41,775 nucleotides of DNA, taken from an uncultured Deferribacteraceae bacterium (GTDB lineage: Bacteria; Chrysiogenota; Deferribacteres; CAMZNJ01). Each line of letters begins with the position of its first letter. Positions within the stretch are counted from its first letter, which is position 1. The stretch is from assembly GCA_947313825.1 (NCBI GenBank), contig CAMZNJ010000040.1, forward strand, positions 1 through 41,775, written 5' to 3'. The position numbers and the translations under genes are program-made. This document shows positions 1 through 41,775 of the stretch, in pieces. Below the pieces are notes generated by a model. That model did not search any database. It was not told the DNA's origin and saw only the letters and a list, made by a program, of their open reading frames with translations.

Positions 1-28
1 GTACGTGCTGTCCCCTTTTTTTTGTGCC

Positions 29-247
29 TACACCGACGTACGTGTGCCCACACCGCCGAACGCGTCGAACACCGCCGAACGTGCCCACACCGCCGAACGT
101 GCCCACACCGCCGAACGTGCCTACACCGCCGAACGTGCCTACACCGCCGTACGTGCCTACACCGCCGTACGTGCCCACACCGCCGTACGTGCCCACACCG
201 CCGAACGTGCCCACACCGCCGTACGTGCCTACACCGCCGTACGCGTG
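29..247. repeat. 18-bp GC-rich minisatellite
   Basis: About twelve head-to-tail copies of an 18-bp unit, roughly CACACCGCCGAACGTGCC, with C/T variation at the first base and A/T variation in the GAACG/GTACG core. One early copy is irregular. Because 18 is a multiple of three, all three plus frames stay open across it and give spurious six-residue repeat peptides (for example HTAERA). The last copy ends about five bases from the stop codon of the minus-strand radical SAM gene. There is no codon-position bias or ribosome binding site to suggest it is translated. Confidence 0.93.
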
Positions 248-251
248 CCCG

Positions 252-1181
252 CTACAGCGTAAACTTGCCGTATATTTCGGGCATTATGCCTGTGTGTAGC
301 GTGCCCTGCTTTAGTTTGTGTTCGTCCATGTATTTGTGTATTTTGTTGATGAGCAGGTTTTTGTTGTGTGTTACGGATGTGGCGAGCAGCATCGACTCCA
401 CCGCTTCCCCTTGCAACCTTGAGACGATTGTTTTTGGTGGCATGACAGCAATTCCGTAGCTTACGGCTTCCACGTATTCGTCTTCCGTTGGGAGTTGTAT
501 TTCGCCATTTTTGTACATTTTTGCCATTGCAGTGCCTTTGATAATTTCGAGGTTATGGAATTTGACCATGTCCACGTTTAGTGCTGCGATGAGTTCTGCT
601 GTTCTTTTGTAGTCGTCCATGTTTTCGCCCGGCAGTCCGAATATTGCGTGTGCACACACTTCCAGCCCTGCTTCTTGGCACCTTTTGACCCCTTCCACAA
701 AGTTTTCGACGCTATGTCCTCGATTTGTTTGCATTAGTGTTGTGTTGTTGGCGGTTTGCAGTCCTAGTTCCACCATGACGTCGTATTTGGTGTTGAGTTG
801 TGCTAGGTATTCTAGTTTGTTGTCTTCGATGACGTCGGATCGTGTTCCGATGTAAATGCCTCGTATTGCGTCGTCGACTAGTGCTGCTTCGATTCTTCGA
901 CGCATTATGTCTAGTGGTGCGTGGGTATTGGAGTAGGATTGGAAGTAGATGATGTAGTTGAAGATTTCACGTTCTTTGAGTTTATCGATACGCAATTTCA
1001 CTTGTGAAGTAATGTCGCCCTCTTCCACCATTGTGAAGGAGTGTATGTTGCAGTATGTGCACCCTCCCCTTGTGATTGTTCCGTCGATATTTGGGCATGA
1101 GAATCCTGCGTCCACGGGCACTTTGAATGTTCTGTCTCCGTATTTTTCCTGGTAAAATTGACGTAGTGTTTTGTATCTCAT
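252..1181 (-). CDS. TIGR01212/YhcC-type radical SAM protein
   Basis: A 309-residue radical SAM enzyme of the YhcC (TIGR01212) family, whose reaction is unknown. The N-terminal cluster motif is visible as CPNIDGTITRGGCTYC, so cysteines lie in the family's long CX(n)CXXC arrangement for the 4Fe-4S cluster that cleaves S-adenosylmethionine. Further family landmarks are IGTRSDVIED, VELGLQT and HAIFGLPGE through the barrel. Length matches the family. The gene follows folD by 36 bases in the same direction and is probably co-transcribed with it. No strong Shine-Dalgarno precedes the chosen ATG. Its stop codon is almost touched by the 18-bp minisatellite, and no hairpin terminator is seen there. Confidence 0.88.
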   Translation of the reverse strand: MRYKTLRQFYQEKYGDRTFKVPVDAGFSCPNIDGTITRGGCTYCNIHSFTMVEEGDITSQVKLRIDKLKEREIFNYIIYFQSYSNTHAPLDIMRRRIEAALVDDAIRGIYIGTRSDVIEDNKLEYLAQLNTKYDVMVELGLQTANNTTLMQTNRGHSVENFVEGVKRCQEAGLEVCAHAIFGLPGENMDDYKRTAELIAALNVDMVKFHNLEIIKGTAMAKMYKNGEIQLPTEDEYVEAVSYGIAVMPPKTIVSRLQGEAVESMLLATSVTHNKNLLINKIHKYMDEHKLKQGTLHTGIMPEIYGKFTL

Positions 1182-1217
1182 TATATGTTGTGTCCATGGG
1201 TTTTATTTTGTGCAAGT

Positions 1218-2105
1218 TTAAGGCGTGCCCTGAGCATTACTATTGCTGTTCGTCCAAATGTTGACCATGGCGTCCAGCGTGTTTGCCATGAGCCTTGCCA
1301 CTGTGATGGGACCGACTCCCTTTGGTACTGGCGTGATATTTTTCACCTTTGGGGCAACATCGTCGAACAGAACATCCCCTGTGGCAACATCGTCTACAAT
1401 TGTGATGCCCACATCTATCACCGTGGCACCCTCTTGGAGGAAGTCCTGTGTAATGTACCCCGGTACGCCGATTGCTACTACGACTATTTGTGCGTTTTGC
1501 GTGTATTGTTTTATGTTTTGGGTATCTTTGTGGCAAAGTGTAACGGTTGCGTCCATGTTGCTCAGCATGATGCCCAACGGTTTGCCCACAAGGTTGCTCT
1601 TCCCGATAATGGCAACGTTTAGTCCTTTGAGGTGTGGCACGCAACTATTGATGCAGTCCATGATTGCGAGTGCGGTGCAAGGGTAGAGTGCGGGTAACCC
1701 CATTGCCATGCGTCCGAAGTTGTGTGGGTGTAGTCCGTCCACGTCTTTGCTGGGGGAAACACTGCTCAGCACCTCCATGGCGTTGATATGTTTGGGCAGT
1801 GGTAGCTGTACTAAAATGCCGTGGCAGTCTTGTTGTGTGTTGTACCCTTGGATACATCGCACAACATCCCCTTGTGAGGCGGAGTTGGGCAGTTTTTTTA
1901 AGGTGAAGTTGAAGCCTATTTCCCGAGCGACATCCTCTTTTCGGGCAACATACACGGCACTGGCAGGGTTGTCGCCCACTAGGATTACCACAAGCCCCGG
2001 ACGAATGTTGTTTGCTTCGTGGAACTTTGCAACTTTTGCAGCAGTATCACGAATAATATTTTGGGCAATCTGTTGTCCGTCTATTATGTTAGGCATTTTG
2101 TTCAT
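1218..2105 (-). CDS. folD: Bifunctional methylenetetrahydrofolate dehydrogenase/cyclohydrolase FolD
   Basis: FolD interconverts 5,10-methylene- and 10-formyl-tetrahydrofolate in two steps, using NADP, in the cytosol. Visible family motifs are YVARKEDVAREIGF (with the catalytic lysine), HGILVQLPLPKHIN, SPSKDVDGLHPHN, the nucleotide-binding IGKSNLVGKPLG, and PVPKGVGPITVA near the C terminus, where most homologues have PVPGGVGPMT. The open frame runs five codons upstream, but a GGTGG Shine-Dalgarno seven bases before the ATG at 2103-2105 favours that start (295 residues, normal length). It lies 49 bases after the DUF475 gene and 36 before the radical SAM gene, so the three may form one transcript. 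Confidence 0.95.
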   Translation of the reverse strand: MNKMPNIIDGQQIAQNIIRDTAAKVAKFHEANNIRPGLVVILVGDNPASAVYVARKEDVAREIGFNFTLKKLPNSASQGDVVRCIQGYNTQQDCHGILVQLPLPKHINAMEVLSSVSPSKDVDGLHPHNFGRMAMGLPALYPCTALAIMDCINSCVPHLKGLNVAIIGKSNLVGKPLGIMLSNMDATVTLCHKDTQNIKQYTQNAQIVVVAIGVPGYITQDFLQEGATVIDVGITIVDDVATGDVLFDDVAPKVKNITPVPKGVGPITVARLMANTLDAMVNIWTNSNSNAQGTP

Positions 2106-2154
2106 ATTTTGACCACCCAAGCACCTGAAGATTTAGTGTGCAGTGTTAATCGTT

Positions 2155-3246
2155 TTACTGTTCATCGAGCACGGCACTACTCTTGTTTTTGCCCTTGTTT
2201 TTACCCTTGCCATCACGAATAATGCTTATGACAGAGTGTACAAACGCCACAGCAATAATACCAATGCTTGCAGCAGCAATTACTAACCCTTCAATGTGAA
2301 TTAGTACAGACAGGAACATCATTATCCCTAGCAGTAGTATTGACCAGTAGGCACCATGTTCGATGTATTTAAATTTTGCTACAATGTTGTAATCGGCGGT
2401 GAAAATAGTCAGGGAACGCACGAAAATAGCTCCGATGGCAAGCCCTAGGGAGATGATAACAATATCGTTTGACACCGCTAACGCACCAACAACACCATCC
2501 AGCGAGAACGTTGAATCTAAAACATTCAGGTAGATAAAACCAGCCAAACCGCCACTCAACAACACCGAACCGCTCAGCCTATCCAACACAGTACTAATTG
2601 CATGTACCACTTCGAAAACAATTATACCGATAATACCAGCAATAAGCACGTTCGTTATGTATTTCCCCTTGTCAATGTCCACCATAATCGCAGACACCGA
2701 CACTAGCAGAACCATAACTATTACTGTGGGGAGACCTGTCATGAAGCCCAACTTTGATATTGCTTTTTCCATGGGCGTAAGCCAAAACACACTCTTCCCC
2801 TCTTCCGAGAAGTAGAACAAGGCAACCATCATCAGAAACGCACCAGCGAAAGGACTAATCACGTAATGGCTCTCCGCGAGGATAGAGGCGTACCCCTCAG
2901 GGTTGACCAGTGCCAATCGAACAACATCAAACAGCCCCAACGACGCACTCACAGCAACGATAAATACGGGCAAGATAATCCTTACGCCGAAAACCGATAT
3001 GAGTATCCCCCATGTGAGGAACCGTCGTTGCCACTTCTTGCTCATGGTTGTAAGTATTTTGGCGTTGATGATGGCGTTATCAAACGACAACGAGAGCTCC
3101 AACAGTGCCAGTGCGACAATCAGCACCATTATGTTTGCAATACCTGCAACGGAATCTTGTGTGTATATTGCGTAAGATAATCCCAATGCCAGACATATTA
3201 TTGTGAATACCATCGAGAACAAGAAGTACTTAAGTACGATTTTCAT
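2155..3246 (-). CDS. DUF475/TerC-superfamily membrane protein
   Basis: A 363-residue integral membrane protein resembling DUF475 proteins of the TerC superfamily, often linked to metal-ion (Mn) handling or tellurium resistance; the transported substrate is not known here. Two acidic motifs typical of the fold are present: LLELSLSFDNAIINAKIL near residue 50 and YLNVLDSTFSLDGVVGALAVSND around residue 240, each in a hydrophobic helix. Eight to nine membrane segments can be counted. The C terminus is a short lysine-rich tail (GKGKNKGKNK). Start supported by AAGGGG seven bases upstream. It opens a possible operon with folD and is divergent from ferritin, so metal homeostasis would be a plausible shared theme, but this is inference. 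Confidence 0.85.
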   Translation of the reverse strand: MKIVLKYFLFSMVFTIICLALGLSYAIYTQDSVAGIANIMVLIVALALLELSLSFDNAIINAKILTTMSKKWQRRFLTWGILISVFGVRIILPVFIVAVSASLGLFDVVRLALVNPEGYASILAESHYVISPFAGAFLMMVALFYFSEEGKSVFWLTPMEKAISKLGFMTGLPTVIVMVLLVSVSAIMVDIDKGKYITNVLIAGIIGIIVFEVVHAISTVLDRLSGSVLLSGGLAGFIYLNVLDSTFSLDGVVGALAVSNDIVIISLGLAIGAIFVRSLTIFTADYNIVAKFKYIEHGAYWSILLLGIMMFLSVLIHIEGLVIAAASIGIIAVAFVHSVISIIRDGKGKNKGKNKSSAVLDEQ

Positions 3247-3333
3247 AGTATCCCCTTAGCGAGTAAATTTAATGTGTAAGCCTTTCTATTTTGTTACCCT
3301 TTAAAGCTTTTATTCGCTAGCAGTACAAACTGT

Positions 3334-3362
3334 ATTATTGCATGCCACTGAAGGTTTGTCAA
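3334..3362 (-). promoter_or_regulatory. Sigma-70-type promoter for the DUF475 gene
   Basis: On the minus strand TTGACA (3357-3362) is followed after 17 bases by AATAAT (3334-3339). The -35 is perfect consensus; the -10 is weak and could slide two bases to TAATAC. It would start transcription roughly 80 bases upstream of the ATG at 3246. Confidence 0.6.
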
Positions 3363-3417
3363 TTGTATTTAACACACCTGCCCACAGCCCTATTAATTAT
3401 TAATGAAAACTTAATCT

Positions 3418-3446
3418 TTGCTAGACTTTTTGCTATTTTATAGTAT
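3418..3446 (+). promoter_or_regulatory. Ferritin promoter candidate
   Basis: TTGCTA (3418-3423), 17 bases, TAGTAT (3441-3446); an overlapping perfect TATAAT lies at 3446-3451 and may be the real -10. The surrounding DNA is strongly AT-rich. No clear 19-bp Fur box could be recognised. Confidence 0.55.
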
Positions 3447-3457
3447 ATAATATAAAT

Positions 3458-3475
3458 GAGGGTTTTTAACCCCTC
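3458..3475 (+). promoter_or_regulatory. Hairpin at the 5' end of the ferritin leader
   Basis: GAGGGTT and AACCCCTC can pair as a seven-base stem with one bulged C and a three-base loop. It would lie at or very near the 5' end of the ferritin mRNA if the promoter call is right, with the AT-rich remainder of the leader and the ribosome site GGAGG downstream. It might stabilise the mRNA or act as an operator or attenuator. The run of T residues after it is interrupted, so it is a poor terminator. Confidence 0.4.
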
Positions 3476-3507
3476 TAATAAATTTTTAATAACTGGAGGC
3501 TGAAATC

Positions 3508-4008
3508 ATGAGCAAAGCAATCGAACTCTTGAACAAACAGCACACAAACGAACTAACCGCAGCGTACAGGTACCTTACGATGGCGTACTCCCTCGAGCAG
3601 ATGGAACTCCACGGTATGGCAAAATGGATGCGTGGACAACACAAAGACGAACTCGGACATGCTAGACGCATTTACGACTACATGATCAGAACTGACCTGA
3701 AAATGTCCTTCGAACCTATTCACGTGGAAGACGACAAATGCAAAACACCACTGGATATCTTCAAAAAAGGACTCGAGAGCGAAAAAGGTGTTACCGCCGA
3801 CATATGCAAAATTATGGACGAAGCTATCAAGGAAAAACATTACGGCATACAACTATTCCTCCAGTGGTTCATTGACGAACAGGAAGAAGAGGAAGAAGCA
3901 ATGCGTGGAGTTATCAATACCCTGCAACTCATTGGCGACAGCAGATCCGGACTACTTGCCCTCGATGCCAAAATGGGCGATGAAGCAGAATCGGCTCACA
4001 CCGACTAA
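3508..4008 (+). CDS. ftnA: Non-haem bacterial ferritin
   Basis: A 166-residue ferritin that oxidises and stores iron in a 24-mer cytosolic shell. The four-helix ferritin fold is readable: helix A carries E15 and the RYLTMAYSLE segment, helix B carries E48 and H51 in KDELGHARRIYDYM, and helix C/D carries KEKHYGIQLFLQWFIDEQEEEEEA with the expected ferroxidase glutamine and glutamates. There is no haem-ligand methionine pattern of bacterioferritin. Length is standard. GGAGG lies eight bases before the ATG. It is monocistronic by appearance, with its own AT-rich promoter, and diverges from the DUF475 gene. The acidic run of glutamates near residue 127 is slightly longer than usual. Confidence 0.93.
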   Translation: MSKAIELLNKQHTNELTAAYRYLTMAYSLEQMELHGMAKWMRGQHKDELGHARRIYDYMIRTDLKMSFEPIHVEDDKCKTPLDIFKKGLESEKGVTADICKIMDEAIKEKHYGIQLFLQWFIDEQEEEEEAMRGVINTLQLIGDSRSGLLALDAKMGDEAESAHTD

Positions 4009-4185
4009 CTCACCGCTAACACTCCCCCCGAATTGCGTAAACAAACCCTGACCGCCAACACTACGCTATTTCGTGCAAACAATAACAATGGTCAGCGTAA
4101 ACCTTTCTCGCCAGCATACACACCGCATGCAACGTGTATTCTCAGGCAAAACTAGGCTTATGCTGACCGCTGTTCACACAATCCC

Positions 4186-4279
4186 CCTCGCCACAAACCT
4201 GTTTGCACAAACCTCCTCGCCACAAACCTGTTTGCAACAAACTCCCTCGCCACAAACCTGTTTGCAACAAACTCCCTCG
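4186..4279. repeat. 29/30-bp tandem repeat between ferritin and aroF
   Basis: Three copies of a unit that begins CCTCGCCACAAACCTG and continues TTTGCAACAAACTC, with steps of 29, 30 and 30 bases between successive CCTCG anchors (4186, 4215, 4245, 4275). The remainder of the 448-base gap 4009-4456 holds no convincing gene: 4009-4180 is C/A-rich non-repetitive sequence, 4280-4342 contains the aroF promoter, and 4382-4420 is low-complexity sequence based on GTAATC/GCAATC steps. Confidence 0.9.
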
Positions 4280-4313
4280 TAACAAAATAAAATTTCCACC
4301 CTACCTGAAATAC

Positions 4314-4342
4314 TTGAAAAAGTTACGGCGATGCATTATAAT
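4314..4342 (+). promoter_or_regulatory. Near-consensus sigma-70 promoter for DAHP synthase
   Basis: TTGAAA (4314-4319), exactly 17 bases, TATAAT (4337-4342). Only one mismatch to consensus. Transcription would begin near 4349, leaving a leader of about 108 bases before the ATG at 4457. No Trp/Phe/Tyr-rich leader peptide or riboswitch was recognised in that leader. Confidence 0.8.
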
Positions 4343-4456
4343 GGGTTACTATTTTTTATGCATGGACATATGGTCAACAACACTAGCGTAATCGTAATCA
4401 TAATCGCAAACGCAATCGCAACAACCATGTGAGCCAATCAAAGGAACACACCCATA

Positions 4457-5308
4457 ATGACCTCAACACCATCATACCCCTCGCCATACTCTATCTCACA
4501 ACTTATTCACGACTTGGAAAACAGGCAACCAGAAAACAAAAGGAAACCAGCCCCGCAACGCAATGTCGCCCCCGCCAACATCTTCCCCATTATTGCCGGT
4601 CCCTGCTCTGTTGAATCTGAAGAGCAGATAGTGTCCATCGCACAAAGCGTTCGCAACTCCGGTGCTGTAATGCTCCGTGGCGGTGCCTACAAACCACGAA
4701 CATCACCCCACTCATTTCGTGGACTTGGCGAAGACGGACTCAAAATGCTCAAAACTGCTCGCGAAACAACAGGACTACCCGTCGTAACTGAAGTTCTCAG
4801 CGTCAAATACTTGGATACGGTTTTAAAATACGCCGACGTGTTGCAAATCGGAGCACGAAACTCCCAAAACTTCACCCTACTGGAAGAGGTGGGGAAAACT
4901 CGCATGCCGGTGCTCTTCAAACGAGGGTTCGCAATGACCTACCAAGAGGTTGTGAATGCTGTGGAGTACATCGAAATGGGGGGGAACAATCGCGTTATTA
5001 TCTGTGAGCGAGGTATGCGTACGTTTGAAACGGGAGTACGCAACACGCTGGACATCGCCGCCGTGCCAATTCTCAAAGGGATGACGCATCACCCCGTTAT
5101 TGTTGATCCTAGCCATAGCGTTACGGCAAAATACGTGCCCACCATGGCACTGGCATCTGTTGCATCGGGGGCTGACGGGCTGCTAATCGAGGTGCACAAC
5201 AATCCACAAGACGCCCTCAGTGATGGCGATCAAGCGATTACCACCACTGAGTTTGCCGTGCTGGCTGCCAAAGTGCAACAGCTCCACCAATCTGTTATAT
5301 CTTTGTAG
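4457..5308 (+). CDS. aroF: 3-deoxy-7-phosphoheptulonate synthase, type I-beta
   Basis: Condenses phosphoenolpyruvate and erythrose 4-phosphate to DAHP, the first step of the shikimate pathway. The protein is of the KDO8P-synthase-like beta subtype: [71 protein letters not shown] and [13 protein letters not shown] are all intact, including the metal-binding Cys, His, Glu and Asp positions. It has 283 residues. A divergent proline-rich N-terminal segment of about 40 residues precedes the barrel, and no separate ACT or chorismate mutase regulatory domain is present, so feedback control is not obvious. Shine-Dalgarno AAGGA is about 12 bases from the ATG. A minisatellite starts at the base after its stop. 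Confidence 0.93.
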
Positions 5309-5488
5309 GTGCGGCTGTGTGCGTGCGTGAACGCTGTGTGCGTACGTGAACGCTGTGCGTTGCGTTGCCGTGCGTTGCGTGCGTGGACGCCTGTGTGCAT
5401 TACGTTGTGGACGCCTGTGAACGCTGTGCGTTGCGTGCATTACGTTGCGTACGTGGACGCCTGTGGACGCCGTGCGTTGCGTTGCAAA
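5309..5488. repeat. GC-rich minisatellite filling the aroF/pfpI convergent junction
   Basis: An irregular array of interwoven short units built on GTGCGT, GAACGCTGT, GTGGACGCCTGT and GCATTACGTT. One pair of 19-base units stands at its left end and three copies of GTGGACGCCTGT are spread over the right half. It occupies the entire space between the stop codons of two convergent genes. No terminator hairpin with a T-tract is visible in either direction. Confidence 0.88.
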
Positions 5489-6037
5489 CTACTCCGCCAA
5501 CATCTCCTTACGCAAACCCTTGCTCGCACCATCCCCATGCAAATAATCCACCACGGCATACCCTAGCTTGGCTGCAGTTCCCGGTCCTTGGCTAGTCATG
5601 ATATTGCCGTCCAACACAACGGCTTCCTCCACGTACATTGCCCCTTGGAGCCTCTCGATGAATGTTTCATGGGGGTAGCATGTTGCTTTTTTGCCCGCCA
5701 AGATGCCTTTGAGCCCCAAAACGTAAGGTGCGGCACATATTGCTGCTATTAATTTCCCCCTAGCGTGGAAATCGTCCAACACTTCGCCCACTTTGGGTAG
5801 TGCAAACAGGTTGTCCGCCCCTGGTATCCCCCCTGGCAGGAATATTGCGTCGTACCCTGAGTAGTTCACAGTATTGACGTCTGCATCCCTGAGAATGGTT
5901 ACGCCGTGTGCCCCTGTTGGAGCCTCTTTGGAGCTAACAATCGTTGTTTCCACTTCAGCACGACGCAAAATATCCACAACAGTTATGGCTTCAATCTCTT
6001 CAAACCCGTCTTCGATGAATACTAACATTCTGCTCAT
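5489..6037 (-). CDS. DJ-1/PfpI family protein
   Basis: A 182-residue protein of the DJ-1/PfpI (ThiJ) superfamily, which includes glyoxalases, deglycase-like and chaperone-like proteins; the exact activity here is unknown. The family signature is plain: MLVFIEDGFEEIEAITVVDILRRA with the conserved glutamate near residue 14, FLPGGIPGADNL, and the nucleophile elbow IAAICAAPYVLG with the reactive cysteine. The C-terminal TSQGPGTAAKLGYAVVDYL segment is the YajL/DJ-1 type rather than the PfpI protease type. A strong AGGAGG lies five to six bases upstream of the ATG. It is single and convergent with aroF, and divergent from the FlgM-like gene. Confidence 0.9.
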   Translation of the reverse strand: MSRMLVFIEDGFEEIEAITVVDILRRAEVETTIVSSKEAPTGAHGVTILRDADVNTVNYSGYDAIFLPGGIPGADNLFALPKVGEVLDDFHARGKLIAAICAAPYVLGLKGILAGKKATCYPHETFIERLQGAMYVEEAVVLDGNIMTSQGPGTAAKLGYAVVDYLHGDGASKGLRKEMLAE

Positions 6038-6110
6038 AATCCCTCCTAATTAGTCAGACTTAACACTTAATCATATCAAATATAAACCTTTTTGGGAATA
6101 CTTACTATTG

Positions 6111-6125
6111 TGGCACGTTTTTTGC
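6111..6125 (+). promoter_or_regulatory. Sigma-54 (RpoN) promoter
   Basis: TGGCAC (6111-6116), five bases (GTTTT), TTGC (6122-6125). This matches the -24/-12 consensus at every conserved base, with the invariant GG and GC at the correct spacing. Transcription would start near 6137, leaving about 56 bases of leader before the ATG at 6193. No enhancer-binding site could be assigned, and the intergenic space upstream is short. Confidence 0.8.
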
Positions 6126-6192
6126 GTATGAACCATTTGAAGGGCACGGACGTCGTATCGTGGTAATATAATTGCCAACATGGAGGATAATA

Positions 6193-6546
6193 ATGGTAGG
6201 GAACATCAATAGTATTAACAACACTGGCGTAGAGAAGGCTGTCAGCAAGAATAGTGCTAACAAAAGTAGTGGCACCAACCAAGCAACTGAGAACAACCGA
6301 CGAGACGTTGGTAATAATGCTACTCAGGACAGGTCGGACTCCTATGACACAACAACCTTGAAGCGATCAGAGTTAATGGGGTACATCGACAGCCTAAACA
6401 GGGAGAGTCAAGGACAATCCCTCAACCATTCAAAGTTCCAAGACCTTGTGAGTAAGGTTCGCTCAAGCGATACCGAATCATTAATTAAGACCATCGGTGA
6501 TACTTCTAATCTTAGCAAGCTTACTGTTGAGGTAATGGAGTCGTAA
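6193..6546 (+). CDS. Small FlgM-like protein (putative anti-sigma-28 factor)
   Basis: A 117-residue polar protein without membrane segments or cysteines. The start at 6193 is chosen over an upstream in-frame ATG at 6172 because GGAGG sits eight bases before it. The N terminus MVGNINSINNTG resembles the start of many FlgM proteins, followed by a serine/asparagine-rich, probably disordered half and a C-terminal helical half with the segment KFQDLVSKVRSSDTESLIKT. The FlgM C-terminal motif is not clear, so this is suggestive only. A near-perfect sigma-54 promoter and a strong terminator make it a single-gene unit, which would suit a flagellar regulatory protein. Otherwise it is a hypothetical protein. 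Confidence 0.55.
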   Translation: MVGNINSINNTGVEKAVSKNSANKSSGTNQATENNRRDVGNNATQDRSDSYDTTTLKRSELMGYIDSLNRESQGQSLNHSKFQDLVSKVRSSDTESLIKTIGDTSNLSKLTVEVMES

Positions 6547-6574
6547 CCTTTTTTGGTATCAGTATTGCACCTAG

Positions 6575-6628
6575 CACCCATACTTTCGAGGGCAATATTT
6601 GCCCATAGAGGAGAGTGTGGGTGTTTTT
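6575..6628 (+). terminator. Strong two-tier rho-independent terminator
   Basis: A 13-pair outer stem, CACCCATACTTTC (6575-6587) with GAGAGTGTGGGTG (6611-6623), all positions pairing if G-U is allowed, is followed by five T residues (6624-6628). Inside it sits a second perfect hairpin, GGGCAA and TTGCCC (6590-6604). It ends the FlgM-like transcript and works only in the plus direction because the opposite side lacks a T-tract. Confidence 0.88.
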
Positions 6629-6717
6629 GTTCCTAGTGTTGATTGCCCTGAATGTGGCGACGCACTCACGTAACCGCACAGCCATGCAACACGCACTCGC
6701 ACTCCCCTCTTACTGCC

Positions 6718-9396
6718 TTACTGCCTCAGCACAGCGTCATTGTTGTCCGCCAGAGCCTGCACAACTCTGTCCATCCCTTCGCTAAGGTGTGCATCTGTTG
6801 GCGTAGACTCCCCCGCGTTCAGCATAATCCTTATTGTGATGGATCGTTTCCCTTCCAACATTTTTTTGTCGCGATATTCGTCAATCAAATACACGTCCAC
6901 CACTTTCAGTCCGTTCCCTAGTTTGACTTTGGTTATGGTTTGTGCGAGGTCTCCGAAGTGTGTTGTTTCGTCCACTGCCACGGCTATGTCTTTGCGTATG
7001 TCAGGGGTTCTCAGGAATGATTTGAATTTTGATACCCGTTTTTTCATTAGGGATGTTGCAAGGTGTGTGTACATTTCTGCAACAACGACTCCATGGGGTG
7101 CGTCGCATTCTTTGGCAACACTAGGGTGCAGTTCGCCGATGGTGCCTACCACTACCCCTTCTTTCCCCCCTTGGAACTTCCCTTTCAGGATAACGTTGCA
7201 TGCTCGACCGGGGTGCAGGAATTTGGGAGTATTTGTTGTATTGAATTCAACATCAGCTCCGAGTGTTGCGAATACCCTTGTTACTACCCCTTTGAGGACA
7301 AAGAACTGTACTTCAGCTTTTGTATCTTTGTTGGTAAAGGGGTATGAGGCAAAGTGTTCGTCGCCGTATGAGAGTAGTCCTAAACGCGGTTCTTCGTCAA
7401 CCTGCATCCCCTCGCCGTTGTTGGCATTGGTATTGTTTTGCACTGTGCTACTGTCTGCTGTGCTACTGTCTTTACGTGTGTACACGCTTCCGAACTCAAA
7501 CAGCTTCCCCCATCTTACCCCTTGGTTGAAGTTGTTTACAAAGGTTGTTACGAGGTTTGACACCATGGTGGTACGCATTACCTTCATGTCTTCGGATATG
7601 GGGTTACGCAACGTCAACGGTTCCGGTTCGTTGCCGTCTTTCTCGGCAAATAGTGCCACTGTTCCTTTTTTGATGAATGGGTATGTGATAACTTCGAAAA
7701 ACCCTTGATGTATCAATGCACTTGAGATGTTACGACGATCTTGGAACCCTTTCGGCAACGCCGTCGCCTTGGCGAATAGTTTGGGGAGTTTGTTGGGCAG
7801 GTTGTTGATACCGTACATACGCACAACCTCTTCAGCAATATCAGCACTGTAGCGTGCTGTTTCCATTCGGTGATACGGCACCGTTACGGCGTATTGACCA
7901 TTTTCCCGCTCCACACCATACCCAAGCTTTTCCAGATTGGCAGTAATGCGGTCGTGAGTAATATCGTCTGCCCCTAGCAAGGCTGGGATAAAGTTTTCGT
8001 CAAATCGGATAACAGGCTTGGGAGGCAGTGTGAACTCTTGACCGGTATGGTTGCAGTAGGCATACTCAGTGCCATTCGTGCTTAGCAGGGCGATGGCATA
8101 ACGCAACGCCACGTCTGTAGTAGAAAGATCAATACCACGTTCGAACCTATGGGAGGAGTCGGTGGACAGCCCCAAAACCTTGGCACTACGACGCACAAGG
8201 TTTGGCGGGAACACTGCACTTTCCAACAGGATATTCGTTGTGGTTGCGGACACCGAGCCACGTAACCCCCCCATAACTCCCGCAATGGCAATAATCCCCT
8301 TGGCATCAGCTATCACAGGCACGCCAGTAGGCACATTCCGCTCCGCTCCATCCAGCGTTACAACCTGCTCCCCCTCCCCTGAGAGGCGTACGGTAATACC
8401 CCCCTCGATATGGTCGGCATCGAAAGCGTGCATGGGTTGCCCTAGCTCCATCATGACGTAATTCGTTGTGTCAACAATACTATTTATGGGACGAATACCA
8501 CAACCATGCAAACGTGCTTGCACCAACGCAGAAGATTCGCCCACAGATACACCAGTAACCTTAGCAAGAAGATACCTCTCAGCAGCACCATCCTCCACCG
8601 TGTAAGCAGGCACGCCACTAGAAACACTGTGGGACGCCTCAGCCATAGTTGCAATAAGATTGTTGTAGGCATGCACCATGGGTACGCCAAATATGGCGTG
8701 CACCTCGCGTGCCATGCCTCGAATACTCAAACAGTCCCCACGATTTGGCGTTAATCCGATATCCAGCACGGCACCGCCGATACCGTACATCTCTGCCACA
8801 TCCAACCCAAGGGGGATTGTCTCAACGGTGTTGCTGTTGCCACGTGCACCTTGGTGCTGTGCATCTTGGTGCTGTGTGCCTTGGTGCTGTGCATCTTGGT
8901 GCTGTGTTCCTTGGTGCTGTGCATCTTGGTGCTGTGCACCTTGGTGCTGTGTGCCTTGGTGCTGTGTGCCTTGGTGCTGTGTGCCTAGTACCCAGATACC
9001 GTCCTCACTTTCATCCGTAACGGGGAACCCCAGCTCACCTTTGGAACATATCATCCCTTGGGATTCAATACCGCGAATCTTCACTTTACGCAAAACCATT
9101 TCAGGCAGCTTCGCACCGATGGGAGCAAAGGCGATTATCTGCCCAGCGTCAACATTTGGAGCACCGCATACAACGTTGTGTCGTTCTGAACCGTCAAACA
9201 CTACGCATACGGCGAGGGTATCCGCATTAGGGTGCTTCTCCTTACTTTCGACCAGAGCAGTAACCACCCCTTGGCATGGGTATTCGGCAACAGAGTCAAC
9301 CTCGTTCCCACACTCTGAGATTTTGTCCACAAGTTCGTTAAAGGGGATATTTTGCGTATCCACAAAAGAGTTTAGCCATTTAATCGGTACAAGCAT
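6718..9396 (-). CDS. pheT: Phenylalanyl-tRNA synthetase beta subunit with tandem-repeat insert
   Basis: The 892-residue beta subunit of the PheST tetramer, carrying the tRNA-binding, editing (B3/B4), B5 and C-terminal ferredoxin-fold anticodon-binding domains. Recognisable parts in order are the OB-fold tRNA-binding domain (NADTLAVCVV, VVCGAPNVDAGQIIAFAPIGAKLP), then a glutamine/histidine-rich insert, then DIGLTPNRGDCLSIRGMAREV, the B3/B4 editing region with MELGQPMHAFDAD, B5 (FDENFIPALLG), the catalytic-like domain and FLRTPDIRKDIAVAVDE near the C terminus. The family usually has about 800 residues; the excess comes partly from nine five-residue repeats at about residues 138-182. It starts three bases after the pheS stop with its Shine-Dalgarno inside pheS, so it is translationally coupled. 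Confidence 0.95.
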   Translation of the reverse strand: MLVPIKWLNSFVDTQNIPFNELVDKISECGNEVDSVAEYPCQGVVTALVESKEKHPNADTLAVCVVFDGSERHNVVCGAPNVDAGQIIAFAPIGAKLPEMVLRKVKIRGIESQGMICSKGELGFPVTDESEDGIWVLGTQHQGTQHQGTQHQGAQHQDAQHQGTQHQDAQHQGTQHQDAQHQGARGNSNTVETIPLGLDVAEMYGIGGAVLDIGLTPNRGDCLSIRGMAREVHAIFGVPMVHAYNNLIATMAEASHSVSSGVPAYTVEDGAAERYLLAKVTGVSVGESSALVQARLHGCGIRPINSIVDTTNYVMMELGQPMHAFDADHIEGGITVRLSGEGEQVVTLDGAERNVPTGVPVIADAKGIIAIAGVMGGLRGSVSATTTNILLESAVFPPNLVRRSAKVLGLSTDSSHRFERGIDLSTTDVALRYAIALLSTNGTEYAYCNHTGQEFTLPPKPVIRFDENFIPALLGADDITHDRITANLEKLGYGVERENGQYAVTVPYHRMETARYSADIAEEVVRMYGINNLPNKLPKLFAKATALPKGFQDRRNISSALIHQGFFEVITYPFIKKGTVALFAEKDGNEPEPLTLRNPISEDMKVMRTTMVSNLVTTFVNNFNQGVRWGKLFEFGSVYTRKDSSTADSSTVQNNTNANNGEGMQVDEEPRLGLLSYGDEHFASYPFTNKDTKAEVQFFVLKGVVTRVFATLGADVEFNTTNTPKFLHPGRACNVILKGKFQGGKEGVVVGTIGELHPSVAKECDAPHGVVVAEMYTHLATSLMKKRVSKFKSFLRTPDIRKDIAVAVDETTHFGDLAQTITKVKLGNGLKVVDVYLIDEYRDKKMLEGKRSITIRIMLNAGESTPTDAHLSEGMDRVVQALADNNDAVLRQ
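8851..8985 (-). repeat. In-frame 15-bp tandem repeat inside pheT
   Basis: Nine perfect-length 15-bp units, read on the plus strand as TTGGTGCTGTGCATC or TTGGTGCTGTGTGCC with changes only in the last five bases. In the pheT frame each encodes Q-H-Q plus G-T, D-A or G-A. The array falls in the loop between the OB-fold tRNA-binding domain and the next conserved block (SNTVETIPLG), a surface loop in known PheT structures, so length change would be tolerated. The copies are nearly identical, implying recent expansion. Confidence 0.95.
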
Positions 9397-9399
9397 GAG

Positions 9400-10464
9400 T
9401 TATCCCCTCCATTGGTTGAGAAATTTGTAATTGTTGTCGTAGAAAAGTCGTAAATCGTCGATGGAGTATTTGAGCATTGCCATACGCTCCACACCCATTC
9501 CGAAAGCGAACCCTGAGTATTCGGTGTGATCGTAGTTCACGTGTTTGAAGACTTCATTGTCCACCATTCCGCACCCTAAAACCTCTATCCAGCCAGAACC
9601 GCCACACAATCGGCATCCAGATCCGTTGCACGAGAAGCACGCCATGTCCACTTCAGCCGATGGTTCAGTGAAGGGGAAGTAACTGCTTCTGAAGCGTAAT
9701 TTGGTTTTTCGTCCGAAGAATGTGCTGATTAGTTCCCAGAGCACGCCTTTCATTTCCGCCATGCTTGTTCCTTTGTCCACAACTAGCCCTTCGACTTGGT
9801 GAAACATTGGTGTGTGTGTGGCATCGTAATCGCTACGATAAACTTTGCCTGAGGATACAATTGCGATTGGTGGTTTGTTTTTGAGCATATGTCGTATTTG
9901 TACCGACGACGTGTGTGTTCTGAGAACAGTGTTGTCGTCGAAGAAGAATGTATCGTGTTCGTCCCTTGCGGGGTGGTTTTCGTCCATATTTAGTGCAGTG
10001 AAGTTGTAGAAGGCACCTTCCACTTCCCTGTCGTCCACCACAGCAAAGCCCATGGATATTAGTATGTCTAGCAGTTCGTAGTACACCTTTGTGAGAATGT
10101 GGTGTGCTCCTAGTCCCATGCCGAAAGTTGCTCCGGGTAGAGTTGTGTCGATTGCTGAGTCGTTTAGTGTGCTTTGTAGGTGTTCTGTTTCTAGGTTATT
10201 TTTTTTTGTGTTGTAGATTGTTTCGAAGAGTTGTCGTAGGTCGTTGACCGTTGCCCCGTATTCTTTTCTTTCGTGTGTTGGTATGTTTTTTATTTCTTTG
10301 TTTAGTAGAGTTATTGTACCTTTTTTGCCTAGGAATTTGAGTCGTACTTGTTCAAGTTGTTTAAGGTCTTTGGCGGCGTTTAGTTCGTTTTGGATGTTGT
10401 TTTTGGTGTCTGTGTTTATGTTCATGTTTTTTTCAGCCTTACTGTTGCTTGTGTTGTCGTTCAT
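9400..10464 (-). CDS. pheS: Phenylalanyl-tRNA synthetase alpha subunit
   Basis: The catalytic alpha subunit that activates phenylalanine with ATP and charges tRNA-Phe. Class II motifs are present: motif 2 around LRTHTSSVQIRHML and GKVYRSDYDATHTPMFHQVEGLVVD, the FFGRKTKLRFRSSYFPFTEPSAEVD block, and motif 3 in YSGFAFGMGVERMAMLKYSIDDLRLFY. A CXXCXGSGCRLCGGSGW stretch is the zinc-ribbon-like insertion common in bacterial PheS. The open frame extends sixteen codons further, but AAGGTGG six bases before the ATG at 10462-10464 supports that start (354 residues, normal length). The N-terminal coiled coil is unusually asparagine/lysine-rich. It is followed directly by pheT. Confidence 0.94.
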   Translation of the reverse strand: MNDNTSNSKAEKNMNINTDTKNNIQNELNAAKDLKQLEQVRLKFLGKKGTITLLNKEIKNIPTHERKEYGATVNDLRQLFETIYNTKKNNLETEHLQSTLNDSAIDTTLPGATFGMGLGAHHILTKVYYELLDILISMGFAVVDDREVEGAFYNFTALNMDENHPARDEHDTFFFDDNTVLRTHTSSVQIRHMLKNKPPIAIVSSGKVYRSDYDATHTPMFHQVEGLVVDKGTSMAEMKGVLWELISTFFGRKTKLRFRSSYFPFTEPSAEVDMACFSCNGSGCRLCGGSGWIEVLGCGMVDNEVFKHVNYDHTEYSGFAFGMGVERMAMLKYSIDDLRLFYDNNYKFLNQWRG

Positions 10465-10530
10465 TTTTGCCACCTTGTTGTAAAGTTGGTTATAATTTTT
10501 TGATTGTAGCACATTTTTGGCAAGAGTTCA

Positions 10531-10640
10531 ACACGAACGCACGCACGCCACGCACCGCACCGGCACCGCCACGCATTCCACGCACGCCACGCACGCCACC
10601 CTCCACGCCACCCTCCACGCCACTCCACGCACCGCCAACA
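10531..10640. repeat. GC-rich minisatellite upstream of pheS
   Basis: A compact low-complexity array based on CACGC and CCACGCAC steps with two clean copies of CACCCTCCACGC. It lies between the trxA terminator and pheS, upstream of the pheS start by about 70 bases. No pheS promoter could be recognised in or next to it, and no phenylalanine-rich leader peptide is visible. Confidence 0.85.
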
Positions 10641-10645
10641 GACGC

Positions 10646-10680
10646 AAAAAACCCCCACAAACACTAAGTGCTCGCAGGGG
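10646..10680 (-). terminator. Rho-independent terminator of trxA
   Basis: Read on the minus strand, a 13-pair stem CCCCTGCGAGCAC / GTGTTTGTGGGGG (all pairs allowed when G-U is counted) with a three-base loop TTA is followed by six T residues. It lies about 53 bases after the trxA stop codon and would separate trxA from pheST. Confidence 0.87.
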
Positions 10681-10733
10681 TATACGTCGACAAACTAATA
10701 CTCAGCCCGCAAAGGGCAAAGCAGTAACATCAA

Positions 10734-11051
10734 CTATAGGTGCTTCTCAATAGCCTTTTTGTAAGCAGTTATAGGCTGTACCCCAATAATCTGCTCAACT
10801 ACTGCACCACCCTTAAACAAAAGCACTGTCGGAATACTCCGAATTCCGTACTCCGCTGCCGTAATAGGATTCGCATCCACATCAAGCTTCGCAACTGTTG
10901 CTCGACCATCAAAATCTTGACCAATTTGCTCAATCACAGGTGCAAGCATCAAGCATGGTTGGCACCACTCTGCCCAAAAATCTACTAGAACTGGAACAGA
11001 TGAATCGAGTACTTGTGTTTGAAAATCAGCGTCCGTAACATGTAAAGCCAT
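10734..11051 (-). CDS. trxA: Thioredoxin
   Basis: A 105-residue thioredoxin that reduces protein disulfides with electrons from thioredoxin reductase. The whole domain is visible: VLVDFWAEWCQPCLMLAPVIEQI with the redox cysteines C30 and C33, KLDVDANPITAAEYGIRSIPTVLLFKGG with the cis-proline, and a short C-terminal helix. The active site is WCQPC where most have WCGPC; a residue other than glycine at that position can change redox potential or partner choice. AGGAGG stands six bases before the ATG. It has its own promoter and terminator, so it is a single-gene unit. Confidence 0.95.
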   Translation of the reverse strand: MALHVTDADFQTQVLDSSVPVLVDFWAEWCQPCLMLAPVIEQIGQDFDGRATVAKLDVDANPITAAEYGIRSIPTVLLFKGGAVVEQIIGVQPITAYKKAIEKHL

Positions 11052-11117
11052 AATAGCCTCCTAAAATAAACATACCGAAGAGAGTTCCGCCCCCCAAGGC
11101 ATATTGCTAAGTATTTA

Positions 11118-11147
11118 ATAGTATCTTTAGGGTCGACAATGTGTCAA
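11118..11147 (-). promoter_or_regulatory. Sigma-70 promoter of trxA
   Basis: On the minus strand TTGACA (11142-11147), 18 bases, TACTAT (11118-11123). The -35 is perfect and the -10 has one mismatch. It predicts a leader of about 60 bases before the trxA ATG. Confidence 0.75.
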
Positions 11148-11198
11148 ACAATTTTATCGTAATTAACTAAATTAACTAAATCAATAGTATTAACACAA

Positions 11199-11236
11199 CC
11201 AACAGTTAGCCAACACTGCCAACAGTTAGCCAACAC
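11199..11236. repeat. 20-bp direct repeat upstream of trxA
   Basis: Two copies of CCAACAGTTAGCCAACAC spaced 20 bases apart (11199 and 11219), with a nearby AT-rich step AATTAACTA repeated at 11161-11180. They lie between the DUF2400 gene stop and the trxA promoter, about 50 bases upstream of the -35. They may be a residual minisatellite or paired regulator sites. Confidence 0.75.
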
Positions 11237-11277
11237 ACACAGTATACACTAATCTAAATAAATTGGCTACAAACATC

Positions 11278-12165
11278 CTAAATTAATTCACAACTAGTGC
11301 GTTGGGGGCAATTATAACAAACTTTTCCGGCTCGTGTAAACATAAATGTGCAACCACGGATTATCCCCGGACGGGTCAGTGCAAAATCATATTTAACAGG
11401 GTCTTCAGGTGAAATACTGCTGAAAAAATCTGTTACGATACCCATATTTTTTTTACTGGCGTTACTGCTTTGTATCAAAGCGATTCTTTGGGCAAACTGC
11501 GTAATGTGCACATCTAGGGGGACGCTTAGAATGCTCGGCGTGTAGGCGTTCCAAAGCCCCAGATCGATATTATCCTTGCGTATCATCCATCGCAAAAACA
11601 TGGACAACCGTTTCGCCGCCGATTTATCCACCTGAGCAAACATCATCTTTACGCCAGAAGTGAGGGGGATATTGTTGCGAAAGTGGTTATTGAATCCCCC
11701 CTTCATCACTGCAAACTCGGCACTGCCCATGTGATCGGTAGTGCTTAGCTTTTGCGAGTCCATGAGACCTTCCAACGAGCCGTACTCTTGGTACACCGAC
11801 GCTACTAGGGCAATAATATTGGCAACGTCCTGCGAACTTTGAAAGCGGTAATAGAGGTGCTTGTTGGCGTTAATCGCACTCGAACGCATCGCCATGGGGT
11901 TGGTGCCGTATTCGTCAAACAGGTTTCCAAGGAACCCCTGAATAGCTTTAACATTACCATAAGCAAACATGGCGGACAGGAATGCTACGTATTCTACTTC
12001 ATGGGTGCCCAAACCTTTTTCCATGGCGGTACGTGGGTAGGTAATGGGATCGGTGCCGATGAACTCACTGCGATGGTAGTATTCGTAAACATCCTCCAAG
12101 AATGCCACCACTTCGGTCGTATTTTTGCGATTATGTGTTGCGTCAGCCATATCAGCCCCCGTCAT
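11278..12165 (-). CDS. TIGR02757/DUF2400 family protein
   Basis: A member of the TIGR02757 (DUF2400) family, of unknown molecular role, with a helical fold distantly like HhH-GPD DNA-glycosylases. The diagnostic C-terminal half is present: SAAKRLSMFLRWMIRKDNIDLGLWNAY, ILSVPLDVHITQFAQRIALI and EDPVKYDFALTRPGI, followed by a cysteine cluster CYNCPQRTSC. About 295 residues from the chosen ATG, which sits two bases after the rodA stop with a purine-rich stretch before it; a longer frame to 12210 overlapping rodA is possible. Its position as the last gene of the mre-mrd cluster suggests co-transcription. The trailing cysteines could bind metal. Confidence 0.85.
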   Translation of the reverse strand: MTGADMADATHNRKNTTEVVAFLEDVYEYYHRSEFIGTDPITYPRTAMEKGLGTHEVEYVAFLSAMFAYGNVKAIQGFLGNLFDEYGTNPMAMRSSAINANKHLYYRFQSSQDVANIIALVASVYQEYGSLEGLMDSQKLSTTDHMGSAEFAVMKGGFNNHFRNNIPLTSGVKMMFAQVDKSAAKRLSMFLRWMIRKDNIDLGLWNAYTPSILSVPLDVHITQFAQRIALIQSSNASKKNMGIVTDFFSSISPEDPVKYDFALTRPGIIRGCTFMFTRAGKVCYNCPQRTSCELI

Positions 12166-12169
12166 CCCA

Positions 12170-13279
12170 CTAAACCTGCAAGCGTCGACTAATGTGTATG
12201 GAGTGCACAATACCCAGAAGGATTGCGAACGTTAGGTAGGACGAACCGCCGTAAGACAGGAACGGGAATGGGATACCGATGACGGGTATCAACCCAAGAA
12301 CCATGTAGGTATTGACCACAAACTGAGTCAGGAGTAGTGTTGCCGTGCAAATGATAATTACCTTGGCAGGCATCTCCTTCACGTTGTAAGCACTAATAAA
12401 CACAGTGTATATTAGAAAAAGAACCAGAAGTATGATAAACACACTCCCTATAAACCCAAACTCTTCGGCCGCAATGGTGAAAATAAAGTCGTTGTGTGGG
12501 TATGGTATAAAGTTGAGGTTCGACTGCGTCCCTTCCAAATAACCTTTCCCCGGAATACCACCAGCACCGATGGCAATTTTAGACTGTATCACCTGATAAC
12601 CTGCGTTAAACGGATCGCGACCGGGATCAAGAATAACCATGATACGCTCACGTTGGTACGGCTTGAGGATGCTCCAAACAAGGGGCAAAGATAGCACTGA
12701 CAACACACCAAAACTAATCAAAACATACAGACGCAAACCAACGGCTAGAATCAACAAACCAAACATTAATACGTAAACAAGTGCTGTACCCTGATCGGGT
12801 TGAAGAATGATAAGAAACATGGACACCAGTACAGGAATGGAGTATCGGGCAACACCAAGGAAACCCAGAAGACGACCATCGTAATTAAGAAACATGGTTG
12901 CTGTAAGGATAATCGTCGCCACTTTCATAAACTCAGACGGCTGCAAAGAGAAGAAGCCCACGTTAATCCAGCTACGTGCACCGTTAATCGGGGGGGAAAA
13001 GTACAGCACAAAAATCAGTAGACCGACGCCGAGTATGAAAATATACAGGGCAAAATGTATCCACAGGCGGTAATTAATAAACGAGAAGATGAAGAACAGT
13101 GTAATGCCAGCGAGGACAAAAACTATTTGTTTAAGGTAGTAGCCTTTATTCACATGCCCAAGTGCAGTATTGTAGTCAGCACTGTAGATAACCAGTATGC
13201 CCAGAATCGACAGCAAAAAGTACACGAAAATGAGCTTGTAGTTCATCACCAGTATCTTTTCCATCATAGCATCAAACAT
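12170..13279 (-). CDS. rodA: Rod-shape peptidoglycan polymerase RodA (SEDS family)
   Basis: RodA is the SEDS glycosyltransferase that makes peptidoglycan strands together with PBP2 during elongation, in the inner membrane. About ten hydrophobic helices are readable. SEDS landmarks are GARSWINVGFFSLQPSEFMKVA, ILQPDQGTALVY (with the conserved aspartate), ERIMVILDPGRDPFNAGYQVIQSKIAIGAGGIPGKGYLEGTQS, FIPYPHNDFIFTIAAEEFGFIG and the closing PFLSYGGSSYLT. The length of 369 residues is normal. GAGG stands seven bases before the chosen ATG. It follows the PBP2 gene by about 40 bases. Confidence 0.96.
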   Translation of the reverse strand: MFDAMMEKILVMNYKLIFVYFLLSILGILVIYSADYNTALGHVNKGYYLKQIVFVLAGITLFFIFSFINYRLWIHFALYIFILGVGLLIFVLYFSPPINGARSWINVGFFSLQPSEFMKVATIILTATMFLNYDGRLLGFLGVARYSIPVLVSMFLIILQPDQGTALVYVLMFGLLILAVGLRLYVLISFGVLSVLSLPLVWSILKPYQRERIMVILDPGRDPFNAGYQVIQSKIAIGAGGIPGKGYLEGTQSNLNFIPYPHNDFIFTIAAEEFGFIGSVFIILLVLFLIYTVFISAYNVKEMPAKVIIICTATLLLTQFVVNTYMVLGLIPVIGIPFPFLSYGGSSYLTFAILLGIVHSIHISRRLQV

Positions 13280-13321
13280 ATTGCAACCTCATGTAACAAA
13301 TCCACACATACCACCAGCAGT

Positions 13322-15187
13322 TTACTCTTCAGAGTCCGCTTCGAAATACCCCATATCAACCATTTTGTTGATTATCCTACGGGCAACAGGTGCCGCTGCT
13401 CCCGATCCCGACCCACCATGCTCGGCGAACACGGTAATCACGTATTTGGGGTTGTCCACAGGGGCAATGGCCACAAACCAACCATGGTCGCGTAAGTTAA
13501 ATGGTATTTCATCTTTTTTGTATTTGGCAACAGCCTCCAAGCTGACAACCTGAGACGTACCTGTTTTGCCCCCAATTACCACACCTTTGGGCTTGGATCC
13601 CCGTGCTGTTCCTCGTCGCCCATTGCTTACACGAAACATCCCTTCGCGAACAGCCTCGATGCTGTCGTTACTCATCCCCTCCACTACCCTTGAGGCACGC
13701 GGGTAAGAGAGGTTTAGTGGTATATTTTTTGGTTCATAGCGTTCATTCATTTCAGGTTCCACAACTTCTTTCAAAACATGTGGTGTGTAGACAATTCCGC
13801 CGTTGAATAGTGCCGCTGTGGATACGGTTATTTGCAAGGGTGTGGTTGTGATGTACCCTTGCCCGATGGAGGTGATTATGCTTTCACCAGGGAACCAAAC
13901 GCTCCCCCTATCCTCTTTCCATGTTTTGCTTGGGAAAAACCCTTTTCGCTCTGAAGGGAGATCGATCCCTGTTCTGTTGCCAAACCCGTAGCTTGTGGCG
14001 TATTTGTTGATAGTATCAATCCCCATGAGGAGCCCGAGGTTGTAGAAATATATATCGCAAGATTCTTCTAGAGCCCTAACAGCACTAATATCCCCGTGCC
14101 CACTTCGTCGCCAACAGAAGTAAGACTCGGTTCGTGAGTAGGAGAACGATCCACGGCAGTTAAACTGTGTTTCGGTGGTAACAATGTTGTCGTTGAGCCC
14201 ACCGGCGAGCATCCATAGTTTAAACACCGACCCAGGGGGGTACGCACTGGATATTGCCCGATTGATGAACGGCTTGTTCTCTTGCCCACGGATTGTTCGC
14301 AGGTAATCTGTGTCGACCATGGGGGTAAACTGATCTAGATCGTATGTTGGTGCTGAGAAGAGTGTTAGCAGGGAGCCGTCGGAGATATTCATAACAACTA
14401 TGGCACCTGTTTCGTTACGACTTTTCATAACGTCATAAGCGTACTGTTGTAGTTTGGCGTCGATGGTAATATGAATATCGGAACCCTGCTGTGGATCCTT
14501 TTGGCTCAAAATGCCCAACCGACGCCCACGGGAGTCAACACGCACCTGCATGGCTCCATCAGTGCCCCTCAATACTTGATCGTAATACGACTCCATGCCG
14601 TTTACGCCAATACTATCACCAGGGCGAAACTCGTCGGAAAGGCTGAGCGTCGCCTTGCTCACCTCCCCCACATAACCAAGGATGTGGGTCATGGATTGAG
14701 GGTATAAATATTTACGCACCCCTTCGTTATTGATTATCAACGACTCGAACTCGTTCTTATGCTCATAAAAGTAGGATACCTGCGTAAAATTTAGCCCCTT
14801 GGCAATAACAGCGGGGTAAAAATATGTGGCACTTTTGACGCTTTCCATGGCGGCTGTCATGTTGATGGGCACATGTTCGTTGATGCGGTTGAGTATATCG
14901 GGAACATCCTCTCCCCGCGTTAACGGCAGGTGCAGGGAGAATGTTGGCTGATTGGAAACAAGTAGCTCTCCGTTTGTGTCGTAAATATAACCGCGTTCTG
15001 CATAAATAGGTAGAATACGGATATGGTTGTTTTCCGCTAAATCGTTATAATATTTATGGTTGTAAACTTGCAAGAAAAATAGGCGAGCAACTAGGATTAT
15101 GGTCAAAAATATTGCAATGTAAATTACGTAGTAACTATAACCACGCAGTCTATCGCTGTCCTCATCTTTCAATACGGGTAACTGCAT
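13322..15187 (-). CDS. mrdA: Penicillin-binding protein 2 (elongasome transpeptidase)
   Basis: Class B PBP that cross-links peptidoglycan during cell elongation. It has 621 residues: a membrane helix at about residues 18-40, a PBP dimer domain with ERGYIYDTNGELLVSNQP and YVGEVSKATL, then the transpeptidase domain. Catalytic motifs are SVFK (S320 and K323, in AYPPGSVFK), SCD (residues 376-378, replacing the usual SXN by Asp) and KTGTS at 541. The SXD form of the second motif is typical of PBP2. Two extra cysteines flank the active site region (NCRGSF, FCWRR). It lies three bases after the mreD stop, with AGGAAGG as ribosome site, in the order mreB-C-D-mrdA-rodA seen in many rod-shaped bacteria. 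Confidence 0.96.
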   Translation of the reverse strand: MQLPVLKDEDSDRLRGYSYYVIYIAIFLTIILVARLFFLQVYNHKYYNDLAENNHIRILPIYAERGYIYDTNGELLVSNQPTFSLHLPLTRGEDVPDILNRINEHVPINMTAAMESVKSATYFYPAVIAKGLNFTQVSYFYEHKNEFESLIINNEGVRKYLYPQSMTHILGYVGEVSKATLSLSDEFRPGDSIGVNGMESYYDQVLRGTDGAMQVRVDSRGRRLGILSQKDPQQGSDIHITIDAKLQQYAYDVMKSRNETGAIVVMNISDGSLLTLFSAPTYDLDQFTPMVDTDYLRTIRGQENKPFINRAISSAYPPGSVFKLWMLAGGLNDNIVTTETQFNCRGSFSYSRTESYFCWRRSGHGDISAVRALEESCDIYFYNLGLLMGIDTINKYATSYGFGNRTGIDLPSERKGFFPSKTWKEDRGSVWFPGESIITSIGQGYITTTPLQITVSTAALFNGGIVYTPHVLKEVVEPEMNERYEPKNIPLNLSYPRASRVVEGMSNDSIEAVREGMFRVSNGRRGTARGSKPKGVVIGGKTGTSQVVSLEAVAKYKKDEIPFNLRDHGWFVAIAPVDNPKYVITVFAEHGGSGSGAAAPVARRIINKMVDMGYFEADSEE

Positions 15188-15190
15188 CTT

Positions 15191-15667
15191 CTAAACCTTC
15201 CTAAAAAGCAGAATGCGTAATACAATAATCACAGCATAGTCCGCCAAAATGTGAAGCATAATACCCCAAATGTAGCTCCCATTAAAAGGGAACATTAAGT
15301 ATGCCGTTATGATATTGTACAGTGCCACAATACTGAAGTAGTTTAGCAATGTAAAAACATAGGAGCTCTGACTGTAAAGCTTGCGAGTGTAGTCGTACAA
15401 GAGGTAGAGAGCCAGTATCAACAAAAAACCTATGCCAAAATATAAACCGCTATCGATGTCATAAAAAAAACCGTACACAATCGAAACAGGGATGAGAGAC
15501 TGAGGGGTAATGCGGTGGATCAAAACCACAAAAGGGATAATCACAAAACCCAAAAAAGACACAAACGAAAATGCTATGGGTGCACCGTGCATCGCAATAT
15601 ATATGAACAGCAAAAGGGCAAACAGTTTAGCAGAAGCAACCCTAGTTTCCCTTGATAATAAGGACAT
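15191..15667 (-). CDS. mreD: Rod-shape determining protein MreD
   Basis: A 158-residue hydrophobic inner-membrane protein with five predicted helices, fitting MreD of the elongasome. Sequence identity within this family is low, so the call rests on size, topology, the segment SLIPVSIVYGFFYDIDSGLYFGIGFLL and position between mreC and mrdA. The start overlaps the end of mreC by 26 bases, with GGTGG just before the ATG inside mreC, which suggests coupled translation. Confidence 0.85.
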   Translation of the reverse strand: MSLLSRETRVASAKLFALLLFIYIAMHGAPIAFSFVSFLGFVIIPFVVLIHRITPQSLIPVSIVYGFFYDIDSGLYFGIGFLLILALYLLYDYTRKLYSQSSYVFTLLNYFSIVALYNIITAYLMFPFNGSYIWGIMLHILADYAVIIVLRILLFRKV

Positions 15668-16427
15668 AATCCACCCTGTTTAAATCAGCAATATAACGCA
15701 TACTAAAATAACGGAACAAACCCGATTTCGCAGGATGAACTTCCGTTATTTCTGCAACAGGAATACCCGAAAAATATATGCCACCAAGACCAGACGTTAC
15801 CAATAAATCACCAACCTCAGGGTTGGCCATAATGTCGTAATACTCAACTAGCAAGGAACCTTTACTGTCGCCATGGATCATCCCCAAAACTCCAGATCGC
15901 TCATTGCGAACACTCACATAGGTGTCGGACTCCAATATGGACGATATACGAGAAGACGAACGGTACGTTTCAACCACCTTGCCCACAAGACCGCTAACAT
16001 CAACAACAATATCGTTAACCTCAATCCCATCAGACGACCCCTTGTTTAGAAGGTAGTAGCTGGAAAAACCATACAAATTACGAGAAATAATTTTCGCTGG
16101 GGTGTACTCTAAAGAGCTATCCCTGAAAAACCCGAGAAGACTGACCTGATCGTTAGCGATAATTTGCTGACGAAGCCTAACGTTAGTGAGCATCATCAAT
16201 CGCATCTCTTCACGCAACTGACGATTCTCCCCCTGCACGTCAACAAGATAGATGTAGTTGTTTACCAAGGATGAGGCAAAGCTTTTTACGCGATCAATAT
16301 TGTAGATAATCGGATTGATGATATTTCCAACAGCACCTCGTACGTGGCGTTCAATGTTGGGGTTTCGGCTCTGAAAGATGAGCAAAACACAAACAACACC
16401 CACAACTATTAGTACTTTTTTCCACAT
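15642..16427 (-). CDS. mreC: Rod-shape determining protein MreC
   Basis: A 261-residue bitopic protein that links MreB to the periplasmic wall machinery. It has one N-terminal membrane helix (VLIVVGVVCVLLIF), a coiled-coil region (DVQGENRQLREEMRLMMLTNVRLRQQI), and the double beta-barrel domain with AKIISRNLYGFSSYYLLNKGSSDGIEVNDIVVDVSGLVGKVVE and LLVTSGLGGIYFSGIPVAEI. The ribosome binding site is weak. It is separated from mreB by 138 bases containing the repeats below, so expression might be uncoupled from mreB. Confidence 0.95.
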   Translation of the reverse strand: MWKKVLIVVGVVCVLLIFQSRNPNIERHVRGAVGNIINPIIYNIDRVKSFASSLVNNYIYLVDVQGENRQLREEMRLMMLTNVRLRQQIIANDQVSLLGFFRDSSLEYTPAKIISRNLYGFSSYYLLNKGSSDGIEVNDIVVDVSGLVGKVVETYRSSSRISSILESDTYVSVRNERSGVLGMIHGDSKGSLLVEYYDIMANPEVGDLLVTSGLGGIYFSGIPVAEITEVHPAKSGLFRYFSMRYIADLNRVDYVLIIKGN

Positions 16428-16475
16428 ATCAAACCAAGTAATTATTTTTTAATTTCAGTCGTACCCCTGCGAATA

Positions 16476-16560
16476 CGAACCACGACCGACAACCACGAAC
16501 CCCCGACCGCTAAGCCAACCGCGAGACCCCGACCGCCGCGAGACCCCGACCGCCGAGACA
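16476..16560. repeat. GC-rich minisatellite between mreB and mreC
   Basis: Degenerate CGACCG/CCACGA steps ending in two perfect 17-bp copies of GCGAGACCCCGACCGCC (16521-16537 and 16538-16554) and a partial third. The array ends six bases before the stop codon of mreB and sits inside an operon, so it would be transcribed. Confidence 0.88.
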
Positions 16561-16565
16561 GCAGC

Positions 16566-17606
16566 CTACGTAATTGCTATCTTTTTGAGCAGATCCATAT
16601 TCTCCAACGCCTTACCGGCACCGTTTACCACGGCGTACAGTGGTTCGTCATGAATAATAATGGGCAACCCTGTTGCATCTTCGAGCACCTTGTCCAGATT
16701 TTGTAGCAAGGCACCCCCGCCGGTGAGAACAATGCCTCTGTCCATGATATCGGATGATAATTCGGGTGGTGTTTTTTCTAGTGCGATACGTACAACTTCG
16801 ATAATTTCGTTAATTGCTGGCGACATCGCCTCGCTAATCTCCTCCATGGTAATGTTGATGGTTTTGGGGATACCTGTGAGTAGGTCGCGTCCTTTGACTT
16901 CTTTGAAGGTTTTGCCGTTATCGCCGTCGCCATGTGGGTCTGCTGATCCGATGGCGATTTTCACCGCTTCTGCACTGAGTGTGCCCACAAGCAGGGAGTA
17001 TTTTTTCTTGATGTAGTTGACAATGGAGTCGCTGAGTTCATCGCCGCCAACGCGTACTGAGCTAGAGTACACAATGCCCGACAGTGATATTATGGCAACT
17101 TCGGTGGTGCCGCCGCCAATATCCACAATCATGTTGCCGCTTGGTTCTTGAATGGGTAGCCCTGCACCAACAGCTGCCGCCATTGCTTCGTCAAGTAGGA
17201 ACACTTCCCGTGCACCAGCTTGGTACGCACTATCCTTCACGGCACGCTTTTCAACTTGGGTAACCCCCGATGGGACACAAACAATTACTCGCGGTTTGAA
17301 CCTGCTTTTAAACGGTGATTCGCCACGCACAGCGTTCATGAAGTGTTTGAGCATCTGCTCCGTTACTTCATAATTGGCAATAACGCCGTCTCGCATGGGT
17401 CGTATGGCTGTAATATTTGCGGGGGTACGCTCCAGCATCTTCTTGGCATCGTGCCCAAAAGCGATAGGTTTTTGATTAGCCGTGTTGATGGCGACAACAG
17501 AGGGTTCGTTGCAAACTATCCCTTTATTTTTCATGTAAATAAGGGTATTCGCCGTACCTAGGTCGATGGCGAGACCGTTGGATGGAACTATATTAAAACT
17601 GAACAT
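16566..17606 (-). CDS. mreB: Rod-shape determining protein MreB
   Basis: The bacterial actin homologue that positions the elongasome. Actin-fold signatures are intact: LAIDLGTANTLIYMKNKGIVCNEPSVVA (phosphate 1), RPMRDGVIANYEVTEQML, PRVIVCVPSGVTQVEKRAVKDSA, NMIVDIGGGTTEVAIISLSGIVYSSSVRVGGDELSD (phosphate 2) and DRGIVLTGGGALLQNLDKVL (adenosine motif). A longer frame beginning at a GTG (17633) exists, but AAAGGAG lies inside that extension, and the ATG at 17604-17606 gives 346 residues, the standard length. It heads the mre-mrd cluster and is divergent from lysS. Confidence 0.96.
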   Translation of the reverse strand: MFSFNIVPSNGLAIDLGTANTLIYMKNKGIVCNEPSVVAINTANQKPIAFGHDAKKMLERTPANITAIRPMRDGVIANYEVTEQMLKHFMNAVRGESPFKSRFKPRVIVCVPSGVTQVEKRAVKDSAYQAGAREVFLLDEAMAAAVGAGLPIQEPSGNMIVDIGGGTTEVAIISLSGIVYSSSVRVGGDELSDSIVNYIKKKYSLLVGTLSAEAVKIAIGSADPHGDGDNGKTFKEVKGRDLLTGIPKTINITMEEISEAMSPAINEIIEVVRIALEKTPPELSSDIMDRGIVLTGGGALLQNLDKVLEDATGLPIIIHDEPLYAVVNGAGKALENMDLLKKIAIT

Positions 17607-17653
17607 AGATAGTTGTGGCTCCTTTGTAAACACAAATATAACAAATCTGTTTT

Positions 17654-17682
17654 ATTCTACAACACACAACACCTTTTAACAA
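17654..17682 (-). promoter_or_regulatory. Sigma-70-type promoter of the mreB cluster
   Basis: On the minus strand TTGTTA (17677-17682), 17 bases, TAGAAT (17654-17659). It is about 50 bases upstream of the mreB ATG and nearly back-to-back with the lysS promoter, so the two divergent units share one short regulatory region. Confidence 0.6.
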
Positions 17683-17690
17683 GTAAAATA

Positions 17691-17719
17691 TTGAATAATA
17701 TGTAACTTTAATGTAATAT
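17691..17719 (+). promoter_or_regulatory. Sigma-70-type promoter of lysS
   Basis: TTGAAT (17691-17696), 17 bases, TAATAT (17714-17719). Transcription would begin near 17727, about 40 bases before the ATG at 17766, which carries a good AAAAGGAG ribosome site. Confidence 0.7.
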
Positions 17720-17765
17720 ACTTGTGGTATCAAATAGTCGGTACTTTTAAAAGGAGACAACCCAA

Positions 17766-19277
17766 ATGAGCAACACCACTGAAAATAACCAAAACAACCC
17801 CGAAACCATCGCCTACCAAGACTTTCGACTCGAAAAAAAAACTAACCTCGAAAACGCAAACATACCCCCATACATTAGCTCTTACACCAAAAACAAAGAC
17901 ATACAAACAGCCCTGCCATACAACACAATGGACAAACCAACCCTCGAATCCGAAAACGTGGAACTAATACTAGCAGGCAGAGTCATGGCAATGAGGAAAA
18001 TGGGGAAAGCAAGCTTCTTCACCATCGCCGATCGCACGGGAAGTATTCAAATCTACATCAAAATAGGTAACCTCGACGACAATAGCAAAACTGTGGTGGA
18101 AAACATGGACGTGGGAGATTTCCTCGCATGCCATGGCGTACTCTTCAAAACAAATACCAACGAACTCACACTCAAAACTCACAAAGTCGAAATGCTAACA
18201 AAATCACTGGCAGGACTGCCCGAAAAATGGCACGGACTCAAAGACGTGGAAAAACGATACCGACAACGATACAACGACCTTGTCATAAACAACGACATCA
18301 AACAAAAATTTATCATCAGATCAAAAACCGTAAGCCATATCAGAAACTACCTCGAAAACCTCGGCTTCTACGAAGTCGAAACACCAATGATGCACACACT
18401 CGTTACCGGAGCAGCAGCGGAACCGTTCTCAACACACCACAACGCACTCAACATGGATCTCTACCTACGCATCGCCTCAGAACTACACCTCAAACGACTC
18501 GTCGTTGGCGGGTTCGAACGCGTATTCGAACTCAACAGAAACTTCCGAAACGAAGGGGTATCAACACGACACAACCCCGAATTCACAATGATCGAATGGT
18601 ACATGGCGTACTCCAACTATGAACAAATAATGGACATGGTACAAGACATCATCACAACAGCAGCCGTAAACATACTCGGCACAGGAACAATCCCTTACGG
18701 CGACAAGGTTCTCAACCTGTCCCAACCATGGGAAAAACTCACAATGTTTGACGCCATACTCAAACACTCATCACTGCAACCCGAAAATATTACAGGTGAA
18801 GAAAATCTCACGAAAACACTGCAAACACTAGGCATCAAAAAAGAAGACAGCTGGGGAGCAGGACGCATGCTCGCCGAAGTATTCGAAGAAGTTGCCGAAA
18901 AACACCTCTTCCAACCAACTTTCATCATCGACTTCCCCACCGAAGTTTCACCACTAGCAAAAGCCAAAGATGATGACCCAAATACCACCGAAAGATTCGA
19001 ACTCTACATCGCAAACATGGAGGTCGCAAACGGCTTCAACGAACTCAATGACCCCATAGATCAGTACGAAAGGTTCAAAAAACAGCTAGAAGATCGCGAC
19101 GCCGGCGACAAAGAAACAACGGACATGGACGAAGACTACATCAACGCACTAGCAGTGGGGCTACCACCAACCACCGGCATCGGCGTGGGCATCGATAGGC
19201 TCGTCATGCTACTCACCAACTCACAGTCCATACGCGAAGTGATACTGTTCCCCCACATGCGTAGCGAGCATGAGTAG
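17766..19277 (+). CDS. lysS: Lysyl-tRNA synthetase, class II
   Basis: Charges tRNA-Lys with lysine. The 503-residue class II enzyme shows the N-terminal OB anticodon-binding domain (VILAGRVMAMRKMGKASFFTIADRTGSIQIYIK in its usual place), motif 1 (SHIRNYLENLGFYEVETPMMHTLVTGAAAEPFSTHHNALNMDLYLRIASELHLKRL, one of the most conserved stretches of the family), motif 2 (FRNEGVSTRHNPEFTMIEWY) and motif 3 (GVGIDRLVMLLTNSQSIREVILFP). Codon use is strikingly C- and A-rich, with AAC, GAC, TAC and CTC much preferred. It is a single gene with its own promoter; the downstream convergent junction is repeat-filled. Confidence 0.96.
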   Translation: MSNTTENNQNNPETIAYQDFRLEKKTNLENANIPPYISSYTKNKDIQTALPYNTMDKPTLESENVELILAGRVMAMRKMGKASFFTIADRTGSIQIYIKIGNLDDNSKTVVENMDVGDFLACHGVLFKTNTNELTLKTHKVEMLTKSLAGLPEKWHGLKDVEKRYRQRYNDLVINNDIKQKFIIRSKTVSHIRNYLENLGFYEVETPMMHTLVTGAAAEPFSTHHNALNMDLYLRIASELHLKRLVVGGFERVFELNRNFRNEGVSTRHNPEFTMIEWYMAYSNYEQIMDMVQDIITTAAVNILGTGTIPYGDKVLNLSQPWEKLTMFDAILKHSSLQPENITGEENLTKTLQTLGIKKEDSWGAGRMLAEVFEEVAEKHLFQPTFIIDFPTEVSPLAKAKDDDPNTTERFELYIANMEVANGFNELNDPIDQYERFKKQLEDRDAGDKETTDMDEDYINALAVGLPPTTGIGVGIDRLVMLLTNSQSIREVILFPHMRSEHE

Positions 19278-19366
19278 GTGTTGGCGTTGTGCACCAAGCT
19301 GTGCCATTGAGCCCCACGGGCGGAATATGGTAAGGGGGGGGTACGTTGTGCCGGCAACGTGCTGAC

Positions 19367-19494
19367 GTGCGAGCATCATTCGGCAACGTGCGGGCATCAT
19401 TCGGCAACGTGCGAGCATCATTCGGCAACACAACACGACGGACGTGCGAGCATCATTCGGCAACGTGCACGACGTGCGAGCATCATTCGGCAAC
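19367..19494. repeat. 21-bp minisatellite after lysS
   Basis: Five copies of a 21-bp unit starting GTGCGAGCATCATTC and ending GGCAAC, at 19367, 19388, 19409, 19444 and 19474, four of them identical and one with a single change. The first three abut; spacers of 14 and 9 bases separate the last two. A shared ACAACACGACG segment follows copies three and five. The 309-base gap between lysS and rsmI consists of this array, the 51-bp repeat that follows, and about 90 unremarkable bases. Confidence 0.93.
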
Positions 19495-19500
19495 ACAACA

Positions 19501-19599
19501 CGACGACCGACAGACGGAGCAACCCGACGCCACGACTACCCCTCGACAGCCCGACGACCGACAGACGGAGCAACCCGACGCCACGACTACCCCTCGACA
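19501..19599. repeat. 51-bp duplication containing the 3' end of the rsmI-like gene
   Basis: Two identical 48-bp blocks (19501-19548 and 19552-19599) stand 51 bases apart. The right block includes the last codons and stop (19587-19599) of the minus-strand methyltransferase gene, so the left block is a copy of that gene end plus downstream DNA. The identity implies a recent event. Confidence 0.93.
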
Positions 19600-20345
19600 A
19601 CAACAATAAACGGTGCCTTCACCTTGGTGTACATCTTTTTCACTTGCGACACCGTACCCCGTAGCACCTGATAGTTTTCACCGTCAATGTCGATGATTAC
19701 GCAGACCCTACGCAGATGGAGCTTCTTTTCAATACTCTGCAGGTCAGTGTTGACCACCCTGTCCAGTGAATACGGTCGTTCCATGAAAACTACTGTGCGA
19801 TCGTTTGCCACCATATCTTTGAAGAATGTTTTGCGTTCGTGTGGTTGCTTTGGGGGGAACCCGAGGTATGTGAAGGACGTTGCACAGAACCCACTAATGG
19901 AGAGCCCAGCAGAGATACTGCATGCTCCAGCGAGGGGCACAACATCCACTCTGGAGCGGTAACATTTGTCTATGAATTCGTAATCGGGATCAGCAATGGC
20001 GGGTGTACCATTGTCGGAGAAAAACACAACATTTTCGTGGCTTTTGGCAATATGCTTGCCCAGCCAAGATTTATATTTTTTATCACTGTGCTCATTTAGT
20101 AGGTAGAGGTTGAGTATCCCCTTGCTTGTGTCGCTTTCTGAGCTAGTGTAGTCGGTATCATGGTGAATCGTTCGTACGTTATTCGTCATCCCTAGCTCAG
20201 CCAAAACTTTCATGGCAACAGATCGTTCTTCACCGATAACGGCACAGCAGTTTTCGGCAATACGCCTGTGTTGTGCTGGTATGTTGGAGAAGTCGCCACC
20301 TAATGGCAGAGCCATTACAAAAATAGTACACTTATTCTGAGTCAT
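19587..20345 (-). CDS. RsmI-like SAM-dependent methyltransferase
   Basis: A 252-residue tetrapyrrole-methylase-fold enzyme related to RsmI, which 2'-O-methylates C1402 of 16S rRNA. The SAM site FFSDNGTPAIADPDYEFIDKC matches the family's SDAGTPGISDPG block, and ACSISAGLSISGF and FTYLGFPPKQPHERKTFF match later blocks. The family motif AEDTR is replaced by GEERS near residue 39, and the N terminus is divergent, so it belongs to a variant subgroup and its rRNA target is uncertain. It lies 73 bases after serS on the same strand and probably shares its transcript. Its stop is inside a duplicated repeat block. Confidence 0.8.
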   Translation of the reverse strand: MTQNKCTIFVMALPLGGDFSNIPAQHRRIAENCCAVIGEERSVAMKVLAELGMTNNVRTIHHDTDYTSSESDTSKGILNLYLLNEHSDKKYKSWLGKHIAKSHENVVFFSDNGTPAIADPDYEFIDKCYRSRVDVVPLAGACSISAGLSISGFCATSFTYLGFPPKQPHERKTFFKDMVANDRTVVFMERPYSLDRVVNTDLQSIEKKLHLRRVCVIIDIDGENYQVLRGTVSQVKKMYTKVKAPFIVVVEG

Positions 20346-20418
20346 AAAACATTGCTCCGTTAATGTTATATTACCCTTTAATAATAGTAGTAATATCGGG
20401 CGATTTATCCACTTTCTC

Positions 20419-21699
20419 TTACGATTGATTGATGACTGTTAGCCCGCCCATGTAGGGTTGTAACACTTCAGGAACAAGTATGCTTCCGTCCTCTTGCTGG
20501 TAGTTTTCCACTATGGCAACCAAGGTACGACCCACAGCTAACCCTGAGCCGTTTAGTGTGTGTAGGTATCGGTTTTTGTTTTCGTTTTCGGGGCGGTAGC
20601 GAATATTCCCTCGGCGTGCTTGGAAGTCTTCACAGTTGCTGCATGATGATATTTCACGGTACGCCTGTTGACCGGGTAGCCATACTTCAACGTCGTATGT
20701 TTTGGTTGATCCAAACCCTGTGTCCCCGCTACAGAGTACGATTACGCGGTGGTGCAGGTTTAGTGCTTCGAGGATGCTTGTGGCACTGGTAACAAGGTTG
20801 TCTAGTTCTTTGTAGGAGGTTTCTGGCGTGGAGAACTTGACGAGCTCAACTTTTTGGAACTGGTGTTGGCGTATTAGTCCACGTACGTCTCTGCCGTAAG
20901 ATCCTGCTTCGCGTCGGAAGCATGCGGAATACCCTGTGTAGCTGATGGGTAGGTCGCTTTCGGGGATAACTTCGTCGCGATGTGTGTTTACGAGGGGTAC
21001 TTCGGTTGTGGGGATGAGGAAGAGGTCGTCCCGTTCGCATAAAAACAGTTCGTCTTTGAATTTGGGGTACTGACCGCTGGCAAACATGCTGTCTTTGTTA
21101 ACGAGGTATGGCACGGATAGTTCAACATATCCGTTATTGGTGTGTGTGTCGATCATGAAGTTGATGAGAGCACGTTCCATTCGTGCTATGTTACTTCTCG
21201 TTACGGCGAATCGGCTTTTGGCGATTTTTGCCCCTTGTTGGAAATCGACACCTCCAGTTGGTTCGAGGATGTCCCAGTGGTTGAGCGGTTCGAAGTTGAG
21301 TTTGGGTTTTGTTCCCCATTCGCGTACAAATTGGTTTTGGTCTTCGTCGTCTCCTAATGGTACGGAGTCGTGTAGTAGGTTTGGTATTTCTACAAGGAGT
21401 TCGTCGAGTTTTTGTTCGGTGGATTCTAGGTTGTTTTCGAGTAGTTTTATTTCGTCGGACAGTGTTGCGACTTGCGTGCTAAGTGTTTGGAAAAGGTTTT
21501 CGTCGCCATTTTTTTTAGCTTCACCGATTTTTTTACTTAGTCCACCCTTCTCGGCTCTTTTGGATTCGAGGTTGGTGATTGTAGTCCGCCGAGTTTTGTC
21601 TAGGCTTACCACTTCTTTGAGGTCGATGTTGACCTTTCGTTCTTGGAGTTTTTTTTCAACGTAGTCGTATTTTTCGCGTATTAGGGTTATGTCTATCAT
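20419..21699 (-). CDS. serS: Seryl-tRNA synthetase
   Basis: Charges tRNA-Ser (and tRNA-Sec where present) with serine. The 426-residue class II enzyme shows the long N-terminal antiparallel coiled coil that grips the tRNA (about residues 30-105), then GGVDFQQGAKIAKSRFAVTRSNIARMERALINFMID, the catalytic motif 2 region YTGYSACFRREAGSYGRDVRGLIRQHQFQKVELVKF, SCSNCEDFQARRGNIRYR and the motif 3 segment NGSGLAVGRTLVAIVENYQQEDGSILVPEVLQPYMGG. All are complete. GAGGTG precedes the ATG by five bases. It lies between the BamD-like and methyltransferase genes. Confidence 0.96.
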   Translation of the reverse strand: MIDITLIREKYDYVEKKLQERKVNIDLKEVVSLDKTRRTTITNLESKRAEKGGLSKKIGEAKKNGDENLFQTLSTQVATLSDEIKLLENNLESTEQKLDELLVEIPNLLHDSVPLGDDEDQNQFVREWGTKPKLNFEPLNHWDILEPTGGVDFQQGAKIAKSRFAVTRSNIARMERALINFMIDTHTNNGYVELSVPYLVNKDSMFASGQYPKFKDELFLCERDDLFLIPTTEVPLVNTHRDEVIPESDLPISYTGYSACFRREAGSYGRDVRGLIRQHQFQKVELVKFSTPETSYKELDNLVTSATSILEALNLHHRVIVLCSGDTGFGSTKTYDVEVWLPGQQAYREISSCSNCEDFQARRGNIRYRPENENKNRYLHTLNGSGLAVGRTLVAIVENYQQEDGSILVPEVLQPYMGGLTVINQS

Positions 21700-21748
21700 A
21701 GGGCACCTCGGTATATTTGAGCCATAGTGTTGGGGGTCTGTGTAGCTC

Positions 21749-22630
21749 TTACTGAGCTTTCCAGAGCTTTGCTGCTTTTTTCATATATTTTTTTTCTATT
21801 CGCGTATTTCCACCATCAGCGTTGTTTTCTTGGTAGAGTTTTTGCAGGTTGTTTAGGGTTTTGTCGTATTCCTTTCGGTTGCCTAGTTTGTAGTATGCTT
21901 TTGCTAGTGTAAACTGTGCTTCGGGTAGTGATTTACTGTTGGGGAAGGCGTCGTAAGTTCCTTCTAGCCTGCGAACTGCCGCGTCGTAATCTTTGTGTCT
22001 GACGTATAGTTCGCCAACGTGTATTTCTGCGTCAAGTATCCTGTTTGTGGATATTGTTTCTAATTCTGAGGCGTTTGAGTTCATGTAGTATTCGGGGTAT
22101 GTTTTTTTCAATTCGCCAAATGCTATTAACGCTTGTTGTTGGTAGTCTACGCGTCTGCCCTTCCCTTTGTAGAGTTTGTGGTAGGCGTAAGCGAGGTTGT
22201 AGATAACTTCGGGGGAGTCGTAATCGAGCCTGTAGAATTCGAGGTAAACTTGGTATGCTGATATTGCGTTGGCGTACTCTTTGTTGCGTATGTACCCGTC
22301 GGCAATGCCTAGTTGCGATCTTTTGGCGTCAACAACGGTGTTGGATAGTATTAGTGCTTTTTGGAATTCAGATATTGCCAGCGGACGCCAGATGAAGCCC
22401 CCTGTTCGTTCGAGGTGAATATCCCCTTTGTTTAGGTAGTAGGCGGCGTCTTTGGTTGGTCGTTCGCCGAAAAACAGGAATGCTGAGGCACTGGACGGAG
22501 TAGCGACAAAAACTGTGAGCATGATTGTGGGCAGGGCAATGGATAGGATAAGGGCTAGGAGTGTACGGCGTAGTCTGCCTGCACCTTCAGGGTGGTCGAT
22601 ATGCAGTTGAAGCGTCTTTTTGGAAAACAT
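21749..22630 (-). CDS. BamD-like TPR outer-membrane assembly protein
   Basis: A periplasmic tetratricopeptide-repeat protein of about 293 residues resembling BamD/YfiO, the TPR part of the beta-barrel assembly machinery. The start at 22630 is preferred because GGGGG stands six bases upstream. A hydrophobic export segment (LLALILSIALPTIMLTVFVATPSSASA) looks like a signal peptide with possible cleavage after ASA; there is no lipobox cysteine, unlike classical lipoprotein BamD. TPR-type helices follow (EFQKALILSN, YANAISAYQVYLEFY, VIYNLAYAYHKL, YDAAVRRLEGTYDAFPNSKSLPEAQFTLAKAYYKLG). It may instead be another TPR protein of the envelope. Confidence 0.65.
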   Translation of the reverse strand: MFSKKTLQLHIDHPEGAGRLRRTLLALILSIALPTIMLTVFVATPSSASAFLFFGERPTKDAAYYLNKGDIHLERTGGFIWRPLAISEFQKALILSNTVVDAKRSQLGIADGYIRNKEYANAISAYQVYLEFYRLDYDSPEVIYNLAYAYHKLYKGKGRRVDYQQQALIAFGELKKTYPEYYMNSNASELETISTNRILDAEIHVGELYVRHKDYDAAVRRLEGTYDAFPNSKSLPEAQFTLAKAYYKLGNRKEYDKTLNNLQKLYQENNADGGNTRIEKKYMKKAAKLWKAQ

Positions 22631-22698
22631 GATAACCCCCAGCAACAATTATTTTGGCGACTGTCGTTGTTTAATTAAATGAATAGCAACCAAAATGG

Positions 22699-22727
22699 AT
22701 TATACCACATACGATACGCCTTGTAAA
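22699..22727 (-). promoter_or_regulatory. Sigma-70 promoter of the bamD-like/serS/rsmI-like unit
   Basis: On the minus strand TTTACA (22722-22727), 17 bases, TATAAT (22699-22704). The -10 is perfect. Transcription would begin about 60 bases before the chosen start codon at 22630. Confidence 0.75.
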
Positions 22728-22800
22728 GGGCTGAAACATACTCAGTTGAAAAATTATTTAGATTGGAGTGATTATCTCGGGCACGCAGGCGTGTTTTTTA

Positions 22801-22852
22801 GGGGGGGGGAGTTAGGGAGGGGGCTAGGAAGAGGGGGGTGGGAGGCTCGTCA
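22801..22852. repeat. G-run cluster at the 3' end of ribF
   Basis: The plus strand has runs of nine, three, five, six and three G residues in about 50 bases, meeting the pattern for an intramolecular G-quadruplex. It overlaps the final ribF codons (encoding LPPPSS). Because ribF is read from the minus strand, the G-rich strand is the template strand. Confidence 0.7.
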
Positions 22853-23924
22853 GGGCATCTTGCACCGCTAAAATATCCTTTGTAATCTGCACCTTGAGTT
22901 GCTCAAGGGACGGGAAATTTATGTCTTTGCGAATGTACTTTGTAAGGTGAAGGGTTACGTAGCGTCCATGAATATCGCCTGTGAAGTTGAGCAGGTATGC
23001 TTCAGCACGTTGCTCTACTGTGGGGGACGTGTGGGAGGATGTGTGGGAGGTTGTGCGGGAGGATGTGCGGGGTATGGATGGTCGTTTGCCTATGTAAATT
23101 GCACATTGGTAGGTGTACGTCTTACTAGCACCGCCATCACCAGCACCGCCAGCACCGTCGCCCATAATCGTCGGCTCGATGCTACTGAACACTGTGGCGT
23201 ATCCGGCGTAAATGCCGTCGTTGGGTAGTAGTTCGTTCTCCCAGTCCAGATTTATTGTTGGGTACAGTGATTTGCTTCCGATGCCGTCGCCGTGCACGAT
23301 TTTCCCTGAGAGAGTGTAATACCGTCCCAGCATTGCGTTTGCGAGGTCTAGTTTGCCTGCCATGAGTGCTTGTCGTATGTTTGTGCTCGACACAGAGATA
23401 CGTTCCCCGTCATCACTAGTGCCCCCCTCCCCGCCACTGAGCACAAGGCTTTCGGGGTTAATCATCACTTGTTTTAGTATTGAGAGGTTGACTGTTTCCG
23501 GTGCAGTTTGGCACATTACGCGTAGTTTTTCCACAGTGCCCAAGCGATTTTTGCCAAAGTTGTAGTTATAGCCGACGCTAATATTTTTGGCATTTAGTTT
23601 ATGTATGAGTATGTTGTTGAAGAAGTCTTGTGGTTCGATGTTTTGCAGTTCGCGACTAAACGGCATGAATACGATGTAGCTGGGGTTGTATTTGCGGAGT
23701 AGTTCCACTTGTTGTTGGTGTGTGGATAGCAGTTTGCTTTCGTAGGGTATTACTTTGGATGGATGGGGGTAGAGGGAGAGGATTAGTAGTTTGAGCTCCC
23801 CCTCTTTCGCCGCGTTCTGCCCCATGGCGATTAGTTTGTCGTGTGCTTTGTGTACCCCGTCAAAGTTTCCGATAACGATGGATGTTGGTTCGTTCAGGTT
23901 TGGAATATCGTAGTAAACTTTCAT
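22824..23924 (-). CDS. ribF: Bifunctional riboflavin kinase/FAD synthetase
   Basis: Phosphorylates riboflavin to FMN and adenylates it to FAD. The N-terminal nucleotidyltransferase part shows IVIGNFDGVHKAHDKLI, LSLYPHP, GYNYNFGKNRLGT and SVSSTNIRQALMAGKLDLANAMLGRYYTLSGKIVHGDGIGSK; the kinase part shows LYPTINLD, LLPNDGIYAGYA and the C-terminal HGRYVTLHLTKYIRKDINFPSLEQLKVQI. The start at 23924 is chosen because the open frame further upstream begins with TTG and contains the GAGG site. Three low-complexity inserts interrupt otherwise conserved loops: GGEGGTSDDGE, GDGAGGAGDGGA and a serine/threonine/arginine stretch (PRTSSRTTSHTSSHT). These make it longer than the usual 310 or so residues. Confidence 0.94.
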   Translation of the reverse strand: MKVYYDIPNLNEPTSIVIGNFDGVHKAHDKLIAMGQNAAKEGELKLLILSLYPHPSKVIPYESKLLSTHQQQVELLRKYNPSYIVFMPFSRELQNIEPQDFFNNILIHKLNAKNISVGYNYNFGKNRLGTVEKLRVMCQTAPETVNLSILKQVMINPESLVLSGGEGGTSDDGERISVSSTNIRQALMAGKLDLANAMLGRYYTLSGKIVHGDGIGSKSLYPTINLDWENELLPNDGIYAGYATVFSSIEPTIMGDGAGGAGDGGASKTYTYQCAIYIGKRPSIPRTSSRTTSHTSSHTSPTVEQRAEAYLLNFTGDIHGRYVTLHLTKYIRKDINFPSLEQLKVQITKDILAVQDALTSLPPPSS

Positions 23925-23958
23925 TGTATCGTTATGCCTCGTCAATTTTTACAAACAG

Positions 23959-24010
23959 CCGTGTGCCGTGCGTGCCCGTGTGGTGCCGTGTGCCGTGTGC
24001 CGTGTGCACC
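23959..24010. repeat. GC-rich 7-bp minisatellite at the end of the RND gene
   Basis: Repeats of GTGCCGT with variants CGTGCCC and GTGGTGCCGT fill the space between the RND transporter stop codon (24011) and the ribF upstream region. The last unit touches the stop codon. Confidence 0.85.
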
Positions 24011-27000
24011 CTACTTCATGGGGTCGTTGCGTGGATCATCGTGGTAGAATTCGTTCCCATGTGTGTCATTGTCTTTGTTGAATTCCGATTCCATCACCCT
24101 GTGCACCCTTTCGTGCAGGTCGTCGTGTCGTTTTTTGGTAATTTTTACGGCACGCCTGTGTGCACGTCTTTTCTGATACATTTCACGCATTCTACCCAGT
24201 ATCATAAGGGGTATTCCGAGGATAAACATTAGCATTCGCATTACCCATGGTATCCCTTTGTGGCGAGTAAAGTGTTGTAGCATCATGAGTCCGGTCATTG
24301 CTGATGAGATGTTGAGTTTTGGTGCTACAAATTTCATGAGTTTGATGTACCACAGTATTAGTGCGGTCATGATGTCGCGAATCATCCCACCGAGTCGTAG
24401 TGGTTTGCCCCATCCGTCCCCTTCAAATAGTCCGTAAAGCACGGGTAAAAGTAGTAGTGTGAGGAATGTGGAGAATATGAGTCCGTAAAGGATTGATTGC
24501 GACATTGCTTGCCATAGTTGTGCTGTTGCTGAGTCGTAGATGTATGTTAGGTTTACGAAGTCGATGGTAAACTTGAATGCAAATGGTAGCAGAGCTATGG
24601 ATGCGGTAATGGCTGTGAGCAGAACAGGACGCAGACGTGTTGCACCACCTTCAATAATCGCTTCTCGCAGTGGCATACCTCGTTTTCGTAGCTGGTTCAT
24701 GTAGTCGATGAAAATGATTCCGTTGTTTACCACAATCCCTGCTAGGGATATGATGGCGAGGAATGTCATGGTTGCAACGAACTGACCTCGCATGATACCT
24801 AGACCAAGCAACACACCACCAATGGCAAGGATAATTGTTACAATAATTATTGCACCTTGTCGGAAGGAGTTAAACTCTGCTAGCAGAACGATGAATATTA
24901 GCATAAGGGATACACCTAACGCTTTCCCTAGGAATGATGTTGCTTCTGAGATATCCTGTTGTTCCCCTGTGAAGTCGTAGGTAACCCCTTGTGGTAGTGG
25001 TTGAAGTTCTAGTTCAGCTGTGAGTTCGGAGATAATCGATCCAACCGTATTAATGTCTCGATCAAGGTTAGAGCTAACAGTGTAGACGCGTCTATACGCT
25101 TCACGCCTCAACGCCCCTTCGCCAGCTTCAAGGCTAATGGTGGCAACGCTAGAGATTGGTACGCCCACCCCTTTGTTGTTTGTGATGATGATGTTGTCGA
25201 GTTTTGTGTAGTCGTTGTAGTATTCTTCGGGGAACACAAGGTTTATGTCGTAGCTATTGCCATCTTTGCGGAAGGTGTCCAGTTCTGTGGGGTTGATGAT
25301 CTGGTTGATTTGGCTGGCAACCATGGCGGGGGTAAACCCTAGCATGGTCGCACGCTCACGATCCACTCTAATCGTTGCTTGTGGGTTCCCTGCCTCGGCG
25401 TTGCTGTCGATATCGCGTACGCCATCGATGGTTGCGAGTATTGCTTCAACTTGAACCACACCCTCTTGCAGTGCGGAGTTGTTGCTCCCTGAGAGTCGCA
25501 TGTTGAATGGTCGTCCGCCGCCGCCGGATGGTGGTCCATCAGTGCTAGAGACGTCAACGGTTACTCTTGCACCCGGTATTTTCCCGAACTTTTTTCGTAG
25601 TTCATCTATGGCAATATTGTGGTCGTAAGCAAGGTCTGTGGAGCCGTAAAGGAATATGGTAACGGTTGCACTTCTGGTTCCGATATCGGCCAAGACGTTG
25701 TCTGATAAATCCCCAAGGTATTTTTGTGCATACTCTTCAATGGGGGCTACAATGGCATTGGTGGAATTGAGGGTTGAGCCTTCGGGTGTGCGAATATTAA
25801 CGATAATACTGTCGGGGGCGGATTCGGGGAAGAAGATTAAGCCACGGTTACCTATGGCAAAAATGGGGAAGGATGCCATGAAAACTATACCCGAAACTAG
25901 AAGCACACGTTTTTTGTTGTCCAACAAAACCGTAATGCTTTTGCGGTAGTAGCTTGCTAAGCCCCACTCTTTTGCGTTCCCCACCTGTTTTTTCGGTATT
26001 TTCATGAATGTTGCACACAGCAGGGGGTTAAATGTTAGTGCTATAGATAGGGATGCAATTAGCACAACAATAATGGTGGAAGGGAAGACGGACATGAACT
26101 GACCGATAAGCCCTGGCCAAAATGTGAGGGGGAAAAATGCGGCAATAGTGGTGGCTGTGGAGGCGATAATCGGCCAACCAACTTCGTCCACAGAGGTTAT
26201 TACGGCATCGTAGCGGGACTTACCCAAACGAAAATGACGATAAACATTCTCAACAACAACAATGGCATTATCAACAAGCATACCTAATGAAATAAGGATG
26301 GCACCTAATAATACGGGGCTAAGGTTGTAGCCAAGCAACCGAATAGCAATCATGGACATGAGGAGGGACAAGGGGATGGCAAACCCCACAAACACGGCAC
26401 TACTGAAACCGATAAACAACACTAAAACCGCCATGAGAACAATAAGGGAGGTGATGATGGAGTTCTCCAAATCGCTAATGAAAAGCTTGATGGTTTTGGA
26501 GGTGGAGAAAAGGGTGATAACCTCTACGTCGTTGTTTAGTGATTCCTCAAACTTTCTGCTCACCTCGTCCATTCTTCTGGTTACGTCAACAATGTCTGTA
26601 CCCTGACGAGACTTGACGGAAACACTAATGGTATTCTGAAGGTTATTCCTGCTGTAGCTCGACAGGTCTTCGTAAGCAAACGATGCTGTTCCAATATCGG
26701 AGATGTAGATGAATTTGTTGTTGCGGTATGCCACCGGCACCTGATTGAAGTCTTCAGGGTTATCGATGAGGTTTGGGACGGAGATACGGTAACCACTCGG
26801 ACCTATCTCCACCGTACCGCCAGGGATAGCTGCATTAGCGTTAGTGATGGCTGTGCGTACCTCTTGAATGCTGATGTTGTACTGTTGCATACGAACGGGG
26901 TCAACAAATATCTCCACCGTATTTAGAGATGAACCAGTGAGGGTTACATTCAGGACGCCCTCAATGCTTTCGAGGGAATCACGAAGATCGTTTGCTGCTT

Positions 27001-27466
27001 CGTACAACTCCTCTTCACTTAGTACTAACGAGGATATGAGGTAGTTGTGGAATGGGAAGTCGTTGATGTTTAGTTCTGTAATAAGTGGGTCTGCATCAAG
27101 GTCGCTAGGGAGATCCCGTTGAGCTAGATCCACTGCCGACTGCAGGTCTACTAGCACCTCTGTTTGGTCGACAGTATCCTCAAACTGAATAAGTATATTG
27201 GAGAATCCCTGCGAACTTTTCGATTCAATCTTGACAATACCAGATATTCCTCGCACAGCGTCTTCAAGGGGGATAGTAACAAGGCTTTCCACTGTGGCGG
27301 GGCTAGCACCTCGATAGGGTGTGGAGATAAAGTAGTAGGGGAGGATAACTTCAGGTGTTGCCTCCCGTGGCATATTTTTGTAGGTGGAGAACCCAGCAAT
27401 AAGCACAAATATCATTAATAGGAACGAGGCTTTGTTGAACTTCAGAACTAATCTAGTTAAAAACAT
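24011..27466 (-). CDS. RND efflux transporter, AcrB/HAE1 type
   Basis: The inner-membrane proton antiporter of a tripartite efflux pump. It has 1151 residues with the internal duplication of the RND family: two periplasmic loops and twelve membrane helices. Visible motifs are MPREATPEVILPYYFISTPYRGASPATVESLVTIPLEDAV near the N terminus, LGMLVDNAIVVVENVYRHF in TM4 (first Asp of the proton relay kept, second replaced by Asn as in many HAE1 relatives), TATTIAAFFPLTFWPGLIGQFM, and a second-half LAGIVVNNGIIFIDYMNQLRKRGM. The C-terminal approximately 70 residues after the last helix are very basic then acidic (MREMYQKRRAHRRAVKITKK and on to HDDPRNDPMK), a cytoplasmic tail not usual for the family. 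It follows the adaptor gene; no outer-membrane channel gene is in the window. Confidence 0.94.
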   Translation of the reverse strand: MFLTRLVLKFNKASFLLMIFVLIAGFSTYKNMPREATPEVILPYYFISTPYRGASPATVESLVTIPLEDAVRGISGIVKIESKSSQGFSNILIQFEDTVDQTEVLVDLQSAVDLAQRDLPSDLDADPLITELNINDFPFHNYLISSLVLSEEELYEAANDLRDSLESIEGVLNVTLTGSSLNTVEIFVDPVRMQQYNISIQEVRTAITNANAAIPGGTVEIGPSGYRISVPNLIDNPEDFNQVPVAYRNNKFIYISDIGTASFAYEDLSSYSRNNLQNTISVSVKSRQGTDIVDVTRRMDEVSRKFEESLNNDVEVITLFSTSKTIKLFISDLENSIITSLIVLMAVLVLFIGFSSAVFVGFAIPLSLLMSMIAIRLLGYNLSPVLLGAILISLGMLVDNAIVVVENVYRHFRLGKSRYDAVITSVDEVGWPIIASTATTIAAFFPLTFWPGLIGQFMSVFPSTIIVVLIASLSIALTFNPLLCATFMKIPKKQVGNAKEWGLASYYRKSITVLLDNKKRVLLVSGIVFMASFPIFAIGNRGLIFFPESAPDSIIVNIRTPEGSTLNSTNAIVAPIEEYAQKYLGDLSDNVLADIGTRSATVTIFLYGSTDLAYDHNIAIDELRKKFGKIPGARVTVDVSSTDGPPSGGGGRPFNMRLSGSNNSALQEGVVQVEAILATIDGVRDIDSNAEAGNPQATIRVDRERATMLGFTPAMVASQINQIINPTELDTFRKDGNSYDINLVFPEEYYNDYTKLDNIIITNNKGVGVPISSVATISLEAGEGALRREAYRRVYTVSSNLDRDINTVGSIISELTAELELQPLPQGVTYDFTGEQQDISEATSFLGKALGVSLMLIFIVLLAEFNSFRQGAIIIVTIILAIGGVLLGLGIMRGQFVATMTFLAIISLAGIVVNNGIIFIDYMNQLRKRGMPLREAIIEGGATRLRPVLLTAITASIALLPFAFKFTIDFVNLTYIYDSATAQLWQAMSQSILYGLIFSTFLTLLLLPVLYGLFEGDGWGKPLRLGGMIRDIMTALILWYIKLMKFVAPKLNISSAMTGLMMLQHFTRHKGIPWVMRMLMFILGIPLMILGRMREMYQKRRAHRRAVKITKKRHDDLHERVHRVMESEFNKDNDTHGNEFYHDDPRNDPMK

Positions 27467-27645
27467 ATTTTACTCACTATAGTGCCTTAATCAATTCACC
27501 ACACCCATGGTGCTACCCATGGCAGTGGTTGTACATATTGGAGTCCACCCCCTAGCCTTGTGGTGAGGGTATCTTAGTGCGAGTACCTTGGTACGAGTAC
27601 GTCAAGCGGCTCCCTGTCTTGAATACTTCCCTTCGACTCCTTAAA

Positions 27646-28848
27646 CTAAGAGCCCTTGGTCTTCATTGCGTCGTCTTCAGTAGTATTACCGCTACTTTTC
27701 TTTTTGCCTTTGTTGGTGGAATTTTCAGATCCCTTCCCTTTGTTGTCAGGCTTAGCGTCCCCTTGCGTGGTAACATCTAGCACCTTGGTGGTTTCAGCGA
27801 TAAACCTTTGTCCTTGTATGATTAGTCGATACCCGTCGTCGATATTGTTATCGATAACAGCTATGTCCCCTACTGTACCTAAGAGTGATGGTACTATTTT
27901 TTTCAGGTCGCCGTCTTTGGTGAGATAAATAAACCTAGTGTCTCCTTTGGGCACAACAGCACTGAGGGGGATGGCGTATATGTTGTTGTAGGTGTGAGTT
28001 GTGAGGCTCACCGTTACGATATTGCCGGGACGCAACATTGAGGCTTGTAGCTCTTTGTTGTTACTTGTGTCGTATATGAGTAGTGTTGGTTTCGGTTGAA
28101 TTTTCACCAGTACCCTGTAGGTGTTGGTTGCAGGGTCTGATGTGAGGGATATGCTTGATATCACCCCTTTGTAAGGCATGGCGTTGGGGTCGTTGCTACG
28201 CGTGATTGATGCTTCGCTGTTCATTTCTATGAGGTTGATATTTCTTTCTGGCACCCATATTTCTGCTTCTAAGTGGCTCATGTCTACTACTTGGAAGGCG
28301 ACACTTCCTACGCTGGCGAAGTCCCCTTCTTTGAGTGGGATGCGATTGATTGTGCCTGTTATTGGTGATGGTAGTCGCGAGTAGCTTTCCATGGCTTTTG
28401 CTGTTTCGTATTGTGCTTCAGCGGCTTTCAGTTTGCTGCTGGACTGTTCTAGTTGTGCGTCGGAGTATGTTCCACTTCGTCGTAATCTTTGGGCACGGTC
28501 GTGGTCTCTTTTTGCGTTATCGAGGGATATTTTTGCCTGTTCTAGGGCTGATTGTTGAGCTTTGCTTTGTAGCTCGATAACGATGTCCCCTTTTTGCACC
28601 CTGTCCCCTTCGGCAAAGTTTACCTTTTGCACGTAATCTGCCAGTCGGAACGGTGTCGTAATGTCGCTAGCGGCTTGTATTTTTGATGATATTTCTATGC
28701 TGCTGGATATATTGCTTTTTACTAGTTCCATGGTTGAAACGTGCAGTCTCTTGTCTTTATTGGGTTCTTTGTTGGCGGAGCATGATATTAGTAGTAGTGC
28801 TAGTAAGGTCATTAAAGGGATAGCTGTCAGTATTTTTGTTTTGCTCAT
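27646..28848 (-). CDS. Membrane-fusion (adaptor) lipoprotein of RND pump
   Basis: The periplasmic adaptor that joins the RND pump to an outer-membrane channel. A lipoprotein signal peptide ends with LLALLLISC (the acylated cysteine at residue 23), followed by a short linker. HlyD-type parts are visible: the lipoyl half (LADYVQKVNFAEGDRVQKGDIVIELQSK), a helical hairpin (QSALEQAKISLDNAKRDHDRAQRLRRSGTYSDAQLEQSSSKLKAAEAQYETAKAM), the second lipoyl half (GTINRIPLKEGDFASVGSVAFQVVD) and the barrel region. The C terminus is a lysine/glycine/serine-rich tail. It is separated from the RND gene by 179 bases without a clear terminator. Confidence 0.93.
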   Translation of the reverse strand: MSKTKILTAIPLMTLLALLLISCSANKEPNKDKRLHVSTMELVKSNISSSIEISSKIQAASDITTPFRLADYVQKVNFAEGDRVQKGDIVIELQSKAQQSALEQAKISLDNAKRDHDRAQRLRRSGTYSDAQLEQSSSKLKAAEAQYETAKAMESYSRLPSPITGTINRIPLKEGDFASVGSVAFQVVDMSHLEAEIWVPERNINLIEMNSEASITRSNDPNAMPYKGVISSISLTSDPATNTYRVLVKIQPKPTLLIYDTSNNKELQASMLRPGNIVTVSLTTHTYNNIYAIPLSAVVPKGDTRFIYLTKDGDLKKIVPSLLGTVGDIAVIDNNIDDGYRLIIQGQRFIAETTKVLDVTTQGDAKPDNKGKGSENSTNKGKKKSSGNTTEDDAMKTKGS

Positions 28849-28887
28849 AGTTTTACCTGCAAGTTATTTTTATGTACATGCGTAGGA

Positions 28888-28915
28888 ATCATATTTTAGT
28901 TAGGACAATTTTCAA
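28888..28915 (-). promoter_or_regulatory. Sigma-70-type promoter of the efflux operon
   Basis: On the minus strand TTGAAA (28910-28915), 16 bases, TATGAT (28888-28893). It lies about 40 bases upstream of the adaptor ATG. A loose inverted pair GTATT/AATAC at 28945-28962 is upstream of it and may be a repressor site, but this is weak. Confidence 0.6.
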
Positions 28916-29027
28916 ACAAAATAGTTCTTTTATTACCGCATTCGTATTGTAACATTAATACAAAAAAAAACCAAAATCAATTAAAATATATCAACCGTGT
29001 AGCTTTATTTTACAAACGTCATGGTGC

Positions 29028-29062
29028 TTGTAAGCTTTATTTATTGCGTTGTAAGCATTATT
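29028..29062. repeat. Paired 14-bp sites 21 bp apart upstream of fliD
   Basis: TTGTAAGCTTTATT (29028-29041) and TTGTAAGCATTATT (29049-29062) differ by one base and are spaced 21 bases, two helical turns, so both face the same side of DNA. They lie 15 to 50 bases before the sigma-54-like element and 40 to 75 before the sigma-28-like one. The 487-base gap 28849-29335 is AT-rich; besides these and the efflux promoter, no coding sequence is seen. Confidence 0.7.
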
Positions 29063-29076
29063 CTGCAACAACCTTT

Positions 29077-29091
29077 TGGCATAAAAATAGC
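29077..29091 (+). promoter_or_regulatory. Sigma-54-like element upstream of fliD
   Basis: TGGCAT, five A residues, TAGC, with GG and GC at the invariant -24/-12 spacing. Two of the consensus bases (C of TGGCAC and the T of TTGC) differ, so it is weaker than the one at 6111. Its predicted start would fall at about 29103, right at the sigma-28 element. Confidence 0.45.
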
Positions 29092-29102
29092 TAACGTAAT
29101 CC

Positions 29103-29129
29103 TAAACTTACGATTTTTCTTGCCGATTT
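29103..29129 (+). promoter_or_regulatory. Sigma-28 (FliA) promoter of fliD
   Basis: TAAA (29103-29106), exactly 15 bases, GCCGATTT (29122-29129). The flagellar sigma-28 consensus is TAAA-N15-GCCGATAA, so six of eight -10 bases and all four -35 bases match at the correct spacing. The leader would be about 195 bases. Confidence 0.75.
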
Positions 29130-29335
29130 AATATTGTATGTGTTAGAGTAGTAGAAATATTATTATTACTGCCGTGCTGGCGACTAATCCCCCTTGTTTT
29201 CGTAGTTGCTTTATTTAAATTGATATACAATGAAAAAATAAATACAACAAACTGAGCTACACCTTTACATTTTGTTAACCAAACACACCTAGTTAACACA
29301 ATTCTACCGTAAAGTCGTGCTCGAGGGTTTACACT

Positions 29336-32300
29336 ATGAGAGACTTAGCCATCGGTGGACTAGCTTCAGGACTACCTACAAACGACATTGTCGACGCTTA
29401 CGCTGCCTCCCTAAATATCCCCATTGATGCCGCCAACAAACAGGTCGACCTCCTCAAACTCCGACAAGACATCTACCGCGACCTCAACAAAAAAATGCAG
29501 GCATTCAAAAACAACCTCATCGACCTCAACCTCGCGGCAACATTCAATAGCAAACTCTCCACCAACTCCAACCCCAGCGTACTCTCGTTTATACCAAGTG
29601 CCACAACACCAATCGGAAGCTACCGCTTTGACGTACTACAACTCGCCGAACCCGCCCGTGCATCCTCCATATTCACCACAGGATACCTCTCCTACAAAGG
29701 AGCAAACGTCAACAGTGCCGCCGGTCGACCAACAATGTACGACCAAGTTGAAGGTCGCCACAATATTAGCATTCAAGACCTTGGACACTTCGACGGAACA
29801 GGTGGCTCAGGGGGCGGCGGATCTACTGATGCCACCCACAAAGTTTCTCCGTTTACCCAAACAGATGCCCAAGCCATCAAATACATTGCCGAAGTGCCCA
29901 TCGATCCGGGTGGCGGAGGTAGCTCCAATCCCGACTACGACGTTTATGTCGGCTCATCAGTTATGCCGGGATACGCCAGTGATGGCACGTACGATCCCAA
30001 TGCCACAGGGAAATACGTCAACAAAGAGATGCACGTCGGACTCCCCGACGGCTCAGGCGGATACTCAAACCTCAAAATAGTAAGTTTTGGCTCCCAAGGT
30101 ACCGTTCTGCAAGACGATCTCAAAGACCTCGCACGAAAAATAAATGCAGTACTCCAAACCGATGGGCAAACAACTGGTAGCCCCATTGAAGTTGATGCCA
30201 TCTGGGACACCGATGCCAATGGCTGGAGACTTGTCATAACCGACACAACTCCCGGTGCCGACAAAATGGACTTCAGCTTGCAAGCCCTCAGCTATGGAGG
30301 CGACTTCGGTGTTGACGAAATCGGATCAGACACCTACACACCGCCCACCGAACAAAAAGAGGTAAACCTTTACCAACGATTTATGTTCGCGAACATGAGC
30401 TCCTTCAACCTTGACGCCAATGTTGATGCCGACCCCGACCTTGACGACGGTGTTGTATCTGCCGACAAAAGCCTAAGCTACTCATTTAGCATGGACGTGG
30501 AAACTATCCCGCCAACAGTGCCTGCCACAATCCAAAGCGTCAACATCAGCATTAATTTCGACATCAAAAAAGACGAAACCGCAAACGACGTCATGGCAAA
30601 AATGACCAACGCCATGAACGACGCCATCAACACCCAAATGGGCACCAGTGATGTCAAATACTTTGTGCCCGCTGTTGAACGTGAAGGTACGGAATTCAAA
30701 CTCGGGCTCTACGGCGGAAGCTCACAATACAAAATAACCAACCTCAACGAAAGCACAAACCTACTCGGCGGTATTAATCGCACCGAATACATCGACTCAC
30801 TCCCTGTTAACCACTTTGTGGAGTATATTCCGGGATCAGGCGGTGGCGGTGTTGACGATGGCGGTGTTTCTGCGGGCGACGTTTGGATCGCCAAGGATAT
30901 CTTCGAATTTGAAGACGGCAAAGTTGTTACCAAGCACACCAACGGACTCTCCGTGGACACAAGGTATATCGATACATGGGGGCGTGTTGCTTTCCCTGGC
31001 GGTGCATCGTCAGCATCGGAGCCCATCGAGTTTATCATCGACGGGGTAACACTTCCACCAATATATATCGACCTCGAACCAGGATACACCCTAACTGAAG
31101 TACTCTCAGACATTGAAGACAAACTCAACGACCAAATAAATAACTTATACCAAACCGGCTCCATGCAATACGTTGCCCTCAAGGCAGAACGCGATGCCAC
31201 CTCGGGGGAATGGACAATTGCCACCTACGACGTTTCAGGCAAAGACCTCACCATTGCTGCCTCCCTTGACGATCCACTTGGCAGCGATGCCCTCGCACTC
31301 GCCCTCGGATTCGGCAACATCTCCACCAACAAAACACAAACCATGGTCAACATGATTGCCGAAAAATCAGCACGCAACCTCGAATTACGCCTTGGTGCAG
31401 GCATATCAGGCACAGACGACGACCCCAGCTTCTCCCATGGCACAGGTGCCGACGGGTTCTACCTATTCAACGCCAAAAATGCAGCCTTAATTCGCAATGT
31501 TGGATTTGCAACACCAAACTTCGCCACTGATGACCACTCTAGCGACCCCGCCAACTCCCTGAAAGAGGGGGGCTTCGTTTACGAAACCACATCGCGACCT
31601 GGGGATCTCGGTACAAAAAAATCTGTTTACACAAGTGGCGACAAAATATTTGACCCATCTGCCCTTGCTGGCTCAAGTTACAAAGAGATTCTCAACGGTC
31701 GAACCATTGCCGACCTTGTCAACAACGGCTTCTTCAACAGTAGCGTAACCAACGACAAACTGTTCTCATTCGAAGAAACAGAGCCCATAGACACCAACGG
31801 CGACGGCATACTCGACGGCACCAAGGTTCTCTACAATTACGGCATCCTCGAAATCAACGATGTCCAAATAAAAATACGGGACAACATGACCCTTTCCGAG
31901 ATGATGGGGCTCGTCAACTCCAACCCTGCCCTCGATATCGACATGTACTACGACGAAAATGCCGAGAAATTTACCATCAACTCCCCCAACGGCAAACCTG
32001 TACGGATGACTGGCGACTCTACTGTTGGTGCCTTCAACGACCTACTCAACATGCGTTCCGACCGTGGTGCCCAATTTATCCAAGGCTTCACATCACCAAA
32101 ACTTGACGCCGGCAACACCCTAAACAACGTATTGCCCGGCTTTTCCAAAGGTATCTTCACCATCAACGACGTTAGCATCTACTACGATCCATCAACCGAC
32201 ACCCTAAACGACGTAATGAACAGGGTCAACAAATCCAATGCCAACGTTATCATGTCGTTCAATTCTGGCACACAGTCCATCGAAATCCGATCCACTGACG

Positions 32301-33307
32301 GCACCGACCTCATCAAAATCGGCTCAGACCACGATACCAAAGCCGGCAACTTCCTCGAAATCATGAACCTCACAACCAATGCCAACAACCCCATCTACCT
32401 CGGCAGCACAGGACATGGTGCGGAATTCGACCTCAACGGCATTCGCTACACCTCAGAAACCAACAACCTAGAGGACATCATCGAAGGTGCAAGCATCACC
32501 CTTTACAGCGAAGGCATTACAGTGGTGGACGTAACCGTGGACACTGAACCAACCATAGACGCAATGGCATCGTTTGTCGCCAACTACAACGACATCATGA
32601 CCTACCTCACTGCCGACACTGGCGAACGCAAACGACTCGAACAATACAAAAACCCACTCTCAAGCCAAGACGCCGCATCCATGAGCGACAAAGAGATCGA
32701 ATCCTACAAAGAAAACTGGAAAAAATACCACACCGCTGACATCATACTCAGTGAAGCCACCATGAGATCCATTCGTACCAAAATGCGTACACTCGTCGGG
32801 AGCGAAGTCAAAGGCACAAGTGGACTAAACTTCCTGTCCGACTTCGACATCAGAATCATCGGCACAGGCGACAGCTTCGACGCCAACCTACTCCAAAAAG
32901 GACTACTCATGGAGGATACCACCGATATCGACCAAATCAAAAAACTACTGGAAAAAAACGACTCCTTCATGAACCTCGCAAAATTTGCACCCAACGCACT
33001 GCACCAATTCTTCTCTGAAGTAGAAACTATCGGCACAAACTCCCGCGATATCGGACTCTCACGACTCTACAACACCTACATCACCAACACAACATCGTTC
33101 ACAGGACCCATACAATCCAAAATAAAAACTAACGGCTCAATCGACAAACACCTCGCTCAACTTTACGAAAGCATCGAAACAATATCAAGACGCAACGAAC
33201 AAGCACTACGATCCCTCTCCGAAAGGTTTGTCAACATGGAGCTACGCGTCTCACAGCTACAATCACAATCCAACTACCTTGCACAACAACTAAATATTGG
33301 AGGTTAA
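29336..33307 (+). CDS. fliD: Flagellar filament cap protein FliD (very large)
   Basis: The distal cap that guides flagellin assembly. N- and C-terminal FliD domains are clear: MRDLAIGGLASGLPTNDIVDAYAA with the amphipathic helices up to residue 90, and near the end GAEFDLNGIRYTSETNNLEDIIEGASITLY followed by the closing coiled coil (ISRRNEQALRSLSERFVNMELRVSQLQ). With 1323 residues it is two to three times the usual 450-700. The extra central part contains at least five flagellin_IN-like beta segments (for example GIFTINDVSIYYDPSTDTLNDVMNRVNK), glycine-rich linkers (GGSGGGG, GGGGSS, GSGGGG) and one calcium-loop-like DTNGDGILDG. Coding sequence is strongly C/A-rich. GAGGG precedes the ATG by about nine bases. 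Confidence 0.93.
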   Translation: MRDLAIGGLASGLPTNDIVDAYAASLNIPIDAANKQVDLLKLRQDIYRDLNKKMQAFKNNLIDLNLAATFNSKLSTNSNPSVLSFIPSATTPIGSYRFDVLQLAEPARASSIFTTGYLSYKGANVNSAAGRPTMYDQVEGRHNISIQDLGHFDGTGGSGGGGSTDATHKVSPFTQTDAQAIKYIAEVPIDPGGGGSSNPDYDVYVGSSVMPGYASDGTYDPNATGKYVNKEMHVGLPDGSGGYSNLKIVSFGSQGTVLQDDLKDLARKINAVLQTDGQTTGSPIEVDAIWDTDANGWRLVITDTTPGADKMDFSLQALSYGGDFGVDEIGSDTYTPPTEQKEVNLYQRFMFANMSSFNLDANVDADPDLDDGVVSADKSLSYSFSMDVETIPPTVPATIQSVNISINFDIKKDETANDVMAKMTNAMNDAINTQMGTSDVKYFVPAVEREGTEFKLGLYGGSSQYKITNLNESTNLLGGINRTEYIDSLPVNHFVEYIPGSGGGGVDDGGVSAGDVWIAKDIFEFEDGKVVTKHTNGLSVDTRYIDTWGRVAFPGGASSASEPIEFIIDGVTLPPIYIDLEPGYTLTEVLSDIEDKLNDQINNLYQTGSMQYVALKAERDATSGEWTIATYDVSGKDLTIAASLDDPLGSDALALALGFGNISTNKTQTMVNMIAEKSARNLELRLGAGISGTDDDPSFSHGTGADGFYLFNAKNAALIRNVGFATPNFATDDHSSDPANSLKEGGFVYETTSRPGDLGTKKSVYTSGDKIFDPSALAGSSYKEILNGRTIADLVNNGFFNSSVTNDKLFSFEETEPIDTNGDGILDGTKVLYNYGILEINDVQIKIRDNMTLSEMMGLVNSNPALDIDMYYDENAEKFTINSPNGKPVRMTGDSTVGAFNDLLNMRSDRGAQFIQGFTSPKLDAGNTLNNVLPGFSKGIFTINDVSIYYDPSTDTLNDVMNRVNKSNANVIMSFNSGTQSIEIRSTDGTDLIKIGSDHDTKAGNFLEIMNLTTNANNPIYLGSTGHGAEFDLNGIRYTSETNNLEDIIEGASITLYSEGITVVDVTVDTEPTIDAMASFVANYNDIMTYLTADTGERKRLEQYKNPLSSQDAASMSDKEIESYKENWKKYHTADIILSEATMRSIRTKMRTLVGSEVKGTSGLNFLSDFDIRIIGTGDSFDANLLQKGLLMEDTTDIDQIKKLLEKNDSFMNLAKFAPNALHQFFSEVETIGTNSRDIGLSRLYNTYITNTTSFTGPIQSKIKTNGSIDKHLAQLYESIETISRRNEQALRSLSERFVNMELRVSQLQSQSNYLAQQLNIGG

Positions 33308-33466
33308 CTTATTGTACTATTGGACGATAGGTAATAACAAGAGTAATACATGGTCGCAACAATAGCATAACCCAGAATAGCCCAGCATAACCCAAGACAA
33401 CCATGAATATACCACAACAGGGTACCATCCTACCAAAACCCTATGAGCATGGAGCGGATCAAACCT

Positions 33467-34102
33467 ATGAGCACAGCAAATTACGCCAAAAACTACCTCC
33501 GAAACGCCGTGGAAGGTGCCTCAAACGGCACAATACTCGTAATGCTATTCGACGGACTTGTGAAATTCATCAACCTCTCCATCAAACATGTTGATGACAA
33601 AAATATTCAAGAAGCTCACAACTACATTATCCGCTCACAAGATATTGTCTACGAACTACTCTCTTCACTAGACAGAGAAGCTGGCGGCGAAATGGCAGAC
33701 AACCTCGCAAGCCTCTACGACTACGTCATCCGCAAACTCGAAAAAGCAAATATTGAGAAAAATACTGCTCACCTAAGCGACGTTCTCGACATCATCCAAC
33801 CATTGCGTACCACATGGAGAGAAGTGGTGGCACAGGAAGAAGCAAAAGTGGGCAAACCAACACCTACAACTGCTGCCACCGCAAGCATTAGTGGCAACAA
33901 ACCCACAACAAACACCAACGAACAAACTAATACCGAACAACCCACAACACCGAACAGTGAGCCACGCCAACCAATAAACACACCTAATCAATACGGTGCC
34001 TATGCTCGACCCCAAAAACAAACCAACATCAAGGCAACCGAAACACCCGACCTGAGACCCAACAACAACAAGGGTACCTCTAGCCTCGATATTTCCGGCT
34101 AA
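33467..34102 (+). CDS. fliS: Flagellar secretion chaperone FliS with disordered tail
   Basis: FliS binds flagellin in the cytosol before export. The first 130 residues (from the ATG at 33467) match the family: NYLRNAVEGASNGTILVMLFDGLVKFINLSIKHVDD, an N-terminal cap and four helices, including DNLASLYDYVIRKLEKANIEKN. The further 80 residues are a Thr/Asn/Pro/Gln-rich tail (TNTNEQTNTEQPTTPNSE) absent in ordinary FliS. An upstream in-frame ATG (33443) adds eight residues, but GGAG lies within that extension, supporting 33467. It follows fliD by about 160 bases and is probably on the same transcript. Confidence 0.92.
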   Translation: MSTANYAKNYLRNAVEGASNGTILVMLFDGLVKFINLSIKHVDDKNIQEAHNYIIRSQDIVYELLSSLDREAGGEMADNLASLYDYVIRKLEKANIEKNTAHLSDVLDIIQPLRTTWREVVAQEEAKVGKPTPTTAATASISGNKPTTNTNEQTNTEQPTTPNSEPRQPINTPNQYGAYARPQKQTNIKATETPDLRPNNNKGTSSLDISG

Positions 34103-34129
34103 CCAACAACACCAACATGGCGGCTAACT

Positions 34130-35419
34130 ATGGCAGGCAACTCTTACGGACGCAATTTCCGCATCACAACTTTCGGCGAAAGCCACGGACACGCTCTAGG
34201 CGTCATCGTTGACGGGTGTCCTGCAGGGCTCCACATCGACACACAATACATACAAAAACAACTCAACAAACGACGACCCGGCATAAAACCGTTCGAAACT
34301 CCACGACACGAAAAAGATGCGGTGGAAATTGTTTCCGGAATTTTCGAAGGCAAAACCCTCGGAACACCAATAACAATGATCATCCGAAACAACGACCACA
34401 ATAGCAACGACTACAAACACCTGAAAAATACGTTCAGAACAGGACACGCCGACTACACATACCAACTAAAATACAACCACCGCGACCACCGTGGTGGCGG
34501 ACGAGCATCCGCAAGGGAAACCATCGGACGAGTTGCTGGCGGGGCAGTCGCACTCAAAATACTGGCTCAGCACGGCGTTTCTATTTGCGGATACGTTGTT
34601 GGCGTAGGGGAAGCTTGTGCAACCATCGACCCAACTGAAGGGGCACACATGGTGGATTTCGACTTTGTTCACAGCGACCAAAATACAATCAAAGCACCAC
34701 GACCACACGACTACAACACCATGATGGCCGCACTAGAGCACGCATGCCAAAATGGGCACAGTATCGGTGGCGTTGTGGAAGTCTCAATCTCAGGGCTAAA
34801 GGGGGGGGTTGGCGAACCTGTGTTCCGAAAGCTCAATAGCCAACTAGCAGGTGCTATCATGTCCATACCGGCCGTAACGGGCATCGAATTTGGACTCGGA
34901 TTTCAATTTGGACATATGACCAGCAAAGACGTGGATACCCTCATTAGTAAGGGCAACAATACACGCAATAATCCGCCATCACCGCCAAATATATATGGTG
35001 GCATACAAGGGGGTATCTCCAACGGCGGAACGATTATTTTGAGGTACAGCATCAAAGCCCCGTCATCACTGCTCAAGGAGAACGCCACTCTAAGCAACGC
35101 CAGCACCACGGGTGCGAACACCACGGGTGCCAGCACCTCTAACGCGAACACCAACGTGGGAATTGGTGGTCGCCACGACTGCTTTGTTGGTAGCCGTAGC
35201 ACCACGGGTGCCAGCACCTCTAACGCGAACACCACGGGTGCGAACACCACGGGTGCGAACACCACGGGTGCGAGCACCACGCGCGCGAGCACCCCGAACG
35301 CCAGCGCAACGGACGCCAGCGCCCCGAACGCCAGCGCCACGAACGCCAGCACCTCTAACGCGAACACCATGGGTGCCAGCCCTTCACGCAACCGCATGCG
35401 TGCAAGGTTCTCCCGCTAA
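34130..35419 (+). CDS. aroC: Chorismate synthase with repeat-remodelled C terminus
   Basis: Makes chorismate from EPSP using reduced FMN, the last shared step of aromatic synthesis. Residues 1-325 are complete and typical: FGESHGHALGVIVDGCPAG with the catalytic histidine, RPGIKPFETPRHEKDAVEIVSGIFEGKTLGTPI, RTGHADYTYQLKYNHRDHRGGGRASARETIGRVAGGA and GGIQGGISNGGTIILRYSIKAPSSL. After that, tandem 15-bp repeats encode SN/GA/TT units. GRHD of the conserved GRHDPC motif survives at residues 347-350, but the usual C-terminal helix (VVEAM and so on) is absent and replaced by about 65 repeat residues. Activity is therefore uncertain. The stop overlaps the atpC stop on the other strand. Confidence 0.9.
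   Translation: MAGNSYGRNFRITTFGESHGHALGVIVDGCPAGLHIDTQYIQKQLNKRRPGIKPFETPRHEKDAVEIVSGIFEGKTLGTPITMIIRNNDHNSNDYKHLKNTFRTGHADYTYQLKYNHRDHRGGGRASARETIGRVAGGAVALKILAQHGVSICGYVVGVGEACATIDPTEGAHMVDFDFVHSDQNTIKAPRPHDYNTMMAALEHACQNGHSIGGVVEVSISGLKGGVGEPVFRKLNSQLAGAIMSIPAVTGIEFGLGFQFGHMTSKDVDTLISKGNNTRNNPPSPPNIYGGIQGGISNGGTIILRYSIKAPSSLLKENATLSNASTTGANTTGASTSNANTNVGIGGRHDCFVGSRSTTGASTSNANTTGANTTGANTTGASTTRASTPNASATDASAPNASATNASTSNANTMGASPSRNRMRARFSR
35090..35394 (+). repeat. 15-bp in-frame tandem repeats in aroC
   Basis: Units such as GGTGCGAACACCACG, AACGCCAGCGCCACG and AGCACCTCTAACGCG, all in register with the aroC frame. A 33-bp block is present twice (35120-35152 and 35201-35233, 81 bp apart), flanking the conserved GRHDCFVGSR-coding segment, so the array occurs on both sides of it. 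Confidence 0.93.
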
Positions 35420-35835
35420 AACCGTGCTCGCTTGGCACTCGATATGTCGAGCATGGCTCTGTGTAGTTGCATTTCCATGGCCATAAACTCTTGCGAGCCT
35501 GTTTTTGCATCTTTTAGGTTTGCTTCAACGTCTTTCCTACGCCTAGATGCCTCTTCGAGGTCTATCTCTCTGTCGAAAGATGCATTCTCCACAAGGAGGA
35601 TTACTTCGTTATTTTTGACCTGTACGAACCCGCCATCGATGACGATGTATGTGTCTTCGCCGTCGATGGCGTACAGTACTTCCCCCATGTTCATTGCTGT
35701 CAATAGGTTCATGTGTTCTGGCATTATCCCCATTTCGCCTTCAGTTCCGGGGAGGTAGACGCTGTCCACCATGCTGTCCACGAGTATTCTGTCGGGGGCG
35801 ATTACTTTTAAATGGATCTGATCTACACTATTCAT
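35416..35835 (-). CDS. atpC: ATP synthase epsilon subunit
   Basis: The 139-residue epsilon subunit of F1, which couples rotation to proton flow and restrains ATPase activity. The N-terminal beta-sandwich (MNSVDQIHLKVIAPDRILVDSMVDSVYLPGTEGEMGIMPEHMNLLTAMNMGEVLYAI) is complete, then the C-terminal helical hairpin (EIDLEEASRRRKDVEANLKDAKTGSQEFMAMEMQLHRAMLDIS). It is the last gene of the operon and its stop codon shares bases with the convergent aroC stop, so no intergenic terminator exists. Confidence 0.94.
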   Translation of the reverse strand: MNSVDQIHLKVIAPDRILVDSMVDSVYLPGTEGEMGIMPEHMNLLTAMNMGEVLYAIDGEDTYIVIDGGFVQVKNNEVILLVENASFDREIDLEEASRRRKDVEANLKDAKTGSQEFMAMEMQLHRAMLDISSAKRARF

Positions 35836-35868
35836 AACAACACCTATTTACGACACTAATTTACAGCA

Positions 35869-37335
<1,467 letters not shown>

Positions 37336-37364
37336 TTAAACAAAACAGCTACAAAACAAAAGGG

Positions 37365-38318
37365 TTATGCCAAGGCCTGCACACCGTTGATAATATCAAG
37401 TAGCTCTCCAGTAATATTCGACTGACGTGCCTTATTTAGCTCGCTTTTGGTGGATTCAAGAAGATCTTTGGCGTTACGGCTGGCCGCATCCATGGCAACC
37501 ATCCTCGCACCGTTTTCACCTGCAACGGACTCTAAAACAGCAAAATACAGGGTAAAGCGAATGTAACGCGGTATTAAATCTGCCAGAACAGCATCTGCTT
37601 CCGGTTCGAAATCGAATACGTCAAGGGGCGATACAGCGGTTTCGACAGAAGTGGTGTCCGCCAAAAGGGGCGTCTCGGAATTCTCGGAATTCTTGGAAAC
37701 AGAGGCAGGGCTCGCTGTGGGAGAAATGGGCAGAAGCACCGAGTCAACTGGTCTCTGAGAGGCTGTGCTACGGTATTCGTTGCGAACCATGAGTACGCGG
37801 GTGTAGTCTCCTGCTACAAACATCTTGTCAATGTTATCAGAGATATCGGTGGCATCGGCATACGTAAACCCGTGGGGGTATGTTTGCAGGGTATTGACAA
37901 CGTTGTACCCCTTGCGACTAAAGTAATCGTACCCTTTTTTGCCAACGGCGTAAACACTAATATTGCTACTGCCCGCGGGATCAATTTCGGAATCCATGAG
38001 TGTAGCGGCACGCTTGATGACAGAAGTATTGAACGCACCACAAAGCCCTCTGTCAGAGGTTATCACAACCACGAGGGTGCCACCACCATGGGGCGGGGAC
38101 GACTCAGCACCACCACTTAAATAGGGGTTATCCCCCACAGCGGTACTGGACAGTTTGGACATTAGCCCTATTATCCCTTCGGCATAGGGTTTCGCCGCAT
38201 CCATGCTGTTCACAGCTTTACGAAGCTTGGCTGCTGAAACCATTTTCATGGCAACAGTAATCTTGCGTGTGCTTTCGATGGATGAAATTTTACGTCGTAA
38301 CGGTCTTAAACTAGGCAT
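37365..38318 (-). CDS. atpG: ATP synthase gamma subunit
   Basis: The rotor shaft subunit of F1. Conserved ends are intact: RPLRRKISSIESTRKITVAMKMVSAAKLRKA at the N terminus and ENGARMVAMDAASRNAKDLLESTKSELNKARQSNITGELLDIINGVQAL at the C terminus, with ITSDRGLCGAFNTSVIKRA between. At 317 residues it is about 25-30 longer than usual; the surplus is a low-complexity Ser/Pro/Glu segment (SPTASPASVSKNSENSE) between about residues 205 and 235, in the surface domain rather than the coiled-coil shaft. Confidence 0.95.
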   Translation of the reverse strand: MPSLRPLRRKISSIESTRKITVAMKMVSAAKLRKAVNSMDAAKPYAEGIIGLMSKLSSTAVGDNPYLSGGAESSPPHGGGTLVVVITSDRGLCGAFNTSVIKRAATLMDSEIDPAGSSNISVYAVGKKGYDYFSRKGYNVVNTLQTYPHGFTYADATDISDNIDKMFVAGDYTRVLMVRNEYRSTASQRPVDSVLLPISPTASPASVSKNSENSETPLLADTTSVETAVSPLDVFDFEPEADAVLADLIPRYIRFTLYFAVLESVAGENGARMVAMDAASRNAKDLLESTKSELNKARQSNITGELLDIINGVQALA

Positions 38319-38327
38319 GAAACCACC

Positions 38328-39854
38328 CTACTTGCTTGCAACATGCTTGAGCATGAAGTCTTCAACAAATGTTGTTATCATTTTTTCCATTTCGCCTTTC
38401 AGATCATCGCTAATTACGCCCTTTTCAAGGATACTTGCGTATAAGTGTGGTTGCTTGGACGCAACAAAGTCGAGGAGCTCAGACTCACATTTGCGAATAA
38501 ATTCCACGGGAATAGGATCCAAAAAGCCGTTAACACCAGCAAAGAGGGACACAACCTGCTCCTCAACTCGAAGGGGCGAATATTGTGGCTGCTTGAGCAA
38601 CTCCACAAGCCTTTTACCACGCTCGAGTTGCATACGTGTTGCGGGATCCAAGTCGGAACCGAACTGTGAGAACGCTTCAAGCTCACGAAACTGAGCAAGG
38701 TCGATACGAAGCCTGCCAGCAACCTGCTTCATAGCTTTTATCTGAGCAGCCCCACCAACGCGGGAAACTGAAACACCAACGTTAATGGCAGGACGAATAC
38801 CTGAGTTGAATAGATCCGCCTCAAGGTAGATCTGTCCGTCGGTAATGGAGATAACGTTTGTAGGGATGTAAGCGGCAACATCCCCCGCAAGGGTTTCGAT
38901 AATAGGCAGTGCTGTCAAGGAACCGCCACCTTCAGCGTCTTCAAGCTTAGCTGCACGCTCGAGAAGGCGACTGTGGAGGTAGAACACATCGCCGGGGTAA
39001 GCTTCGCGACCGGGGGGGCGACGAAGAAGAAGGGACATCTCACGGTAAGCCTCAGCCTGCTTGCTGAGATCATCGTAAACAATCAACGCATGTTGACCCC
39101 TATCACGGAAATACTCTGCCATTGTGGTGCCTGAGAATGGTGCAATGTACTTGAGGGAGGCAGGGTCAGCAGCTGTTGCGGCAACAACAATAGTGTACTC
39201 CATGGCACCCTTCTCCTCCAACATCTGAACAACGCGGGCAACGGTGGAGTTCTTTTGACCAATGGCAACGTAAACACAGATAACATCTTGCCCTTTCTGA
39301 TTGATAATAGCATCGATGGCGATGGCTGTTTTGCCTGTTTGTCGGTCGCCAATAATTAGCTCACGCTGACCACGACCGATGGGTATCATCCCGTCGACAG
39401 ATTTGATACCTGTCTGCAGGGGCTCGCCAACGGGTTTACGTTTAACAATACCGGGAGCGATTTTTTCGATAACATCAGTTTCTTCGGTATCGATTTCACC
39501 TTTGCCGTCGATGGGTACGCCAAGGGGGTTAACAACTCGACCAACCAAGGCATTGCCAACTTTCACAGAGGTAATTTTGCCCGTACGGTGCACTTCATCC
39601 CCCTCCTTGATGGAGGCGTAATCTCCAAGGGCAACAATACCCACAGTATCAAGGTCGAGGTTGAGAACCATGCCCATGGTACCCGATTCAAACTTCACTA
39701 GTTCGCCAGACATGGCCTTGTCCAGTCCGTAGACTGTTGCAATGCCATCGCCAGCACTAATCACAGTTCCAACTTCTTGGAAATCCACTTTTTTGTCGTA
39801 GGATTCGATCTGCTGACGAATTATGCTGCTAATCTCTTCTGTACGAATACGCAT
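38328..39854 (-). CDS. atpA: ATP synthase subunit alpha
   Basis: The non-catalytic nucleotide-binding alpha subunit. Seen in order are [29 protein letters not shown] (beta barrel; starts [21 protein letters not shown]), [14 protein letters not shown] (P-loop), [54 protein letters not shown]-like [66 protein letters not shown] and the C-terminal helical part. 508 residues. AAGGAG precedes the ATG. The 180-base gap to atpH on the upstream side is unusually long for this operon and may hold a secondary promoter. Confidence 0.97.
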
Positions 39855-40034
39855 AGGGTTTACTCCTTGCTAACACTCCCACACCTTACGGGTATGATTT
39901 TGGGGAGCTGTTTGTTACAAATTAATAATCTATTTTTATTATGTATCGTTTTTTACGTCGTGTTGTTGCAGTTAAAGCCATGCCAGCACCCTTCTAGTTT
40001 ACGCTTTGGTGCGGGAGGGTATTTGCATGGGTAG

Positions 40035-40559
40035 TTAGTGTCGTTCAAATATGTTGTTAACGGTGTGGATTAGTGAGTTGTCGAGGACTTCATTCCCCAC
40101 ACGTATCACCACGCCTGCTAGGAGGTTTTTGTCTGTGGAGATGTGTATGTTTAGTTGTTCGCCATACCTACCGGCGAGTTGTTTTTTGAGGTTGTTGATG
40201 TCGTCTTGGTTGGGCTCCAGTGCGAATACGGCATCGACGCGAACTTCACCTTTGGTCATGGCATCCAGTGTACGCAATGCGTTCAGCACATTTGGGAGTA
40301 GGGGCAACCTTCCGTTGTCGGTGAGAACTCGTAGGATGTTTAGTGCTGACTGCCCGAAAACGCCTTTGTTGCTCATCTCTTTGAATACGTCCAGTCGTAA
40401 TTCGGCTCTTATTGTGGGCACAGTGGTGAGTGTGCGGAAGTCGTGGTTTTCGGTTAGCATATCTTCTAGGATTTGCACGTCTTGGAGGAGTGATTTTTGG
40501 CAATTGTTCGCGGTGAATACTCCTTCGGCATACCTCATGGCTAAGACTTCTTGGCTCAT
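40035..40559 (-). CDS. atpH: ATP synthase delta subunit
   Basis: The stator subunit that links F1 to the b subunits. A 174-residue protein with six N-terminal helices (MRYAEGVFTANNCQKSLLQDVQILEDML), the FKEMSNKGVFGQSALNILRVLTDNGRLPLLPNVLNALR section and the C-terminal VRIGNEVLDNSLI-like closing segment. Divergent as usual for delta. Its ATG overlaps the atpF stop codon by four bases (ATGA) with GGAGG in the end of atpF, so translation is coupled. Confidence 0.92.
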   Translation of the reverse strand: MSQEVLAMRYAEGVFTANNCQKSLLQDVQILEDMLTENHDFRTLTTVPTIRAELRLDVFKEMSNKGVFGQSALNILRVLTDNGRLPLLPNVLNALRTLDAMTKGEVRVDAVFALEPNQDDINNLKKQLAGRYGEQLNIHISTDKNLLAGVVIRVGNEVLDNSLIHTVNNIFERH

Positions 40560-41149
40560 TTGCCACCTCCGTGAGCAGTTTTGTGCACAGGTATTTCTGC
40601 CACAGATTTTGCTGTGAATTTGCGTGCATCATCTTCGGACAGTTCTGATTTTAGTTTGGTTACCGCATTTTTCACAGCATCTTGGAATACTTCGCTCATA
40701 ATCTCTTGTTTCATGGTTTCCACTGCGACTTGCAGTTCGGTGCTGTATTTTTTGCTAATATTTTCGGCACGTTCGTGTGCCTCTTTAATTATTGCATCGT
40801 GTTTGAGTTTGGCTTCTTCAGAGGCCTCGGCTTTGAGGGATTCAAGTCGTTCAGTGAGTGATTCTATTTCTTGTCGATACCCTGCCATCTCTTTTTTGGC
40901 GTCGGCAAGGCTTGCCTTGGAGGCGGCTATTCGTCCTTCGACTCCTTTGCTGTATGCGTCGAGGAACCCTGCACCGTAGCGTTTGAATAGGTAGACCACA
41001 AGGGCAGCGAACACTGTGAAGTTGGCAATACGCCAAGCGATATCGTGCCAGTTGTAGTATCTTACTTCCCCTGCGGCAAGGGCTACCCCTGATACCGATA
41101 GGGTTAAAGTGATGAGGATTAAGTAGGTACTAGTAGATTTGAGTTTCAT
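40556..41149 (-). CDS. atpF: ATP synthase subunit b (with signal-like N terminus)
   Basis: The peripheral stalk subunit b. It has 197 residues: a signal-peptide-like start (LILITLTLSVSGVALAAG), a second hydrophobic helix (IANFTVFAALVVYLFK) that is the true b membrane anchor, then a long charged coiled coil (RIAASKASLADAKKEMAGYRQEIESLTERLESLKAEASEEAK). The presence of a cleavable-looking leader before the b anchor is known from some bacterial b subunits. It lies four bases after the b' gene. Confidence 0.92.
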   Translation of the reverse strand: MKLKSTSTYLILITLTLSVSGVALAAGEVRYYNWHDIAWRIANFTVFAALVVYLFKRYGAGFLDAYSKGVEGRIAASKASLADAKKEMAGYRQEIESLTERLESLKAEASEEAKLKHDAIIKEAHERAENISKKYSTELQVAVETMKQEIMSEVFQDAVKNAVTKLKSELSEDDARKFTAKSVAEIPVHKTAHGGGK

Positions 41150-41153
41150 AAGA

Positions 41154-41582
41154 TTAACCTAAAACCTTTTTAATAATCTGCTGAGATATTTCGTCAACTT
41201 GTGGTGCTAACTCTTTTTTGAGGGCATCCCTGTTGGCTTCCAAATCTTTGTGAAGTTCTGCCGACTTTTTGCGAAGGGCGTTGCGTGATTCTTCTACAAT
41301 GGTGTTCGCGCCCTTGACGCCATCCAATCGGTAGGACTCGAAAATGTGGTTAACTTCTTGCACCGATTCTTGGGAGTTCGTTTCAAACTGGCTTTTCAGT
41401 GTGTGGAGCTCTTTGTTGAGCCCGTGCAGGCTCGACTGGCTCGCTTCAATACCTTTGTTGCGTGCAGTTACTACCCTGTCGATGGGGTCGAGCAATAGGT
41501 ATTTTGCAATAAGGATGAATGCCATGAGTAGCACTGTCATCGATAGAATGCCCACGAGGGACATGGATAAATCTACAACCAT
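41154..41582 (-). CDS. ATP synthase subunit b'
   Basis: A 142-residue second stalk subunit. One N-terminal membrane helix (MSLVGILSMTVLLMAFILIAKYLLLDPI) is followed by an uninterrupted charged helix ending QVDEISQQIIKKVLG. The shorter length, missing leader peptide and first position fit b', giving a heterodimeric b/b' stalk. Its ribosome site is GAGG about eight bases upstream. It is the first gene of the operon seen; no a or c genes are nearby, so those subunits must be elsewhere. Confidence 0.88.
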   Translation of the reverse strand: MVVDLSMSLVGILSMTVLLMAFILIAKYLLLDPIDRVVTARNKGIEASQSSLHGLNKELHTLKSQFETNSQESVQEVNHIFESYRLDGVKGANTIVEESRNALRKKSAELHKDLEANRDALKKELAPQVDEISQQIIKKVLG

Positions 41583-41615
41583 TGTTAAAACCTCTACTTA
41601 AGCCACGAAACAGCG

Positions 41616-41644
41616 TATGTATTTGCTAAACGGTGTGGTGCCAA
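41616..41644 (-). promoter_or_regulatory. Candidate promoter of the atp operon
   Basis: On the minus strand TTGGCA (41639-41644), 17 bases, TACATA (41616-41621). Moderate match only. It lies about 35 bases before the b' ATG. Confidence 0.45.
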
Positions 41645-41729
41645 CTTAATCGGCACAGCCATGTTAGCTCAGACACGCCCACACTAGTAGTGTTACGCCT
41701 TCGTTTGTTTGATACGTTTGCAAAAAATG

Positions 41730-41768
41730 AAAAACAACAACCGCCACTTCAGAATAATGGAGTGGTGG
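41730..41768 (-). terminator. Rho-independent terminator of an upstream gene
   Basis: On the minus strand an eight-pair stem CCACCACT / AGTGGCGG (one G-U) with a 12-base loop is followed by TTGTTGTTTTT. It would end a minus-strand gene lying beyond the right edge of the window and separates it from the atp operon. Confidence 0.65.
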
Positions 41769-41775
41769 GCACCAT

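Follow-up and report, generated by a model that had tools for sequence, protein, structure and literature searches.

A conserved single-gene sigma-54 unit encodes an orphan protein distinct from FlgM in shrimp-gut Deferribacterota

What is the small polar protein encoded behind a sigma-54 promoter at position 6111 of this DNA, and is it the brake on sigma-28? The first-pass annotation had read its N terminus as FlgM-like and suggested that P0001, if an anti-sigma-28 factor, would place that brake under sigma-54. We revisited this reading for the window, that is, the whole analysed stretch of 41,775 nucleotides. The window corresponds to contig 40 in a draft genome of 1.26 Mb with 66 contigs and 86% completeness. 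The window has a G+C content of 47.5%. Deferribacteres from the midgut of Rimicaris exoculata, which were placed in a candidate family of their own, Microvillispirillaceae, have 46.7–47.6% G+C, genomes of 1.25–1.36 Mb and more than 30 flagellar genes (PMC9636832). The window very probably stems from that lineage.

Results

One gene between a sigma-54 promoter and a terminator

The locus comprises five features, given with their window coordinates and strand:

6111..6126, plus strand: sigma-54 (-24/-12) promoter TGGCACGTTTTTTGCG; exact match, kept in the sister species, with rpoN and GAFTGA activators in the genome
6136..6138, plus strand: predicted transcription start, placed by sigma-54 promoter geometry about 12 bases past the -12 GC
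6183..6187, plus strand: ribosome binding site GGAGG, from sequence; conserved in the sister species
6193..6546, plus strand: gene of a 117-aa orphan protein, here called P0001; from translation, ortholog and dN/dS
6573..6631, plus strand: intrinsic terminator, a 15-pair stem with an inner hairpin, followed by TTTTTGTT; fold -35.2 kcal/mol, z -4.1

The sequence TGGCACGTTTTTTGC at 6111–6125 has the form TGGCAC-N5-TTGC and is the sole exact -24/-12 match within the window. The chance expectation for such a match in the window is 0.16, and at least one occurred in 16 of 100 shuffles, so the occurrence in the window is by itself not decisive. Three things make the promoter convincing: a gene follows it, the sister species conserves it and it has peers throughout the genome. 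The sister species carries the form TGGCACATTTTTTGCG, and the 24 promoter columns are 92% identical between the two species, versus about 71–72% on each flank. The sequence features expected of a sigma-54-dependent gene are present: the GG and GC of the -24/-12 elements are correctly spaced, and rpoN and a GAFTGA activator are encoded. Judged by these sequence criteria, the promoter is real, as the first-pass annotation had claimed, but its distance to the ATG at 6193 is 67 bases and not 56.

The proposed polar reading frame of 117 residues was likewise confirmed, together with its GGAGG. The only relative found to carry P0001 is the shrimp-gut symbiont of the same genus M_Rainbow_MAG_00001 (G001, our sister species), whose ortholog on CAMZNS010000024.1 is 80% identical. 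Over the whole gene, dN is 0.108 and dS 0.930 (dN/dS about 0.12), and P0001 is therefore a real protein. By part, dN/dS is 0.064 for residues 51–117 and 0.21 for residues 1–50. The terminator arms and the T-run are preserved in the sister species as well, and an Rfam scan of the locus was empty. The predicted tail domain of P0001 is thus, on these comparisons, the constrained part of a real single-gene unit. Its neighbours are unrelated (a DJ-1/PfpI family gene and pheT), and fliD lies 23 kb away.

An orphan protein with a predicted disordered head and helical tail

Residues 1–57 of P0001 are 77% polar, charged or glycine (11 Asn, 7 Ser and 7 Thr) and are predicted to be disordered. The conserved residues 58–117 are predicted to be helical at 58–72, 79–91, 94–101 and 105–116, according to a low-confidence AlphaFold model (pLDDT 51). 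The model was built from two sequences and is too poor for a fold search; a structure search with it gave no significant fold match. A signal peptide, a haem motif and a membrane segment are all absent from the sequence.

An alignment query of 58 other genomes, 46 of them from the same class, found no homologue outside the genus. The best matches there (E 0.07–2) lay inside longer frames, for example that of a sugar-nucleotide epimerase, and were judged to be noise. Small sigma-54-led reading frames of five other families, read for a positional counterpart, included none resembling P0001. So far, the unit is known from these genome searches only in a Deferribacterota genus of deep-sea vent shrimp guts.

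Scans of Pfam and NCBIfam returned nothing for P0001 beyond the type III inner-rod protein YscI at E 0.22. This match bears on another possible role, in which P0001 would be a substrate of flagellar type III export with a target on the shrimp gut outside the cell, or would form a minor part of the rod or hook. The disordered, Asn/Ser/Thr-rich N terminus and the host restriction of the genus would suit such a role, and the export of non-flagellar proteins via the flagellum is known in Campylobacter (PMC2764114). However, the inner-rod matches (YscI and, at E 6.8, PDB 8axk) are at noise level, and flgB, flgC, fliE, flgF and flgG are already present, which leads us to regard this role as unlikely. 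P0001 was also rejected as FliE, since fliE already follows flgB-flgC.

The sigma-54 regulon is largely but not purely flagellar

The genome encodes one RpoN (PF04552, E 2e-52) and one FliA over the cut-off. It also encodes two strong sigma-54 activators of the response-regulator type, both with GAFTGA (PF00158, E 7e-74 and 4e-68): one is FlgR/FlrC-like and stands beside a histidine kinase, the other is NtrX-like. The genome contains 35 occurrences of the pattern TGGCAY-N5-TTGC versus one of the reversed control, and the sister species 29 versus 4; many occurrences are intragenic, and these regulon counts come from pattern searches and individual stretches, with part of the sites read in context.

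About ten intergenic sites are common to both genomes. Three of them head flagellar operons, namely flgB-flgC-fliE, lipoprotein-flgF-flgG and flgI-flgJ-flgM, and P0001 thus shares its promoter class with the rod and ring operons. Another lies upstream of a FliK-like gene, which was read from a partial stretch without Pfam confirmation. Further shared sites stand before lpxC, another lipoprotein gene, gltX, a multiheme-cytochrome gene and a conserved stretch lacking a reading frame. Since conserved sites precede both flagellar and other genes, the predicted regulon is largely but not purely flagellar.

This mixed membership raises the question of whether P0001 belongs to the other sigma-54 branch, that of the NtrX-like activator, and serves envelope or redox metabolism as lpxC and the cytochrome gene would. 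A second response-regulator activator does exist in the genome, and sigma-54-type sites ahead of lpxC and multiheme-cytochrome genes recur in several families of the class. Against this stand the missing signal peptide, haem motif and membrane segment of P0001, and a makeup that resembles flagellar export substrates, so that its membership in the NtrX branch appears doubtful.

The sites outside the flagellar operons showed patterns of their own. For lpxC, the first committed gene of lipid A synthesis, a sigma-54-type site was seen 28–137 bases upstream in five families of the class (L019 in this genome, L138 in the sister species, L143 in G005, L160 in G013, L161 in G025 and L226 in G021; the name lpxC comes from the N-terminal sequence rather than from a family scan). 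Multiheme cytochrome-like genes stand behind such sites in this genome (L096) and in G013 (L145), G005 (L180) and G009 (L191). One conserved site, TGGCATGAGTCTTGC (G000:C43:3046-3060, minus strand, L131; sister species G001:C29:32394-32408, minus strand, L129), is followed by about 115 bases that are near-identical between the species and form two stable hairpins (about -30 kcal/mol). This stretch contains no conserved reading frame, and neither Rfam nor tRNA scans gave a match in it; it may encode a small RNA driven by sigma-54, or form the long leader of a gene about 490 bases downstream.

P0001 is not FlgM, and the canonical flgM has its own sigma-54 site

The N terminus of P0001 had been described as FlgM-like. 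We found no profile support for this in Pfam, in NCBIfam, in a PF04316 search or in profile comparison; what P0001 has in common with exported proteins of the flagellum, the FlgJ of the same genome among them, is only a short Asn/Ser/Thr-rich look (SINNT). A Pfam scan of P0001 up to E 10 returned no FlgM (PF04316 cut-off 25 bits). When 50 related genomes were searched with PF04316, FlgM was found above the cut-off in 44 of them, and neither P0001 nor its ortholog was matched at E up to 1. The single FlgM of this genome lies at C59:600-752 on the minus strand (E 9e-14), within a 106-aa protein, and its gene is the third of flgI-flgJ-flgM on contig 59. Comparison of 31 Deferribacterota FlgM sequences of this class with P0001 and its ortholog (hhalign) gave a probability of 0.1%. 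The C-terminal motif, which the first-pass annotation had found unclear, is indeed absent from P0001: the sigma-28-binding signature I.nGtY....iA.k is present in the genome's own FlgM and its relatives. At the level of sequence and profile, the reading of P0001 as FlgM fails; a lack of FlgM similarity was one of the two observations that the first-pass annotation had named as refuting it. The alternative offered there, a new flagellar regulator, may apply.

P0001 could also be imagined as an additional FlgM that has diverged and binds sigma-28. Both proteins have about the same length, a polar and flexible head and a helical tail, and the genome's own flgM also has a sigma-54 promoter. Yet PF04316 and the profile comparison separate the two, the NGTY signature absent from P0001 is present in the real FlgM, and the sister species has a canonical FlgM too. 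A diverged FlgM is thus extremely improbable.

If P0001 is not the brake, does sigma-54 control the brake at all? The operon flgI-flgJ-flgM is headed by a perfect sigma-54 site, TGGCACGCTAATTGCT, 100 bases upstream of flgI (TGGCACACTAATTGCT in the sister species), and no good match to a FliA promoter was seen ahead of flgM in this genome. For the sigma-28 side, the window holds the following features:

29103..29129, plus strand: sigma-28 promoter TAAA-N15-GCCGATTT ahead of fliD; exact consensus match
29336..33307, plus strand: fliD, 1323 aa (PF07195, E 3e-22; PF02465, E 9e-15)
33443..34102, plus strand: fliS (PF02561, E 6e-36)

The sigma-28 promoter claimed for fliD is thus present, 206 bases ahead of the gene, and FliD was confirmed by Pfam. 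The claim that sigma-54 controls the sigma-28 brake probably holds for the lineage, through the flgI-flgJ-flgM site, but not for P0001. In this genome, such control is probably exerted through the canonical flgM, and a cascade from sigma-54 to sigma-28 with a sigma-54-driven brake is likely its layout. Campylobacter jejuni transcribes flgM together with the RpoN-dependent flgI and flgJ (PMC11187230). The arrangement here is similar, with a sigma-54 promoter ahead of flgI, flgJ and flgM in this order, but the real brake lies on another contig and is not P0001. A tempting misreading is thereby corrected: the sigma-54-controlled brake probably exists and is the canonical gene, as in Campylobacter.

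A sigma-54 site stands immediately before flgM itself in three other families (L149 in G009, L153 in G005 and L218 in G021). FliD, at 1323 aa, is far longer than usual, with about 900 residues outside both flanking N- and C-terminal FliD domains.

A weak similarity to the phage protein AsiA

Is P0001 then an anti-sigma factor of another kind? Its tail could be a bacterial relative of, or a convergent match to, the C-terminal part of T4 AsiA; P0001 would bind a sigma factor or RNA polymerase and, while the flagellum is assembled, steer the polymerase from one sigma factor to another. AsiA was the top PHROG match (phrog_1166, E 0.032 for P0001 and 0.0075 for the ortholog), and in a single-sequence search of all PDB chains it was the sole match, ungapped, at E 1 (residues 56–101 versus 28–73). 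With our own profile, built from 14 AsiA sequences of diverse phages, P0001 scored 14.0 bits and the ortholog 16.0 bits, scores that none of 5,000 shuffles of each reached (best shuffles 13.9 and 11.5 bits, respectively). The two proteins ranked first among 1,047 ORFs, but the next one, an unrelated Deferribacterota ORF, scored 11.2 bits.

Four libraries had been searched, so the match is not significant after correction. Furthermore, the profile-profile probability was only 9% (hhalign), and the structure search with the P0001 model does not return AsiA. AsiA grips sigma-70 via three helices in residues 10–42, chiefly helix 1 (E10–F21) with I17 as the linchpin (PMC2988021). While residues 57–100 of P0001 align with AsiA 29–72 almost without gaps, and AsiA and, by prediction, the P0001 tail are both helical, helix 1 with its sigma contacts has no counterpart in P0001: the match starts at AsiA residue 28–29, and in register the contacts E10, V14, I17, L18, K20 and F21 correspond to D, N, Q, D, S and D (P0001 residues 38–49). 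We therefore consider both the kinship or convergence with AsiA and the regulatory role drawn from it very improbable, and treat the similarity as a lead at most. Were it true, sigma-54 would switch on a second, non-FlgM regulator of the anti-sigma type in the flagellar cascade of the symbiont.

Discussion

Our preferred, tentative reading, which may quite possibly be correct, is that P0001 serves flagellar assembly as an accessory adaptor or regulator and is encoded by a genus-restricted, single-gene sigma-54 unit of the middle flagellar class. Once the early flagellar base is built, a kinase-regulator pair of the FlgS/FlgR type would activate sigma-54 polymerase at 6111, and the rod, ring and flgI-flgJ-flgM operons would be switched on together with P0001. 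The transcript would cover P0001 alone and end at 6573–6631. Its product would be small and soluble. The disordered head, rich in Asn, Ser and Thr, would resemble those of flagellar type III export substrates, and the conserved helical tail would serve as a partner-binding domain. P0001 would thus be made at the same stage as FlgM, from which it is distinct.

The exact promoter and the terminator, both conserved between the species around one gene, support this flagellar reading, as do the strongest selection on residues 51–117, the shared sites ahead of flagellar operons and the presence of RpoN, FliA and two activators. Against it stand the conserved sigma-54 sites at lpxC, cytochrome and lipoprotein genes and at a possible non-coding RNA, along with the unrelated neighbours, the lack of a homologue of known function and the poor fold model. 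In polar flagellates, a pair of the FlgS/FlgR type activates the sigma-54-dependent genes of the rod and hook once the export gate and the MS ring have been built (PMC7064773); by analogy, we infer that this scheme would apply here.

Comparable genes are known elsewhere. HP1076 of Helicobacter depends on RpoN and binds FliS, and loss of the gene leaves flagellation and motility without a defect (PMC7248283). For Cj0428 of Campylobacter, sigma-54 control is predicted and no function is known (PMC4626219). Both resemble P0001 in their known or predicted sigma-54 dependence, restricted distribution and unclear role, but they belong to a different phylum and have no demonstrated homology to it. 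With P0001, one more orphan gene joins the sigma-54 set of an animal symbiont that is uncultured, has a reduced genome and retains its flagellar genes. It also provides a defined protein for tests of flagellar export, FliS binding or polymerase binding.

Two other genes of the window carry repeats. PheT (pheT, 6718–9396, minus strand) contains a low-complexity tract of GTQHQ/DAQHQ repeats, with a different repeat (THTHD) at the equivalent place in the sister species. The chorismate synthase-like protein of the aroC-like gene (34130–35419, plus strand) has TTGAS/SNAN repeats at its end.
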